Assembly (NCBI GenBank): GCA_020859985.1
Contig: JAJBVD010000016.1
Coordinates: 1-64,000 of the forward strand
DNA from: Clostridiales bacterium
GTDB taxonomy: Bacteria; Bacillota; Clostridia; Lachnospirales; Lachnospiraceae
Length of the DNA stretch: 64,000 bases
Direction of reading: 5' to 3'
In this document: piece after piece, positions 1 through 64,000 of the stretch
Position numbering within the stretch: position 1 is the first letter of the stretch
Layout of the letters: every line of letters starts with the position of its first letter
Made by a program: the position numbers and the translations under genes
Notes under the pieces: generated by a model
Told to the model about the DNA's origin: nothing
The model's input: only the letters and a program-made list of their open reading frames with translations
The model's database searches: none

Positions 1-40
1 TGTAACTATTAACCAGTAGTCCTTATCGACTACATCATTA

Positions 41-196
41 TTATACTAGGAGAAAACATTCTGATTGAGTATATAAATTTAATCCATTTTTTAATTGTTT
101 CAAATATACTTTTAAATCCGGATAATTCTTAGATAGGATCAGCCGATCCATTTCTGCTGCAATCTCCGAAAATGTCATATCTAATTCTTCAGCCAT
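41..196 (-). CDS. Possible 51-residue protein or gene remnant
   Basis: An open frame of 51 codons downstream of the OLD nuclease gene, on the same strand. It encodes an acidic, amphipathic-looking peptide beginning MAEELDMTFSEIAAEMDRLI. The ribosome site is weak. A second short frame starting about 30 bp upstream (MTQKMKEDS) runs into a stop just after this ATG, so the pair could be one gene broken by a frameshift. I do not recognise a family. The composition looks coding rather than random, but the frame is short and AT-rich, so it could also be chance. Confidence 0.35.
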   Translation of the reverse strand: MAEELDMTFSEIAAEMDRLILSKNYPDLKVYLKQLKNGLNLYTQSECFLLV

Positions 197-288
197 GAAG
201 ACTATCTTCTTTCATTTTTTGAGTCATCGTCGATATGGTTCGTATAATTATCACTACATAATTGTACAACAATCAAGCTATATATTTC

Positions 289-2124
289 TTACTCGCACAA
301 TTTAAGGAACAAGTTTTTCCACTTCTTAACCCATTCACAATCTACATCGTCTTCACCCAACTTTCCAAGCTGTTTTTTTACATCTTTAGCGACTTCGACC
401 TTCCATCCATCTGGCAAATTTATTCCGTTTTCATCTGCATATTTTTCAACTTGATTTACTAATGGAAGGTTGTTTTGGTAATAGTCCTCAAAATAGCCCT
501 CTTCTACCTCAATAAATAACCTATTGATACTTCTTTTCTGCAGTTGAAATGGAATAATGTCCTCAATTTCAGAATTATCCATCCCAGTAAATTCTTTAAT
601 ATCTACAATTTTTCTCTCGTTCCCTTTATAAAGATTTGACATCAATTTCTTTTTTGCATCATTACCGCTCTTATCCGCATCAATAATCACATATGGAAGA
701 TCTCCTGTTTTTCCTGACACCATACTAACGATTCCTGAAATACCCCTAATGCCACCCGAAGGCATAAAAACCATCTCAACGGCTGGTGTTAATAAATTAG
801 TCTTGATTAAAAATGTTTTAATTGCATTCAAATAATATTGATCAGACGGGCCTTCCACAATAATAGTCTGACATCCATTCAAAAGGACATCTGAAACCCC
901 TAACCCAAGTGCTGCATGAACTGCATATATTGATTTTTCGTTTAACTTATCCGCTCCTTGTCTAAGATCACTCGAAACAACTGTATGCCCATTTTTATCT
1001 ACATACACAACTCTACATGTATCGATATTCGAAGTATCGATTATAAATGGAGAATGAGTTGTGTTAATGATCTGATTATTAATTGCTAACCTTTTAAAAA
1101 ATGCTATCAAATCCTTTTGTGCCAGCGGATGCAATGTCAATCCTGCTTCATCTAATAAAAGAATAGCATTCTTATTTTCTCTTTGGCTTTCCATTAAAAA
1201 AATTAAATAGAAACTTAAGAACCATTGAAGTCCTGTACTTCGAAGCTCCAAGGCCACCTCTTCTGGTCTGATCTCATCTGATACCCAAATTCTGAAATAA
1301 TCTCCATCTGCCTCAAATCTAAACTTATATTCTCCTTGATTCCACCATTTTTTAAATTCTTGGGTTAAATAGTTTCCTGCAGATTGGAGAAGAATACTTC
1401 TCTTTTCTTTGTCATTTTCCGCCTGTTTTATTGCTGATTCGCTTACAACCACAGTTGTTGTATTATTATTTTTCCCTCTTGCTATTTCTTTAGGTTCCTT
1501 TCCGAGCATCATTATCTCTTCTGGATCAAGATTTACAAAATCAAATAGCACTTTCAGAGTTCTAACCTGTTCCTCATTTGTATCAATTCCCTGTATCTTT
1601 TCACCTTTAATCCACTTCAATGCATGTGGCAAATAGATTTTGCTTGATAAATTTCCGTAATTAGAATAATAAACAAACCCCGGCATTATATTTACAATAG
1701 CATTTGGCAAAGTTGTTTTCTTTTCCCCTTCCACTTTAGCATTATGGGAATCAAAATTTTTCGGATACTCTACAACATATTTTCCGTTATAAAACCTCGA
1801 TACAATTACATAATCCATATTTTGTATGTTTATACCTGTCATCTCATGTAACTCAGCAATATCATCTTCATTTAATTCAAATTTAACGGAAATAAATTTG
1901 ATGGTATCTGTTTCATTTCTGTATTCGTTTAGCTTAGTTACTGGCATATCATGAAGAACGTCTATTTTTCCATCTCGTACAGGATTAAATTTCCATAATG
2001 CTTTTAAAATATTAGTTTTACCTGACTCATTTATCCCGACAAGAGTCGTTGTACTGTCACAATCTATCCAACCACTATTTTCAATTGATCTGAAATTAAA
2101 TACGCAAAAACTAAGCAGTTTCAT
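289..2124 (-). CDS. OLD-family ATP-dependent endonuclease (AAA ATPase plus TOPRIM)
   Basis: 611 residues. The N-terminal ABC/AAA-type ATPase has a Walker A (GINESGKT, residues 30-37) and a Walker B/D-loop region (LLLDEAGLTLHP, about 320). The C-terminal TOPRIM nuclease domain shows the conserved Glu (IIVEGPSDQ, about 421) and an Asp pair (IIDADKSGND, about 478). OLD proteins are cytoplasmic DNA nucleases, several of them anti-phage; some pair with a UvrD-like helicase (Gabija), and none is seen here, so this looks like a stand-alone OLD. It lies 93 bp after the restriction endonuclease on the same strand and is probably co-transcribed as an extra defence layer. Family assignment is firm; an anti-phage role is inferred from context. 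Confidence 0.9.
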   Translation of the reverse strand: MKLLSFCVFNFRSIENSGWIDCDSTTTLVGINESGKTNILKALWKFNPVRDGKIDVLHDMPVTKLNEYRNETDTIKFISVKFELNEDDIAELHEMTGINIQNMDYVIVSRFYNGKYVVEYPKNFDSHNAKVEGEKKTTLPNAIVNIMPGFVYYSNYGNLSSKIYLPHALKWIKGEKIQGIDTNEEQVRTLKVLFDFVNLDPEEIMMLGKEPKEIARGKNNNTTTVVVSESAIKQAENDKEKRSILLQSAGNYLTQEFKKWWNQGEYKFRFEADGDYFRIWVSDEIRPEEVALELRSTGLQWFLSFYLIFLMESQRENKNAILLLDEAGLTLHPLAQKDLIAFFKRLAINNQIINTTHSPFIIDTSNIDTCRVVYVDKNGHTVVSSDLRQGADKLNEKSIYAVHAALGLGVSDVLLNGCQTIIVEGPSDQYYLNAIKTFLIKTNLLTPAVEMVFMPSGGIRGISGIVSMVSGKTGDLPYVIIDADKSGNDAKKKLMSNLYKGNERKIVDIKEFTGMDNSEIEDIIPFQLQKRSINRLFIEVEEGYFEDYYQNNLPLVNQVEKYADENGINLPDGWKVEVAKDVKKQLGKLGEDDVDCEWVKKWKNLFLKLCE

Positions 2125-2217
2125 TGCTACTCCTCCATCTATATATTACTTAATTTAACAGTCCATTAAACATACATTCTAAAATATACAATACATTAAT
2201 TTTTGACTTCTTTGAAA

Positions 2218-3912
2218 TCATTTCAATTTTTCTACAATAACAGAATTAATATATTCTTTCCACCCCGGAGCCTCCAATACATCTCTTTTTGTTTCACACT
2301 GCACAATCAAATTTCTCAACTGTTCCGGCTCAGCCTTATCTGTTCGAAACATAGATTCAAAATACTTCTGAAACTGCTCCAACGTCAATGGTACAATATC
2401 CAACCTCTGCTTCACATCGCCTTTTGCATACCATATTCCATGCCGGAATGTCTCTGCAGTATTCGTATCAATCTTGACCGCGATAAACATCCCATACACC
2501 GGCTTGTCATATTTCAATACAGCATCTGATACATGACGTCTAACCGGTTCGCCCTCCATAGCCTCCTGACGTGATGAAGTAGACATCGTAACCTCTGTCA
2601 ATATCGTGAAATCATTAAATTCACAATACAAATCGCCCTTACCGCCTCCAGCTGCTGATACCGGCAGGAAATCAGAATCTAACCGGAATCCTCTGATTTC
2701 ATACGGTTTATTGACCAGATGATCAATTGCCAGTGCTGCTCTCCAAAGCGTCCACTCAAGATATGCCGGTGTCTCATCTTTCGGCACTTCAATCACATTT
2801 TCATCGCCATAATCCTTTTTACCGCCACCTTTGATAAGCAACGTCATATAATCGGAGATTTCCTGCCACTGGTCGCGCTGTTCTTCCGCATATCTGATTT
2901 CATCCGTCTGTGCGAGAATGTTCTCCAATCTCTGTCTGGCAATGTTGATTTCCACTGCTGTTGTCAACGGAAGGTCAGATATATCAAACAAAATATGTCG
3001 CTCTTTCATCTGCTTCATCAGATCATCCAGCAATGCCTTTGCAACGCTCTTATTATCCGTCGGAAGAGGTGCGCCGACACAAAGCGTCTGATATGCCTGA
3101 AATAGCGGTACTGTACTCGCTGTTGTTTTCGCAAGCTGCTCCGCCAGGACATGCTTTGTCGGTACGATGATCAACCCTCTGCCCTTCCGCTGAAAAATGC
3201 CAGAAATACGCAGATAGCGCATATTCATATCACTGTAGTCTTTGAAATTATCCGGCTTTTTATCATAGTGCTCAGCTCTCTTGGCGATTTCCTTTTTGTC
3301 AAATGGACGTTTCGCCGGAGCTTTTGCCCGCCGTTCTCTCAGATCGAGAATATTGTCAACAACTTCATTCACATCATAACTGGGATTGGTAGAATGTCCC
3401 CATAGTGCAAACTCCATCCGGCCGATTTCAGAGGAGCCTGTTCTCTTTTCCAGTTCCAGCATGATGGCAAGCATCCATCTCAATGGAGAAAAATATCCAC
3501 TTTTATCCGGCATCTGGAATTGCTCCACGCTCATAGAACGCAGAAAACACTCCTGTACAGCCGGGAGTGTATCTGCTTTCAGAAATGTTCTTCCGAAAGG
3601 TGTGATCGCATCCAATTTTCCGAGATCATCCTGCTTTCCATCCTTTTTGCTGACCTGCGGATAAATGAAGCCATTTTTTGCAAACATTAGGCGCCATTTT
3701 CGGGCATGACTACCAGAAGCATCTTTGCCGCTTTCGTTCTGAATAATCCCTTTTTCATTCAGGAGATTCATAAATCCAATCTCATTGTCATGCCCGTGGA
3801 GGTTCCCTACAAAAGAAGAATTCGCATATACAGAAAATCCTTCCTGAATACGGTTTGGATTACGCAACCCCGTGTTTCCTACAAGCCATATTTCGATCTT
3901 TTCATCTGTCAT
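2218..3912 (-). CDS. AlwI-family type II restriction endonuclease
   Basis: 564 residues, the usual size for the AlwI group of type IIS-like enzymes. The start (WLVGNTGLRNPNRIQEG) matches the characteristic N-terminus of this family. A likely PD-(D/E)XK-type centre is GGGKGDLYCEF followed by ILTEVTM, around residues 415-435. AlwI enzymes recognise the asymmetric site GGATC and cut outside it. The gene starts 13 bp after the double methyltransferase, as expected for an R-M operon in which the methylase is made first. Specificity for GGATC is inferred from the family and from the two-domain methylase; it has not been tested for this protein. Confidence 0.88.
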   Translation of the reverse strand: MTDEKIEIWLVGNTGLRNPNRIQEGFSVYANSSFVGNLHGHDNEIGFMNLLNEKGIIQNESGKDASGSHARKWRLMFAKNGFIYPQVSKKDGKQDDLGKLDAITPFGRTFLKADTLPAVQECFLRSMSVEQFQMPDKSGYFSPLRWMLAIMLELEKRTGSSEIGRMEFALWGHSTNPSYDVNEVVDNILDLRERRAKAPAKRPFDKKEIAKRAEHYDKKPDNFKDYSDMNMRYLRISGIFQRKGRGLIIVPTKHVLAEQLAKTTASTVPLFQAYQTLCVGAPLPTDNKSVAKALLDDLMKQMKERHILFDISDLPLTTAVEINIARQRLENILAQTDEIRYAEEQRDQWQEISDYMTLLIKGGGKKDYGDENVIEVPKDETPAYLEWTLWRAALAIDHLVNKPYEIRGFRLDSDFLPVSAAGGGKGDLYCEFNDFTILTEVTMSTSSRQEAMEGEPVRRHVSDAVLKYDKPVYGMFIAVKIDTNTAETFRHGIWYAKGDVKQRLDIVPLTLEQFQKYFESMFRTDKAEPEQLRNLIVQCETKRDVLEAPGWKEYINSVIVEKLK

Positions 3913-3925
3913 CTAAGCGTCCCTA

Positions 3926-5836
3926 TCAATACCCTACAAATAAATATTCCTGCACTCTGTTCCGATTGGTTTTTGCCTCTTTCTGATTTCCAAATGAATA
4001 GGTATAATCAATTGGCACCACCTCTACGTGTTCCTTATGTTTGGACATCAACGCTACCATCTCATCTTGTGTCGGCAGACTGTTGGAAGAATAAGACACA
4101 ATCAAGATACTCTTTGAAAACTTCTTGAACAGTTTATCAAAGGCATCCGCAGCACCTTTTCTGGTAGAGAACGGCGTCGGATATGATTTAAACTTCTTTG
4201 TCTGTGTATTCTGTTGTATCTCTACACCTTTCCAGTCCCTTGCCAGACCCTCTACAAAATGGTATCTGCGCACATATTCATTGTCAGACAGCGGCGAATA
4301 ATACGGCGGATCTATATATACCAAATCCGGCTGTTCCACTCTCAAATCCATCGCATCACAATTTTTTGCCAAGTTCACTTGCCCGTTATCAAAAACAGAT
4401 TTATTAACAACTGTTACTGCATCCAGAAACTGCTGTTCCAACGTTTTCTTTAGGTCCTGTCGCCCATCATTATAACGGTCACCCGTGTATGTAAATATTC
4501 CTCTCGGCCGTTTTTTTGTACAAGCGCGAATCAATGCAGTCATTGCAATCGCACGTTTGTACTGATCCTTCATTGCAGCAATATTAGTTCGCAATGTATC
4601 AATCAAGTCATTGTCGGCATCTGAAAAATACAGTCCCTGAAAAGTTTCCGCAACAAAATGGTCTGATTCCCTATGTGAAAGTAACAATTCCTTTGCTTCC
4701 TCCAAAGGCAGAGTAACGTGATTATTTTCAATCATGGCCTTCGCAAAAACAGCAGACATAGCCATATAATCATTACAAATCACTGACTTTCCCCGAGCCT
4801 TAAACATATAACCAACAATTCCAGAACCGGAGAATAAGTCTAATGCTGTATCAAATTTGAAATGTGATGCTACTGTCCAAATCTGTGTCAGGAGCTTACT
4901 CTTGGAGCCCATAAACCTTGTCGGCGGATACTTCTTTACCTGTTCCGGCAAGGATTCCGGAACAAGCTGAATTAACATCCTCCTCTTCGGCGGGATGGTA
5001 ACAATAACATCTTCTCCTTTACGCTTACTCCCATCACAGGAAATATATCGCTTCGTCGGAATGACATCAATTTTAAACGGAGCATATAACTCATGCACCA
5101 ATGGATGGTTGGAGTTGGTCAGTATCACATAACAGCCCAATTCCTGCAGCCGAACTACTTCCTTTGCCAGTTCAACATGATCTTCCTCATAGAATTGCTC
5201 TTTTGTGTATCTTTTAAAGTCAGAATACTCGGAAATCGGCAAATAGGGTGGATCTAAAAATACAAAATCTCCCGGCTTTGCATACTCTTTCAGGACTGAA
5301 AGATAGTCTCCACACACAATTTCCGATCTCCGCAAAAGCTCCGACGCTGCATAGAGAGCATCTTTATCACAAATATTCGGATTCTTATATTTCCCATAAG
5401 GTACATTGAACTTTCCCTTTTTATTCACCCGATACAATCCATTGAAACAAGTCTTATTCAGATAAATCATTCTGGCCGCTGCTTCCGCTTTTGGCAATAG
5501 TGTCCAATCAACGGCTCTAACTTCATAGAAATCTTCTTTTGTATTTTTATACTGACCAAGATACACAATCACATCTTCTACATGATCAGCTACCTGCTGA
5601 TACATGTTGATCAGTTCCGGATTACTGTCCGCGATGATCGACTGCTCCGGATTCAATGCAAAAAAGAGCGCCCCTCCTCCTACAAACGGTTCAATATACC
5701 GACCATATTTCGCTGGAGCTTTCGGAATGATGGCATTCAGCATCTGTGTCTTACCACCGGCCCATTTCACAATAGGTTTTGCCTGTATTACTTTTTCTTT
5801 TTTCAAAGCCTGTTCTGCCATACTGTCCACCCTCAT
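3926..5836 (-). CDS. Fused double DNA adenine methyltransferase (modification enzyme)
   Basis: 636 residues made of two Dam/D12-class N6-adenine methyltransferase domains. Domain 1 (about 20-290) has WAGGKTQ, FVGGGALFF (51-59) and DPPY (about 197). Domain 2 (about 305-636) has RFMGSKSKLL, DLFSGSGIVGY (about 334) and DPPYYSP (about 509). A non-palindromic site needs a methylase for each strand, so a fusion fits an AlwI-type (GGATC/GATCC) or FokI-type system. The first ATG overlaps the controller stop (ATGA). A second ATG five codons in (5821) is preceded by GAGGGTGG and may be the real start. Translation is probably coupled to the XRE gene. Confidence 0.92.
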   Translation of the reverse strand: MRVDSMAEQALKKEKVIQAKPIVKWAGGKTQMLNAIIPKAPAKYGRYIEPFVGGGALFFALNPEQSIIADSNPELINMYQQVADHVEDVIVYLGQYKNTKEDFYEVRAVDWTLLPKAEAAARMIYLNKTCFNGLYRVNKKGKFNVPYGKYKNPNICDKDALYAASELLRRSEIVCGDYLSVLKEYAKPGDFVFLDPPYLPISEYSDFKRYTKEQFYEEDHVELAKEVVRLQELGCYVILTNSNHPLVHELYAPFKIDVIPTKRYISCDGSKRKGEDVIVTIPPKRRMLIQLVPESLPEQVKKYPPTRFMGSKSKLLTQIWTVASHFKFDTALDLFSGSGIVGYMFKARGKSVICNDYMAMSAVFAKAMIENNHVTLPLEEAKELLLSHRESDHFVAETFQGLYFSDADNDLIDTLRTNIAAMKDQYKRAIAMTALIRACTKKRPRGIFTYTGDRYNDGRQDLKKTLEQQFLDAVTVVNKSVFDNGQVNLAKNCDAMDLRVEQPDLVYIDPPYYSPLSDNEYVRRYHFVEGLARDWKGVEIQQNTQTKKFKSYPTPFSTRKGAADAFDKLFKKFSKSILIVSYSSNSLPTQDEMVALMSKHKEHVEVVPIDYTYSFGNQKEAKTNRNRVQEYLFVGY

Positions 5837-6042
5837 TTCGCTTCTTCCGTTATCTCCATGATATCACTGATGTCACATTTCAAAGCAGTACATATTTTGA
5901 CGAGTACATCCGTCGTTACATTTTCATTCTTTCCCAGCTTTGCCATGGACGCATGACTGATCCCAGCCGATGCACACAAGTCCTTTTTCTTCATGTCCCG
6001 ATCAATCAACAGCTTCCATAACTTTTTATAACTGACAGCCAT
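5833..6042 (-). CDS. Small XRE-family regulator, probable R-M controller protein
   Basis: 69 residues forming a single Cro/C1-type helix-turn-helix (KKKDLCASAGISHASMAKLG, then TTDVLVKICTALKCDISDI). Small stand-alone XRE proteins at the head of type II R-M operons (C proteins) time the expression of methylase before endonuclease. Here the gene is first in the operon, overlaps the methyltransferase start by four bases, and has a good promoter 50 bp upstream. A general XRE regulator or an antitoxin is possible, but no toxin gene is adjacent, so the controller role is the best reading. Confidence 0.85.
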   Translation of the reverse strand: MAVSYKKLWKLLIDRDMKKKDLCASAGISHASMAKLGKNENVTTDVLVKICTALKCDISDIMEITEEAK

Positions 6043-6092
6043 ATCTATTCACCTAACCATTCATGTCGAACATACTTTCGTTTTCTCCTGCC

Positions 6093-6121
6093 AGTATATC
6101 ATATGAATTCACTTTACGCAA
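6093..6121 (-). promoter_or_regulatory. Sigma-A promoter of the R-M/OLD operon
   Basis: On the minus strand TTGCGT and TATACT are separated by exactly 17 bp, about 50 bp upstream of the XRE start. The leader in between is A/G-rich and could hold a C-box, but I see no clear palindrome. Confidence 0.7.
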
Positions 6122-6227
6122 CACTCAATTCAGCGTTCGCTGATTTTTTCGCAGCCTATCATCCGCTACTGTCTCAGAACCGTCAACACGCCGCTAACCA
6201 CCGTCTTACAGCTTTTTCATGACTATC

Positions 6228-6974
6228 TTAACTTCCATCATTCCGTTTTTCTAACACAAAAATATATTCGTGAGCCAGCATCAGGAATGTCTTTTCACGC
6301 CCATCCCAATAATCAGCAGACCGGCAGTTATGCTGTTCTTTGATAATAATCTCCTTCAGAATAAATCCCACATCCGTGAATTTCTGCATGGTATTCATTC
6401 CAAGAGGTAATACATATCCTTTTCTGCGAATATCGCCAATCATAAATGCGCAGATTCCACCTTCTTTCAAAACTCGATAAGATTCTCCTGCCACATCCTC
6501 CATCGCCTGTAAGAAATCCTCATATGTCAAAAGCGATATATCTTCCGGTATGTCCTGACTGTAATGAATAATATCCGCATATGGAGGATGAGTGCAGACC
6601 AAGTCTATACTTTGATCTTTTATGAACGATAATTGTCTTGCGTTGCCCTGTTTCGTGAAAATTTTAGAAGTTTCCTGATAAGTAAAGTGAAGATTGGAAT
6701 TAGATAGCTTGATAGAATTCGGATTCACATCGACACCGATTGCATTTCTGCCTAACAGCTTTGCCTCGATCAATGTTGTCCCGCTTCCTAAGAACTGATC
6801 CAATACCCAACCATTTTTTCTGGTGTATCGTAAAATAAGATTTCGTGGTACATACGGCGACCAGTTTCCGCGATATTTGCCGGAATGTGTGCCCCAACTT
6901 CCACGATCTGGAAATGACCATATGGTGGTGTCTTCCAATTTAAAGTTTTCCGGTTGTAATTTTATAGCACTCAT
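6228..6974 (-). CDS. Site-specific DNA methyltransferase (N4-cytosine/N6-adenine type)
   Basis: 248 residues. It has an AdoMet-binding motif DQFLGSGTTLIEA (59-71), VDVNP after strand 2 (81-85), and a catalytic motif THPPYADI (128-135) in the order I then IV. The N-terminal WSFPDRGSWGTHSGKYRGN block is typical of a family of stand-alone DNA methylases often annotated as m4C/m6A enzymes. It has its own promoter and no second endonuclease alongside, so it may be an orphan methylase or an accessory to the AlwI-type system. The ribosome site AAAGGAG abuts the ATG unusually closely. The target base cannot be told from sequence. Confidence 0.85.
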   Translation of the reverse strand: MSAIKLQPENFKLEDTTIWSFPDRGSWGTHSGKYRGNWSPYVPRNLILRYTRKNGWVLDQFLGSGTTLIEAKLLGRNAIGVDVNPNSIKLSNSNLHFTYQETSKIFTKQGNARQLSFIKDQSIDLVCTHPPYADIIHYSQDIPEDISLLTYEDFLQAMEDVAGESYRVLKEGGICAFMIGDIRRKGYVLPLGMNTMQKFTDVGFILKEIIIKEQHNCRSADYWDGREKTFLMLAHEYIFVLEKRNDGS

Positions 6975-6992
6975 CTCCTTTCTCTGTTTCGA

Positions 6993-7021
6993 AGTATAAC
7001 ATATATAATAAATTATGTCTA
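6993..7021 (-). promoter_or_regulatory. Promoter of the second methyltransferase
   Basis: Minus strand: TAGACA, 17 bp, TATACT, ending about 20 bp before the start codon, so the leader would be very short. Confidence 0.6.
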
Positions 7022-7070
7022 TAAATCAAATAGGAAATTTCAGCTTTAATATAAATCTTTTTTTGTAATA

Positions 7071-7104
7071 AAATACCGGGAGAAAATATAGTCTCCCGGT
7101 ATTT
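7071..7104 (-). terminator. Intrinsic terminator after guaA
   Basis: A perfect 13-bp inverted repeat (AAATACCGGGAGA and its complement) with an 8-nt loop, followed on the minus strand by a T-rich tract. It separates guaA from the defence island. Confidence 0.75.
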
Positions 7105-7178
7105 GTGCCGTTTTTGCAATAAAATTTAATTATTTTACCGGATTTTATATTATTTTCATATACTTATAATTTACAAAT

Positions 7179-8723
7179 CTATTCGAACTCTATCGTCGCC
7201 GGCGGTTTCCCCGTACAATCATAGAATACACGATTGATATGTTTCACCTCGTTGACAATCCGGCTGGTGGTTTTCTCGATGACTTCCCACGGCACCTGAG
7301 CGCTCTCGGCGGTCATGAAATCGGTGGTGGTGACGGCGCGGAGCGCGATGGCGTAGTCGTATGTACGCTCGTCGCCCATGACACCGACGGAGCGCATGTT
7401 GGTGAGGGCGGCGAAATACTGGCTGATGGTCTTGTCGAGACCGGCGTTGGCGATTTCTTCACGCCAGATGGCGTCTGCGTCCTGTACCATGGCTACCTTT
7501 TCGGCGGTCACGTCGCCGATGATGCGGATGCCGAGGCCGGGGCCCGGGAACGGCTGGCGATAGACCAGATAGTCCGGGATGCCGAGTTCGAGGCCGGCGC
7601 GGCGGACTTCGTCCTTGAAGAGGTCGCGCAGAGGCTCGATGATTTCTTTGAAATCGACATAGTCAGGCAGGCCCCCGACGTTGTGATGAGATTTGATGAC
7701 GGTAGATTCGCCGCCGACGCCGCTCTCTACCACGTCCGGATAGATGGTGCCCTGTACGAGGAAGTCGACTGCGCCAATCTTTTTGGCTTCTTCCTCGAAA
7801 ACACGGATGAATTCTTCGCCGATAATTTTGCGCTTGCGCTCGGGCTCGGTGACCCCGGCAAGTTTGGAATAAAAACGTTCCTGCGCGTTGACGCGGATGA
7901 AGTTGAGCTTATAGGGGCCGTCCGGGCCGAATACGGCTTCGACCTCGTCGCCTTCGTTTTTGCGCAGAAGGCCGTGGTCGACGAAGACACAGGTAAGCTG
8001 CTCGCCGACTGCTTTGGAGAGCAGAACGGCGGCCACGGAGGAATCTACGCCTCCGGAAAGTGCGCAGAGCACTTTGCCGTCTCCGACTTTTTCGCGGATG
8101 GCTTCGATGGACTGCTCTACAAAGGAATCCATGCGCCAGTCTCCGGCGCAGCCGCAAATGTTGTAGACGAAGTTGGAGAGCATTTTCTGGCCCTCTTTGG
8201 TGTGCAGCACTTCCGGATGGAACTGGGTCGCGTAAAGGTTTCTTTCTGTATTTTCCATCGCGGCGTAGGGACAGTTGTCGGAATGGGCGATGGCCGTAAA
8301 GCCCGGCGCCATCTCTGCTACGTAGTCATTGTGACTCATCCAGCAGATGGTCTTTTCGGATACATCGGTAAAGAGTCTGGAGCTCTGGTCTACGGTCACT
8401 TCGATTTTGCCGTATTCGCGAACCGGAGCTTTGCCGATTTTCCCGCCAAGCAAGTGCATCATGAGCTGGGAACCGTAACAGATTCCCAGTATTGGCGCGC
8501 CGATGTCAAAGATTTCTGTCGTGTAAGTGGGCGCTCCGGGCTCGTAGCAGCTGTTCGGGCCGCCGGTAAAGATGATGCCTTTGGGCTGCAGAGCTTTGAT
8601 TTTTTCGATGTCTGTCTTATAGGAATAAATCTCGCAGTACACGCCGCACTCGCGCACGCGTCTTGCGATCAACTGATTGTACTGTCCGCCAAAATCCAGA
8701 ACTACGACTGTCTCTCTTTTCAT
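7179..8723 (-). CDS. guaA: GMP synthase (glutamine-hydrolysing)
   Basis: Converts XMP, glutamine and ATP to GMP in the cytoplasm, the last step of guanine nucleotide synthesis. The N-terminal class I glutamine amidotransferase has [17 protein letters not shown], the nucleophile Cys in GICYGSQLM, and QFHPEV. The ATP-pyrophosphatase domain has [12 protein letters not shown] and [10 protein letters not shown], and the C-terminal dimerisation domain ends in ATIEFE. I chose the second ATG ([13 protein letters not shown]), because GGAG lies six bases upstream and the protein then matches the family N-terminus; an in-frame ATG at 8735 would add four residues. A purine-rich repetitive leader precedes it. 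Confidence 0.97.
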
Positions 8724-8735
8724 TTGCCTCTCCAT

Positions 8736-8836
8736 TTCTGTCTTGTTTTCTGATTGCCCTTTGTTTTACTTTCTGTTTTTGTTTTCTGTTGTGCTTTTTG
8801 TTTTGCTTTCTGTTTTGTTTTCTATTTCGTTTACTG
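8736..8836 (-). repeat. Low-complexity purine-rich leader of guaA
   Basis: On the guaA strand this stretch consists of imperfect repeats of a CAAAACAGAAA-like word; the plus strand reads TTTCTGTTTTG over and over. No coding frame is supported. A short GCTCC/GGAGC hairpin lies just beyond (8846-8858). It may act as an unstructured 5' leader. Confidence 0.6.
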
Positions 8837-8937
8837 CCTTGTTTTGCTCCTTTGGAGCTTTGTTTTCTGATTTATACCCTGTCGTTAAAGCGCAGCTCAA
8901 AAAGTATCATTCAAAATATAAGCTGCTCACGCAAATA

Positions 8938-9258
8938 TTACAATGGTGCTACTCCATAAACCAGTTTAAGCAGCTCTTCTTTACTGATGAGTCCGACGTT
9001 TCTCTCCACACATACCCCGCCGCGGAAAATGAGGATCGTGGGGATGGAAGCCACGCGATACTGCTGTGCGAGTTCTGTGAAATCGTCGACGTTTACTTTT
9101 GCCACAAGGTAATCTTTCGCTTCCTGATCCAGTTCCTCGATCAGAGGCGCGAGCGCCTTACACGGGCCGCACCAGTCGGCGTAAAAATCCACCAGCACCG
9201 GCTTGTCCGCTTTGAGCACTTCCAGGTCAAACTGTTCCTGCGTATTTATTATAATCAT
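8938..9258 (-). CDS. trxA: Thioredoxin
   Basis: 106 residues, standard for thioredoxin: redox-active WCGPC at 29-33, cis-proline loop SIPT (71-74), and the preceding DFYAD strand. It reduces disulfides in the cytoplasm using electrons from a thioredoxin reductase, which is not in the window. It lies upstream of guaA on the same strand with a 200-bp gap, so it is probably an independent transcript. Confidence 0.93.
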   Translation of the reverse strand: MIIINTQEQFDLEVLKADKPVLVDFYADWCGPCKALAPLIEELDQEAKDYLVAKVNVDDFTELAQQYRVASIPTILIFRGGVCVERNVGLISKEELLKLVYGVAPL

Positions 9259-9527
9259 ATCCGGCTGTCCTTTCTATATATTTCGTAAAAGTATTTCCGC
9301 CATGCCTGATTTTTATTCGGGCACCGTCTTTATCTTACAGGAAACGCGACAGAATTACAAGGCGCTTTTCCTGATGTTGGTATAGAAAATTCTCCGTTTC
9401 TGTTTTATAATAGAAAAGCTTTTCAATTCTTCATTTGTATCTTACGGAAGCAATGTTGTTGAAAAAAGCAGCATCTTGATTTGAAGCGAATCGAATCTTT
9501 GAATTATTACGAAGGGAACCTGTATTC

Positions 9528-11009
9528 ATGAACGAAAATATTTTATATCTGGACTGCAGTTCGGGCATCAGCGGCGATATGACAGTGGCCGCTCTTCTGG
9601 ATCTTGGAGCGGATCGTCAGGTGCTGCTTGACGCGCTGAACAGCCTGCCGCTATCCGGATATTCGGTTGAGATAAAAGATGTGTATAAGTCGGGAATCCG
9701 CGCCTGCGATTTTAATGTAATTCTGGACGCGGAACATGAAAATCATGACCATGACATGGAATATCTGCACGGACATACACATTCCTGCCATGAGCTCGTT
9801 CACGACGAGCATTCCGAGCATGAGCACTCCGGTCAAGGGCACATTCACGAGCATTCCGAACATGCGCACTCACACGAGCACTCTGATCACGAGCATGTGC
9901 ATTCACACACCCACTCCGCCCGCAACCTGCAGGATATCATTTCAATTATCCACGCAGGAAATCTGACCGCGCCTGCTGCGGATCTTACAATTCGGATTTT
10001 TGAGATTCTGGCAAAAGCGGAAGCCAAGGTACATGGTAAGGGTATCAATGAGGTGCATTTTCATGAGGTAGGCGCCATCGATTCGATTGTCGATATTGTA
10101 GCAGCGGCGGTCTGTCTGGATAACCTGCATCCGGATCAGGTGGTCGTGTCTGCGCTCACGGAAGGCTGCGGGCAAATTCGTTGTCAGCACGGCCTGATTC
10201 CGGTTCCGGTGCCCGCGGTCACTGCCATTGCTGAACAGGAACAGCTGATGCTTCGGCTTACTGATATTCAGGGCGAGCTGGTGACGCCGACCGGCGCGGC
10301 AATCGCAGCCGCCATTCGCACACTTAACAAACTGCCGGAACAATTTCTGATAAAAAAGAGCGGTCTTGGGGCAGGAAAGCGCGAGTACGAAACGCCAGGC
10401 GTGCTGCGTGCTATGTGGCTGGTGGGTGAGACGAACAAAATTTCCATCCGTACTGCAACAACTGATAAAGCACACGATGCGCCCCTTGATGCAATATCTG
10501 GTACCCCAACTAATGTCGTTCCCGATGTATCACTTAATGCAATGCCGTTCCCGGTAACCACTCCGGTCGATAGTGATTCCATCCTCGTCCTCGAGACAAA
10601 CATCGACGACTGCACCGGGGAGGCGCTCGCGTTCACAATGCAGCGGCTTCTGGAGGCAGGAGCGCTTGACGCTTTTTACCTTCCGATTTATATGAAAAAG
10701 AACCGCCCGGCATATCTCCTGAAAGCAATCTGCAATCCGGAGGATCGGGAGGTTCTTGAAGCGATTATTTTTGAAAATACGACGACCATCGGTATTCGCA
10801 GGCAAACCATGCAGCGCACAAAGCTGAGCCGCAAAATTATCTCGGTACAAACGCCCTGGGGGCAGGCAGACATCAAGTGCTGTGATTATGAAAGTAATAC
10901 AAAATACTTCCCGGAAAATGACAGTGTCAGCCGCCTTGCCATGGAAAATGGGATTGGATTCCCCAAGATGTACCGGCTGCTGCAGAATTTCGCGTATGAA
11001 AACCTGTAG
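9528..11009 (+). CDS. larC: LarC, nickel insertion protein for the nickel-pincer nucleotide cofactor
   Basis: 493 residues. The N-terminus LDCSSGISGDMTVAALLDLG and the block HFHEVGAIDSIVDIVAAA are hallmarks of LarC (DUF111). LarC is a CTP-dependent nickel-insertion enzyme that completes the pincer cofactor used by LarA-type racemases. Residues 69-131 are a His/Glu/Asp-rich segment, a likely nickel store. In some lactobacilli larC is split and read by frameshifting; here it is one continuous frame. larA, larB and larE are not in the window. The region around residues 310-350 (SGTPTNVVPDV and similar) looks like a low-complexity linker between the two halves. Confidence 0.93.
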   Translation: MNENILYLDCSSGISGDMTVAALLDLGADRQVLLDALNSLPLSGYSVEIKDVYKSGIRACDFNVILDAEHENHDHDMEYLHGHTHSCHELVHDEHSEHEHSGQGHIHEHSEHAHSHEHSDHEHVHSHTHSARNLQDIISIIHAGNLTAPAADLTIRIFEILAKAEAKVHGKGINEVHFHEVGAIDSIVDIVAAAVCLDNLHPDQVVVSALTEGCGQIRCQHGLIPVPVPAVTAIAEQEQLMLRLTDIQGELVTPTGAAIAAAIRTLNKLPEQFLIKKSGLGAGKREYETPGVLRAMWLVGETNKISIRTATTDKAHDAPLDAISGTPTNVVPDVSLNAMPFPVTTPVDSDSILVLETNIDDCTGEALAFTMQRLLEAGALDAFYLPIYMKKNRPAYLLKAICNPEDREVLEAIIFENTTTIGIRRQTMQRTKLSRKIISVQTPWGQADIKCCDYESNTKYFPENDSVSRLAMENGIGFPKMYRLLQNFAYENL

Positions 11010-11099
11010 CTGATAACTGTTGAACAGTTTCGATACTCTGAAATATACATTACTCAAGCACAAAGCATTTCTGCGCGGCAGCATTGACCTGCCGCCGAA

Positions 11100-11714
11100 C
11101 TAATACAATGAACTCTTCCGTATTGCCACCCGCCACGCTTCCGTCAGCCTTTCCACTGACCAGACCGCATTGGCAGGGCTGGTAGACGGCAGGCCAATGG
11201 AATCCCGTCCGAGGATCGGCTTCTGGTATTTTTGAAACAGCTTCGTGGCGGTGCCGCCGTTGGTGTAAATCTGACGGATTGACGCCTGTTCCAGGATGTG
11301 CCGCAGATCGGTCGGCACCACGTTGCGGATGCTGCTGTCGCTGGAGCCTACGATATCACATTCGTAAATCACATCCCAGAGGGCGATGTGATTCCGATGT
11401 AAAAAAGCTTTTTTCTCCTCGACTGTCTGCGGCACCCACAGTACACCCGAGACACACGAACCCGAGGCATTTGATTCTGTTTCCTCATAATTCCCGCAAC
11501 ACTGCTGACCCGACTCTGTTTCAGATGGCAAAGCCCGCATATCCTCATCCATCAGAACGCCCGAGAGCACTTTCCAGAAGCGGTTCTGCGGATGGCCGTA
11601 AAAAAACTGCTGTTCCCGCGACTTCACGGATGGAAAACTCCCCAGAATCAAAATCCGGCTGTTCTCATCAAAGAGCGGTCCAAATGGATGCGTGATTCTT
11701 TTATAATCTGACAT
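11100..11714 (-). CDS. DNA glycosylase of the hypoxanthine/uracil superfamily
   Basis: 204 residues. ILILGSFPSVKSREQQFFYGHPQNRFWKVL is the signature of the deoxyinosine (hypoxanthine)-DNA glycosylase branch of the uracil-DNA glycosylase fold; IALWDVIYECDIVGSSDSSIRN and GRDSIGLPSTSPAN supply the later motifs. It removes deaminated bases in base-excision repair. Residues about 60-92 form a Ser/Glu/Cys-rich stretch between core elements that looks like a lineage-specific insertion. The gene is convergent with larC. Confidence 0.8.
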   Translation of the reverse strand: MSDYKRITHPFGPLFDENSRILILGSFPSVKSREQQFFYGHPQNRFWKVLSGVLMDEDMRALPSETESGQQCCGNYEETESNASGSCVSGVLWVPQTVEEKKAFLHRNHIALWDVIYECDIVGSSDSSIRNVVPTDLRHILEQASIRQIYTNGGTATKLFQKYQKPILGRDSIGLPSTSPANAVWSVERLTEAWRVAIRKSSLY

Positions 11715-11799
11715 AAAAACCTCTCCGCCGGTTCCCCGGCATCTATTTTATGCATTGCTTCCGCAGCTGCATTACTTCCACAGCCGCATTATTCCTCAA

Positions 11800-12735
11800 T
11801 TACTCCTCATCCACATCAACCTCAATCCCCAACTCCCGCGGGAGGAACCGCGGGCAAACATTTTCATTGGAGACGATCACGGCAGCGGAAAGTCTCGTGC
11901 CAATCTCGCAGGATTCTTCGAGCGTTTTGCCATAGGTGAGACCTACGACCAGTCCCGAGCAGAACGCATCTCCCGCTCCGGTCGTGTCCTTCACCTGCAC
12001 GCTCATGGCCGGGCAGCACCCCTTATGTCCGTCTGCGTCCGCGTAGACGCTGCCTTTTCCGCCCATGGTAACGACCATGGCCCGATACTGTGCATTCTGA
12101 ATCTGCTCCGCGAGCACATCCATCATCTCTTCCGGTTCCAGTTGTGAATAATCGGCTGCAAAAAGGAGCCCGGCTTCCTGCTGGTTGCAGACAAAGCAGT
12201 CGAGCCGTTTGATGAAGTCACGCCTTTTCAGCGCAATGCTCATATTAGAAACCACTGCGTAAACCCTTTTCCCGTATTTTTCCGCCAGGTCAAATACTTT
12301 CTTGATAATTTCTTTGTTGATGTCAATTTCGACCACGATGGAATCCGCATCGCGGAAAATCTCATCGCCATGCTCCTCCAGCACGTTCAGGATCGGCATC
12401 AGATCCGGGCGTTTGGAAATTGGCCCCGCCACATCTCCCGAACTGTCGAACACCGCGAGCCAGGTGCCCATCCCGTCCGGCACCGTCCGGACGTAATCGA
12501 TATTTACCTTATGATTGCGTAGCTTGTGCGCGACCTCCGCGCCCATGGCGCTCTCATCGAGCAGGCTGACAAAGGTCGGACGCAGCTCGATATTTGCAAT
12601 GTTTTCCACAACATTGCGGCTCACTCCGCCGTGGATGTATTCGACCGTCCCGGCATTCCGCCCGTTCGGGATATAATTGTCAATTGGAAATCCCTTGATA
12701 TCTACAAAAACTGCTCCGATTACTACAATGCCCAT
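11800..12735 (-). CDS. PfkB-family carbohydrate/nucleoside kinase
   Basis: About 311 residues from the chosen ATG (MGIVVIGAVFVDIKG), which follows GGAGGGAGAT; an upstream ATG would add 40 residues that do not fit the family. The anion-hole/catalytic motif DTTGAGDAFCSGLVVG lies near the C-terminus, and GGVSRNVVENIA near residue 37 resembles the pseudouridine-kinase-like subset of PfkB enzymes. It phosphorylates a sugar or nucleoside with ATP; the substrate is not evident. The neighbours (glycosylase, membrane protein) give no pathway clue. Confidence 0.85.
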   Translation of the reverse strand: MGIVVIGAVFVDIKGFPIDNYIPNGRNAGTVEYIHGGVSRNVVENIANIELRPTFVSLLDESAMGAEVAHKLRNHKVNIDYVRTVPDGMGTWLAVFDSSGDVAGPISKRPDLMPILNVLEEHGDEIFRDADSIVVEIDINKEIIKKVFDLAEKYGKRVYAVVSNMSIALKRRDFIKRLDCFVCNQQEAGLLFAADYSQLEPEEMMDVLAEQIQNAQYRAMVVTMGGKGSVYADADGHKGCCPAMSVQVKDTTGAGDAFCSGLVVGLTYGKTLEESCEIGTRLSAAVIVSNENVCPRFLPRELGIEVDVDEE

Positions 12736-12917
12736 CTTTTGTATCTCCCTCCTTCGCTCATGCATACTCAACCCCTGTGATGTATGCACGAACGTATTCT
12801 GCGTTTCCATCTTTTTGAAGCCGGTCTTCGCCGCCCTGTCCTTCATTCTCCGCACATTTTGCCCGCGCTTCTGTCCGCAACGCTTTTTCCTGTAAAATGT
12901 TCGTTTTCATACGTTCC

Positions 12918-14354
12918 TCACAACGAGTGCGAGATACTGTTCTGAATAATCACTAGCAGCTTACTGGTACATGTATAAAGGATGCCAAGCAGGAGAAGAC
13001 TTCCCAGCAGAAAAACTCTGCCGCCCGAGGCGTACACTGTAGGTGAAAATCCCATGATAAAGCCGCTGCACAATGAAGCTGCCAGCATAAGGAACAGCAT
13101 ACAAAATGTTCCGTTTCTCTGAAAGCGTTGCACAAATCTCCCATTTGTGTCAGCATGCTGTATCCGGTCCGTGGACGGCGATTCCGTCCTCGGATCATCC
13201 GGAATCAGATCTGTGTTCGGCAAAATGCTGACAGACTTTTGGGAAATGTCGTTTTCGGAAACAGAATACAAAAGCACCACAATGCATCCCAGAACGCTGC
13301 TGAAAAGGACACATTCCAGAGCAATGTCTGTCCAGGTGACAGCAGCATTGATTTCCGGCAGCTCTGTGTTCTGCAGCAGTCCCGCCAAAGGCAGCCGAAA
13401 ATTGATTCCAAATTTATCAAATACTGTTCCGCAAAGACCGCTCACAAACGTGATCAACCAGCAATACGCTCCAGCCAGGCACAGGAAAATAGATTTTTTT
13501 TGGATCAGCGTCAATGCACACAGAACAGACACGATCAGCAAAAAATAAAGATTGCCTGATTCACAGGTAATGTAAAAAGAACAGGTGCGCAAAAAACCTG
13601 TCAGCAATTTTTCGCCAAACGTGTAGGATGCAAACTCCGGAAACCAGGCTTTTGTCTCCGCTGCGCTTCTGGCAGCGTTTCCGGGACAGGTGAGTGTAAA
13701 AACAAGTACGCAGAAAGTTATCATACACAGCACGTACCCGAACAGGGGCATTTTTTTCCGCTGAATACGCCTGCCGATTGCATATAAAAGGAAAAGGACA
13801 AACAGGACAGCCGCCGTCTGCTCCTGAAAACTGCCCAGAAAGCAACCGATTGCGCAGAGCGGATATTCATAGGAACAAATCCTTTTCCCCATTTCCCATC
13901 TTCGCAGCAAAACCAGCGACAGGAATCCCAGCGTGATCGGCCACAGATAATTCATTGTCGTAGTGATCCAGCCAGCACCGTTATGCATCTGAACCGGAAG
14001 GAGGAAAAGAAAAACTGCGAAGAAAATCCGTGCCTTTGGCTGCCTCTCCCCATCTTCTCCCCATATTGCAGCGAGCTCATACACAAGCAACATGAGAAAG
14101 CAGATATTCAGCCCTTTCCAAATCCAGGACGGCCATCTTGACAGATAGACCAGCAGCGCTTCCACCGGAAGTCTGGAGGTCCAGGTCGTATATCTGACCC
14201 GCAGATACGAAAGCAGATCATACTGATCCAATACAGCTGCGAACCAGGCATCATCATTTGTGCCCGTTACGATCTGGCTGTGTACAGCAATCAGGATCAG
14301 AAAATAAAGAGCGGCAGCGCCCAAATACAGCCTGTTTTTATTCTCTTTTTTCAC
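12918..14354 (-). CDS. Polytopic membrane protein, DUF6056/glycosyltransferase-like
   Basis: About 478 residues with roughly 11-12 hydrophobic helices. After helix 1 there is a short NDDAWF motif and YTTWTSRLP, features found in GT-C-like integral membrane proteins (DUF6056 resemblance, from memory). A Ser/Asp-rich cytoplasmic loop lies around residues 370-400. A GTG at 14354 preceded six bases upstream by AGGAG is the best start; an ATG at 14414 lacks a ribosome site. A role in cell-surface glycan synthesis is only a guess. Confidence 0.65.
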   Translation of the reverse strand: MKKENKNRLYLGAAALYFLILIAVHSQIVTGTNDDAWFAAVLDQYDLLSYLRVRYTTWTSRLPVEALLVYLSRWPSWIWKGLNICFLMLLVYELAAIWGEDGERQPKARIFFAVFLFLLPVQMHNGAGWITTTMNYLWPITLGFLSLVLLRRWEMGKRICSYEYPLCAIGCFLGSFQEQTAAVLFVLFLLYAIGRRIQRKKMPLFGYVLCMITFCVLVFTLTCPGNAARSAAETKAWFPEFASYTFGEKLLTGFLRTCSFYITCESGNLYFLLIVSVLCALTLIQKKSIFLCLAGAYCWLITFVSGLCGTVFDKFGINFRLPLAGLLQNTELPEINAAVTWTDIALECVLFSSVLGCIVVLLYSVSENDISQKSVSILPNTDLIPDDPRTESPSTDRIQHADTNGRFVQRFQRNGTFCMLFLMLAASLCSGFIMGFSPTVYASGGRVFLLGSLLLLGILYTCTSKLLVIIQNSISHSL

Positions 14355-14665
14355 AACTCTCTCCTGTTTCCATTCCCCGTTTACCAGAATAAAGCAAGCG
14401 TCCCACACCTGCATTCCGGTACCCGCACAAGGTGCAACAAAATGTGTTCTGACACAGCCCGACAGCAGGTGTCAGGCTCACCGTAAACAGCTGCCACAAA
14501 AATGTACTGCTGCAATGGTATCATGTTCTTTCTTTTCCCGCAACCGGTTTTTGGTTTTTGCAGAATATAAAAAGAATGCGCCTTGGTGCATTCTCGCGCC
14601 GAGCGCGGTCGCTTCAGCGACATAATTCTTTACGCGCGAGTGCGCATCCCCGCGGAGCGTTTTTG

Positions 14666-14693
14666 CTTTATAGGAACGAAGTTTCCTATAAAG
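14666..14693. repeat. Palindromic hairpin in the 14.4-14.8 kb gap
   Basis: CTTTATAGGAAC and GTTTCCTATAAAG form an 11-bp stem with one bulge. The surrounding 14590-14660 stretch is GC-rich and palindromic (TCGCTTCAGCGA, GCGCGAGTGCGC). No gene is supported between 14355 and 14694. Confidence 0.5.
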
Positions 14694-14694
14694 T

Positions 14695-14748
14695 AAAAAA
14701 GGCGGATTCTCAGATGATACTTTAACTATTATCTTCTGAACCTCCGCC
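14695..14748 (-). terminator. Terminator of the B12-riboswitch operon
   Basis: Minus strand: GGCGGA and TCCGCC with an inner TTCAGA/TCTGA pairing, then TTTTTT. It lies 74 bp after the last gene of the operon. Confidence 0.7.
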
Positions 14749-14821
14749 CTGTTTTCCTGTCTTCTATACTGTTCAACTTTTATGTTTTGCTTTTCGTCTG
14801 CCTTGCTGTCCTCCTGTCGCC

Positions 14822-16054
14822 TTATTTCTCCGCAAATTCCTGAAATGCCGCATAGTCCGCGTCCGCATTATAAAGCTTCAGTACCTGCATCATGTCGGTC
14901 GCGCTGTAGGTGTTCTCATAGGTGCTGATGGACTGCGCATACAGCTCGTTGAATTCTTCGGTATCTGCCGCATACCAGTAGGTCTGGTACAGGCGGAACG
15001 CGCATCCGTCTTCATCTCGGAAATCGTCCGCGTATCCTGCGTAGGCGTTGCATATTGCGACAAACGACGGGCCGACGATTGCACCGTATTTTCCGACCAG
15101 GCAGTTCAGCCTTGAGTCGCCATTTGCGTCTGTCTCGTTGAAAAAGGCGTAATTCTGGTCTGTGAAGCAGTCGACCATGCCGACCTTGATGTCATAGCCG
15201 TACTCCGCTTCCGCATTGCAGATGTTGGTGATTGCGTTGGCGATGGTCATGGCCGAGATTACCATGGTATATTCACCGCCGGTCACGGCTTCGCCCACTT
15301 CACTGCCATCCACCAGATAGCCTGGGAAAATAGTAATGCCAACGTCTGTGCCGGTCTCGATTTCCGTTGTTTCGGTGATCGCGGCAAGCTCCTCTACGGA
15401 CTGGTCATAGGTCAGACCGTAAATTTCCTGCAGCTTTGTCAGGATGCCAATCGTTCTTAAACGATGCATTTCGTTGCCGAGACCGCTGCCGCCGGTCACG
15501 ACCAGATAGCTCGCGCTGTTGCTCTCATCAAGTGCCGCCAGATTCTCTGCCAGCGTCTCTCCCGCTGTCTGCTCATCCTCCGAGGTCGGGCCGATGGTCC
15601 CGAGAAAATACGGATTGTCCTTTACGTTTTCATATACTTCATCGGAAATCGTGCCGGATCCGAGCACGTAATACATCCCGTACTCCTCACACACCGGAAG
15701 TACATCCTCTATATAGGTCGAAAGGAAGGAGATGATGCCTTTTACACCTGCTTCGTGCAGTTCTTCCACAAACGCAATCTCATCCTCGGCCGTGTCAATC
15801 CGCTCCGCATTATAATAGAAAGTCGTGTTAAACGCGGTGCCCAGATAATTTTCAAAATAATCCCTGAAAGCGATTGCTTCCCAGTCCTCCGGATCGTAGA
15901 CGGACACGCCGATGGTGTAGCCCGCGGCAAGCTCTTCCTCAGCAGACAGGGTTTCGTCCGCTGCCAAAGCCCTGCTTCCTTCCGCCGGCACTCCGGCAAA
16001 CGTACTTATGCCAAACAGCAGTCCAAGCAAAAATATCGCAGCTGATCTTCTCAT
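14822..16054 (-). CDS. Type-1 periplasmic-binding-fold protein, secreted
   Basis: 410 residues with a signal peptide (hydrophobic core 4-20, probable cleavage after ALA near residue 31) and no lipobox Cys. The mature part begins YTIGVSVYDPEDW and continues with alternating strands and helices typical of the sugar/BMP-type binding-protein fold (GVKGIISFLS, YYVLGSG, YLVVTGGSG). The protein is very acidic. It is the last gene of the B12-riboswitch operon, 50 bp after the second ATPase, so the operon carries two different binding proteins. I cannot name its ligand; a corrinoid, cobalt chelate or related metabolite would fit the regulation. Confidence 0.7.
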   Translation of the reverse strand: MRRSAAIFLLGLLFGISTFAGVPAEGSRALAADETLSAEEELAAGYTIGVSVYDPEDWEAIAFRDYFENYLGTAFNTTFYYNAERIDTAEDEIAFVEELHEAGVKGIISFLSTYIEDVLPVCEEYGMYYVLGSGTISDEVYENVKDNPYFLGTIGPTSEDEQTAGETLAENLAALDESNSASYLVVTGGSGLGNEMHRLRTIGILTKLQEIYGLTYDQSVEELAAITETTEIETGTDVGITIFPGYLVDGSEVGEAVTGGEYTMVISAMTIANAITNICNAEAEYGYDIKVGMVDCFTDQNYAFFNETDANGDSRLNCLVGKYGAIVGPSFVAICNAYAGYADDFRDEDGCAFRLYQTYWYAADTEEFNELYAQSISTYENTYSATDMMQVLKLYNADADYAAFQEFAEK

Positions 16055-16105
16055 GTCGAATCCTTTCTCGTAACAATGTAACTGTTCACAAAATCACTGT
16101 CATTT

Positions 16106-17137
16106 TCAAAACAGATGGCACGCCACCTCATGCCCTTTTCCGATGGTTTTCAGCGACGGTTTTTCTTTTTTACAGATTTCCATGCACCGGTCGCAGCGAT
16201 TCTGGAACGGACATCCGGGAGGTGTGTCCACCGGGCTGGGAGCTTCACTCTCGATACTCTCGATCTTTTTGGTAAAATCCATCTTTGTGGAAAAAATCGC
16301 GCCGAGCATGGCCTGTGTATACGGATGCTGCGCGTTCGTCGCCACCTCATTGCCCGGTAGCGTTTCTACGATATTTCCAAGGTACATGACCGCCACCTGA
16401 TGTGCAAAGGACTGCACCAGCGCCATATCGTGGCAGATGAACACGAAGGAAATTCCTTTTTCTTTCTGCAGCTTTACCAGCAGCTCAATGATGCGGTCCT
16501 GCACGGAAACGTCCAGCGCCGAGGTTGCCTCGTCGCAGACAATGATTTCCGGTTCCAGTGCAAGCGCCCGCGCGATACCGACTCTCTGCCGCTGGCCTCC
16601 GCTCATGTTGTGCGGATAGCGGTAAATGAAATCCTCCGGAAGTTCGACCATGCGAAGCAGTTCCTTTGCTTTTGCCTCGCGCTCCGAGCGTTTGATCAGC
16701 TTAAAATTCATCAGCGGTTCGGTGATAATGTCGATAATCTTCATCTTCGGGCTGAACGCAGCGGCCGGATCCTGAAACACCATCTGAATCTTTTTCCGGC
16801 TCTGACGCAGCTCCTCGCCCTTCAGCTTCGTGATATCTTTTCCGTCAAAGAGGATCTGTCCTTCTGTCGGCTGAAACATCTGGACGATCATTTTTACAAA
16901 CGTCGATTTACCGCAGCCGCTCTCCCCGACGATGCCAAGCGTCCTCCCGCGGTAAACGGTCAAATTGATGTCATTGCAGGCCTTGAGAGTTCGCCCGCCG
17001 GAAGCGGGAAACTGCTTTGTGACGTGGCTGGCCGTCAAAATCGCCTCGTGTCCGGTCTCATTACCTGTTTTCTCTTCTCTTACATCATTTGTCAGTGTCT
17101 TTTCCGCAGCCGTGCTTTCATTTTTTTCAGGAGACAT
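16106..17137 (-). CDS. Dpp/Opp/Nik-type ABC transporter ATPase, F subunit
   Basis: 343 residues: Walker A GESGCGKST, Q-loop VFQDPAAAFSPKM, signature NMSGGQRQRVG, Walker B IIVCDEATSALD. The C-terminal Cys-rich CPFQNRCDRCMEIC tail is typical of oligopeptide/nickel ATPases. The first 35 residues are a charged extension. It overlaps the preceding D-subunit gene by 11 bp and has GGAGGG upstream inside that gene, so translation is probably coupled. It energises the importer together with the D subunit. Confidence 0.9.
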   Translation of the reverse strand: MSPEKNESTAAEKTLTNDVREEKTGNETGHEAILTASHVTKQFPASGGRTLKACNDINLTVYRGRTLGIVGESGCGKSTFVKMIVQMFQPTEGQILFDGKDITKLKGEELRQSRKKIQMVFQDPAAAFSPKMKIIDIITEPLMNFKLIKRSEREAKAKELLRMVELPEDFIYRYPHNMSGGQRQRVGIARALALEPEIIVCDEATSALDVSVQDRIIELLVKLQKEKGISFVFICHDMALVQSFAHQVAVMYLGNIVETLPGNEVATNAQHPYTQAMLGAIFSTKMDFTKKIESIESEAPSPVDTPPGCPFQNRCDRCMEICKKEKPSLKTIGKGHEVACHLF

Positions 17138-17924
17138 AGCGTTTTCCCTCCATTTCCGGCACAGCGGCCAGCAGATTCTTCGTGTAATCGTTTGTCGGAT
17201 GCTTCATCACATCGTCTCTGGTTCCGCGGTCTACGACCTTGCCGTACTGCATAACGACCAGCTGATCCGCCATATAGGCCGCCACGCCGATGTTATGCGT
17301 AACAATGATGACCGAGGTGCCGAACTGGTCGCGCAGCTCCATGATCTGCCGCACGATCTGCGCCTGCGTCGTTACGTCCAGCGCACTCGTGGGCTCGTCC
17401 GCCAGAAGCAGCTTCGGGGAAAATGTCATTGCCATGGCAATGCCGACTCTCTGCCGCATTCCGCCGGAGAGCTGGAACGGATAGCTGTTCATGATATTCC
17501 GGCCGTCCGGCAGACGCATCCGCTCCAGCATTTCTACGCCTTTATCAAAGGCGTCCTTTTTCGATATCTTCTCGTGAGTGCGTATGTATTCCACATACTG
17601 CGCCCCGATCTTACGGATCGGATTGATCATGGCTCCGGAGTCCTGAAAAATCATGGAGACCTTGGACCCTCTTAAGTCGCGCCACTCGTTTTTGGAAAGC
17701 TTCAAAAGGGAGCGCCTTTCAAACAGGATATCTCCATCGGTCACCTGTCCGCCGCCGGGAAGCAGCCCCAGCACGGCACGGATGACGGTCGTCTTGCCGC
17801 TTCCGCTCTCTCCGACGACACTGACCACCTCGCCCTCTTTCATATCGAGATTGAAATGTTCGATCGTCGGTTTAGGATTTTTTCCGTATTTCACAGATAT
17901 ATCCTGTATGTTCAGCAAATCCAT
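17127..17924 (-). CDS. Dpp/Opp/Nik-type ABC transporter ATPase, D subunit
   Basis: About 265 residues: Walker A GESGSGKTT, signature LSGGMRQRVG, Walker B LLLADEPTSALD. It lacks the long C-terminal extension of DppD/OppD and is close to NikD in size. The ATG at 17924 follows GGAGG by seven bases. It is the fourth gene of the riboswitch operon, after the binding protein. Confidence 0.9.
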   Translation of the reverse strand: MDLLNIQDISVKYGKNPKPTIEHFNLDMKEGEVVSVVGESGSGKTTVIRAVLGLLPGGGQVTDGDILFERRSLLKLSKNEWRDLRGSKVSMIFQDSGAMINPIRKIGAQYVEYIRTHEKISKKDAFDKGVEMLERMRLPDGRNIMNSYPFQLSGGMRQRVGIAMAMTFSPKLLLADEPTSALDVTTQAQIVRQIMELRDQFGTSVIIVTHNIGVAAYMADQLVVMQYGKVVDRGTRDDVMKHPTNDYTKNLLAAVPEMEGKRYVS

Positions 17925-17944
17925 AACCAATCCTCCACTTATCT

Positions 17945-19573
17945 TTACTCCGCCGGCTTGATGTCTGTGCTCAGCCAGTAGTAGTCAAACGTCGCGATCT
18001 CCGCACCTGTCACCTTGGATGCGTTGCTGATCATCGTCGAGTTGTAATAACCATGCAGCAATACCGCGCAGTCATTGACCAGCACCTGCTCCATCTCGAC
18101 CACCAGTTCATTTCTCTCGTCAGTATCCGTCGAAGCGATAAACTGCTCATACAGTGCGTCAAATTCATCGCTGTCATAGTTGCAGTAGTTTGTGCCGTCC
18201 TGATTATCCTCGCTGTAGAAATTCGATCCATCCGTGCCGCCATACCAGTTCAGCAGGAACGCGGTCGGATCACCCGTACCTACAGTCGTCCAGTTGGAGT
18301 CGCAGAGGTCATATTCACCGGCCTGCATCAGCATCCATTCCGTATCGCTGTCAACACTGTTTACACTCACGCCGACGCCAATTGCGGATAGGGATACCTG
18401 AATCGCCTGCGCAAAATCAGACAGGCAGCGGTTGTTGTAAGTGATATAAGTCAGGTTGATGTTTTCACCATCCAACTCGCGGATGCCGTCGCCGTCTGTA
18501 TCCACAATGCCGGCCTCATCCAGAAGTGCCGTCGCAGCGTCCGCATCGTACGCATACGGATTGTCCAGATTCTCATCCTCATAGATCAGGGAGGAAGGCA
18601 GGATGCCGACGCCGGCCGTATACATGCCGCCTACTGTGACGCTGCACATTGTCTCGCTGTCGATCGCCATGCGTACCGCCTGACGAAGGGCATCATTTCC
18701 AAGCACGCCATCCATGTTGATATAAGCAAAACCGCTTCGTAAGCTGGAGGACTTCGATACATAGTAAGCGTCAGAAGCTTCCAGAGTCGCCAGGTCGCTG
18801 GATGTCGTCACGTTCTCTGTCAGATCGATGATGCCGCTCATCAGAGACATCGCCTTGGTCGTATCATCCTCGATGAATGTGACATTGACTGTGCCGTACG
18901 GCACCTCGCCGTTCCAGTAGTTCTCGTTCGCTGTCATCGAACCGCTCTTGGTCGTCGCGTCAAAAGAAGAAAGTACATACGGACCGGTCGCGATCACACT
19001 TGTCGCATAGCCGCCCACATGCTCCGCATCAGTCGTATCCCCGTACACATCAATAATGGAATAGAACGGGAAACAAAGGGTCGCTGTCAGATCTGCAACT
19101 GCCGTATTCAGTACGATTGTCACGGTATTGGCGTCCGTATCCGCCTCAATGCTCGCCATGTCAATGTAGCCGGCCGGAGTCGAGCTGTAATCATCGCTGT
19201 TCGCACACACGTAAAACAGACGGTTCAGAGAATCCGCTACTGCCTGCGCATCGCAAGCATCACCGTTTGAGAACAGCACGCCGTCGCGAATGTGGAAAGT
19301 CCAGGTAATCTTGTCATCAGACACCTCGTAGGTATCACAGAGCAGCGGCTCCACGCTCATGTCATCGTTAAACTTGAACAGGCACTCCGTAATGCCCCAG
19401 CGAACGCCCTGCCATGCGGCATTCTGATATGCGGCCGGGTCAAACGAGGTCGAATACACATAACAACCAAAATTCAGCACATCATCCGACGCCGCCTGTG
19501 AGACGACCGGGGAGGCGCTTACCACCATTGCGGCCGCCAGCGTGGCAGCCAGTACTTTTTTCAGCTTTTTCAT
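17945..19573 (-). CDS. Family 5 extracellular solute-binding protein (DppA/NikA-like)
   Basis: About 542 residues from MKKLKKVLAATLAAAMVV, preceded by GGAGG; an upstream frame extension is unlikely to be used. The signal peptide ends near SQAA, without a lipobox Cys. The mature part follows the family 5 layout: VEPLLCDTYEVSDDKITWTF, IRDGVLFSNGD, later ALRQAVRMAIDSE and NLTYITYNN. It captures a peptide, nickel/cobalt complex or similar ligand and delivers it to the adjacent permeases. Control by a cobalamin riboswitch points to cobalt or corrinoid uptake, but the ligand cannot be read from sequence. Confidence 0.88.
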   Translation of the reverse strand: MKKLKKVLAATLAAAMVVSASPVVSQAASDDVLNFGCYVYSTSFDPAAYQNAAWQGVRWGITECLFKFNDDMSVEPLLCDTYEVSDDKITWTFHIRDGVLFSNGDACDAQAVADSLNRLFYVCANSDDYSSTPAGYIDMASIEADTDANTVTIVLNTAVADLTATLCFPFYSIIDVYGDTTDAEHVGGYATSVIATGPYVLSSFDATTKSGSMTANENYWNGEVPYGTVNVTFIEDDTTKAMSLMSGIIDLTENVTTSSDLATLEASDAYYVSKSSSLRSGFAYINMDGVLGNDALRQAVRMAIDSETMCSVTVGGMYTAGVGILPSSLIYEDENLDNPYAYDADAATALLDEAGIVDTDGDGIRELDGENINLTYITYNNRCLSDFAQAIQVSLSAIGVGVSVNSVDSDTEWMLMQAGEYDLCDSNWTTVGTGDPTAFLLNWYGGTDGSNFYSEDNQDGTNYCNYDSDEFDALYEQFIASTDTDERNELVVEMEQVLVNDCAVLLHGYYNSTMISNASKVTGAEIATFDYYWLSTDIKPAE

Positions 19574-19602
19574 TTGCTTATTTCCTCCATAAAATGTAAA
19601 TT

Positions 19603-19624
19603 CGTAAGCGATTCTTCGCTTACG
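19603..19624 (-). repeat. Intercistronic hairpin before the solute-binding protein gene
   Basis: CGTAAGCGA, TTCT loop, TCGCTTACG: a perfect 9-bp stem between the C permease and the binding-protein gene, just ahead of its ribosome site. It has no T-run; processing or stability is more likely than termination. Confidence 0.5.
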
Positions 19625-19686
19625 CCGCGCCGGCCTCAATCGCGAAGCGATAACTTCCTTATGCGGCCGTGCGCATATAGAATGAT

Positions 19687-20514
19687 TTATTCATCTCTGG
19701 GATCCAGGACGTCCCGCAGACTGTCTCCTAAGAGGTTGAATACCACAACAGTAACCAGAATCGCGAGACCCGGATATAGCATCATCCAGGGTGCCGCCAT
19801 CATATAGCTCCGGCCCTCGCTCAGCATCAGGCCCCATTCCGCCATCGGCGCCTGCGCACCAAAGCCGAGGAAAGACAGCCCTGCCAGTTCCAGCATCATG
19901 CTTCCAATGTCGGTAAACGCAGTCACAAGCAGCGTCGGCATGACGTTCGGAAACAGATAAACACTTAAGATATGCGGCGTGGTCGAGCCGGTCACCCGCG
20001 CTGCCGCAATGTAATCACAGTTCTTGATCTTCAGGACCAGTGAGCGTGCCAGTCTGGCGTATTTTGTCCAGCTCACAGCGGTAATCGCGATCACCGCGTT
20101 GGTAATGCTGGCTCCCAGAATACCGGCGATGGCGATTGCCAGCACCATACCCGGGAAAGAGATCATCATATCCGCGATGCGCATGATCACCGCGTCCACC
20201 CAGCCGCCGAAATATCCTGCCAGAATACCCAGCACCGAGCCAACTACGAAAATGCACGCTACCAGGATCAGCGCCGATGACAGTGAAATGCGGCTTCCGA
20301 AAATCACTCTGGAAAAGAGATCCCGCCCCAGCTTGTCCGTGCCGAACCAGTGTGTGGAACTCGGCGCTTGCAACGCATCGGTCAGCACAGCCTCATAGGG
20401 ATCGTAAGGAGCAATATAGTCCGCGAATATCGCGACAAGCGCGAGCACGGCTGCCAGAATGGCGAACACCGTAAACGCCTTATGTTTTTTGATAAAACTT
20501 AATATCTTCTGCAT
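19687..20514 (-). CDS. ABC transporter permease, DppC/NikC type
   Basis: 275 residues with about six membrane helices. The N-terminal [27 protein letters not shown] and the motif [21 protein letters not shown] are characteristic of DppC/NikC. The EAA loop is present ([16 protein letters not shown]). Forms the membrane channel with the DppB-type partner encoded 15 bp upstream. Confidence 0.92.
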
Positions 20515-20529
20515 ACTCTGCCCCTTTCC

Positions 20530-21564
20530 TCAGCCTTTCAGTGAACCCGACGTACCGGATGCCGCGGCCGCCTGATTTGCGCCCGCCTTTGTCTGGCGCG
20601 TCTCTTTTTTGGAAGAACGGGGCGCAGCCATATTGCTTCTCATGCGCGGATCAACCAGATTGTATGAAAGGTCAACCACCAGATTGACGACCATGTAGAT
20701 CAGCGCGATCCACAGCACATAGCCCTGTATCAGCGGATAATCCATGGAAGAGATTGCCGACACAGCCAGACTGCCAAGTCCCGGATAGGAGAAGATCACT
20801 TCCACCACCGCTGTGCCGCCGAGCAGCGAACCGAGGGACAATCCCAGCATCGTGATCAGTGGAAGCAGGGAATTCGGGAACACATGCATCCACAGGATTT
20901 TGCTTTCTTTAATTCCGCGGGCACGCGCTCCGGTCACGTAATCCTGATTCAGCTCCTCCAACACCGCCGTGCGCACCTGCCGCGCATATTTCGACGACAT
21001 CGGAAACGCCAGCGTAAGCGCCGGGAGGATCATCGGTTTGATTCCCGTGCCGATGGAGATGACCGGCAGCCAGCCAAGCACCATTCCTATGTAATAGGCC
21101 AGCAGCAGGCCAACCCAGAAGTTCGGCATAGACACGCCAAGAAACGTGTAGCCGCGGACGATATAGTCAAAAACACTTCCTTTGTACACCGCCGAGATCA
21201 TGCCGAGCGGAACCGCAATCACCAGCATCATCACCAGCGAGAGCAGCGCCAGCTTCAGCGTCGGCAGAAGTCTCGATGAAAGAAGTGTCAGCACCGGCGT
21301 CTTCAGCGAGTAGGATGTGCCAAAATCCCCGTGCAGGCATCCGGTCAGCCAGTTCCAGTACTGTACCAGAAGCGGATCGTTCAGCCCCATCTCCTCTCTG
21401 GTCGCCTCCAGTACCGCCTCACTTGGTATCGTACCGTTGACCGCGTACATCGAACGTACCGGGTCTCCGGGGGCCAGATACGTCAGTGCAAATGTCAGAA
21501 AGCTGATTCCCACAAGCACAATCACAATCTGCAGGAGTCGTCCGCCGAGCTGCTTTTTACTCAT
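20530..21564 (-). CDS. ABC transporter permease, DppB/NikB type
   Basis: 344 residues with about six helices. It begins with the conserved ILVGISFLTFALTYLAPGDPV-like segment of DppB/NikB; the EAA loop is YVTGARARGIKESKILW. The C-terminal 35 residues are a basic, low-complexity extension (RSSKKETRQTKAGANQAAAA). It is the first gene of the operon, and GAGGG precedes the ATG. It lies about 230 bp downstream of the cobalamin riboswitch core. Confidence 0.92.
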   Translation of the reverse strand: MSKKQLGGRLLQIVIVLVGISFLTFALTYLAPGDPVRSMYAVNGTIPSEAVLEATREEMGLNDPLLVQYWNWLTGCLHGDFGTSYSLKTPVLTLLSSRLLPTLKLALLSLVMMLVIAVPLGMISAVYKGSVFDYIVRGYTFLGVSMPNFWVGLLLAYYIGMVLGWLPVISIGTGIKPMILPALTLAFPMSSKYARQVRTAVLEELNQDYVTGARARGIKESKILWMHVFPNSLLPLITMLGLSLGSLLGGTAVVEVIFSYPGLGSLAVSAISSMDYPLIQGYVLWIALIYMVVNLVVDLSYNLVDPRMRSNMAAPRSSKKETRQTKAGANQAAAASGTSGSLKG

Positions 21565-21600
21565 CGCTTTTCCCTCTTTTCACTGTTAATCGCATAAAAC

Positions 21601-21631
21601 AAGAAACGCGCCCCGTTTCAGGACGCGTCTT
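21601..21631 (-). repeat. Second hairpin in the riboswitch-dppB leader
   Basis: Minus strand ACGCGTCC pairs with GGGGCGCGT (eight pairs, one G-U) followed by TTCTTGTTTT. It could be a second terminator or shield the start region of the first gene. Confidence 0.5.
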
Positions 21632-21689
21632 AAGACTCTTATATCTGCAGCCTGCGGCCATCGATTCCGCATAATCATAAATCATAAAA

Positions 21690-21715
21690 TAAAAAAGCGC
21701 CCGGCACGGGACGCT
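21690..21715 (-). terminator. Rho-independent terminator in the riboswitch expression platform
   Basis: Minus strand AGCGTCCCG, loop TGC, CGGGCGCT (8-bp stem with one bulge), then TTTTTTATTTT. It lies about 75 nt after the B12 box and before the first gene, as expected for transcriptional attenuation by the riboswitch. Confidence 0.8.
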
Positions 21716-21787
21716 CCATCATTCCTGTTTTTGCATGCAAAAATAAGATGTATAAAAGCTTTTCCTATCCACCGTAAGAAGAAACCA

Positions 21788-22020
21788 ATCCTCAGATGCA
21801 AGCAGGTCTCCTGACTTAAGATCATCGTCCTCTATCGCCTTCCCACCAGACAAACGCCTCGCAGTGACATACCACACAGCACCTTTGGTTCCTTATTTTC
21901 AAACAAAGACACCGCATTTTTAATAGAAGACTCCCTATCACAGTGACGGGATCGTACCGGATTTTCACCGGTTTCTCTTTTAATCCCCGATTAGGGGGAA
22001 CATGCATCCTCTATTCAGTT
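21788..22020 (-). promoter_or_regulatory. Cobalamin (B12) riboswitch
   Basis: The minus strand shows the conserved elements in order: GGTGAAAATCC, CCCGTCACTGTGA, CACTGCGAGGCG, GGTGGGAAGGCG and the B12 box AGTCAGGAGACCTGC (at 21801-21817). GATGCA near the start can pair with TGCATC after the B12 box to close P1. Adenosylcobalamin-type riboswitches repress cobalamin synthesis and corrinoid/cobalt uptake genes. This one heads the six-gene ABC importer operon. Confidence 0.96.
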
Positions 22021-22042
22021 TTAAAATACCTAAACTTCTGTC

Positions 22043-22071
22043 AGTTTAGCACTCCTGGTTTTATTTGTCTA
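22043..22071 (-). promoter_or_regulatory. Promoter of the riboswitch/ABC importer operon
   Basis: Minus strand: TAGACA, 17 bp, TAAACT, about 25 bp upstream of the riboswitch. Confidence 0.65.
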
Positions 22072-22100
22072 CCCAAAAATAAAAAAAATGTAAAATCCTG

Positions 22101-22130
22101 TTGACAGATTTCCTGTTTTCCCTTTATAAT
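22101..22130 (+). promoter_or_regulatory. Promoter of the metal P-type ATPase
   Basis: Consensus TTGACA and TATAAT with an 18-bp spacer. It gives a 5' leader of about 200 nt and is back-to-back with the riboswitch operon promoter. Confidence 0.85.
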
Positions 22131-22187
22131 GCCAGTAAATCCACCCATCGAAATCAAATTTCATTTTAAATTATCTAAGCGGTCATC

Positions 22188-22284
22188 GCCATCTGCGATG
22201 GCTTATTTTCGTATTAACAATTCAGAACAGCATCGAAATGGAAAAACAGATGCAGAGCACAGACCTGTGGCCTGCTGTTCTGAA
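22188..22284 (+). promoter_or_regulatory. Structured leader of the metal P-type ATPase
   Basis: The leader holds a GCCATC/GATGGC hairpin (22189-22203) followed by TTATTTTC, which is terminator-like. A 10-bp inverted repeat follows: TTCAGAACAG at 22221-22230 and CTGTTCTGAA at 22275-22284. This may be an attenuator or a binding site for a metal regulator; no regulator gene is adjacent. Confidence 0.45.
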
Positions 22285-22337
22285 TACAAAACAAATCATA
22301 AAACAACATAAAATCACATAGGAAAAGAGGATCCGTT

Positions 22338-25190
22338 ATGAGCAAAGAAGAGCTTCTCCATGAAGAAGATACCTGTGGCTGCGGACACGACCATGACCAT
22401 GACCATGAAGAACACGAGGAGTGCGGCTGCGGACACGATCATGACCACGACTACGGAGATCACGACGAATGTGGCTGCGGACATGACCATGGACACGAAC
22501 ACGACGATCACGACGAGTGCGGCTGTGGGCACGATCACGAGGATCATGACGAATGCGGCTGCGGACATGACCACGACCATGAAGAACACGAGGAATGCGG
22601 CTGTGGGCATGACCATGGGCACGAACACCATCACGATCATGAACATCATCACCACGTCGAGGGGCACCCTGATGACTGTGAATGCGAGCTCTGCCATCCG
22701 CATGAGGATTACTGCGACGTTTGCGGGCAGAGTCTCTCGAACTGCACCTGCCGCATGCCGGATGAGGACTGCGTAAAGAAAGTATATCTGCTGGAAAATC
22801 TTGGCTGCGCCAACTGTGCCGCCAAAATGGAGAAAAAGATCAAGGAGCTGCCGGGTGTGACCTACGCGACCATCACCTACACGACCAAACAGCTGCGGCT
22901 TTCCGCGAAAGATCCGGACGCGCTACTGCCGCAGATTCAGGCAATCTGCTCGGCAATAGAGTCCGAAGTGAAGGTCGTGCCGCGCACAAAGTCGCCCGGC
23001 ACGCTGGTCACTAGAACCTACACGGTGGAAAATTTAGGCTGTGCCAACTGTGCCGCCAAGATGGAAAAACGGATTAATGAACTGGACGGCATTACAACCG
23101 CAACGCTCACGTTCGCGACAAAGCAGCTGCGTGTAAGCGGCAAAAATCCGGATGGTCTGTTTGCGGAAATGCAGAAGATCTGCAGCACTATCGAATCGGA
23201 AGTAAAGCTGGTTCCAAAGGACACCCGTCCGAAAAGCAAGGATACCTTAAATGTCAACGAAATTCTGCCGGAAGCGCGTCAGATGGAACCCCCGTTTGCG
23301 CTCTCCGACAATATGAAGACACTGCTCGGCATCGGGCTGGGCGCAGTGCTGTTCATTTTAGGCGAAGTGCTGGAGCACCGCGGACAGGATACCGCTTCCC
23401 TGCTGGTACTGCTGGTGGGCTATGTGGTGCTTGGCGGCCGTATTGTACTCACCGCCGCCAAAAACCTGCTGAAAGGACAGATTTTTGACGAGAATTTCCT
23501 GATGAGCATTGCTACACTCGGTGCGTTTGCCATCCGGGAATACCCGGAAGCCGTCGGTGTCATGCTCTTCTACCGTATCGGCGAATATTTTGAACACATC
23601 GCCGTCGAAAAGAGCCGCGGCCAGATCATGGACGCTGTTGATATGCGTCCGGAGGTCGTCAATCTTGTGGTCGGCGAAGATGTCCGTGTCATTGACGCGG
23701 AGGACGCCAACGTGGGCGATATCCTGCTAATCCGTCCGGGCGACCGCATCCCGCTGGACGGCGTCATCGTGGATGGCGAAAGCCGTCTAGATACCTCGCC
23801 TGTGACCGGCGAGCCGGTACCTGTAAAGGTCGGCTACGGCGACGAAGTCGTATCTGGCTGTGTGAACACGTCCGGTCTCCTAAAGATCCGTGTGGAGAAA
23901 ATTCTGGAAGAGTCCATGGTCACCCGCATCCTCGATTCTGTGGAAAACGCGGCAGCCAGCAAGCCGAAGATCGACCGCTTTATCACGCGGTTTGCACGAA
24001 TCTATACCCCGGTCGTCGTCATCCTGGCGGCAGCGACAGCCATTATCCCGTCCCTCGTGACCGGCAACTGGTATTATTACATCTACACGGCGCTAACCTT
24101 CCTTGTCATGAGCTGCCCGTGCGCTCTCGTTTTGAGCGTTCCGCTGGCCTTCTTTTCCGGCATCGGCGCCGGCTCGAAGCGCGGCATCCTCTTTAAGGGC
24201 GGCGTCGCTCTTGAGGCCATGAGAAATGTCGACGCAGTCGTCATGGACAAGACCGGCACCATCACCAAGGGCAACTTTGTCGTACAGCGTGCCGTGCCTG
24301 CTGCTTCTGATGTTTCACAGAACGAGCTGCTGTCTCTCTGCGCAAGCTGCGAGATGACCAGCACTCACCCGATCGGCGTGAGCATCTTAAGTGCGGCGAA
24401 CGAACAGAAAATCAGCTACGCACGTCCGACAAATGTAGAAGAAATTGCCGGACATGGCATCCGCGCAGTAATTCCTGTTGTGGCAGCCGATTCGGAAGGC
24501 AGCAACACTGCTGCAACCTGCACGGTTCTCTGCGGCAACCGCAAGCTGATGGAAAAATTCGGCGTTTCGCTTGAAAACTATGAAAAAAAAGGTTTTGGTA
24601 CAGAAGTCCTCGCTGCCAAAGACGGTGTCTTCATCGGCCACCTTGTCATCTCCGATACCATCAAGGAAGATGCGAAATCCGCGATCAGCCAGATTAAGTC
24701 ACTCGGCATCGAGACCGTCATGCTGACCGGCGACGCGGAGGATTCCGCTCAGGCCGTTGCGGACGCAACCGGCATCGACGAGGTACACGCGAAGCTGCTT
24801 CCGCAGGATAAGCTCACCGAGCTGATTCAGGTGCGGAATTCGCACGGTGCCGTCATGTTTGTCGGCGACGGTATCAACGACGCGCCGGTACTCGCGGGTG
24901 CGGATGTCGGAGCGGCCATGGGCAGCGGCGCGGATGCGGCCATCGAGGCGGCAGACGTTGTATTCATGACCTCCAGCATGGAAGCCATCCCGCAGTCCCT
25001 TGCCATCGCGCGGGCGACCAGCGCCATCGCATGGCAGAACGTCATCTTCGCACTTGTCATCAAGGTGCTTGTCATGATCCTTGGCCTGTGCGGCTTCGCC
25101 TCCATGTGGATGGCGGTGTTCGCAGACACCGGCGTTGCCATGCTCTGTGTGCTGAACTCGATCCGGGTTCTGTATAAAAAGAAGATTTGA
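22338..25190 (+). CDS. Heavy-metal P1B-type ATPase with His/Cys-repeat N-terminus
   Basis: 950 residues, longer than usual. Residues 13-110 contain six repeats beginning CGCGHDH, then a Cys-rich linker (CECELC, CDVCGQSLSNCTC). Two HMA domains follow, with GCANCAAKM motifs near 155 and 233. The transport core has the membrane motif SCPCAL (about 592), phosphorylation site DKTGTITKG (about 636), an HP locus (THPIG) and VGDGINDAP (about 842). The CPC with LSVPLAF resembles Zn/Cd/Pb (P1B-2) or Co exporters more than copper pumps. It exports metal at the cell membrane. Divergent from the B12-controlled importer. Confidence 0.93.
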   Translation: MSKEELLHEEDTCGCGHDHDHDHEEHEECGCGHDHDHDYGDHDECGCGHDHGHEHDDHDECGCGHDHEDHDECGCGHDHDHEEHEECGCGHDHGHEHHHDHEHHHHVEGHPDDCECELCHPHEDYCDVCGQSLSNCTCRMPDEDCVKKVYLLENLGCANCAAKMEKKIKELPGVTYATITYTTKQLRLSAKDPDALLPQIQAICSAIESEVKVVPRTKSPGTLVTRTYTVENLGCANCAAKMEKRINELDGITTATLTFATKQLRVSGKNPDGLFAEMQKICSTIESEVKLVPKDTRPKSKDTLNVNEILPEARQMEPPFALSDNMKTLLGIGLGAVLFILGEVLEHRGQDTASLLVLLVGYVVLGGRIVLTAAKNLLKGQIFDENFLMSIATLGAFAIREYPEAVGVMLFYRIGEYFEHIAVEKSRGQIMDAVDMRPEVVNLVVGEDVRVIDAEDANVGDILLIRPGDRIPLDGVIVDGESRLDTSPVTGEPVPVKVGYGDEVVSGCVNTSGLLKIRVEKILEESMVTRILDSVENAAASKPKIDRFITRFARIYTPVVVILAAATAIIPSLVTGNWYYYIYTALTFLVMSCPCALVLSVPLAFFSGIGAGSKRGILFKGGVALEAMRNVDAVVMDKTGTITKGNFVVQRAVPAASDVSQNELLSLCASCEMTSTHPIGVSILSAANEQKISYARPTNVEEIAGHGIRAVIPVVAADSEGSNTAATCTVLCGNRKLMEKFGVSLENYEKKGFGTEVLAAKDGVFIGHLVISDTIKEDAKSAISQIKSLGIETVMLTGDAEDSAQAVADATGIDEVHAKLLPQDKLTELIQVRNSHGAVMFVGDGINDAPVLAGADVGAAMGSGADAAIEAADVVFMTSSMEAIPQSLAIARATSAIAWQNVIFALVIKVLVMILGLCGFASMWMAVFADTGVAMLCVLNSIRVLYKKKI
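22371..22640 (+). repeat. Intragenic repeats encoding CGCGHDH metal-binding units
   Basis: Six near-copies of a 36-48-bp unit encode Cys-Gly-Cys-Gly-His-Asp-His followed by His/Glu/Asp runs. The repeats are in frame within the P-type ATPase. Confidence 0.85.
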
Positions 25191-25201
25191 AGGGAGCTTT
25201 C

Positions 25202-26152
25202 ATGAAAAACGACATGACCTACGGCGGCCTGACCGCCGCCCCATGCACCAAAATACAGGGGGTCGTCCCGCTCGGTCCATCCGGCGAGACAATCCCTGCG
25301 ACACTGATCAACGGAGCTAGTGAGGGCCGGACTGTCCTCATCTCCTCCGGCATCCACGGAAGCGAATATCCCGGCATCCTCACCGCCATGGAACTGGCGA
25401 GAGAACTCACACCGGAACAGATCAACGGACAGCTGATCCTCCTGCACCCGGTCAACACCGCCGCTTTTTATGAACGGCGCAGCTACATCAACCCGGTGGT
25501 CGGGGAAAACCTGAACCGTCTCTACCCCGGCTCGCCAAACGGCTCCATGGCCGAGCAGGTCGCCTGGTACATGGGCGAGGAATATCACAAGCGGGTCGAT
25601 TTTGTCATCGATCTCCACGGCGGCGATGTTCCGGAAATCCTGCCGCCTTATGTGTACGCCCCCGGCATCGGAGATCCAGATGTGCTGAAAGCATCCATGG
25701 ATGCGGCGCTTTTGGTGAACGCCGACTATCTGGTAAAATCAAAATCTACCACCGGCTTTTACAACTCCTGCGCTATTCAGGGTACACCGGCCATCCTCAT
25801 AGAACGGGGCAGCCAGGGTATCTGGAGCCGTGAGGAAGTTGACACGTACAAGGCAGATGTTAAAAATCTTCTTGTTCATCTGGGGCTCCTGCCGGGTACT
25901 GTAAAACAACCGGCAAAAAAAGCATATATACTTACAAACGTTGTCTTTCTTGACGCGCCCGCCTCCGGCTGCTGGCTGCCGGAAGTGACTCTTGGCGAGC
26001 ATGTGGAAAAAGGCCAGCACCTTGGTATCATCACAGACCTGTTTGGAAATACACTTGAAGAAATCCGCGCAGAATTCGACAGTATCGTCGTCAGCTTTGC
26101 GGTTTCCTTGGGCATAAAAGAAGGCGACCAGCTGATCACGTACGGGATTTAA
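25202..26152 (+). CDS. Succinylglutamate desuccinylase/aspartoacylase-family hydrolase
   Basis: About 316 residues. Zinc-binding motifs GIHGSEYPG (HxxE) and DLHGGD, with LHPVN between them, place it in the M14/AstE-AspA carboxypeptidase-like family; ENLNRLYPG is also typical. It hydrolyses an amide or peptide bond of a small substrate in the cytoplasm. The start at 25202 follows AAGGGAG; an ATG at 25187 overlaps the preceding stop (ATGA), so the gene is probably co-transcribed with the metal ATPase. A role in processing a metal chelate is possible but unsupported. Confidence 0.88.
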   Translation: MKNDMTYGGLTAAPCTKIQGVVPLGPSGETIPATLINGASEGRTVLISSGIHGSEYPGILTAMELARELTPEQINGQLILLHPVNTAAFYERRSYINPVVGENLNRLYPGSPNGSMAEQVAWYMGEEYHKRVDFVIDLHGGDVPEILPPYVYAPGIGDPDVLKASMDAALLVNADYLVKSKSTTGFYNSCAIQGTPAILIERGSQGIWSREEVDTYKADVKNLLVHLGLLPGTVKQPAKKAYILTNVVFLDAPASGCWLPEVTLGEHVEKGQHLGIITDLFGNTLEEIRAEFDSIVVSFAVSLGIKEGDQLITYGI

Positions 26153-26204
26153 AATACAGGCTTCGCGTGCGGAATTGAGTACGTCGGCCTCTGATATCTG
26201 TGCC

Positions 26205-27089
26205 TCATTCCTCCTTAAGTCCCTGCACATATTTTAAAAACTCCTCTGCTGCGTGCGAGAGAGAATGATTTTTATTCCAGATCAGTACGTAGGAGGCCAT
26301 CATCTGCGGGTTGACCAGCTTTTTGATGCACACAGATGCATCCGTTCCGATGTTGGCAGAAGCCGGATAAATCGTGATACCGACGTTCTGTCTGGTCAGC
26401 TCATAGGCATTCACCATATTGGCGATACGGCAGCGGACCTTCAGTTTTTCCTCCGGTGAAGACTGCCAACCGGCAATTTCCTGCAGGCGGGACTCTCTGG
26501 AAGGGATGATCAGGTCGTATTGAATAACCCGCTGAAAATCCACAGTGTCCCCCGGCTCTTCCGCCAGAGGACAGGAAGAGGGAATCATCGCGATCCATGG
26601 TTCGGAATAGACCGGGAGCGCGTTGATTCCTTCTGCATTGTGCGGTTCCATGATCAGCGCCAGCTCGCAGAGGCCTTTGGTCAGCCGGTTAATCACCTCA
26701 TCCGAATTGCCGTTCCAGAGGTTGTAGGTGACATGCGGATGCTGCTTTTGGAATCCGGCGATCCACTGTGAAAACAGCGCGGGCGCATGTCCCTCGACCG
26801 AGGCCAGATAAATCGTGCCGTGGAGCCCGCCGTGCATCTCTTTTACATCCTCGGCGGATTTGCTGACCAGATCCAATACCCGCGTGGCATACTGACGAAA
26901 TACCTGCCCTTCCTCCGTCAGCTGCAGCGCACGCGGCTTGCGAACAAATAGCGTCACCCCCAGTTCCTCTTCCAACTCTTTGATCTGCCGGCTTAAAGGC
27001 GGCTGCGCGATGCAAAGCTTCTCCGCCGCCCGTGTAAAATTCATCTCTTCCGCCACTGCCAAAAAATAGCGAATGTGCCGAAGTTCCAT
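26205..27089 (-). CDS. LysR-family transcriptional regulator
   Basis: About 294 residues from MELRHIRYFLAVAEEMNFTRAAEKL, the standard LysR helix-turn-helix (AQPPLSRQIKELEEELGV), followed by an effector-binding domain. The C-terminal half is periplasmic-binding-like. It is convergent with the hydrolase gene, so its own divergent target would be the mini-gene region at 27.2-27.6 kb, unless it acts elsewhere. The inducer is unknown. Confidence 0.92.
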   Translation of the reverse strand: MELRHIRYFLAVAEEMNFTRAAEKLCIAQPPLSRQIKELEEELGVTLFVRKPRALQLTEEGQVFRQYATRVLDLVSKSAEDVKEMHGGLHGTIYLASVEGHAPALFSQWIAGFQKQHPHVTYNLWNGNSDEVINRLTKGLCELALIMEPHNAEGINALPVYSEPWIAMIPSSCPLAEEPGDTVDFQRVIQYDLIIPSRESRLQEIAGWQSSPEEKLKVRCRIANMVNAYELTRQNVGITIYPASANIGTDASVCIKKLVNPQMMASYVLIWNKNHSLSHAAEEFLKYVQGLKEE

Positions 27090-27210
27090 ATTCACATGCC
27101 CCCATTCCTTCTTCGGGCAAAATACAGGCATTCCGAAAGATGTCCTGTATCGTCCTTTGTTTTCGATTTACAATACCTTATAGGTATCACAACACGTTTA
27201 TTATATGTAT

Positions 27211-27239
27211 TTTACATTCATAAGTCAATGCGTTATAGT
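27211..27239 (+). promoter_or_regulatory. Promoter of the 25-codon mini-gene
   Basis: TTTACA, 17 bp, TATAGT, divergent from the LysR gene. Confidence 0.6.
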
Positions 27240-27361
27240 ATGCCAGAAAGAAAAAACAACGCACCGCTTTCCGATCTCTGATCACTGCAGTTTCATTACC
27301 GGAAATATCCGGCAGGGAAGAAGAAAAAAGCGATGCACCTGCAAGAAAAGGAGGAATTGTT

Positions 27362-27439
27362 ATGTTGAAGATTATGAAAAAGGCAGCTATGTTTCTGGAA
27401 GATTATTATGGAAGCTTCGCAACACCGAATTTTCGCTGA
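27362..27439 (+). CDS. Small protein of 25 residues
   Basis: The frame encodes MLKIMKKAAMFLEDYYGSFA plus five residues. AAGGAGG lies seven bases before the ATG, a near-perfect ribosome site. It sits between a promoter (27211-27239) and a strong terminator (27546-27586), forming a complete transcription unit of about 340 nt. The N-terminal third is basic and hydrophobic and the rest is polar. I do not recognise it. Alternatively the transcript could be a regulatory RNA that happens to carry an ORF, but the ribosome site argues for translation. Confidence 0.6.
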   Translation: MLKIMKKAAMFLEDYYGSFATPNFR

Positions 27440-27545
27440 TCACCGATAAAACGATAATAACGGGCGTTTCTGAATTCTTTGTTCCTCTCACAGCAGGAAC
27501 GTCCTCATCATACATCTGCTTTGCGGATGCATGACAAACATTCAG

Positions 27546-27586
27546 AAAAAAGGAATACCCTTCTGGCGGTGGGTATTCCTTTTTTC
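27546..27586 (+). terminator. Strong intrinsic terminator
   Basis: A perfect 15-bp stem (AAAAAAGGAATACCC and its complement) with a 10-nt loop and a T-run. It closes the mini-gene transcript. Confidence 0.9.
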
Positions 27587-27612
27587 TTGTTTTTTTCTGT
27601 ATTCGAATTTAT

Positions 27613-27765
27613 AATGTGAGCTGAAGAGATTCTCGCTGCTTGCAGTAGAGAAGCTCGAAGCTCAACGAGCAGCTGTGCTGCGAGTAAGAATGTGAGCAAA
27701 AGAGATTCTCTCTGCCTGCAGCAGAGAATCACGAGGCCGGGCGAGCAGCTGTACTGCGAGTAAGA
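27613..27765. repeat. 76-bp tandem duplication
   Basis: Two adjacent copies (from 27613 and 27689), each beginning AATGTGAGC and ending GAGCAGCTGTNCTGCGAGTAAG. The copies differ mainly in the middle. Each contains a GCAGC/GCTGC-type dyad. It lies just upstream of the LacI gene. Confidence 0.8.
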
Positions 27766-27798
27766 ACGAAATGGTGTCTGACATAAGGAGAACCTCTC

Positions 27799-28848
27799 AT
27801 GTCCTTAAAAAAAATAGCCGAAATGACCGGCGTATCAATCTCTACCGTCTCACGGGTCCTGAATAACCGGGATTATAACTGTGCGTCGGAAGAACTAAAA
27901 GATAAGATCTGGGCGGCTGCAAAAGAAATCAGCTATGTGCCAAATGAAAGCGCGCGGAATCTGAAGCTGGGAAACGAAACCCGCCACGCAGTCCCTGTCC
28001 GGAACCTGACCATAATTCTGGAACGGTTTGCCTCACTGGATGACGACCCGTTTTTTCGTGAGTTATTCCGCAGTGTTGAACAGGAAGCATTTGCCTGCGG
28101 CTGCACCATCAGCAGCGTATGCTTTTTGGAGCCGGATATCTCTGCCCTGCGCAAAGAAAAAGCGGACGGCTATATTGTGTTGGGGCGAAGCTCCTCACAA
28201 TTCCTGCAGCGTTTGAAAAAAATCAGCAGGAACATCGTTTCCATCAGCCGGAATCCGACGCAGTTCGAGGTCGATGAAATTATCTGTGACGGAAGAGCCG
28301 CGGCGGTATGCGCGATGGAACATTTGATCAGCAAAGGATATCAGCGCATCGCGTATATCGGCGACTGTTCCTACGAGGACCGCTACGTCGGATACTGCGA
28401 TACTCTGATCCGAAATGGCCTTCCCATGGATTATGCCGCCATTTTTCCCACAGATCAGACAGCAGAAAGCGGCTGTGCCGCGATGAAAAAGCTGCTTGAG
28501 GCCAAAAACGATATCATCGAGGCAGTTTTCTGCGCAAATGACGCCACAGCCATCGGCGCTCTGCAGGGTTGGCATGAATATCTGACTGATGCAGGTCGGG
28601 CAGGAAACGACATATCCGCATCCGGTCCGACTGTACGTAAAAACGCCGGCAGAATGCCGGCGCTGATCTCTATAGACAATATCAAAGCAGCGGAAGAAGT
28701 GACGCCCGCTCTGACCACGGTTCACGTCCCTCACGAGGATATGGGCAAAGCAGCTGTAAAAGTTCTGCTTGACCGCATACAAAGAGGGCATACGGAAAAG
28801 CTGCGCGTAGAATTTCCCAGCCATCTGGTGGTGCGGGAAAGCTGCTAA
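27799..28848 (+). CDS. LacI-family transcriptional regulator
   Basis: 349 residues: HTH at 1-25 (LKKIAEMTGVSISTVSRVLNN), hinge YVPNESARNLKLG, and a periplasmic-binding-like sugar domain. AAGGAGAA precedes the ATG. It ends two bp from the convergent GH53 gene, so it probably controls galactan or arabinogalactan genes; a LacI-like site lies upstream of GH53. The hinge residue pattern is normal for DNA-bending LacI proteins. Confidence 0.92.
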   Translation: MSLKKIAEMTGVSISTVSRVLNNRDYNCASEELKDKIWAAAKEISYVPNESARNLKLGNETRHAVPVRNLTIILERFASLDDDPFFRELFRSVEQEAFACGCTISSVCFLEPDISALRKEKADGYIVLGRSSSQFLQRLKKISRNIVSISRNPTQFEVDEIICDGRAAAVCAMEHLISKGYQRIAYIGDCSYEDRYVGYCDTLIRNGLPMDYAAIFPTDQTAESGCAAMKKLLEAKNDIIEAVFCANDATAIGALQGWHEYLTDAGRAGNDISASGPTVRKNAGRMPALISIDNIKAAEEVTPALTTVHVPHEDMGKAAVKVLLDRIQRGHTEKLRVEFPSHLVVRESC

Positions 28849-28850
28849 AG

Positions 28851-30155
28851 TCAGCTCTCTTCTCCAATCACCTGAAGCGCCGGCAGTGCGTTCCCATCGT
28901 AATCAAACAACGCCTGATTCGCCCACTCGTTTCCATACGGTCCCGGCTCCTGAATGTATGCGCAGGAAGCCGCGTTCGCCCAGCCTACATTTGGCACCGG
29001 AAGCCACGCCGGTTCCCAGTAGATGAAGCCGCAGCCCAGATTGTCCGGCACCTGCCGGATTACCCTGATGCAGTCTCTCATGAAATCTACCTGCCCCTGC
29101 GGGGTCATCGGATACGGTACCTGCGCGGCAATTTCCGGTTTTGTCGCCATACCCTTGCGCTCCCCGGGCGCGAGCTTTTCATACGCGGCATAATCCTCCA
29201 TGGTGAATCCCATTGAGACCTCCGCCACGACCAGCTTTTTTCCATAGCGCTTTGCAATGTCATCCATGTTATTCTGCAGCATATCCAGCGTTCCGTGCCA
29301 GAACGGATAATAAGACAGACCGATATACTCAAAGTCTTCCCCGCCATTTGCAAAATAATGATCAAACCAACTGCGGTAAAGCGCATTGTTGCCGCCGTTG
29401 TCGAGATGGATCATGACGGGGATTTTATTCTCAGGCGCAGCTTCCGGGGCTGCTGTTTCTTTAGCGATATCCGAACCAATCCCGAAATCTTGCCCTTTCT
29501 CAAAATCTCTCACCGCACGGATTCCTGCGCTCACAAATGCCGCCACGTTTTTATACGCATGTTCAAGCGCCTGATCCGATGATGCCGGTCTTCCGTCACT
29601 GTTTCCCATTCCCGTATCGGAATATTTCTCTGCGCTTTCACCTGCTCCGGCAGAGGAATTTTCTGCCAGCAGTTTCCTGCGCGGGGACAGTTCCCCCAGC
29701 GGCCACAACAGCCCGTTTGACAGTTCGTTCCCGACCGCCACCATCTGCGGTACGATATCTTCCTCGCGACAGCGGTTCAGAATCTGCAGGGTGTATTCAT
29801 ACACTGCCTGTTCCAGTTCTTTTTCATTCATACCGCGCCATGCCTTCGGCACACGCTGTTTCCCGGGATCCGCCCAGAAATCACTGTAATGAAAATCCAG
29901 CAGCCAGCCAACACCCAGTTTTTTTGCCCGCTTTGCAAGCGCCAGCACCGTCTCAATATCTCCGCCGCCTGCGCCGTAAGGGTTCCCATTTTCATCGAAT
30001 GGATCATTCCACAGGCGCAGCCGCACCAGATTCATGCCATAGCCCTGCAGAATTTCCATGGCATCTGCCTGCTGCCCGTTGTCAAAAAATTTACCGCCGT
30101 TTTCTTCCACCGCCTGCAGCGTGGAAAGATCCATTCCTGTAATCCAGTTATTCAT
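28851..30155 (-). CDS. GH53 endo-beta-1,4-galactanase, apparently cytoplasmic
   Basis: About 434 residues. WITGMDLSTLQAVEENGGKF and GMNLVRLRLWNDPF are GH53 signatures. The acid/base Glu is in AVGNELSNG (about 143) and the nucleophile Glu in VVAEVSMGF (about 311). It cleaves beta-1,4-galactan or short galacto-oligosaccharides. There is no signal peptide, so it likely acts on imported oligosaccharides. Residues about 165-230 hold a Ser/Ala-rich insertion. The ATG at 30155 follows AGGGG; an ATG at 30161 is also possible. Confidence 0.9.
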   Translation of the reverse strand: MNNWITGMDLSTLQAVEENGGKFFDNGQQADAMEILQGYGMNLVRLRLWNDPFDENGNPYGAGGGDIETVLALAKRAKKLGVGWLLDFHYSDFWADPGKQRVPKAWRGMNEKELEQAVYEYTLQILNRCREEDIVPQMVAVGNELSNGLLWPLGELSPRRKLLAENSSAGAGESAEKYSDTGMGNSDGRPASSDQALEHAYKNVAAFVSAGIRAVRDFEKGQDFGIGSDIAKETAAPEAAPENKIPVMIHLDNGGNNALYRSWFDHYFANGGEDFEYIGLSYYPFWHGTLDMLQNNMDDIAKRYGKKLVVAEVSMGFTMEDYAAYEKLAPGERKGMATKPEIAAQVPYPMTPQGQVDFMRDCIRVIRQVPDNLGCGFIYWEPAWLPVPNVGWANAASCAYIQEPGPYGNEWANQALFDYDGNALPALQVIGEES

Positions 30156-30181
30156 AATCATCCCCTGTAACGAAAACTGCC

Positions 30182-30195
30182 GCGAAACCGTTTAC
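30182..30195 (-). promoter_or_regulatory. Putative LacI-type operator upstream of GH53
   Basis: GCGAAACCGTTTAC shares the ACCGTTT core of the mal operators at 38.1-38.3 kb. A partial second site (TACGGTTTC) lies at 30222-30230. Confidence 0.45.
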
Positions 30196-30260
30196 TCTTC
30201 TTCCATACACCGGCTCGAATATACGGTTTCAAGGCAGTTATATTCATCCCATTTACACTG

Positions 30261-30494
30261 TCATCCCTCTGAGAAGTCCTCGAAATCCTTCTCCTCAAAC
30301 CGCCGCATCATCGCGCCGTAGCGGAAACGCGCCATCTGGTTTTTCTCCAGAACGTCTTCCTCACTGCCGCGGTACTGACAGCGGATGCAGTAATATTCTT
30401 TCTTTTCCTTATCATAGAACATATCCAGATCCAGGTCTCTCATAAAGCAGGACGGACAGCGATAATTTAATTTGCCTTTTCCAGATTGAGCCAT
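30261..30494 (-). CDS. Small zinc-ribbon protein
   Basis: 77 residues with CPSC and CIRC knuckles spaced about 20 residues apart (YRCPSCFMRD ... EYYCIRCQYRG), consistent with a single zinc ribbon, followed by an acidic tail. It overlaps the end of the upstream 652-residue gene by 28 bp, yet AAGGAGG lies ten bases before this ATG, so the start is well supported and translation is coupled. The function is unknown; many such proteins are small nucleic-acid or protein-binding factors. Confidence 0.72.
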   Translation of the reverse strand: MAQSGKGKLNYRCPSCFMRDLDLDMFYDKEKKEYYCIRCQYRGSEEDVLEKNQMARFRYGAMMRRFEEKDFEDFSEG

Positions 30495-32425
30495 GTCGTG
30501 AATACCTCCTTCTCACATAATTTCCCAGTATAGCCAATTGTGAACATCGGGCTGAATGCGTATCCTTCTTTGATATAACCGGCCTTGTCCCTGCCCTCAC
30601 AAGTCATGGAGACTACCGTCTCGATCGGCGGTACAACACAAGCCGAACGGTCCGCTCCTTCAAGGGATGCTTCGCGGCATTTGTACTCGTAAGGAATCTC
30701 TGTCTTTTCTCCGCCTTTCGTCAGGCTTAAGGTCAGACTGGACATATCCTCCGTGTACTCGGTCGTGCCGTAGCACCCTACCATGTACTCATTAATTGTG
30801 ATGTCAGCTGCATCCATCTCCGATGCGTCCACTCCATCCGCCGGTGTGATCTCCAGCACCTTCCGGTCGATGCGGATGCTGCCGGTACCCTCGATAAAGG
30901 TCATCACTGTCTGCAGCTTTACAGTCAGATCCGAGAACTCAATGTCTACCGGATCCAGCGTCAGGATGCGGTTTTTCGGAGCATTCTCACCGCTGCATCC
31001 GATTCCCGCGGTTTCATTTTTCATTGCGGCATCTGCAGACTGCTTTGAGGCAATCTCTTCTTCAGAAAGATTTTCCTCCGAGAAGTGCGCCTTCGTGCGG
31101 CAAAGGCAGAGATCAACCTCCTCGCCGTTGTGGCAGATCTTCGCGCTGCGGATGGTGCCTTCTCCCGCATAATGGGTAAAGTATCCGGCGCGGTATTTTT
31201 CCTGAATCAGGAACGGGTAGCTCGCGTCCTGGATATGCGGTGTGCCGATGCCGACCGGCCAGTTCAGCTTTGCCACATACGGGCGCAGGTCAACGATCGC
31301 GCCGCCCTGATCCATATTGACGCCCGCGCGCATATACGGGTCGCAGTACCAGAACACCTGCTTTTTGCTTCCATAGAGAATATCTCGCCAGAGCGCGCAT
31401 TCCGGCTCCGTGTAGGACTTCTTCTGACGGTAATAGTCCGCGAACTCGCTCATTGTCATGTCAATCAGCTTGCCCTCTTTTTTCAGCTTGCCGTAATACG
31501 CGCAGCCGTCCTCGTAGGATTTGAGCAGCAGGTCATACGGTGCCTCCCAGCGGCCCATCTTGTTCATCCAGCCCGGTCCCACGAACATCATATTGTAAGA
31601 GTAACCGTTGTTGAACTTTGCCTGATAGCGGTACTGGTCGATCAGATTGTAGAGATACGGATATTCCCAGGTCTCGGTATCGTAGATCATGCCGCGCAGC
31701 ACGTTCTGCGGATGGGTACCGAAGTTCGAACCGTTGCCGTCATAGCAGGCAATCAGGTCACGGCTCAGGTGCGGGATTGCCACAATGCCGGAATCCTCCG
31801 CCTCATTCGCCGCCGGAGCGTGCGTGTTCTGCTTTGACGGGATCCACGGAGCCCAGGGGCCGCCGTCCATAAAGGTATACCAGCTGTTGTTGCAGGTATG
31901 GTAAGCCTTCGGGCCTTCCTCCCAGCAGGTCGCCACCGCGCACTTCACAGACGGATAAGTTTCCTTGATGTAATTCGTCAGCTCCGCATCCATGTAATAG
32001 GAACCGGTTGACTCCGGATAGAAACCGAAGCACTCGTGGAATTTCTCAAACACATCCTGCACGATCGCCTTTTTATCTTCCATGGAGAACATCCAGATGC
32101 AGAAATCTTTCGTCTTATATTTCTCGCGGAACTCCTCGCACGGCAGGCCGAGCAGTGTCAGCGCAATCTCATCACCGTATTTCTCATGATGCTCCTTCGC
32201 AAGCGCGATCGCCTCCTCATTGAACAGGCTGGCGTAGGTCATCTCAATTGTTGTTTTTAAACCGTTCTTGTGCGCACACTCCTGCTGTGTCTTAAAAATA
32301 TCAAGATTTTCCGTCAGCAGCTCCTTGCGTCCGATATCCTCCGCTTTCCCGTGGCCGGTCACCTTTTCGGCATACTCCGGCACCATCTCAGGGCGATGGA
32401 TAATATTTACAACAAATTTGTCCAT
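30467..32425 (-). CDS. Uncharacterised 652-residue protein in the glycan locus
   Basis: No family is recognised with confidence. There is no signal peptide or membrane helix, so it is cytoplasmic. Residues 1-270 look like an alpha/beta barrel with aromatic-rich loops (YPESTGSYYMDAELTNYI, FMDGGPWAPWIPSK, MMFVGPGWMNKMG). The C-terminal part (about 440-640) is beta-rich (TLDPVDIEFSDLTVKL, SSLTLSLTKGG). A new or little-studied glycan-active enzyme (hydrolase, lyase or deacetylase-like) is plausible from its place between GH13/MalEFG and GH53. GGAGAAAGAC precedes the ATG. Confidence 0.75.
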   Translation of the reverse strand: MDKFVVNIIHRPEMVPEYAEKVTGHGKAEDIGRKELLTENLDIFKTQQECAHKNGLKTTIEMTYASLFNEEAIALAKEHHEKYGDEIALTLLGLPCEEFREKYKTKDFCIWMFSMEDKKAIVQDVFEKFHECFGFYPESTGSYYMDAELTNYIKETYPSVKCAVATCWEEGPKAYHTCNNSWYTFMDGGPWAPWIPSKQNTHAPAANEAEDSGIVAIPHLSRDLIACYDGNGSNFGTHPQNVLRGMIYDTETWEYPYLYNLIDQYRYQAKFNNGYSYNMMFVGPGWMNKMGRWEAPYDLLLKSYEDGCAYYGKLKKEGKLIDMTMSEFADYYRQKKSYTEPECALWRDILYGSKKQVFWYCDPYMRAGVNMDQGGAIVDLRPYVAKLNWPVGIGTPHIQDASYPFLIQEKYRAGYFTHYAGEGTIRSAKICHNGEEVDLCLCRTKAHFSEENLSEEEIASKQSADAAMKNETAGIGCSGENAPKNRILTLDPVDIEFSDLTVKLQTVMTFIEGTGSIRIDRKVLEITPADGVDASEMDAADITINEYMVGCYGTTEYTEDMSSLTLSLTKGGEKTEIPYEYKCREASLEGADRSACVVPPIETVVSMTCEGRDKAGYIKEGYAFSPMFTIGYTGKLCEKEVFTTWLNLEKAN

Positions 32426-32540
32426 GTCTTTCTCCTCTCCTGTGGTATTTTTCCTGTAAAACCTTTTTATAAATCACTGAAAAATCCCGTAGTTACAATT
32501 CGTGGTTACAATTTTTATCAGACTGGCAAAAACGGTAATG

Positions 32541-34277
32541 CTACCGCAGCACCAGAATCGACTGCGCCGGCAGCACTGCCACATCATCTGCAAGCATGAT
32601 CTCCTCATCGTTCAGCGTCAGATATCCGCTGACTTCCATCCCGGATAAAGCAGTCCCGGCCAGGTTCATCTCCACCTCGTCATCCGAAGTGTTGTACAGG
32701 ATCGCGATCGTACTCTCCTCCCATGTTTTCAGAATAGCCGCGGTATTGCCATCACAGAGCTCCTCCACTTTTTCAATCGTCCCCCGCGCGATCTCCGGAT
32801 TCGCATCGCGCAGCGCGATGGCGCGTTTGTAATAATTCAGGATCGAGGTCTCATCCGCAAGCTGTTCGTCCACAGCCGCAAAGGAAGAAGTAATTCCTTC
32901 CTCCGCATCAGCCGGACCATCTGTCATACCGGTATCATCCGTATCCGACCAGATCATGGGAAGGCGTTTGTTCTCATCCGCGGTTCCCTTGCTCTTCATA
33001 CCGATTTCTTCGCCATAATAGATAAAGGTGCTTCCGCTCATCGTCATCAGCAGTCCGGCCGCCATTTTCACATCATTTTCGTCCGAAACCAGCGCATTGG
33101 AAATACGCCCGGTGTCGTGGTTCGAGATAAATGCAGCATCGATATAATCCAGATTCTCCGCGGAAAAATCCTCCTGCCACTGGATCATCGAATCAACCAG
33201 ACTCGACACCTTCAGCGTGCCTCTTGCCGCTTTGATCAGCTTGCCTTCCGCCTCTGCCATGTCAAAGTTGAACATACTGGGCGTCCCGCTCGCATAGTAA
33301 GCAGCAATCGTCGTCTCATTCGCCCACACTTCTGATACCATATAGAAATCCGGGTCAAGCGTCAGGCAGTACGAATACAGCCAGTTCAGCACTTCCGTAT
33401 TGAAAGCAGTGTCACTCTCCTCAAAGTGCAGCGCCGCATCCATGCGGAAACCGTCCACGCCCATGTCAATCCACCAGGCCGCGATATCTTCCATATCCGC
33501 GCGCAGCGCCTCATTGGAAAGATCCAAATCCGGCATTTCCGACCAGAACGTGCCCTCATAATACCAGGTCGAACTGCCCGTCACAGGAATTTCATAGTAA
33601 TCGCTGTTCTCCTGCGTCTGTGAAAAATGATAATAACCCACATAAGGACAAACGTTTTCATCCGGCTCCTCTCCTTCATCCAAAGACGCCAGATACTCGC
33701 AGGCCGTCTGGAACCACTCGTGCTGCGAGGATGTGTGATTGATCACAAAATCAATAACCACCCGGATTCCCCGCTCATGGCACTCCTCAATCAGAGCCTG
33801 AAAATCCTCAATCGTTCCATACTCTTCATCAATCCCATAATAATCCGTCACATCGTATTTATGATAGGTAGTCGAAGGCATCACCGGCATCAGCCAGATT
33901 CCGTCAAACCCCATCTCCTCGATGTAATCCAGCTTTTCCCGGACGCCGTTCAGGTCGCCGATGCCGTCTCCGTCGGAATCGTAGAAGGAATACACAAAGA
34001 TTTCATAGTAGTTGCGGTAATTATCATCGAGGGCTTCTGTCATCATCCCTGCTGTTTCCGCAGCCTCAGTTCCAGTCGTTTCTGTTTCAGCAATTTCAGA
34101 ATCGGTGATATCGCTGTCTGATGCCGCCATTACCGGCACCGTCTGCCCAAAGCAGGCCGAAATTGCCAGAAAAAACACCGGCAACAGGTATTTCAGCCTG
34201 CTGCCGGTTGCTTTCCTTTTTTGCCAGAAAACAGCGGACAGAGTAGAAAACGCCCTCTCGCATGCGTTGTTTCTCAT
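32541..34277 (-). CDS. Secreted GH13 alpha-amylase-family enzyme
   Basis: 578 residues. The N-terminal export signal (hydrophobic segment about 28-45) contains ISAC, which fits a lipobox. The GH13 barrel starts YEIFVYSFYDSDGDGIGDL, with VIDFVINHTS (region I), nucleophile DGFRMDAALHF (about 279), Glu in VSEVWANE (about 313) and SNHDTGR (about 387). A C-terminal beta domain follows. It degrades starch or maltodextrin at the cell surface, feeding the adjacent MalEFG-type importer. Confidence 0.92.
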   Translation of the reverse strand: MRNNACERAFSTLSAVFWQKRKATGSRLKYLLPVFFLAISACFGQTVPVMAASDSDITDSEIAETETTGTEAAETAGMMTEALDDNYRNYYEIFVYSFYDSDGDGIGDLNGVREKLDYIEEMGFDGIWLMPVMPSTTYHKYDVTDYYGIDEEYGTIEDFQALIEECHERGIRVVIDFVINHTSSQHEWFQTACEYLASLDEGEEPDENVCPYVGYYHFSQTQENSDYYEIPVTGSSTWYYEGTFWSEMPDLDLSNEALRADMEDIAAWWIDMGVDGFRMDAALHFEESDTAFNTEVLNWLYSYCLTLDPDFYMVSEVWANETTIAAYYASGTPSMFNFDMAEAEGKLIKAARGTLKVSSLVDSMIQWQEDFSAENLDYIDAAFISNHDTGRISNALVSDENDVKMAAGLLMTMSGSTFIYYGEEIGMKSKGTADENKRLPMIWSDTDDTGMTDGPADAEEGITSSFAAVDEQLADETSILNYYKRAIALRDANPEIARGTIEKVEELCDGNTAAILKTWEESTIAILYNTSDDEVEMNLAGTALSGMEVSGYLTLNDEEIMLADDVAVLPAQSILVLR

Positions 34278-34310
34278 TCTGTTCCCAAAGCCTCTTATCT
34301 TTCTTAAAAC

Positions 34311-35186
34311 TCAGCCCTTCACAGCGCCGCCGGTCACGCCTTCTACATAATACTTCTGCAGGCACATGAACAGGATCGTCACCGGGATGGCAACAAGAAC
34401 GCCGCCCGCACAGAATCTGGTGTAGTAACCCTGATAGTCGTTCGTCCATACCCAGCGCGTCAACGCCACAGCCACGTTGTAGCTGTCGCTGTAACCAAAC
34501 GCCACATAAGACGCGAACACGTAATCGCACCACGGAGCCATAAATGCCGTCAGCGCGGTGTAGATGATGATCGGCTTCGTCAGCGGCATGATGATCGTCA
34601 TCATAATGCGCGCACTGGAAGCGCCGTCAATCCGTGCTGCTTCATCCAGAGCTTTCGGGATCGTATCAAAATAGCCCTTGCACACATAATAGCCCATGCC
34701 CGAACTTGCAACAGTCACAAGAATCAAGCCGGGGATCGCACCCGCCTGTGTCAAGCCAAACTGTTTTAACAGGAAATACAGGCAGATCATCGTCAGGAAT
34801 CCGGGGAACATACCCAGGATCAGCCACAGCTGCATCATGGCTTCTCTTCCCTTAAAGCGGGACCTGGATAACGCATAGGCCACACCCACGATCATAATCG
34901 TGTTCAGGATTGCCACAAAAATAGCAATAACCAATGTATTCAGATACCATTTCGGGAAAGAACTCTCCGAGCCGAACAGCCACGTATAGTTATCCAGTGA
35001 AAATTCTTTCGGAATAAAATAGGCTACCATTCCGCCATATTCAGTCGCATAGGAGCGGAAGCTCTGCAGCACCAGCCCGACAAACGGGAACAGCCAGATA
35101 ATGCTCATGAGAATGAGAATAACATAAATAACTATATTGACCGTCCGGTTATGCCCGCTTTGTGATCTTAATTTCTTCTCATTCAT
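34311..35186 (-). CDS. MalG-type sugar ABC permease
   Basis: 291 residues with six helices; EAA loop ALDEAARIDGASSARIMMTI and the conserved C-terminal GGAVKG of CUT1 permeases. The start codon shares a base with the MalF stop (TAATG). Partner of the MalF-type permease for maltodextrin-like sugars. Confidence 0.92.
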   Translation of the reverse strand: MNEKKLRSQSGHNRTVNIVIYVILILMSIIWLFPFVGLVLQSFRSYATEYGGMVAYFIPKEFSLDNYTWLFGSESSFPKWYLNTLVIAIFVAILNTIMIVGVAYALSRSRFKGREAMMQLWLILGMFPGFLTMICLYFLLKQFGLTQAGAIPGLILVTVASSGMGYYVCKGYFDTIPKALDEAARIDGASSARIMMTIIMPLTKPIIIYTALTAFMAPWCDYVFASYVAFGYSDSYNVAVALTRWVWTNDYQGYYTRFCAGGVLVAIPVTILFMCLQKYYVEGVTGGAVKG

Positions 35187-36589
35187 TATTGGAATCCCTC
35201 CTCATCTCTCACGGACGGCAGTATCCGGTACACAACCAGGGAAATGATCGCCGTAACCGCAAATACCATGATACCGATCACAGCTGCCATACGGTAGTTC
35301 GTGTCGTTCACAGTCAGCTTATACAGCCAGGTAATCAGCAGGTCTGTGTAGCCCGCGCCGCCCGACAGATTCATGGATGTCGGGTTGCCCTGTGTCAACA
35401 GGTAAATCACGTTGAAATTGTTCAGATTGCCGGTAAATGATGTCAGCAAATACGGTCCCAATACAAAGAACATATACGGAAGAGTGATCTTACGGAACAT
35501 CTGCCAGCCGTTTGCGCCGTCAATCCTCGCACTCTCATAGAGGTCTTCAGGAATATTCATCAGGATACCGGTCGTCATCAGCATCATGTACGGGACACCG
35601 ATCCAGACATTGATCAGAATGATCAGGATCCGTGAATACATGGCATTCGACCAGAATGGAATGTACGTCTTGATAATTCCCCATTGCAGCAGGTACGTGT
35701 TCACCAGGCCATCGTTTGCGAACATTTTATACATATACAACAGAGATACGAACTGAGGAACCGCGATCGTCATGACCAGAATCGTTCTCCACAGCTTTTT
35801 GAAACGTATCCCTTTTCTGTTGATCATCATCGCGACACCAAGGCCCAGGAAGAAATTCAGAAAGGTTGCGAAGAACGCCCAAACAAGAGTCCAGGCCAAT
35901 ACCGTGAGGAAGGTAGACCCAAACCCGGACGATCCAACCGAAAACAGATTCTTAAAGTTCTCCAGACCGACCCACCAGAACAGGTTCGTAGGAGACTGAT
36001 GATCCGCATCATAATTGGTAAAAGCGATGCAGATCATAAAAATGATCGGCAGGATCACAAATACGAACACACCGACATTCGGCAATGCCAGAAGTGTAAT
36101 ATGAAACCGCTCATCCAGAAGAGATTTCAGATCCTGTCGGCCTGTCGGAAGTGCTTTTCCTGCTTCCAGAGTTTCCCGTATCCGCATCTGCTGTGCGACA
36201 TTCATTCTCCAGACATAGACAAACGCAATGATCACAAATATGGTCAGAATACCATACAACAGAATCAGAAAACTGTTATCCCCATATACCGTGATCGGAA
36301 CAATACCACTCTTGTCAACATAAGATTCCACCGTACCCAGTGTAGGAAGCTTCACCAGATAACCGGCTCCAAAAGATACCATATAATAAATAAACAAAAT
36401 CTCCAGCGCCAGAAACAACACACCTCGCAGGATCTGTCTGTGAACCAGCTGGCCAAATCCCATAATTACGAAAGACAGCTTTGCAGTCCAGTCGCCATCT
36501 CTGAATGTTGTACCGATCTCAGCAATGTTTCTGCCAAATCTTGTGAAGCCTCTGCTGATGCTGGAAGAAAGCCCTTTTTTCTCATTCAT
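35186..36589 (-). CDS. MalF-type sugar ABC permease
   Basis: About 467 residues, long like MalF, with two extra N-terminal helices (about 35-90) before the CUT1 core and EAA loop LYESARIDGANGWQMFRKI. I chose the ATG at 36589 (AAGG five bases upstream); a GTG at 36601 is an alternative. No cognate ATPase is encoded nearby. Confidence 0.92.
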   Translation of the reverse strand: MNEKKGLSSSISRGFTRFGRNIAEIGTTFRDGDWTAKLSFVIMGFGQLVHRQILRGVLFLALEILFIYYMVSFGAGYLVKLPTLGTVESYVDKSGIVPITVYGDNSFLILLYGILTIFVIIAFVYVWRMNVAQQMRIRETLEAGKALPTGRQDLKSLLDERFHITLLALPNVGVFVFVILPIIFMICIAFTNYDADHQSPTNLFWWVGLENFKNLFSVGSSGFGSTFLTVLAWTLVWAFFATFLNFFLGLGVAMMINRKGIRFKKLWRTILVMTIAVPQFVSLLYMYKMFANDGLVNTYLLQWGIIKTYIPFWSNAMYSRILIILINVWIGVPYMMLMTTGILMNIPEDLYESARIDGANGWQMFRKITLPYMFFVLGPYLLTSFTGNLNNFNVIYLLTQGNPTSMNLSGGAGYTDLLITWLYKLTVNDTNYRMAAVIGIMVFAVTAIISLVVYRILPSVRDEEGFQ

Positions 36590-36770
36590 TGCGGCCTTCA
36601 CCCTCCCTTACCGTCTTTACATCCGCCCTCATGCAGACCGAAAATCTGCTGCAGATGTTACCTATAGTAAACAACGTAAGTCGTTCATGTCCCGTATCGC
36701 GCTTTGATTCAGGACGCCGACCGCGTCCTGCGCTCAACGCAGTTTCCCTGACGCGGCTTCCCATATATCA

Positions 36771-36798
36771 GTACAGACCGCCAGCTGACGGTCTGTAC
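36771..36798 (-). repeat. Intercistronic hairpin between malE- and malF-type genes
   Basis: GTACAGACCG and CGGTCTGTAC form a perfect 10-bp stem with an 8-nt loop and no T-run. It probably protects the binding-protein message. The rest of 36602-36875 shows no gene. Confidence 0.6.
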
Positions 36799-36875
36799 CA
36801 AATATCTTTCATCTATTACCATCTGTTTTCAAAATATTCACAGATGATTTCATAAAGCCATCACTTCTGCAAGTC

Positions 36876-38105
36876 TCAGCCTGCGTAGCTCTGCAGTGTC
36901 TCCTGGAATGTCGTCAGAGCTGCGAGCAGATCCTCGTCAGAGCTGTTATTATAGGTACCCGCGATGATGTCATCACCGAAAGAGGTAGAAAGTGTCCAGA
37001 AATCATCCGGATACTGACCCTGCGGGATGGTGAAAGCCAGCTGCTCAGCCAGTGCGGAAAGAGCCTCATCTGCCTGAACCGCCTCATCTGCCTGTGCTTC
37101 AATGTTGGACGGGCCCCAGCCTACTTCATTGTAACGCTCAAGCTGTACTTCTGCGCTGGTGAGATACTCAGCAAGCTCCATGCATACAACAGCCTTGCCA
37201 ACTTCCGTCTGCGGCTTAACGCCCATCAGCTTGAATCCGCCGAATCCGCTCATCTGATACTCTGTATCATCAACTGTGAAGGTCGGCAGCTTCGCGCATG
37301 CGTAGTTGTCGCCAAACAGCTCCTGCGCTGCGGAAGAATCCCAGGTACCGCTGACGATCGCTGCTGCGTTGGTCGCGTCACCTACAGAAGAGCCATTATA
37401 GAAAGCAGAAGAGCTTGCCAGCTCGATGATCTTCTTGAATGCAGCTACGCCTTCATCTGTAGCATAAGTAATGTCAGAGCCGATAAAAGCACCTGTCTCA
37501 TCGGACTCATAAGTAGCCGTGCAGCCGGTAGCGAAGAAGAATGCCGGCTGATACCAGCCGCTGTTGATCTCCATGTAGAAGCCCTTGCCAGCAGCCTCGC
37601 AGTCCGCAAGGATCTGCTCCAGAGTAGAAGCATCCGAGATCACGCTGCTGTCATAATACAGGAAATAACCATTGTCAGAAGTAAGCGGGAACGCATAGGT
37701 GGATTCACCGGACATAGCTGCCGAAGCTGCACCGGAGTCATTGTTCTCTGCAACGAAAGTTGCATAATCGCCGGTCAGCTCCATCAGCGCGCCTGCACTA
37801 ACCAGACGTGCCATCTGATCCTGCGCGAATCCGTAAATGTCAGCGCCAGCCTCAACGTCGGTGATCATGTTGCTTGCCGCATCGCCCTCGCCAACAGACT
37901 CAACCGTCACAGTGTAACCGGAATAGTTCTCATTGGAAGCGAGGAACTCTTCTGCTTTTGCCTGTGTGAAAGATGTCACTTCATCTGCTACCCAGATTGT
38001 AATGGTGCCTTCACCATACTCAATCTCATCTGCTGAAGCAACCGGAGCCATGCTCATAACCATGCCCGCTGCCAGTGCAACCGCAAGAACCTTTTTCATT
38101 TTCAT
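36876..38105 (-). CDS. MalE-type sugar-binding protein
   Basis: About 409 residues. The signal peptide MKMKKVLAVALAAGMVMSMAPVASA ends in an AxA site with no lipobox Cys. The mature part has the CUT1 pattern (GTITIWVADEVTSFTQAKAEEF, DIYGFAQDQMARL). AAGGAGG precedes the ATG by eight bases. First gene of the mal-type operon, under several LacI-like operators. Confidence 0.9.
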   Translation of the reverse strand: MKMKKVLAVALAAGMVMSMAPVASADEIEYGEGTITIWVADEVTSFTQAKAEEFLASNENYSGYTVTVESVGEGDAASNMITDVEAGADIYGFAQDQMARLVSAGALMELTGDYATFVAENNDSGAASAAMSGESTYAFPLTSDNGYFLYYDSSVISDASTLEQILADCEAAGKGFYMEINSGWYQPAFFFATGCTATYESDETGAFIGSDITYATDEGVAAFKKIIELASSSAFYNGSSVGDATNAAAIVSGTWDSSAAQELFGDNYACAKLPTFTVDDTEYQMSGFGGFKLMGVKPQTEVGKAVVCMELAEYLTSAEVQLERYNEVGWGPSNIEAQADEAVQADEALSALAEQLAFTIPQGQYPDDFWTLSTSFGDDIIAGTYNNSSDEDLLAALTTFQETLQSYAG

Positions 38106-38140
38106 GTGTTTATCCTCCTTATGGATTAATATGTAGCTGT

Positions 38141-38168
38141 TGCGCAATCGTTGCGCAACCGTTTGCTC
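38141..38168 (-). promoter_or_regulatory. Overlapping LacI-type operators at the mal promoter
   Basis: Two overlapping dyads, TGCGCAATCGTTGCGCA (38141-38157) and TTGCGCAACCGTTTGCTC (38151-38168), lie just downstream of the -10 box, where a bound repressor would block initiation. Confidence 0.75.
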
Positions 38169-38176
38169 ATAGGAAC

Positions 38177-38205
38177 AGTATACCCTATCTGTTTCTTCAT
38201 GTCAA
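38177..38205 (-). promoter_or_regulatory. mal operon promoter
   Basis: Minus strand: TTGACA, 17 bp, TATACT. Confidence 0.85.
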
Positions 38206-38240
38206 CTATACTAATTAAACAGTATTCGTTCCCTTTTTTT

Positions 38241-38253
38241 GTGCAAATTGCAC
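38241..38253. promoter_or_regulatory. Perfect palindrome GTGCAAATTGCAC
   Basis: A 13-bp dyad about 40 bp upstream of the mal -35 box. It could be a weaker operator or an activator site. Confidence 0.35.
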
Positions 38254-38278
38254 ATGCATTCTTTTCACGTTTTTATGT

Positions 38279-38298
38279 GTGCGCAACCGTTTGCGCAC
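38279..38298 (-). promoter_or_regulatory. Distal LacI-type operator
   Basis: GTGCGCAACCGTTTGCGCAC has 8-bp arms around a CCGT core. It lies about 130 bp upstream of the proximal operators, compatible with a repression loop. Confidence 0.7.
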
Positions 38299-38431
38299 CA
38301 GATTATCAGCCATTTCGGCTGTTTTATATCAACATGGAATTCCGAAAAAATATTTATGCCTTCACGAAAGAAATAGTTATAATTACAATTATACACATTG
38401 CAAAAATAATTATAAAACTATAAAATAGTAC

Positions 38432-38460
38432 TTGCAAGGAAATCCTCTCTGTGGTATAGT
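38432..38460 (+). promoter_or_regulatory. Promoter of the HAD gene/short RNA
   Basis: TTGCAA, 17 bp, TATAGT, followed about 45 bp later by an intrinsic terminator. Confidence 0.6.
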
Positions 38461-38503
38461 CTCAATGAAAGCGAAATTACGTTCGCCAGTAAAATGGCAA
38501 ACG

Positions 38504-38533
38504 AAACCCCAGAGACCGGCATCTCTGGGGTTT
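38504..38533 (+). terminator. Terminator/attenuator ahead of the HAD gene
   Basis: AAACCCCAGAGA and its complement form a perfect 12-bp stem with a 6-nt loop, then CTTCCTCTTT. It lies between the promoter and the HAD ORF, so it would either attenuate that gene or end a roughly 75-nt RNA. A smaller CGTTCGCCA/TGGCAAACG hairpin precedes it. Confidence 0.7.
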
Positions 38534-38558
38534 CTTCCTCTTTATCAGTGAGGTCAAA

Positions 38559-39488
38559 ATGCAGGCATCCCTTCCCCTTAATTACGACAACTACATATTC
38601 GATTTATACGGAACCCTTGTGGATATTCACACAGACGAAAGCCTTCCTGTGCTGTGGGAAAAGATGAGCATTTTCTATGGATATTACGGAGCGGGATATC
38701 TGCCGGATGAGCTGCAATCCGGCTGGGATCTGCTGTCTGAACGGTATAGAAAAGAAGCCGCAAAGAACTCCGAAGCCGCGCTGCCGCTCTCTCCGGCAGC
38801 ATCTCGGACGGTCCAGAATTATGAGGTCTCCCCGGAGATTGACATTACGCGGGTGATACGTACTCTTTATAAGAAAAAAGGCGTGGACGCAGGCGAAGAG
38901 CTTGTCGTTCACACCGGACAGTTTTTCCGCGTGCTTTCCACAGAATATATCCGCCTGTACGAGGGAACCGTGCAGATGCTTGATGTGCTTCGGCAGGCCG
39001 GGAAAAAGGTCTGGCTGCTCTCCAACGCGCAGCGGATCTTCACGCAGTATGAGCTGCGTCTCCTGGACATTGACCGCCGCTTCGACGGCATTCTGATCTC
39101 GTCGGATTATGGTGCCGGCAAGCCGGATACACGCTTTTTCGAACAGCTTGTCCTGCAGTACGGCATTGATTTTAGCCATTCGCTTTTCATCGGCAACGAC
39201 GCTGTCAACGACATCGGCGGCGCGCAGAATGTGGGGATGGATTCCTTTTACGTACACTCCAATCTTTCTTTCATTCAGCCGAAGTGGGTTCCCGAAACGA
39301 TTTCCGGCGATCGATCAGGAGACGGCTTAACGGTCCCTGATCGTCCGCGCAGGCTGCGTCCGGCACCAGCCGGAAAACTCCTTACGCAGCCCTGCGCATC
39401 TAAAATATCCGCCCCGCTTCGTTTCAATCTGAGCGGGACGGATAATTACACCGTCATGGATTTCACAGGCTGGTCGCTGCCCGGCTGA
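38559..39488 (+). CDS. HAD-superfamily hydrolase
   Basis: 309 residues. The nucleophile motif is FDLYGTLVD (residues 14-22), with motif II LLSNAQ, motif III GKPDTRFF and motif IV IGNDAVNDIGGA. The C1-type cap suggests a small-molecule or sugar phosphatase. The last 60 residues after the core are Pro/Arg-rich and unusual. GAGG lies upstream of the ATG. It is convergent with the second LacI gene. Confidence 0.88.
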   Translation: MQASLPLNYDNYIFDLYGTLVDIHTDESLPVLWEKMSIFYGYYGAGYLPDELQSGWDLLSERYRKEAAKNSEAALPLSPAASRTVQNYEVSPEIDITRVIRTLYKKKGVDAGEELVVHTGQFFRVLSTEYIRLYEGTVQMLDVLRQAGKKVWLLSNAQRIFTQYELRLLDIDRRFDGILISSDYGAGKPDTRFFEQLVLQYGIDFSHSLFIGNDAVNDIGGAQNVGMDSFYVHSNLSFIQPKWVPETISGDRSGDGLTVPDRPRRLRPAPAGKLLTQPCASKISAPLRFNLSGTDNYTVMDFTGWSLPG

Positions 39489-39493
39489 TCCGA

Positions 39494-40507
39494 TTACTTC
39501 GTCGACTCCCGCAGGATCACCTGATAATTCAGCGGCATAAATTCTCCCTTTACATCTTCACCCAGCTGTTCCAGAAGAAGCTGGCATGCGTTCATGCCGA
39601 GCGTCTTTGTGTTAAAATGAAGGCTTGTGACAGCCGGAATGTAATATTCCAGAAGAGAGCTGTCATAAAGGCTGGCCACCTTCACTTCCTGCGGAATCTG
39701 TACATCCCGCTCACGCAGGCAGCCCAGCAGCATGTTCGTGATAAAATCGTCCATACAGACGATGCCGTCCGCCCCCGCCGTCAGGATCTTATCCACTGCG
39801 GCGGAAACCTCCGCATAGCTGTTCACATCCAGGAACTGCAGCGTCTCATCAAGCTTCACACGATAATCTTTATGAGCATCCTCAAAGCCCTGCACCCGGC
39901 TCTTTGTCACCAGATGCGCGCGGCTGCCGCCTAAAAGGGCAATATGCCGCAGCCCTTTCATCAATAAGATACCGGTCAGTTCCCTGCTTCCCTCGCGGTT
40001 CCGGTTGTCGATCCAGATCAGCCCCGGTTCTTCTTCCTCCGGTGTACCAATCGCTACGAACGGAATCTTTTCCTCTTTCAGGTAATTCCGCACGGAGGAA
40101 TTAACCAGCGCCCGCGTCACGATTACGCCGTCCACCTTGCGGTTGGCCGTCAGACGTTTCAGTTGGGTCAGGTCTTTTCCATCCACCATCGAAAGGAGAA
40201 TGTCATAATTATGCTGCGCGGCTTTTTCGCAGATGCCGCTCATGCATTCTTTGAAAAACGGAAAATCAATATCCGAATAATCATCCGGCAGTAGCAGCGC
40301 GATATTATATGTCCTGCTCTGCGCCAGGCTCTTCGCGATCACGTTCGGCTGGTAGTCCAGCCGTTCCACGCAGGCCAGTACCTTCTCCCGCGTTGCCTTG
40401 CCGACACGCCCTTTTCCGGAAATCGCTCTGGATACCGTCGTCTTGCTGATCCCCAATTCGCGCGCGATGTCATCAATCGTACACTGTTTTTTCTCTCCTC
40501 TTTCCAT
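39494..40507 (-). CDS. LacI-family transcriptional regulator
   Basis: About 337 residues from MERGEKKQCTIDDIARELG; HTH ISKTTVSRAISGKGRVG and hinge YQPNVIAKSLAQS. The sugar domain includes GVIVTRALVNSSVR and IWIDNRNREGSRELT. An upstream frame extension is not needed. An 18-bp palindrome lies 35 bp upstream of the start and may be its own operator. It is the nearest repressor gene to the mal-type promoter, 1.4 kb away, and a candidate to bind those operators. Confidence 0.92.
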   Translation of the reverse strand: MERGEKKQCTIDDIARELGISKTTVSRAISGKGRVGKATREKVLACVERLDYQPNVIAKSLAQSRTYNIALLLPDDYSDIDFPFFKECMSGICEKAAQHNYDILLSMVDGKDLTQLKRLTANRKVDGVIVTRALVNSSVRNYLKEEKIPFVAIGTPEEEEPGLIWIDNRNREGSRELTGILLMKGLRHIALLGGSRAHLVTKSRVQGFEDAHKDYRVKLDETLQFLDVNSYAEVSAAVDKILTAGADGIVCMDDFITNMLLGCLRERDVQIPQEVKVASLYDSSLLEYYIPAVTSLHFNTKTLGMNACQLLLEQLGEDVKGEFMPLNYQVILRESTK

Positions 40508-40540
40508 GCTGCAGCCCCCACTACCACATCCAAAGTTCAA

Positions 40541-40558
40541 TGTAACTTCAAAGCTACA
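40541..40558 (-). promoter_or_regulatory. Palindrome upstream of the second LacI gene
   Basis: TGTAACTTCAAAGCTACA: 14 of 18 positions are symmetric. It lacks the central CG of the mal operators, so it may bind a different protein or be an autoregulatory site. Confidence 0.4.
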
Positions 40559-40657
40559 TCTCGATTGTACCAACCGTCACTTCCCATGTCAATTCAAGAT
40601 TGGAGAGGTATTTTCACATCTTTCACATTTTTCACATCTTTCATGATTCTGCTGCTG

Positions 40658-41518
40658 CTACCTCCTGCCTTCCTCCTCACGGAGCATATTCTCCACATAT
40701 CTTGGCAGCATGAAGGCGCCCTTATGCAGATTCGGCGTATAGTAATCCGTTTCGATACCATAGGACTCCCAGCGTGCGCCGTCGAAATCGCGCAGCGGGT
40801 GATATTTCTTGGAGGCAAAACCAAACAACCAGTAGCCTGAAGAACAGGTCGGGATGTGCGCCTGATAGACACGGCTGATCGGAAAGCTGTGGCTGGCCTT
40901 ATTGTGCATCAGCCTGCAGGATTCCTCGTCGTCATCGTAAAACGGGCTGCCATGCTGGTAGACCATGATGCCATCCTCTTTCAGGGCGCGGTAGCAGTTC
41001 CCGTAAAATTCACGGGTAAAAAGGCCCGCTTTATGGCCCAGCGGATCGACCGCGTCGTTGATGATCAGGTCGTATTCCGCGCTTTTTGAGCGAAGAAATT
41101 TCAGACCATCGACGTGATAAAAGCGCACGCGCTCGTCATCCAGACTGGAAGTGATTGCCGGAAAAAACTCGCGGCAGACCTCGACGAACCGCTGATCCGG
41201 CTCCGTCACATCAATGCATTCAATCCCGTCATAGCGTTCGAGCATGCGCAGTACGCCGCCGTCGCCGCCGCCGAGGACGAGAACGTTTTTCACATGGGGA
41301 TGCACGGCCATCGGCACATGCACGATCATCTCATCATAGATGAAGCCGTCCTTTTCGGAAAATACAATCTTTCCGTCGGAGGTCAGAAAGCGGCCGAGTT
41401 CATCCGAATCAAAAACGTCGATCCGCTGAAATTCGGTCTGTTCTCCCAGCAGCTGATTTTTCACTCTCACGGACATCTTGATCTGGTCCGCGTGATAGTC
41501 TGAGAACCATAAATCCAT
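40658..41518 (-). CDS. speE: Spermidine synthase (polyamine aminopropyltransferase)
   Basis: 286 residues: VLGGGDGGVLRML (AdoMet-derivative site), YDLIINDAVDP (catalytic Asp region) and an N-terminal beta domain. It transfers an aminopropyl group from decarboxylated AdoMet to putrescine. It lies 88 bp downstream of speA on the same strand. speD and speB are not in the window. Confidence 0.93.
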   Translation of the reverse strand: MDLWFSDYHADQIKMSVRVKNQLLGEQTEFQRIDVFDSDELGRFLTSDGKIVFSEKDGFIYDEMIVHVPMAVHPHVKNVLVLGGGDGGVLRMLERYDGIECIDVTEPDQRFVEVCREFFPAITSSLDDERVRFYHVDGLKFLRSKSAEYDLIINDAVDPLGHKAGLFTREFYGNCYRALKEDGIMVYQHGSPFYDDDEESCRLMHNKASHSFPISRVYQAHIPTCSSGYWLFGFASKKYHPLRDFDGARWESYGIETDYYTPNLHKGAFMLPRYVENMLREEEGRR

Positions 41519-41606
41519 CGCCTCAATCCCCTCCTCAAATTATCATCTGATTTTTCAGCCGGACTTCCGAAATATCTTCTGTCCAGAACAATTGCCATTC
41601 GTTTTC

Positions 41607-43079
41607 TCAGTCTTTCCACACCTGCCGCTCATCCTTCAGCACGTTCAGATACTCGACCTGCGGATCCTCCGTGCCCTGCAGCGAGCATCCTTTTTCCTTA
41701 GCGTAGAGGATGTATTCGATGATCTCCTGCGTGATCATCTCGCCAGGTGCGAGGATCGGAATCCCCGGCGGATAGCACATGACAAATTCCCCGCAGGTGC
41801 GGCCCACGGTAGCCCGAATCGGCAGGTAATCCTTTTCCGCATAAAAAGCGGCCTGCGGCGACTCGATCACGACAGGATTGATGTATTCGGAATCCAGCAT
41901 CTTCGCGGAGCTTCTGGTGTAGCGGCGTTTGATGTCAAACAGTGCGCCGACCAGACGCTCAATATCCTGCAGACGGTCGCCGATCGAGATATAGGCCATG
42001 ATGTTCGTGAGGTCGCCAAGCTCGATCTGGATATCATATTCGTCGCGCAGCAGGTCGTATACCTCAATCCCGGCGAGGCCGATGTCGCGCGTGTAGACGG
42101 AAAGCTTGGTCACATCAAAATCGTAGATACTGTCGCCGTTGATCATCTCGCGACCGTATGCGTAAAAGCCGCCGATGTCATTGATCTCAGAGCGGGCGTA
42201 CTCTGCCATCTCTACCACCTTTGCGAATGCGTCTTTGCCTCGGAGCACAAGGTTTCTCCGGGAGATGTCGAGACTCGACATCAGCAGGTACGAAGCGCTG
42301 GTCGTCTGCGTGAGGTTGATCACCTGATGCACGTACTCCCAGTTGACGTGCTCGCCGGTCAGAAGCAGAGAGCTCTGCGTGAGGCTCCCGCCGGATTTAT
42401 GCATGGAAACGGCGGACATATCCGCGCCCGCCGCCATCGCGCTGACCGGCAGATGTTCCCCGAAGTAAAAATGTGTGCCGTGCGCCTCATCCGCAAGCAC
42501 CATCATTTCATATTTATGAGCGAGCTCCACGATCGAGCGGATATCCGAACAGATACCGTAGTAGGTGGGATTGTTCACCAGCACTGCCACCGCTCCCGGA
42601 TTCTCCAGGATCGCCCGCTCCACCTCGGACACTTTCATGCCGAGAGAGATACCGAGCTTCGGCTCCGTCTCCGGGTTTACATAGACCGGGATCGCGCCGC
42701 AGAGGACGAGCGCGTTGATCACGCTCTTATGTACGTTGCGCGGCAAAATGATCTTGTCGCCCGCGTGGCAGACCGAAAGCACCATGCTCTGCACCGCCGA
42801 GGTCGTGCCTCCGACCATGAAAAACGCGTGCGCCGCGCCAAAAGCCTCGGCCGCCAGCTGCTCCGCCTCCTTGATCACAGAGACCGGTTGGCAGAGATTG
42901 TCCAGCGGCTTCATGGAGTTCACGTCGATGCCGACGCATTTTTCCCCCAGAAAATCCACCAGTTCCTGATTTCCGCGTCCCCGCTTGTGTCCCGGGACGT
43001 CAAATGGGACGACTCTTCTTCTTTTCAGGCGCTCCAGTGCCTCATAAATCGGCGCGCGCGACTGTGATAACGGCTGCAT
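41607..43079 (-). CDS. speA: Short-type Orn/Lys/Arg decarboxylase, probably arginine decarboxylase
   Basis: About 490 residues, the size of the Bacillus SpeA/YaaO type that lacks the N-terminal wing domain. PLP-fold motifs include VPFDVPGHKRG, FFMVGGTTSAVQ, LADEAHGTHF and the Schiff-base Lys in SMHKSGGSLTQSS. Pairing with speE supports agmatine/polyamine synthesis; lysine or ornithine as substrate is possible. The ATG at 43079 is preceded by GGGGGGAA. The longer frame to 43118 is unlikely. Confidence 0.9.
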   Translation of the reverse strand: MQPLSQSRAPIYEALERLKRRRVVPFDVPGHKRGRGNQELVDFLGEKCVGIDVNSMKPLDNLCQPVSVIKEAEQLAAEAFGAAHAFFMVGGTTSAVQSMVLSVCHAGDKIILPRNVHKSVINALVLCGAIPVYVNPETEPKLGISLGMKVSEVERAILENPGAVAVLVNNPTYYGICSDIRSIVELAHKYEMMVLADEAHGTHFYFGEHLPVSAMAAGADMSAVSMHKSGGSLTQSSLLLTGEHVNWEYVHQVINLTQTTSASYLLMSSLDISRRNLVLRGKDAFAKVVEMAEYARSEINDIGGFYAYGREMINGDSIYDFDVTKLSVYTRDIGLAGIEVYDLLRDEYDIQIELGDLTNIMAYISIGDRLQDIERLVGALFDIKRRYTRSSAKMLDSEYINPVVIESPQAAFYAEKDYLPIRATVGRTCGEFVMCYPPGIPILAPGEMITQEIIEYILYAKEKGCSLQGTEDPQVEYLNVLKDERQVWKD

Positions 43080-43200
43080 GCGCGGTTCCCCCCTGCTGTT
43101 AATTTGATTTCTTTGCAATTTCTGTTGCTATTCTCGCTGCAATTTCTGCTTTGAATCCTCTATATTACCAGTGTTTTTAAATGTTGCGCGTAATGCCCTC

Positions 43201-43228
43201 ATTATACTGGTTTCATATAAAAAATCAA
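43201..43228 (-). promoter_or_regulatory. speA-speE promoter
   Basis: Minus strand: TTGATT, 16 bp, TATAAT. Confidence 0.6.
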
Positions 43229-43241
43229 TCCCTGTTTTCTG

Positions 43242-43271
43242 TTGCAGTGCCACTTTCATCTATGCTATACT
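43242..43271 (+). promoter_or_regulatory. Promoter of the Uma2-type gene
   Basis: TTGCAG, 18 bp, TATACT, divergent from the speA promoter. Confidence 0.6.
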
Positions 43272-43399
43272 GTTTACAGTACAAAAGAACGTGAAAGACA
43301 AAGAACGCCTGTCTTTATCGCTGAGTCGCAGCTATAGTCCGCAGCCCGCGTGATCAGCGCCAGCTGCATCCATACAGAAAAGCAAAAGGAGGAGAATAG

Positions 43400-43942
43400 A
43401 TGCCATTGCTAAATGAACAAACCTATACTACAGATGATATTTACAGTTTACCGGAAGGAACACGGGCGGAACTGATCGACGGTCAGATTTATTACATGGC
43501 TCCCCCGACCAGAAGGCATCAACGGATAACCGGTACGCTGTATCGCAAAATTGCAGATTATATCGATGCCCAAAAAGGCTCCTGCGAAGTAAACATTGCA
43601 CCGTTTGCTGTCTTTTTAAATAAGGATGACCGCACTTATCTGGAGCCGGATCTCTCCATCGTCTGCGATCCCGACAAGCTGAGCGACAGAGGCTGCGAGG
43701 GCGCGCCGGACTGGATCATTGAAGTCGTATCACCCGGCAGCAGGCAAATGGATTATCTCATTAAGCTGTTTAAATACCGCTCTGCGGGAGTACACGAATA
43801 CTGGATCATTGACCCGGAAAAGAACCGCATCACCGTGTATGACTTCGTAAAAAATGAGCAAAATGAATATTCATTTGCAGATTGTGTTCCGGTAGGGATC
43901 TATCCGGATCTTACCATTGATTTCGGACAGTTACGTTTTTAG
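43400..43942 (+). CDS. Uma2 (DUF820) family putative nuclease
   Basis: 180 residues of PD-(D/E)XK-like fold: RAELIDGQIYYM, YLEPDLSIVCD, DWIIEVVSPGSRQ and HEYWIIDPEKN. The acidic residues (E, D, E) form the likely metal site. The family is widespread and poorly understood, often in mobile or multicopy contexts. AAAGGAGG precedes the ATG, and a strong terminator follows, so it is monocistronic. Confidence 0.9.
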   Translation: MPLLNEQTYTTDDIYSLPEGTRAELIDGQIYYMAPPTRRHQRITGTLYRKIADYIDAQKGSCEVNIAPFAVFLNKDDRTYLEPDLSIVCDPDKLSDRGCEGAPDWIIEVVSPGSRQMDYLIKLFKYRSAGVHEYWIIDPEKNRITVYDFVKNEQNEYSFADCVPVGIYPDLTIDFGQLRF

Positions 43943-43973
43943 CAACAGTTCAGAACAGTTACCATTTATCACA

Positions 43974-44010
43974 CGGGTCTTCGCAATCATCGCGAAGACC
44001 CGCTTTTTTA
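43974..44010 (+). terminator. Terminator after the Uma2-type gene
   Basis: A perfect 11-bp stem (CGGGTCTTCGC and its complement), 7-nt loop and TTTTTT. The 44011-44207 stretch beyond it is GC-rich with short dyads and no supported gene. Confidence 0.9.
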
Positions 44011-44207
44011 TTCTTCTTCTATAGGGAACGACATTAATCGTTTCCTATTGCGCCGTTGCTGTGTGCCAGTGGCACACGTTTAGCCCTCGCCGGGTGGCAT
44101 CCCACGCTGTACGCGGGATATTCAACGACCGAAGCGGCAGCGTAGACGCAAGGCTGCAAAGCAGCCCTTCCAAATGCTGTTGTGTGCATCAAATTCCCGC
44201 TCAATTC

Positions 44208-46538
44208 TTACTGCAGTTCCAGCTCCGTCACACCCGCCGGTATCACACACTCTCTCACCTGTGTGCCTTCGTACACGGTCAGTTTTACTTTCTGAGCAAG
44301 AGCCTCCGCAAGCTTTACAGCAAGCAAAGCTTCGGCTTTCCGCGTTACGCTGATCTCATTCGCGACCGTTCCCTCTGTCGTAACCACACGGCAGGAGGCT
44401 GTCGCGCCATCCTGCAGCTGATACAGGCGCAGCGTCAGGTTACCGGCGTAGTCGTAGTCCGGACGTGCCTCGACAGTTCCCATCGCAAGCAGGGTGTTCT
44501 CGCGCACAAACAGCGGCAGCGAGAAATAGTCGTATGTGCCGCGGTTCCAGCTGCCTCCCGTCTGTACTTCTCCGCTCAGCAGATGTGTCCAGGTTCCCTG
44601 CGGCAGGTAATAGTCACACACGCCGTCCTCCCGGAATACCGGCGCCACCAACAGCGCGTCGCCGAGCATATACTGCATATCCAGATACGTGCAGGCCGGA
44701 TCCTCCGTAAACTCGAACACCATCGGCCGCATCAGCGGAGTGCCGTCCTCGTGCGCCTCAAGCGCCTTATCATAAAGGTACGGCATCAGAGTACATTTCA
44801 GCTTCGTAAAATACGCCACCACATCGCTCGCCTCATCGTCAAACACCCACGGCACACGGTAAGAGCTTGATCCATGCAGACGGCTGTGTGAGGACAAAAG
44901 CCCGAACGCCGCCCAGCGCTTGTAGAGATCCGGCGTCGCCGTGTTCTCGAAGCCGGAAATGTCGTGGCTCCAGAACGCAAAGCCGCTCATGGCAAACGAA
45001 AGACCGCCGCGCAGCGTCTCCGCCATTGACGGATAGTTCGCGGAGGAGTCGCCGCCCCAGTGCACCGGAAATTGCTGGCAGCCCGCCGTTGCGCTCCGCG
45101 CAAACAGCACCGCCTCTTTTTCTCCTTTTACTTCTTTCAGAAGATTGAAGACTGCGCGATTATAAAGGAAGGTATAATAATTGTGCATCGCCTGCGGGTC
45201 GCTGCCATCATAGTATTTCACATCGATCGGAATCCGCTCGCCAAAATCCGTCTTGAACGCATCCACGCCGCAGTCCAGCACTTCGCGCAGCTTATCCGTA
45301 TACCATTTTGTCGCCGTCGGATTCGTGAAATCCACCACGGCCAGCCCTGACTGCCAGTTGTCCGTCTGCCAGACGCCCTTTCCGTCCGCGCGCATCAGCA
45401 GGTAGCCGTTTTCGGCACCCTCACGGAAGAAATCTGTGCCCTGCGCAATGTAAGGATTGATCCAGACGCAGATCTTCAGGCCTTTCTCGTGATAACGCTT
45501 CAGCATACCGCGGATATCCGGGAAAAATTCTTTGTTCCACTCGAAATCGCAGAGATGGAACGCCTGCATCCAGTAGCAGTCAAAATGGAACACCGAGAGC
45601 GGGATGCCGCGCTCCGCCATGCCGTCGATAAAGGAGCTCGTCGTCTCCTCGTCATAATTGGTCGTAAAGGAAGTGGAAAGCCAGAGTCCAAACGTCCACG
45701 CGGGCGGCAGCGCCGGGCGGCCGGTCAGTCCCGTGTAGCTCTTTAAGATCTGTTTTGGTGTCGGCCCGTAGAAAAAGGTATAGGCAAGACTTTCTCCCGG
45801 AACGGAAAAGCCCACATACTCCACTTTCTCGCTCGCGACCTCGAACGACACCCGGTCCGTGCTGTCCACAAACACGCCGTAGCCGCGGTTGGTCATATAA
45901 AACGGGATGTTTTTATAGGCAACCTGAGACGCTGTGCCGCCGTCCTCGTTCCAGATATCGACCACCTGCCCGTTTTTCACAAAAGATGTAAAGCGCTCGC
46001 CCAAGCCGTACACGCATTCTCCCGGTGCGAGCGACAGCTCATTTACCATGTAAGGCTCGCAGACCTCCATCAGGTAATTGTCCGCCGGAAGCACCGTCTT
46101 CGGCTGGCGGTTCCAGCGCATATAAGCCAGATTCCGGAACCCGCAGGAGGTCAGCTCCCGCCCGTCCTTCTCAAAAGCATAGCGGAAGTTTTTGCGGTCC
46201 ACCCGCACCTGAATAAGCCCGGTATCCAGAAGTGCTTCCTCATCGGTGATCGTAACTTTCACATCCGGTTTATTATCCGGTTCATATTTCTCAAACTTCG
46301 GCACATGGTTGTCATATGCCTCATAATGCCAAGCCTTCACGGCGATCATCTCCGGGCCGCGCGCCACGAATTCAATGCGGAGCGCCGGCATATCGCACGT
46401 ATCCCCGCGTCCCCGGATCGGGCGGGTCGGCGCCAGGATGCGCATGCCTCCCGGTATTTTTTCCACTTCATACGCCTCTGTTGCAAACAGGGCGTTCGCG
46501 CGCTCCGAGCGCAGCCAGAAACCTTCTGTAAATTTCAT
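44208..46538 (-). CDS. GH31 alpha-xylosidase (YicI-like)
   Basis: 776 residues, matching YicI (772). The nucleophile Asp is in DAFKTDFGERIP (about 428), followed by the YicI-like DGSDPQAMHNYYTFLYN; the acid/base Asp is in HWGGDSSANYPSMAETLRGGLS. FHFDCYWM and WINPYIAQ line the barrel. It releases alpha-xylose from xyloglucan oligosaccharides or isoprimeverose. No signal peptide, so it works on imported sugars. GGGAGG precedes the ATG. Last gene of an SBP-permease-permease operon, beyond a partial terminator. Confidence 0.93.
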   Translation of the reverse strand: MKFTEGFWLRSERANALFATEAYEVEKIPGGMRILAPTRPIRGRGDTCDMPALRIEFVARGPEMIAVKAWHYEAYDNHVPKFEKYEPDNKPDVKVTITDEEALLDTGLIQVRVDRKNFRYAFEKDGRELTSCGFRNLAYMRWNRQPKTVLPADNYLMEVCEPYMVNELSLAPGECVYGLGERFTSFVKNGQVVDIWNEDGGTASQVAYKNIPFYMTNRGYGVFVDSTDRVSFEVASEKVEYVGFSVPGESLAYTFFYGPTPKQILKSYTGLTGRPALPPAWTFGLWLSTSFTTNYDEETTSSFIDGMAERGIPLSVFHFDCYWMQAFHLCDFEWNKEFFPDIRGMLKRYHEKGLKICVWINPYIAQGTDFFREGAENGYLLMRADGKGVWQTDNWQSGLAVVDFTNPTATKWYTDKLREVLDCGVDAFKTDFGERIPIDVKYYDGSDPQAMHNYYTFLYNRAVFNLLKEVKGEKEAVLFARSATAGCQQFPVHWGGDSSANYPSMAETLRGGLSFAMSGFAFWSHDISGFENTATPDLYKRWAAFGLLSSHSRLHGSSSYRVPWVFDDEASDVVAYFTKLKCTLMPYLYDKALEAHEDGTPLMRPMVFEFTEDPACTYLDMQYMLGDALLVAPVFREDGVCDYYLPQGTWTHLLSGEVQTGGSWNRGTYDYFSLPLFVRENTLLAMGTVEARPDYDYAGNLTLRLYQLQDGATASCRVVTTEGTVANEISVTRKAEALLAVKLAEALAQKVKLTVYEGTQVRECVIPAGVTELELQ

Positions 46539-46680
46539 AGTCGTCCTCCCACAATGGAATATTCAAAAGCATCTTTCTGATGTTTCTGTCCTGAATCGTT
46601 TCATCCTGTTACTACAGGCACGCCGCGGCAGAAAACTCCCCCGCCGGAAAAACTCCTTGGCGTCCCACGCATATACAGGG

Positions 46681-46712
46681 AAAAACGGGGTCCGAATCAC
46701 AGGCCCCGTTTT
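46681..46712 (-). terminator. Terminator between the permease and the GH31 gene
   Basis: Minus strand: 9-bp stem AAAACGGGG/CCCCGTTTT with a T-run. It may lower, rather than abolish, GH31 expression from the operon promoter. Confidence 0.7.
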
Positions 46713-46777
46713 CATTTTCAAATATGTAACTGTTCTGTTCCATACCTTCACAGTTACTCACATTCACTTGTTCCCCA

Positions 46778-47644
46778 TCAGCCCTTCACAGCGCCTGCAA
46801 CCATACCCTTGATGATCTGCTTGCTGAACGCGAAGTACAGCACGATGATCGGCGACATGGTAATCAGCATTGCGGCCATCTGCTTCGGATAATCCGACGC
46901 GAACTGTCCCTTAAACTGGGTCAGCGCGAGCGGTACGGTCTGCAGAGCGGAATCGCGGATCAATACCAATGCGAACGAGAATTCATTCCAGCAGCTGAAC
47001 ACCTGAATGATCGCGACCGTCACCAGGATCGGCCGGCAGATCGGGAAAATGATGTGCCAGAGCGTATAGGAAAAGCTGCTGCCGTCAATGGAAGCTGCTT
47101 CTTCCAGCGAAACCGGGATCGTCTTTACGTAACCTTCCACAAGGAAAATGCCCATCGGCAGGCCGAACGACACGTACGGCAGGATCAGGGTGAACCACTT
47201 GTTGGAGATGCCGCACCGCAAGAATACGACATAAATCGGAACCAGCAGAGAGTGGATCGGGATCAGCATACCCATCAGGAACATCACATACAGTACACGG
47301 TTCAGCTTAAAGCGCACACGCGAAAGGATGTAGCCGACGATAAAGCTGAAGACAACGATCAGCACAATGGAGATACCAGTAGTCCGTACACTGTTCCACA
47401 TGGACTGCGCCAGATGATAATCCGGGTTGCTCAGGATACGGATGTAATTATAAAGAGTCGGATCCTTCGGCAGCCCGACGATGTCGGCGTTGAACACACG
47501 TTTTTCCTTCAGTGAGGAATAAAACATCCAGATGATCGGAAAAATGCAGGAGAGGGAAAAGATCCAGAGGATCGCATTCATGAAAAAGCCCAGAACGCCC
47601 CTTCTCACCTTGTGGGCAACGGGTACGTTTTTATTCTTCGCCAT
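46778..47644 (-). CDS. CUT1 sugar ABC permease (MalG type)
   Basis: 288 residues, six helices, EAA loop SLEEAASIDGSSFSYTLWHI, C-terminal GAVKG. It starts one base after the stop of the partner permease, with GGGGGAGG upstream. Probably imports the substrate of the GH31 enzyme. Confidence 0.92.
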   Translation of the reverse strand: MAKNKNVPVAHKVRRGVLGFFMNAILWIFSLSCIFPIIWMFYSSLKEKRVFNADIVGLPKDPTLYNYIRILSNPDYHLAQSMWNSVRTTGISIVLIVVFSFIVGYILSRVRFKLNRVLYVMFLMGMLIPIHSLLVPIYVVFLRCGISNKWFTLILPYVSFGLPMGIFLVEGYVKTIPVSLEEAASIDGSSFSYTLWHIIFPICRPILVTVAIIQVFSCWNEFSFALVLIRDSALQTVPLALTQFKGQFASDYPKQMAAMLITMSPIIVLYFAFSKQIIKGMVAGAVKG

Positions 47645-47645
47645 A

Positions 47646-48542
47646 TCAGTCCTCCCCCTTTCCCTTTGTTGCTCTGTTGATCAGCGCCTGAGAACCGCCG
47701 ATGACGATCAGGGACAGCACAAAGATACCGACGGAAATACAGCTGCCGTAGCCCATGTTACTCTGACCGAACGATACCTGATAGCCGTACATGGCCATAA
47801 CCATGGATGATGTACCGGGTCCGCCGCTCGTCATGACATAGATGCTGTCGAATGCTTTCATATTACCCGCAATACACAGCGTAATGCAGACAAGCATCGT
47901 GTTCTTGATCAGCGGAAGGGTGATGTGAAGCGCCTGCTGCACACCGTTCGCGCCGTCAATGGAGGCACTCTCAAAGATATCCGTACTGATGCCGGAAATC
48001 GCCGATAGGATGATTACCATATAATAACCGATGAACTGCCAGATCAAAGGGATCGTGACCAGCAGCATGACCAGCTTCGTGTTATTCAGCCACACCTGCG
48101 TCAGGTCGTCACGCCCAATTGCCTTTAAAAACCAGTTCAGAATACCATATTTGTTGTGGTATACCATCGTCCAGATCATACCGATGCAGACAGCAGAGAT
48201 CGTGCTCGGGAAAAAGCCGAACGTGCGGTGAATCGTCTTGAACTTTACCAGCTTTGAGTTTACCATCATGACCAGAATAAACGCAATACCTACCTGTCCG
48301 ATGATACAGGCAACCACCAGATAAATATTGTGGCCAAAGGCTTCCCAGAACGTGGTATCGTGAAACAGCTTTATGTAGTTCGCCAGGCCGGTAAAGGTCT
48401 TATTTGGTCCGCCCTTCCACTCATAAAAGCTGTACACCAGCGCCGTGACCAGCGGCACAAATACGGTAAATACAAACATCGCCACCGGAATCAGCAGGTA
48501 CAGGAAAATCGTTTTATTCTTCGGTCTGGTCGCATTTAACAT
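47646..48542 (-). CDS. CUT1 sugar ABC permease (MalF type)
   Basis: About 298 residues from MLNATRPKNKTIFLYLLIPV, preceded by GAGG; the longer frame to 48590 is not needed. Six helices; EAA loop IFESASIDGANGVQQALHI. No ATPase gene is nearby, so an MsmX-like shared ATPase is probably used. Confidence 0.91.
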   Translation of the reverse strand: MLNATRPKNKTIFLYLLIPVAMFVFTVFVPLVTALVYSFYEWKGGPNKTFTGLANYIKLFHDTTFWEAFGHNIYLVVACIIGQVGIAFILVMMVNSKLVKFKTIHRTFGFFPSTISAVCIGMIWTMVYHNKYGILNWFLKAIGRDDLTQVWLNNTKLVMLLVTIPLIWQFIGYYMVIILSAISGISTDIFESASIDGANGVQQALHITLPLIKNTMLVCITLCIAGNMKAFDSIYVMTSGGPGTSSMVMAMYGYQVSFGQSNMGYGSCISVGIFVLSLIVIGGSQALINRATKGKGED

Positions 48543-48624
48543 CTTACTTCCCTCGCTCTCCTGTCTTTTTTTACACGGAAGCCACCGCATTCAGAATCTC
48601 CGTCAGCGATGCTTCTGTACAGAA

Positions 48625-48658
48625 AACCGTCCTGCCCACTGCGGTGAGCAGAACGGTT
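48625..48658 (-). repeat. Intercistronic hairpin after the solute-binding protein gene
   Basis: AACCGT(C)CTGC(C)CAC pairs with GTG(A)GCAG(A)ACGGTT. It lies between the SBP and permease genes without a strong T-run and likely favours SBP expression. Confidence 0.6.
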
Positions 48659-48705
48659 CCCAGGTTACGTATTATTACTTTTCAGTTCGGCTTACGCCAT
48701 ACTCT

Positions 48706-50079
48706 TTAGTAGTTCTCCTCGTAAGCAGCCTGTGCGTTCGCAGCTACTTCTTCCGGAGTCATGTCGCCGTTCATAAGGGTCTGCAGATCTCTGTTCAGAA
48801 CATCCCATACAGCGCTGCTGATGTAGGAGTCATAGATCTCGCAAGCCTCTGTGTCAACATAAGACCAGTTGTAGAAATCTACCGTGATCTGATCAAATGC
48901 GGAAAGGTCAATATCGTCAACGGTGGTCAGGCCGCCCAGTGCGTAGTACTCGCCTACGAATGTAGCGAATGCCGGTCCGGTGATCTCCTGTGCCAGGTCG
49001 ATCGCTGCTGCAAGCTTGTCCGGATCGTCAGCCAGGTTTGCGTTAAATGCTACAGCATAGCCAAGGCCGATGTTCTGAGAATTCGGAGCGTAGGTCGCGT
49101 CTGCCGGCTGCGGAAGAACTGCGAAGCCCATGTTGTTGTACTTCTCCTCATCGCTCTCAAGCAGAGTAGCTGCGATGTAGGACTCGTCCCAGTTGCCGCC
49201 GATGAACGCTGCTGCGTCGCCAGCGATATAATACTCACGTGCATCCTCGTTCGTAACTGCGTTGTAATCCTCGTTGAAGATGTTGGTCTCAGCAAAGAGA
49301 TACTGAGTCTCAGCCAGAGCTGCGATGAACTCTTCATCCGTGAAAGCAGCGCCGTCTTTGTTGATCAGGCTGGTGAACCAGTCAGCGCCTGTGTAGCGGT
49401 TGCCCAGAGTAGAAAGGAAGTCAGAGTTTGCCTGCCACTGACCGCCGTTACCAAACGCGATCGTGTCGATGCCCTGCTCGCTGAAGTACTCAGCTGCTGC
49501 CTCAACCTCTTCCCATGTGCTCGGGAACTCATCATAACCAGCCTCTGCCCACATCTCTTTGTCATAGATGACAACCGTGCAGGTACCGCCGGTCAGTACC
49601 GGATAGCCGTAGATGCTGCCGTCTGCCGTGGTGAACGGTGTGAAATAAGCAGTGTTGTAATCATCATAGTACGGAGACTCTGCGATGATGTCAGTCAGGT
49701 TCATGATCAGACCCTGCTCAGCCCATGCTACCGTATTCATGCCCTGAAGAAGGAATACGTCCGGAAGGTCGCCTGCAGCTGCCTGCGTCGCGATCTGGGT
49801 CTTGTACTCGTCATTCGCCAGGATTTCCTGTGTCAGTGTGATGTCCGGATGTGCCTCATCCCATGCTGCCAGCACGCTGCGGAAGCCGTCGGAACCGCCA
49901 TTGCCCTCAGACTCCTCAGATGTGGAATAATGGAAAATGGTAAGCTCTCCTGTGTAAGCCAGGTCGTTCACAGCCAGGTTCTTTACTTCCTTCTCGCTCT
50001 CCTCAGCATAAGCTGTAACGCCGAGAGATGCAACCATAGCCGCTGCCAGGACTACACTCAATGCCTGTCTCTTCTTCAT
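48706..50079 (-). CDS. Extracellular sugar-binding protein (CUT1)
   Basis: 457 residues. The signal peptide [20 protein letters not shown] ends near AYA-E without a lipobox Cys. The mature domain has [36 protein letters not shown] and [11 protein letters not shown]. First gene of the xyloside importer operon. A LacI/CcpA-like site lies at its promoter. Confidence 0.9.
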
Positions 50080-50261
50080 GTTTCGTCCTCCTTAATTGGA
50101 ATGTGTTCATTCCTTATTTTTAATATGTCAAAAACCAGTGCCGGCGAAAACGCCCCTGCAAAGGTGTGTGACCGTTCTCATGATGTACAGAACGCCTTTC
50201 TATGTACATCCGTTGCCCGCATACCGTCTGATCAGCATATCTTGTACAATTTGCTATTTTC

Positions 50262-50286
50262 AAACGTTTACGTTCTCAAAACGTTA
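50262..50286 (-). promoter_or_regulatory. Putative operator at the xyloside operon promoter
   Basis: AAACGTTT (50262-50269) and a nearby AAAACGTT (50278-50285), just downstream of the -10 box. The AAACGTTT core is LacI-like. Confidence 0.45.
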
Positions 50287-50291
50287 GTATT

Positions 50292-50321
50292 ATTAAACAC
50301 CTCTTCCATGGTTTTTGTCAA
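50292..50321 (-). promoter_or_regulatory. Promoter of the xyloside importer operon
   Basis: Minus strand: TTGACA, 18 bp, TTTAAT. The leader is about 210 nt. The 50322-50551 stretch shows no gene. Confidence 0.6.
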
Positions 50322-50551
50322 CTCTTTTCTGCGACTTTTTGTCTTTTTCGTGAAAAAAACATGTCCTGTTTGTGAAGACGCATGATTTCGGTTCAGTTTT
50401 TGTATATTTTTACTTAACAGAACAGTCATATTTTCGTATTGTTTTCGCATTGTTTTCCTTTCTCAATAAACACTGTCTCTGTCTGAGAATTTCCCCTGTT
50501 TGATCAGCCCCGGCCGCATGATTTTGCTTCATTATTTTATGCTTTTTTCAC

Positions 50552-50580
50552 TTGACATTGTTTTTTATTTCTCCTATCAT
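50552..50580 (+). promoter_or_regulatory. Promoter of the ABC exporter operon
   Basis: TTGACA, 17 bp, TATCAT. A small GACAC/GTGTC hairpin follows at about 50618-50633. Confidence 0.65.
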
Positions 50581-50685
50581 AGCGTAGGGTACAGATGCCG
50601 TCTGCGAAAAAATCTTTTTGACACGACGGTGTCTTTTCGTGTAAAAGTATTCCACAGTTATAAAGAAAGCAGAAAGGAGATTCCC

Positions 50686-52434
50686 ATGATTCGTACACTT
50701 GCGAAGCAGGTAAAGGAATACCGGAACGCCTCGATTGTCACGCCGCTTTTCATGCTGCTGGAAGTGGTGATGGAGACGATGATCCCGTTTCTGATGGCCT
50801 CCATCATCGATGACGGCGTCAACACAGGCGACATCGGACACATCTACCGCGTCGGCGGCCTGATGATCGTCTGTGCGCTGATCGGACTGTCCGGCGGTAT
50901 GCTCGGCGGCCGGTTCGGTGCGAAGGCTTCTGCCGGTCTGGCAAAGAATCTTCGTGCATCGATGTTCGAGCACATCCAGTCCTTTTCCTTTTCCAACATT
51001 GACAAATTCAGTCCGGCCGGTCTTGTGACCCGCCTGACGACGGATGTGACCAACATCCAGAATGCATACCAGATGATCCTCAAAATGGCGATGAGGGCTC
51101 CGGCCAGCATCATCTGCGCCCTGGTCATGGCTTTTATGATCAACGCCAGACTTGCTTCCATCTATCTTGTCGCGGCGCTCCTGCTCGGCACGGCTCTGAT
51201 CTTTCTGGTCATGCACGCCACGAAATATTTCCAGCAGGTCTTCCCGAAATACGATGACCTGAACGCGTCGATCGAGGAGAACGTCTCCGCTATCCGCGTT
51301 GTGAAAGCTTATGTGCGTGAGGATCATGAGACGAAAAAGCTGAATAAGGCCAGTGAAAACATCTATAAGCTTTTTGTAAAGGCAGAGCACAACGTCATCA
51401 TCAACAGCCCGCTGATGCAGCTTACCGTATACAGCTGCATCATCCTCATCAGCTGGATTGGCGCCAAAATGATCGTATCTTCCTCTCTTACGACCGGAGA
51501 GCTGATGAGTCTTCTGACCTACTGCATGAACATCCTCTCCAGTCTGATGATGCTCTCGATGATCTTTGTCATGATCTCGATGAGTGTGGCCAGCGCGCGC
51601 CGTATCTGTGAGGTGCTGGATGAAGAACCGGAGCTTGTCAATCCGGAACAGCCGGTCATGAAAGTAGCGGACGGCAGCATCCGCTTTGAGCATGTAAATT
51701 TTTCCTACCATAAAGAGAGTCAGGAATATGTGCTCTCGGATATCAATCTTGACATCCGTTCCGGCGAGACGATCGGCATCATCGGCGGCACCGGCAGTGC
51801 CAAGACGAGCCTGGTGAACCTGATTAGCCGCCTTTACGATGTGTCGGACGGACAGATTAAAGTCGGCGGCGTCGATGTGCGCGACTATGATATGGAAGTG
51901 CTGCGCAACCAGGTGGCCGTTGTTCTCCAGAAAAACGTCCTCTTTTCCGGCACCATTTATGAGAACCTGCGCTGGGGCAATAAAAATGCCACGGAGGAGG
52001 AATGCCAGGAAGCCTGCCGGCTCGCCTGCGCAGACGATTTCATCCGCTCATTCCCGGACGGCTACAATACGCACATTGAACAGGGAGGCTCCAATGTCTC
52101 CGGCGGACAGAAGCAGCGTCTCTGCATCGCCCGCGCTCTTTTGAAGAATCCGAAGATCCTCATCCTTGATGACAGCACAAGCGCCGTGGATACCGCGACC
52201 GACGCAAAGATCCGCCGCGCGTTCCGCGAGGATATCCCGAACACGACGAAGCTGATCATCGCGCAGCGCATTTCCAGTGTACAGGACGCGGATCGGATCA
52301 TTGTCATGGAGGAAGGCCGGATCAACGGCTTTGGCACCCACGAAGAACTGCTCGCTTCGAATGAGATCTACCGCGAGGTATATGAGTCTCAGACGAGCGG
52401 CGGCGGCGATTTTGATGAAAAGGCAGGTGACTGA
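50686..52434 (+). CDS. Heterodimeric ABC exporter, subunit A
   Basis: About 582 residues from MIRTLAKQVKEYRNASIVTP (AAAGGAG upstream; the longer frame from 50500 covers the promoter). Six-helix transmembrane domain, then an ATPase with Walker A GGTGSAKTS, signature NVSGGQKQR, and Walker B LILDDSTSAVD. The catalytic Glu after Walker B is replaced by Asp, so this half carries a degenerate site, as in BmrCD/TM287-288 exporters. Exports drugs, peptides or lipids. Confidence 0.92.
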   Translation: MIRTLAKQVKEYRNASIVTPLFMLLEVVMETMIPFLMASIIDDGVNTGDIGHIYRVGGLMIVCALIGLSGGMLGGRFGAKASAGLAKNLRASMFEHIQSFSFSNIDKFSPAGLVTRLTTDVTNIQNAYQMILKMAMRAPASIICALVMAFMINARLASIYLVAALLLGTALIFLVMHATKYFQQVFPKYDDLNASIEENVSAIRVVKAYVREDHETKKLNKASENIYKLFVKAEHNVIINSPLMQLTVYSCIILISWIGAKMIVSSSLTTGELMSLLTYCMNILSSLMMLSMIFVMISMSVASARRICEVLDEEPELVNPEQPVMKVADGSIRFEHVNFSYHKESQEYVLSDINLDIRSGETIGIIGGTGSAKTSLVNLISRLYDVSDGQIKVGGVDVRDYDMEVLRNQVAVVLQKNVLFSGTIYENLRWGNKNATEEECQEACRLACADDFIRSFPDGYNTHIEQGGSNVSGGQKQRLCIARALLKNPKILILDDSTSAVDTATDAKIRRAFREDIPNTTKLIIAQRISSVQDADRIIVMEEGRINGFGTHEELLASNEIYREVYESQTSGGGDFDEKAGD

Positions 52435-52436
52435 TT

Positions 52437-54341
52437 ATGCCAGGACCAGGATCAAGACCCCCGCGCGGAGTCAAATCAGACGTACAAAATCCCGGGAAGC
52501 TGCTCGCCCGGCTGATGGGCTATATTTTCCGTGATTATAAGTTTCACTGTATTGCCGTATTCATACTGATCTGTTTCAGTGTACTGGCCAACGTGCAGGG
52601 AACGCTCTTTATGAAAAATCTGATTGACGATTACATCACACCGTTTCTTTTGACGGACAATCCGGACTTCGGCCCGCTCGCGCGCGCCATCGGCCGGGTG
52701 GCCTGCTTTTACGCGATCGGCGTCGTCTCGGGCTATCTGTACAACCGCATCATGGTGACGGTGTCACAGGGTACGCTGAAGCATTTAAGGGACGATCTGT
52801 TCTCCCATATGGAGACGCTTCCAATCAAATATTTTGACACACACGCGCACGGCGACATCATGTCTGTCTACACGAACGATATCGATACGCTGCGCCAGAT
52901 GATCAGTCAGAGTATTCCACAGATTATCAATGCTGCCTTTACCATCGTCAGTGTGTTCATCAGTATGCTGATCTTAAGCATTCCTCTGACGCTGGTGACG
53001 CTCGTCATGGTCTGCGTAATGCTTTACTGTACCAGAAAATCCACTTCTCTAAGCGGCAAATATTTCATGGAGCAGCAGAGAAACCTCGGTATCGTGAACG
53101 GCTATATCGAAGAAATGATGAAAGGCCAGAAGGTCGTCAAGGTCTTCTGTCATGAAGAAGAAAGCATCGAGAAGTTTTCCGAGCTGAATGAAGCGCTCCG
53201 CGACAGTGCGGACAAGGCCAATACGTACTCCAGCTTCTTAGGCCCGATCAATGCGCAGCTCGGCAACGTCAGCTATGTCCTCTGCGCGATTGTCGGCGGT
53301 ATTCTTGCCCTGAACGGCGTCGGCGGCTTCACGCTCGGCGGGCTCGCGAGTTTCCTGACCTTCAACAAGAGCTTCAGCATGCCGATCAACCAGGTCAGCC
53401 AGCAGTTCAACTCCATCATCATGGCGATGGCCGGCGCGGACCGTATCTTCCGTCTCATGGACGAAAAACCGGAGACCGACGACGGCTACGTCACGCTGGT
53501 TCACGCCAAAGAAGAAAACGGAAAGCTGACCGAATCCGAGACGAGGACCGGCCGCTGGGCATGGAAGCATACGCATCAGGCGGATGGTTCTGTGGACTAT
53601 AAGGAGCTGACCGGCGATATCGTCTTTGACGGCGTGGATTTCGGTTACTCGGACGACAAGATCGTCCTCCACGACATCAAGCTCTATGCGACGCCGGGCC
53701 AGAAGATTGCCTTCGTCGGCTCCACGGGTGCCGGAAAAACTACGATCACGAACCTGATCAACCGTTTCTACGACATCCAGGATGGCAAGATCCGCTACGA
53801 CGGCATCAATATCAATAAGATCAAAAAGGCCGACCTGCGCCGCTCGCTCGGCATCGTGCTGCAGGATACGCACCTGTTTACCGGCACGGTCAGCGAGAAC
53901 ATCCGCTTCGGCAAGCTGGACGCGACCGACGAAGAGGTCGTGGCTGCCGCGAAGCTCGCGAATGCGGACGGCTTCATCCGCCGTCTCCCGCAGGGCTACG
54001 ACACCATGCTGACCGGCGACGGCGCGAATTTAAGCCAGGGGCAGCGCCAGCTGCTTGCCATCGCCCGCGCTGCCATCGCCGACCCGCCGGTGCTGATTCT
54101 CGATGAAGCAACCAGTTCCATCGATACCCGTACCGAGCGTATCGTCCAGGAAGGCATGGATCACCTGATGGCAGGACGCACGACCTTCGTCATCGCCCAC
54201 CGACTCTCCACTGTCCAGAATTCCGACTGCATCATGGTTCTTGAGCAGGGCCGCATCATCGAACGCGGCACGCACGACCAGCTGATCGAGGAGAAAGGAC
54301 GGTACTACCAGTTGTATACGGGAAACGCGATCGGGGCGTAA
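52437..54341 (+). CDS. Heterodimeric ABC exporter, subunit B
   Basis: 634 residues. An N-terminal cytoplasmic segment, a six-helix domain, a charged linker (about 345-385), then an ATPase with Walker A GSTGAGKTT, signature NLSQGQRQL and canonical Walker B LILDEATSSIDTR. It starts two bases after the subunit A stop. The canonical Glu here and the Asp in subunit A suggest an asymmetric pair. The linker between transmembrane and ATPase domains (residues RTGRWAWKHTHQADGSVDY) is longer than usual. Confidence 0.92.
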   Translation: MPGPGSRPPRGVKSDVQNPGKLLARLMGYIFRDYKFHCIAVFILICFSVLANVQGTLFMKNLIDDYITPFLLTDNPDFGPLARAIGRVACFYAIGVVSGYLYNRIMVTVSQGTLKHLRDDLFSHMETLPIKYFDTHAHGDIMSVYTNDIDTLRQMISQSIPQIINAAFTIVSVFISMLILSIPLTLVTLVMVCVMLYCTRKSTSLSGKYFMEQQRNLGIVNGYIEEMMKGQKVVKVFCHEEESIEKFSELNEALRDSADKANTYSSFLGPINAQLGNVSYVLCAIVGGILALNGVGGFTLGGLASFLTFNKSFSMPINQVSQQFNSIIMAMAGADRIFRLMDEKPETDDGYVTLVHAKEENGKLTESETRTGRWAWKHTHQADGSVDYKELTGDIVFDGVDFGYSDDKIVLHDIKLYATPGQKIAFVGSTGAGKTTITNLINRFYDIQDGKIRYDGININKIKKADLRRSLGIVLQDTHLFTGTVSENIRFGKLDATDEEVVAAAKLANADGFIRRLPQGYDTMLTGDGANLSQGQRQLLAIARAAIADPPVLILDEATSSIDTRTERIVQEGMDHLMAGRTTFVIAHRLSTVQNSDCIMVLEQGRIIERGTHDQLIEEKGRYYQLYTGNAIGA

Positions 54342-54361
54342 GGTTCTTAGTATTAACACCA

Positions 54362-54510
54362 CGAAAGCCACGACATACAATGGCTTCGGACACGCTCCCG
54401 CTTATAAAATAACGTAACGGTACTAAGCTCAATCATCGCCTTTCGGCTCGATTTCACTAAGTACCGACGTTATTTTGAATAGTCCTCACCCACCGTATGT
54501 CGTGGCTTCG
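54362..54510. repeat. Large nested palindrome
   Basis: Outer arms AGCCACGACATAC (with one bulged A next to CGAA) at 54362-54378 and GTATGTCGTGGCTTCG at 54495-54510. Inner arms AAAATAACGT and CGGTACT (54406-54424) pair with AGTACCG and ACGTTATTTT (54460-54476). The apex is GCC TTTC GGC. Spans about 150 bp with no gene. Confidence 0.8.
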
Positions 54511-54555
54511 CGGCGAAATGTTAAGATGTCATCATAATAATAGTTATAAATGTAG

Positions 54556-54590
54556 AAATCCCCACTATCTGATTGATGGTGGGGATTTTC
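54556..54590. terminator. Terminator between the convergent exporter and GH51 genes
   Basis: AAATCCCCAC and its complement (10-bp stem, 13-nt loop) with TTTT on the plus strand. Confidence 0.7.
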
Positions 54591-54686
54591 ATGCTTATTT
54601 GAATCATTTGAACCAGTTAACACTAAAGCCTCAGCGCGAAGCCATCCTATGATGGCCCTTACGCGGTTAAATAAATTGTACGCGTC

Positions 54687-56216
<1,530 letters not shown>

Positions 56217-56224
56217 CTACAACA

Positions 56225-56260
56225 AGAGCCGCGTCAAACGCATACCGTCCGGCGCGGCTC
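56225..56260 (-). repeat. Hairpin between permease and abfA genes
   Basis: GAGCCGCG/CGCGGCTC, 8-bp stem, followed on the minus strand by TTGTTG and the abfA ribosome site. Possible partial terminator or processing signal. Confidence 0.5.
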
Positions 56261-56339
56261 CAATTCTGCAAGTCGCAATAATTATGAAACATATTCAGCC
56301 AGCGCATTCACGCACTTGCTGCCACAGTCTGAACTCCCA

Positions 56340-57254
56340 TCAGCCCTTTACAGCACCGGATGTCATACCGTCTACCAGATATCTGTTGAAGATCAGATAG
56401 ATGATCAGGATCGGGATGATACCGAACATGGAGCCTGCGATCAGAAGATCGTAGTTGTTGCCATACGGAGTCAGCAGGGTATTCAAACCAATCTGCAGCG
56501 TGAACTTGCTTGTGTCACGATAAACAAGCATCGGCCACAGCATATTGTTCCAGGAACCCATCGCACAGAGGATCGCCATGGAAGCGAATGCCGGCTTGGT
56601 GATCGGCATCATAATCCTCACGCTGATGCCGTACTCAGTACAGCCATCCACACGCGCCGCATCCAGCAGTTCCTTCGGCAAACTCGTCATGTACTGCCGG
56701 AAGAAGAAGATCGTCGACGCTGCACATAGGCCGGGCAGGATAACACCCGCATTCGTATTGATGATTCCAAGAGTCGTCACTTCCTGATACAGCGGGAGCA
56801 TCAGAATCTCGAACGGAACACTCATCGTACCGATAACCATAAAGAACAGGAAGCCCTGCAGCTTGAACTTATACATCGTAAGTCCATATGCGATAAAATA
56901 ACAGATCAGCAGGGTCAGGATCACAGTCTCACAGGTCAGTACCAGAGAATTCCGATACCACATGAAGTACTTCTGGGAATCCGCAAGTGCTGTCGCATCA
57001 GAAGTATTCGGATGAATAAACATCGTAAACAGATACGAATAGTTATCAAGGCTCCACTCACTGAACTTCAGGTTCAGGGACATGCCGTTCTGGAAGATCT
57101 CACGCGCAGGGCGCAACGATGCGGTCAGGCCTGCAAGCAGAGGGAAAGCAATCAGGGCGCAGATAACTACAAACAATGCCGTTGCAAAAAAAGACGCAAC
57201 CTTATGATTATCTTCCATAGTCCTTTGTTTTGGAACAGAAGTATTCTTTGCCAT
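56340..57254 (-). CDS. CUT1 sugar ABC permease (MalG type)
   Basis: About 304 residues. Six helices, EAA loop LLDAARVDGCTEYGISVRI, C-terminal GAVKG. The ATG at 57254 lies just past the MalF-type stop with GGGGGAGG upstream. Partner of the MalF-type permease for arabino-oligosaccharides. Confidence 0.92.
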   Translation of the reverse strand: MAKNTSVPKQRTMEDNHKVASFFATALFVVICALIAFPLLAGLTASLRPAREIFQNGMSLNLKFSEWSLDNYSYLFTMFIHPNTSDATALADSQKYFMWYRNSLVLTCETVILTLLICYFIAYGLTMYKFKLQGFLFFMVIGTMSVPFEILMLPLYQEVTTLGIINTNAGVILPGLCAASTIFFFRQYMTSLPKELLDAARVDGCTEYGISVRIMMPITKPAFASMAILCAMGSWNNMLWPMLVYRDTSKFTLQIGLNTLLTPYGNNYDLLIAGSMFGIIPILIIYLIFNRYLVDGMTSGAVKG

Positions 57255-57256
57255 CG

Positions 57257-58171
57257 TCAATCATCCTCCCCCCTGTGTTTTCCAACCTTGATCGTACCGG
57301 TCGCAATCAGCTGCGCAACGTTAATCGCCATAGCAATTACCAGGAGTACAACGCCAACCGCGCACGCATAACCCATATCGTTCTTCTCAATACCTCGCTT
57401 GTACAGATATCCGACAATCGTCAGACCGATATTCTTCGGGGACGAGTTGCCGTTCCACAGCATGAAGCTCTCAAGGAACATGGACAGACCTGCGTATACG
57501 GAAATCGTAACTACATACACGATCGTCGGCTTCAGAAGCGGCAGCGTCAGGTACCAGAACTTCTGTCTCGCATTCGCTCCATCGATGTCGCCGGACTCGT
57601 ATATGCTGTTATCAATACTCTTCAGACCGGATACAAAGTACAGCATATTAACACCGGTCCATCTCCACATACACAGAAGGAGCAGCGCAACCCAGCCGGT
57701 TCCCTTTGACTTCAGCCAGGCGATGCTGGACTGCCCAAACAGATGCATCAGCTGGTTCATCTGGGAGCTGTCGCCCTCGGAGAACATCAGACGGAAGAGC
57801 ATACCGGAGATAACTACGGATGTCAGCGCCGGAATGTAAAGGATCACCTTCCAGACGCCCCTCGCTTTGGTCAGACGGCTTTCCATAAGGACCGCCAGCA
57901 GCATCGGGATCGGGATCAGCAGAAGCAGTGTCAGCAGCATATACTCGACACTGTTCAATACCGCTGTTGCAAAGAATTTATCAGACATCAGCTTGACAAA
58001 GTTCTTTGCTCCAATAAAGGTATAACCGCTGAACGTTACTTCCTGAAAGCTCATGATGATACCCGTTACCAGCGGATACGCCCAGAAAATAATCAGACTC
58101 AGCATGAACGGAAGAACAAATACATACGGTGCTACCTTCTGAGAGTAAAGCAGTTTCTTTGCTTTTTTCAC
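57257..58171 (-). CDS. CUT1 sugar ABC permease (MalF type)
   Basis: About 304 residues if it starts at the GTG at 58171 (VKKAKKLLYSQKVAPYVFVL), which has AGAGAGG nine bases upstream; in-frame ATGs at 58192 and 58231 are less well placed. Six helices; EAA loop IYESGDIDGANARQKFWYL. Confidence 0.9.
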   Translation of the reverse strand: MKKAKKLLYSQKVAPYVFVLPFMLSLIIFWAYPLVTGIIMSFQEVTFSGYTFIGAKNFVKLMSDKFFATAVLNSVEYMLLTLLLLIPIPMLLAVLMESRLTKARGVWKVILYIPALTSVVISGMLFRLMFSEGDSSQMNQLMHLFGQSSIAWLKSKGTGWVALLLLCMWRWTGVNMLYFVSGLKSIDNSIYESGDIDGANARQKFWYLTLPLLKPTIVYVVTISVYAGLSMFLESFMLWNGNSSPKNIGLTIVGYLYKRGIEKNDMGYACAVGVVLLVIAMAINVAQLIATGTIKVGKHRGEDD

Positions 58172-58319
58172 TGTAATCAACCTCTCTCTCATTCTGGCAG
58201 AAATTCTCTGCCCTGTAAACATTCCGGACAAGCAGGAACCACACTCTCAGGGTAACAATCCGCCGCCCCGTCCTGTCTGATATCACAGACAGGAATGCAG
58301 CAAATGTTCTATATACAAA

Positions 58320-58348
58320 GAGGCCCGGGAATGCAATTCCCGAGCCTC
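58320..58348 (-). repeat. Intercistronic hairpin after the arabinoside SBP gene
   Basis: GAGGCCCGGGAAT and ATTCCCGAGCCTC with a 3-nt loop (13 pairs, one mismatched or G-U). Same position as the hairpins after the two other CUT1 binding-protein genes. Confidence 0.7.
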
Positions 58349-58428
58349 CCCTGATTATCTGCATAATTGTCCGAAACGGATAACTGTCAACGTCTTATAT
58401 ATTTACAGTTATCAACGTCATCCCTGCA

Positions 58429-59781
58429 TTACTGCTCCAGCTCGAAGTCAAGATAGTCCTGAGCATCCTGCAGTGCGTCTTCTACGCTCCAGCCATCCTC
58501 AAGAACATAGTTCAGAGTCGTGGTGCAGAAGTAATCGTTCAGTGTCGGGGACTTGCTTGTCGTATAGATGGTGCCGATCGCGTCGTTGTCAGCCAGTTCC
58601 TGAAGAACGGAATACGGCTCTACACGGAAGAACGTGTTGTAAACATTGTCAGAATCAAACGCGAAATCTTCATCATACCACAAGTCTGTGTTGCAAACGT
58701 CAAATCCAAGGTCGTTCCAGATATGAGCCTCGCCCTCTGCGGAGCACTTCGCCCATGCAAGCCACTCAGCTGCCAGCTCCGGATCAGAGCTCTGATTTGT
58801 AACAACTGTACCGGTACCGCCGATACCTACGGAATTGATCTGACCCTCTTCGAATACCGGAAGAGTCGTGATGTCATACTTGCCTTCCATCTCCGGCATA
58901 TAGCTCGTGAAACGACTCATGTACCACATTGCCTTCGGGAAAGAAGCAATCTTGCCTTCCATGATGTTCGCGAAACCAGCCTCAAGGTCTACATGACCAT
59001 CAGTGGAGATCATCGCAATGCCTTCTTCCAGCCATCTCTGCTGCATCTCAAGCATATTGGTAACAGACTCAAGCTGTACATTTACATCGCCGCCGATACC
59101 GCCGGTCCAGTCCTCGCCGTACTCAGCCATCGCGATCCACAGCCAGTCAACGCCGCCCGTATCTACGGAGGTCAGATAAACTTCACCGTTGGAAGCATCA
59201 CGAAGCGCGATACCGAGCTCTTCATACTCATCCCATGTGGTGATGTTCGTATAGTCAAGACCATACTGCTCAAAAATCTCTGCGTTCCAATACATTACCG
59301 TAGCGCCTACGTGTGTCGGAACACCAAGACGGTTGCCGTCTGCGTCAGAGTAAACATCCAGACGAGAGGTTACGAGAGAATCCTCATACTCAGCAAGTGC
59401 GTCGTTCAGAACGTACAGAGGGCTATCGGAGCCGCTGTAGTTCGGGAACTGGCCGATCTCGATATCGCAGATATCCGGAGCGCCGCTGCCTGCCTGCAGG
59501 GACATCATCAGCTTGTTGTGCATATCGGAATACGGATATGTACTGAACGTGATCTGGATCTGTCTGTCCGGGTTGAGCTCGTTCCACTCTTCTACCATGT
59601 TTGCATAGAACTCATTGTGAACGTCTACGAAAGACCACAGCTCAAAATGTGTACCATCATCCGGACCAACCGTTGTAACAGCAGTCGCCTCAACTTCGGT
59701 CTCTTCCTCTGCGGATGCAACTACGCCCATGGAAAGTGCAAGAGCGCCACACATCAGCAATGCCAACCATTTTCTTTTCAT
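58429..59781 (-). CDS. Extracellular sugar-binding protein (CUT1), arabinoside locus
   Basis: About 450 residues from MKRKWLALLMCGALALSMGV, with AAGGAGG eight bases before the ATG. The Cys at residue 11 lies inside the hydrophobic core, not at a lipobox; cleavage is likely after VASA. The mature part has HFELWSFVDVHNEFY, QITFSTYPYSD and GSGAPDICDIEIGQF. Captures arabino- or arabinoxylo-oligosaccharides judging by the neighbouring GH51 and GH43. Confidence 0.9.
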   Translation of the reverse strand: MKRKWLALLMCGALALSMGVVASAEEETEVEATAVTTVGPDDGTHFELWSFVDVHNEFYANMVEEWNELNPDRQIQITFSTYPYSDMHNKLMMSLQAGSGAPDICDIEIGQFPNYSGSDSPLYVLNDALAEYEDSLVTSRLDVYSDADGNRLGVPTHVGATVMYWNAEIFEQYGLDYTNITTWDEYEELGIALRDASNGEVYLTSVDTGGVDWLWIAMAEYGEDWTGGIGGDVNVQLESVTNMLEMQQRWLEEGIAMISTDGHVDLEAGFANIMEGKIASFPKAMWYMSRFTSYMPEMEGKYDITTLPVFEEGQINSVGIGGTGTVVTNQSSDPELAAEWLAWAKCSAEGEAHIWNDLGFDVCNTDLWYDEDFAFDSDNVYNTFFRVEPYSVLQELADNDAIGTIYTTSKSPTLNDYFCTTTLNYVLEDGWSVEDALQDAQDYLDFELEQ

Positions 59782-59953
59782 AGATACTACCTCCTTAAAT
59801 TTTGTGCACACTGCAAATTACGGTACAGTGCGATCTCCGAAGCCTTTGAAAAATTATGCATCTTTCCCAAAAAGTCACTTCGCCGGTCGCGTTCATCCCG
59901 CTTTTTGGTAAAATTGCATATTTTTTCTTGTTCAGCTTCCTTTTGATGTGAAC

Positions 59954-59983
59954 ATTTTACTACCGACCATTCCTCCTTGTCAA
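59954..59983 (-). promoter_or_regulatory. Promoter of the arabinoside importer operon
   Basis: Minus strand: TTGACA, 18 bp, TAAAAT. Divergent from the first ArsR-type regulator. Confidence 0.7.
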
Positions 59984-60078
59984 GGTTTATTTTTGGTTTT
60001 TATTTATCATTTTAGTCTTTTCTAAAATAAAATTGAGGTTTTGAAAATGGCAAAATTACGATTTCGCCCCCTGTTCCG

Positions 60079-60106
60079 TTGACTTTTTCGGCATTTTCGC
60101 TATAAT
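60079..60106 (+). promoter_or_regulatory. Promoter of the first ArsR-type regulator
   Basis: TTGACT, 16 bp, TATAAT. Confidence 0.7.
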
Positions 60107-60179
60107 AAAATCGTTTAGTTCGGAAAAAGCAAAATAATTTTTATTTATGAATTAATTGTGAAAAGAAGGTGTCGAATCT

Positions 60180-61091
60180 GTGAATTCCGTGACATTAGAA
60201 GAGCAACTGCCACTTTTTCAGGCGCTGAGTTCTGAACTGCGTGTGCAGATCGTGAAGCTGGTGGCCGCAAACAGCGGGATTTCTCTGAAACAGCTTGCCG
60301 AAAAACTGAATATGCCGCAGAGCACATTGAGCCCTCATATCGGAAAGCTTGCCTCCTGCGGTCTGATCCGCGTCGAGGAAGAGCCGGCCTCGCACGGCCT
60401 GCAGAAATGCTGCTACCCGAATCAGACACAGATTTTGATCAACTTCGGCGATGACTGCAACCGGCTGCCGCTCTATCAGGCGGAGATTCCGATCGGACAG
60501 TATTCCGATTTCGACGTGACGCCGACCTGCGGTCTCGCGACCACCGCCTCTTTCCTGGGAACGCTGGATGAGCCCCGGCTGTTCGCACACCCGGAGAGCG
60601 CCAAAGCCGGCATTCTCTGGTTCACGACCGGCTATGTGGAATACATCCTGCCCAATTCCTCTTACTGGAATACGAAAATTGAAAAGATCACCTTGATCTT
60701 TGAGATTGGATCCGAATCTCCCGGCGCCAATAACGACTGGCCGTCCCGCATTGTATTTTCCCTGAACGGCACCAGGCTGGGGGAATGGATCTCGCCGGGC
60801 GACTTCGGCGACCGCCGCGGGCGGCAGAACCCGTCCTGGTGGTACAGCTTTCTGAATCAGTACGGTCTTTTAAAAACACTGACGATCAATCAGTCCGGAT
60901 GTTATCTGGACGGCATGCCCTTATCTGCAGTGACCGTGGACGATCTGCAGCTTGACAGCCAGTCCGTGATGAAATTCCGCTTCGAAGTACCCGCCGGTAC
61001 GCCTCTCTCCCACGGTCTGACGATCTACGGGCAGGGATTCGGAGACTATAATCAGGATATCCGGATGATGATCCAGTACCGGAAAGTTTAA
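60180..61091 (+). CDS. ArsR-like winged-helix regulator with a beta-rich C-terminal domain (copy 1)
   Basis: 303 residues, GTG start with AAGGTG upstream. Residues about 8-75 are an ArsR-type winged helix (LFQALSSELRVQIVKLVAANS, QLAEKLNMPQSTLSPHIGKL). Residues about 95-303 are beta-rich (IPIGQYSDFDVTPTCGLATT, IFEIGSESPGANNDWPS, GDFGDRRGRQNPSWW, GFGDYNQDIRM), likely a jelly-roll-like ligand sensor. ArsR regulators are usually about 100 residues. It is divergent from the arabinoside importer and 39 bp from the convergent GH43 gene. An arabinose-containing ligand is inferred, not shown. Confidence 0.85.
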   Translation: MNSVTLEEQLPLFQALSSELRVQIVKLVAANSGISLKQLAEKLNMPQSTLSPHIGKLASCGLIRVEEEPASHGLQKCCYPNQTQILINFGDDCNRLPLYQAEIPIGQYSDFDVTPTCGLATTASFLGTLDEPRLFAHPESAKAGILWFTTGYVEYILPNSSYWNTKIEKITLIFEIGSESPGANNDWPSRIVFSLNGTRLGEWISPGDFGDRRGRQNPSWWYSFLNQYGLLKTLTINQSGCYLDGMPLSAVTVDDLQLDSQSVMKFRFEVPAGTPLSHGLTIYGQGFGDYNQDIRMMIQYRKV

Positions 61092-61098
61092 TCAATCA

Positions 61099-61132
61099 GA
61101 GCCTGCACGATCATCCGCGCAGGCTCTTTTTT
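61099..61132 (+). terminator. Terminator after ArsR-type regulator 1
   Basis: GAGCCTGC/GCAGGCTC stem with a T-run, overlapping the GH43 stop on the other strand. Confidence 0.85.
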
Positions 61133-62090
61133 ATTTCTTCATAAAGATCGGCCGTCCGGTCTGCGGATCCCACTCAATCCGCATCAGCATGGCGTGACGG
61201 TTCGGATTGTACAGCGGATTCCCCGTGATCTCTTCTTCCTGTCTCGCATGGTACACCATGATCGTATTGCCCTGCTCATCTGTGGTGAAGCAGTTGTGTC
61301 CCGGTCCGAAGATGCCCTTGCCCGGATCCGTTTTCAGCACCGGCCAGCGCTCTTTTGTCCAGGACTTCGGATCAAGCAGATCTGCGTCCTCATCCACCGT
61401 AAGCATTCCCATGCAGTATTCCGGACCGGTCTCCGACGCGGAATAGGTCATGTAGATCTTTCCGTCGTGGTGGATGACCGCCGGTCCCTCATTTACCCAG
61501 AAGCCTACACGCTCCCAGTCATAATCCGGCGTGGTCAGCAGCACCTGCACGGTCTCCAGCGTGTAAGGGGAGGACATCCTCGCGATATACAGATTCGAGA
61601 TCTGTTTGCCGACGCCGACCTTCTCCGCCCACACATAGTAGCGCTGTCCTTTGTTCTCAAAGATCGTCGCATCAAGAGAAAAAGCCTCAAACGAGAACGG
61701 ATCGTCCGCCGCCCGCTGCATCTTGCCTTTCTCAACCCATGTGCCGGTGATCGGGTCTTCATCCGCGCACTCCAGCACGTAAGGACGGATCTCCCAGATG
61801 TCGTCCTTGTCGCCGCCCGCATAATAAATGTACCATTTCCCATCCAGATAATAAAGCTCCGGCGCCCAGATGTGGATGCTCATGATCCCGCTCTCATGCT
61901 TTTTCCAGATCATGACCTCCTCGGCATCCTTCAGTCCGGCCAGCGTATCGGAATGCCGCAGCACGATCCCATCATAAGCCGGTATCGAAGCAGTAAAATA
62001 ATACGTACCGTCTGTGTGCCGGTATACATACGGATCCGCCCGCTGCAGGATCCACGGTTCATTAAAGATCAGTTCTGTCGATGCGCTCAT
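61131..62090 (-). CDS. GH43-family arabinosidase/xylosidase
   Basis: 319 residues, single five-bladed propeller: base Asp in RADPYVYRHTDGTYYF (D19), pKa-tuning Asp in SLDATIFE (about 139), acid Glu in NEGPAVIHHDG (about 199), plus APELYYLDGKWYIYYA. No signal peptide, so it is intracellular. Acts on arabinofuranosyl or xylosyl oligosaccharides together with GH51. GGGAGG precedes the ATG. Flanked by the two ArsR-type regulators. Confidence 0.92.
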   Translation of the reverse strand: MSASTELIFNEPWILQRADPYVYRHTDGTYYFTASIPAYDGIVLRHSDTLAGLKDAEEVMIWKKHESGIMSIHIWAPELYYLDGKWYIYYAGGDKDDIWEIRPYVLECADEDPITGTWVEKGKMQRAADDPFSFEAFSLDATIFENKGQRYYVWAEKVGVGKQISNLYIARMSSPYTLETVQVLLTTPDYDWERVGFWVNEGPAVIHHDGKIYMTYSASETGPEYCMGMLTVDEDADLLDPKSWTKERWPVLKTDPGKGIFGPGHNCFTTDEQGNTIMVYHARQEEEITGNPLYNPNRHAMLMRIEWDPQTGRPIFMKK

Positions 62091-62229
62091 AATAATGTAC
62101 CTCCCGGATTAGTTTTGCACGGTTCTTTTTTCTATACTATAATAAGGTTTTACTGTCTAAGTACGGCAACGCCGTCAGCCAATTAACCATTATATGTTTT
62201 TTTTGAAGCTTTGCAAGGAAAATTTTTTA

Positions 62230-62258
62230 TTGCCATTTTTTCATTTCTTCGTTATAAT
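62230..62258 (+). promoter_or_regulatory. Promoter of the second ArsR-type regulator
   Basis: TTGCCA, 17 bp, TATAAT. The TTGCCATTTT word also occurs, inverted, upstream of copy 1 (60044-60055), a possible shared binding site. Confidence 0.65.
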
Positions 62259-62332
62259 GGCACAAAGATTTTGGTTTTTTCTAAATTAATTTGTCATTTT
62301 TTACGTGAAGATTGCAGAAAGGACGCATTGCC

Positions 62333-63253
62333 ATGATTCATATCGAAAATCTTGAGGAAGGACTTCCCATCTTCAAAGCGCTCGGATCGGAAGTTCGCAT
62401 ACGGCTCGTACAGCTTCTGCTGGAAAATAAAGAAATGAACATGAACGACCTGGCGTCCCATCTGGGCATTACGAACGGTGCCCTGACGAGTCATGTGAAA
62501 AAGCTGGAAGAGAGCGGGATCGTCACGATCATGAATGAGCACGCCGGACATGGCAATCAAAAGGTCTGCCGTGTCAATGTAGATAAGATTCTGATCGATA
62601 TCATACCGGAAGAAGAGGATTCCGCAGCGAACAGCTATTCCATCAACATTCCGATCGGGCATTATTTCAACTACTCGGTCTACCCGACCTGCGGACTTTC
62701 CACGTCGAAAAAGCTGATCGGCGAGGTGGACGACCCACGCTTCTTCGCTCACCCGGAGCATGTGAATGCACAGATCCTGTGGTTTGGAAAAGGCTACATC
62801 GACTACCGCATTCCCAATATGCTGCCGCCGGGCAACCATCTGGACCAGCTCATCATCTCCTTTGAGATCGGCAGCGAGGCTCCCGGCACGAACAACGACT
62901 GGCCCTCGGACATCACCTTTATGCTGAACCGCACCCGTCTTGGCACCTGGACCAGCCCCGGCGACTTCGGCGATGTGCGCGGTATGTTCACCCCCGGCTG
63001 GTGGTTCCCGAACTGGAACCAGTACGGCACGCTGAAAATGCTGGTGGTCAATAAAAAAGGAACCTTTATCGACGGCATTAAGATCTCAGACATCACGACG
63101 AGCCGGCTTGATATCTCATCCCAGGACGACATCACGTTCCGCTTCCAGACACAGGAGCCGGCCGTGAATGTCGGCGGCATCACGCTGTTTGGGAAAGAAT
63201 TCGGAAATTATAATCAGGATATCCGCGTGCGCGTGAACTACAGTCCGGCGTAA
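62333..63253 (+). CDS. ArsR-like winged-helix regulator with a beta-rich C-terminal domain (copy 2)
   Basis: About 306 residues from MIHIENLEEGLPIFKALGSE; AAAGGA lies upstream. N-terminal ArsR-type winged helix (EVRIRLVQLLLENKEMNMND, HLGITNGALTSHVKKLEESG) and the same C-terminal domain as copy 1. Shared blocks include IPIGHYFNYSVYPTCGLSTS, FEIGSEAPGTNNDWPSDITF, SPGDFGDVRG and FGNYNQDIRVRVNY. Divergent from GH43 and close to the second GH51 gene, so it probably controls one or both. Confidence 0.86.
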   Translation: MIHIENLEEGLPIFKALGSEVRIRLVQLLLENKEMNMNDLASHLGITNGALTSHVKKLEESGIVTIMNEHAGHGNQKVCRVNVDKILIDIIPEEEDSAANSYSINIPIGHYFNYSVYPTCGLSTSKKLIGEVDDPRFFAHPEHVNAQILWFGKGYIDYRIPNMLPPGNHLDQLIISFEIGSEAPGTNNDWPSDITFMLNRTRLGTWTSPGDFGDVRGMFTPGWWFPNWNQYGTLKMLVVNKKGTFIDGIKISDITTSRLDISSQDDITFRFQTQEPAVNVGGITLFGKEFGNYNQDIRVRVNYSPA

Positions 63254-63276
63254 AAGATAGGGGCATGAATATCCTG

Positions 63277-63537
63277 TCACCACCTGCGTTCTACATCCGG
63301 GCATTTCCGGACTTTGATAGCTGCCCGCAGTTCCACAAAGCAGCCGCAGAGTCTGCACATCCCGTTGAGGATGTGTTCGCATTCGCTGCACTTCGTAAGA
63401 CGCGCTTCATAGGTTGCCTGGTCGACGCGGTCGTCATCATCAAGATTCGCCAGGTATCCGGCCAGTTTTTCCCGGAATGCCTCTTCTGTCTCTTCATACA
63501 ACAGGCATTTCCGGCAGATTCTCAGATACTCACTCAT
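63277..63537 (-). CDS. Small Cys-rich protein, DUF6171-like
   Basis: 86 residues. Eight Cys, in pairs: RICRKC at the N-terminus, then TKCSEC, GMCRLCGC and a last KCPD. This spacing suggests two zinc sites. The CGCFVELRAA block is typical of the small protein family I know as DUF6171. AGGAG precedes the ATG. It lies downstream of the second GH51 gene, past a terminator. Function unknown. Confidence 0.82.
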   Translation of the reverse strand: MSEYLRICRKCLLYEETEEAFREKLAGYLANLDDDDRVDQATYEARLTKCSECEHILNGMCRLCGCFVELRAAIKVRKCPDVERRW

Positions 63538-63548
63538 AGGTACTCCTG

Positions 63549-63585
63549 AAAAACCCGCCGTGGAAGTCCATGACGGGTTTTCGTA
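63549..63585 (-). terminator. Terminator after the second GH51 gene
   Basis: Minus strand AAAACCCG/CGGGTTTT with an inner TGGA/TCCA pairing and a T-run. Confidence 0.8.
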
Positions 63586-63601
63586 TCTTTTCTGATTTTA
63601 C

Positions 63602-64000
63602 TTATTGCAGCTCCACATCCAGGCGAACGACCGCGCACGGCGGGATGGTAAAGGAAAGTCCCTGCTCCGTAACAGTTACGCCGTCGAATGGCTTCACAGT
63701 TACAACTTCCGGCTCTTCGAACGTGTTCTTCTCATGCATTTCACCGGACACGGTTTCCGCGGTTACGGATTTTACCGCATGCCCGACGATGCTCGTCTCC
63801 ACCGGATACGCGGCGTCCGCGGAAGCGTTCGTTACCGTGATGTGCAGGACGCCGTCCGCATCTACGGAAGCGGACTCGGTCAGGTTCGGCAGATGGTATG
63901 TAATCTTGCGTCCTCCCTCACCGGTTCCAAACCGGTCGTCGCCAAGGTCGATCTCCTCTGTCTCGATGGAGCTGTCCACCAAATCAGCGTCCTGATGTAC
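63602..64000 (-). CDS. Second GH51 alpha-L-arabinofuranosidase, C-terminal part
   Basis: The open frame runs past the window edge; only the last 132 codons are seen, with no start. The beta-sandwich C-terminal domain reads YHLPNLTESASVDADGVLHI, VTNASADAAYPVETSIVG and IPPCAVVRLDVELQ, as in GH51 enzymes. The catalytic barrel lies outside. This would be the second GH51 of the locus; a GH43-associated or other family is unlikely but not excluded. Confidence 0.75.
   Translation of the reverse strand, partial: VHQDADLVDSSIETEEIDLGDDRFGTGEGGRKITYHLPNLTESASVDADGVLHITVTNASADAAYPVETSIVGHAVKSVTAETVSGEMHEKNTFEEPEVVTVKPFDGVTVTEQGLSFTIPPCAVVRLDVELQ

Follow-up and report, generated by a model that had tools for sequence, protein, structure and literature searches.

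The question raised by this locus, which lies within a 64,000-nucleotide stretch of DNA analysed as a whole (the window), is what two paralogous proteins with ArsR-like heads do among genes for the uptake and hydrolysis of arabinosides. The original prediction was that they are one-component sugar sensors in which a beta-rich C-terminal domain binds arabinosides, and that the two copies divide control of uptake and hydrolysis between them.

Gene order and the ArsR-type heads

Both regulator genes are present as described, and their products are 43% identical. regB (60180..61091, + strand) begins with GTG and encodes P0001 (303 amino acids). Its paralogue regA is listed as an open reading frame from a TTG (62312-63253, + strand), and its true start is probably the ATG at 62333, giving P0002 a length of 306 amino acids (62333..63253, + strand). 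The motifs NNDWPS, PGDFGD, and YNQDI are common to the two proteins. Gene order and Pfam matches agree that the regulators lie around GH43 and beside GH51 and importer genes. Between regB and regA is the GH43 glycoside hydrolase gene (61131..62090, - strand; PF04616, E 1.8e-64). On the regB side of GH43, and divergent from regB, the importer operon runs SBP-permease-permease-GH51 (59811-54687, - strand). It consists of the solute-binding protein (SBP) gene (58429..59811; PF01547), whose likely start is the ATG with its first base at 59781, two permease genes (57257..58231 and 56340..57260; PF00528 for each), and a closing GH51 alpha-L-arabinofuranosidase gene (54687..56204; PF06964), which exceeds the NCBIfam ArfA (NF051901) cut-off with 767.8 bits versus 625. 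On the other side of GH43 is the 3' part of a second GH51 gene (63602..64000, - strand; PF06964) that runs past the window to C60:65164. Across the 3.8-Mb genome there are two family matches, which are regB and regA themselves, and three Alpha-L-AF_C places, two of which flank the regulator pair, one on each side. A small Cys-rich open reading frame of 86 amino acids (63277-63537, - strand) lies between regA and the second GH51.

Residues ~16 to 70 of P0001 and P0002 match ArsR-type helix-turn-helix (HTH) models, with PF01022 and PF12840 above their gathering scores in both proteins, and all 20 of the 20 aligned members match an ArsR-type winged helix (E ≤ 1). The closest solved sequences and folds are those of ArsR/SmtB proteins (CzrA, CadC, SmtB, and HlyU), which share the winged-helix head. 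Classic metalloregulators of this group are short (~100 amino acids) and have a C-terminal alpha-5 dimer helix. In contrast, the window proteins are three times as long and sit in a sugar-gene context, and the whole-protein model of P0002 continues from the wing into strands, with no helix at the place of the classic alpha-5. An alternative is that these are metal- or thiol-sensing ArsR proteins that lie near sugar genes by chance, with Cys79 and Cys120 binding metal or reacting with thiols. The type of the winged helix fits this, as does the label of metalloregulator that one member carries in the public record, and in an alignment of 50 sequences Cys120 is invariant and Cys79 is nearly invariant. 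However, both window proteins miss the NCBIfam NF033788 metalloregulator cut-off of 55 (45.2 and 46.8 bits), the alpha-5 helix is missing from the model, and linkage to GH51 and sugar-importer genes is seen in several phyla. We regard metal or thiol sensing as very improbable.

The C-terminal domain

The C-terminal ~210 residues of P0001 and P0002 have no Pfam, NCBIfam, or solved-structure sequence match among those listed; for the 20-member alignment, this covers the top 25 of 71 families and the 60 best of 138 solved-structure sequences. Homology of this part to solved structures was sought by phmmer (28 rows) and by a profile search (best 60 of 138), and both matched the head only. There is no Pfam CBM match for P0001 or P0002, and CBM6 homology by profile was rejected, since hhalign against 12 CBM6 domains (from 25) gives a probability of 0.9%.

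Structure models were made of the whole of P0002 and of its residues 97-306 alone, the latter because the whole-protein VIA comparison returned HTH domains. The modelled domain is a beta-sandwich that resembles CBM6/35/36 over about 115 to 130 residues by VIA, so the structure prediction and fold search bear out the proposed beta-rich domain. The VIA matches are mainly to non-catalytic CBM and lectin-like domains. While the modelled domain matches the beta-sandwich fold of CBM6, CBM35, and CBM36, it is unlike those modules in being cytosolic, in its place on a DNA-binding head, in its length of about 210 residues, and in having a long conserved loop, SPGDFGD..RG...P.WW....NQYG. Judged by sequence, the C-terminal part of P0001 is homologous to the domain modelled for P0002. 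The models support a one-component regulator in which an ArsR-type head is joined to a beta-rich domain of CBM-like predicted fold.

The conserved loop could also house catalytic residues, in which case the domain would be a lyase or hydrolase that processes an arabinoside, with DNA binding a secondary function. The Foldseek list for the modelled domain has the large glycosidase EngBF at the top and jelly-roll PL7 lyases low down. The predominance of non-catalytic CBM and lectin-like domains among the VIA matches argues against an enzyme. A match of the domain to a known enzyme was to count against the original prediction, and there is no enzyme family among the top 25 of the 71 families that the 20 members match. 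We consider an enzymatic role highly unlikely.

Among 46 places, there is a single case of the same C-terminal domain in a different setting, a 710-amino-acid lipoprotein-like protein (L166:187-2319, - strand, in G310) in which the domain directly follows the signal and which has neither a DNA-binding head nor Pfam matches.

A candidate operator and the two copies

The word TTGCCATTTT does occur upstream of both regulator genes, as had been noticed, at 60044 (-) and 62230 (+); with a further copy at 38491 (-), the window has three, against a mean expectation of 0.22. As a shared operator, the word does not hold up. It is the -35 hexamer of the regA promoter (TTGCCA-17-TATAAT, 62230..62258, +; 11/12 in a consensus scan), it is on the opposite strand upstream of regB, and the third copy lies at 38491. 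The same scan finds the regB promoter (TTGACT-16-TATAAT, 60079..60106, +; 11/12), the importer operon promoter (TTGACA-18-TAAAAT, 59954..59983, -; 11/12), and the GH43 promoter (TTGCAA-16-TATAAT, 62189..62216, -; 10/12). A different, palindromic element that is also shared is a better operator candidate than TTGCCATTTT.

Among 160 upstream regions of family genes, the dyad TTTAG-N6-CTAAA is present in 26 and TTTTA-N8-TAAAA in 31, compared with a maximum of 11 for any dyad over 30 shuffles; these counts ignore the kinship of the regions. Expectation-maximisation gives the motif TATTTTAG-N6-CTAAAATA for a group centred on Lachnospiraceae, where it used 73 of 110 regions; for Paenibacillus and kin, with 34 of 45 regions used, the palindrome is similar and richer in AT. 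A held-out matrix was trained on 38 regions (30 used) that exclude the window's two clades, with a seed picked after all regions had been viewed. Over the 64 kb, its first match is 60008-60029 (score 17.8) and its second is 62267-62288 (14.2), followed by 22016 (11.4). On the longer contig the third is site 3 at 65254 (12.1), which precedes the second GH51 by 90 bp. With TTTAG-N6-CTAAA, the joint commonest dyad in the training regions (6/38), as a training-only seed, the same two sites again come first (17.4 and 13.9); two other training-only seeds drift to different AT-rich patterns, and these sites are then not the top two.

The matrix was applied to 80 loci that had no part in its training, among them the locus in the window. 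It finds 96 sites in the upstream DNA of regulator, GH51, GH43, and SBP genes (39 kb), compared with 6 in the remaining intergenic DNA (120 kb) and 14 in coding DNA (1.07 Mb). Twelve column-permuted matrices find 2 to 10 sites in the same upstream class. The pattern TTTWRGN6CTAAAW occurs at four places in the 3.8-Mb genome, two of them in this locus, and its reversed control matches more often; therefore, the case for an operator rests on position and conservation and not on rarity.

The first match is candidate operator O1, CATTTTAGTCTTTTCTAAAATA (60008..60029), which lies between the importer operon and regB; its center is near -72 as counted from the importer promoter and near -95 as counted from that of regB. 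Among the 20 regB-clade members, on which the matrix used for this count was trained, 19 have an O1-type site in their upstream DNA, located at -163 to -201, and the 20th has too little upstream DNA for such a site. A weaker candidate, O1b, TAGTTCGGAAAAAGCAAAATAA (60116..60137; score 7.3), is directly downstream of the regB -10. A similar stretch can be seen by eye in regB-type upstream regions, and the orthologues in L059 and L063 score 12.3 and 14.0 at +13. Candidate operator O2, GATTTTGGTTTTTTCTAAATTA (62267..62288; score 14.2), is directly downstream of the regA -10, with its center at +12. O2 is not kept in the closest relatives, and the four other GH43/regA cluster representatives all lack a site scoring ≥12, so that O2 is weakly supported as an operator.

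On a GC-rich Sinorhizobium meliloti plasmid, the top matrix match (L260:1976-1997) is 25 to 46 bp upstream of the arabinofuranosidase gene, and the same weak match (5.9) is found in Sinorhizobium sp. K101. As an operator this site was rejected, with a held-out score of 5.9 and presence in 2 of 14 plasmid regions.

The two copies are not the product of a recent duplication. The regB clade (20 sequences) and the regA clade (18 sequences) are separate in a FastTree phylogeny, with support of 99 and 100, and between the clades (17 and 18 members aligned) the C-terminal part is 48% identical and the head is 33% identical. Of the 71 positions conserved in both clades, 64 are C-terminal, and the recognition-helix region differs. 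Within the regB clade, heads are 52% and sensors 66% identical, while within the regA clade the values are 80% and 77%; the head thus varies faster inside the regB clade and not inside the regA clade, and the contrast between head and sensor is therefore partly a rate effect. The pattern fits two regulators that may read the same or a similar sugar and differ in DNA preference. The predicted division of control between the copies is borne out in part, in that the clades are old and separate and the sensor is more conserved than the head.

Three regA-type orthologues (G001:C85, G036:C136, and G040:C196; loci L004, L008, and L010) have an in-frame stop codon, and the regA copy may therefore be decaying in some species. 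L065, L067, L068, and L069 have another arrangement, with two convergent family members on either side of GH43; in each pair, one member places close to the regA clade and its partner falls outside both window clades. Based on this placement, pairing may have arisen more than once.

Distribution, known systems, and a model of control

A family match (E 1e-5) is found in 45 of 98 relatives' genomes, in some of them through the head alone, and a match at 1e-20 is found in 15 of 299 genomes sampled across the phylum. A scan of named genomes gives at least 580 relatives, the best 80 of which are mostly Lachnospiraceae or Paenibacillus and kin by label, with one Treponema. Of 72,556 plasmid records, 260 match, 149 of them from Rhizobium and 68 from Sinorhizobium, with Deinococcus and Enterococcus represented as well, and no relative was found in the viral contigs searched. 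Label-free clustering of neighbors returns importer permeases, GH51, GH43, and SBP. When 161 regulators were thinned to 52 clusters, 47 had enough flanking DNA for a context census. GH51 or GH43 is within 8 kb in 36 of these 47, as expected from the proposed pairing of homologues with arabinoside genes, which extends to several phyla; those or importer genes are present in 41. Of the six clusters with none, L189 adjoins a GH43 of another type and L182 has a GH28 nearby. On Roseinatronobacter, Rhizobium, Sinorhizobium, and Roseibium plasmids, the regulator adjoins annotated alpha-N-arabinofuranosidase and ABC importer genes. The Enterococcus plasmid region has no importer, and two Deinococcus regions have importers and no GH51. 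A GH127 gene (beta-L-arabinofuranosidase model) adjoins the regB-type gene in L059, and more divergent members are beside GH42, GH2, and GH85 genes; the family therefore probably senses more than arabinosides. In L103, L105, L108, L109, L112, L118, and L122, the regulator is directly preceded, on its own strand, by a gene of ~510 to 530 amino acids; in L105 that gene encodes a sodium:solute symporter.

ArsR-family control of arabinoside genes is not new as an idea (PMC8579813, PMC4428132, each in its accessible text). PMC8579813 (2021) predicts ArbA/ArbR, an ArsR-family regulator of Caldicellulosiruptor bescii that is divergent from the GH51 gene abfA, with three predicted sites between the two genes and repression inferred, and presents it as the first ArsR-family regulator of carbohydrate use. 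The accessible text speaks of one gene, assigns it repression, and names no sensor domain, whereas the window has two paralogues, a predicted sensor fold, and proposed importer control. The palindrome described here was derived in two groups of bacteria and is set beside ArbA by gene context and not by motif.

An ArsR-family gene divergent from GH51 is present in L183 and L184, and in G249 and G275 such a family member is 54% identical to P0002. L183 has two intergenic matches (held-out scores of 15.4 and 9.7), and the best in L184 (11.3) is under the cut of 12. Three of four genomes of the G249/G275 genus have two to three GH48 genes, with reading frames reaching 1909 amino acids, and G373 has none. 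Several GH48 genes in very long frames presumably fit Caldicellulosiruptor, to which G249 and G275 probably belong. Based on this member and its intergenic sites, ArbA is probably of the same family.

PMC4428132 (2015) reports a Geobacillus C56-T3 arabinan cluster headed by an ArsR-family gene and continuing with an SBP, two permeases, a GH43 arabinanase, and a GH2. Compared by gene order, this cluster agrees with Priestia megaterium L257, and in the accessible text the ArsR-family gene is an annotation line without domain, motif, or mechanism. The arabinose repressor AraR is of the GntR family (PMC8579813, accessible text). As proposed for the window regulators, AraR controls arabinose and arabinoside genes in Bacillota. 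Its head and sensor differ from the ArsR-type and CBM-like ones. The literature searched, which covers few subscription journals and includes the accessible text of PMC11575207 and PMC12823222, gave no description of the sensor domain.

The fusion, the predicted fold class, the gene linkage, and the operator-like sites with their positions are computed results. The model that we propose is that both proteins are one-component transcription factors akin to ArbA. The ArsR-type winged helix would bind the palindrome, and the fused cytosolic beta-sandwich would bind an arabinoside brought in by the neighboring transporter, altering DNA binding. We infer that the ligand is an arabino-oligosaccharide or arabinose. 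The two copies together would regulate their own genes as well as GH43, the second GH51, and the importer-GH51 operon, with activation at the importer promoter, where the site is near -71, and autorepression at the regulator promoters, where it is directly downstream of the -10. We consider this model as a whole to be probable.

The direction of control is less certain. Of 31 cluster representatives with a labelled divergent neighbor, 19 have an SBP gene in that position, and 14 of the 19 have both a site and a promoter. In 12 of these 14, seven of them regB-clade members, a site precedes the -35 box, its center falling in the range -73 to -51; the exceptions are L023 (-156) and L032 (+36). 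Each center is close to -71, -62, or -51, positions spaced by a single helical turn, in regions on which the matrix was itself trained, and L117 and L120 each have two sites, at -51/-52 and -71/-72. Upstream positions from -73 to -51 are where activators bind. An alternative, otherwise identical to the model above, is that both copies are plain repressors of the same palindromes that arabinoside releases, and that the -71 site loops to O1b, 108 bp away, or blocks another protein. ArsR-family regulators usually repress, and repression is what PMC8579813, in its accessible text, infers for its own member from site positions. Furthermore, O1b and O2 each directly follow the -10 box of a regulator gene, and site 3 touches the -10 box of the promoter that serves the second GH51. 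In L183 a site lies at +27 relative to the GH51 promoter, and in L032 one lies at +36 relative to the SBP promoter. Plain repression is a serious possibility, though one we hold at somewhat less than even chances, and the upstream SBP sites and the paired sites of L117 and L120 count against it. The combination of upstream SBP sites with sites downstream of -10 boxes favors dual control, which we prefer only slightly over simple repression.

A broader reading, which we offer tentatively and hold at somewhat less than even chances, is that a CBM fold moved to the cytosol on a metalloregulator-type head may form a widespread glycan-sensing class in at least three phyla (Bacillota, Deinococcota, and Pseudomonadota), and that the paralogues of this locus may sense one sugar, differ in their heads, activate the importer from helically phased sites, and repress their own genes. 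None of the family collections searched has an entry for the sensor, and its predicted CBM-like fold, together with the candidate operator, makes ligand, operator, and direction of control testable in culturable species such as Paenibacillus and laboratory Sinorhizobium meliloti. Such a modular sugar sensor could be used in gene circuits. Since members are labelled as ArsR family, helix-turn-helix, or metalloregulator proteins in the records examined, such names may conceal a widespread system of sugar response.
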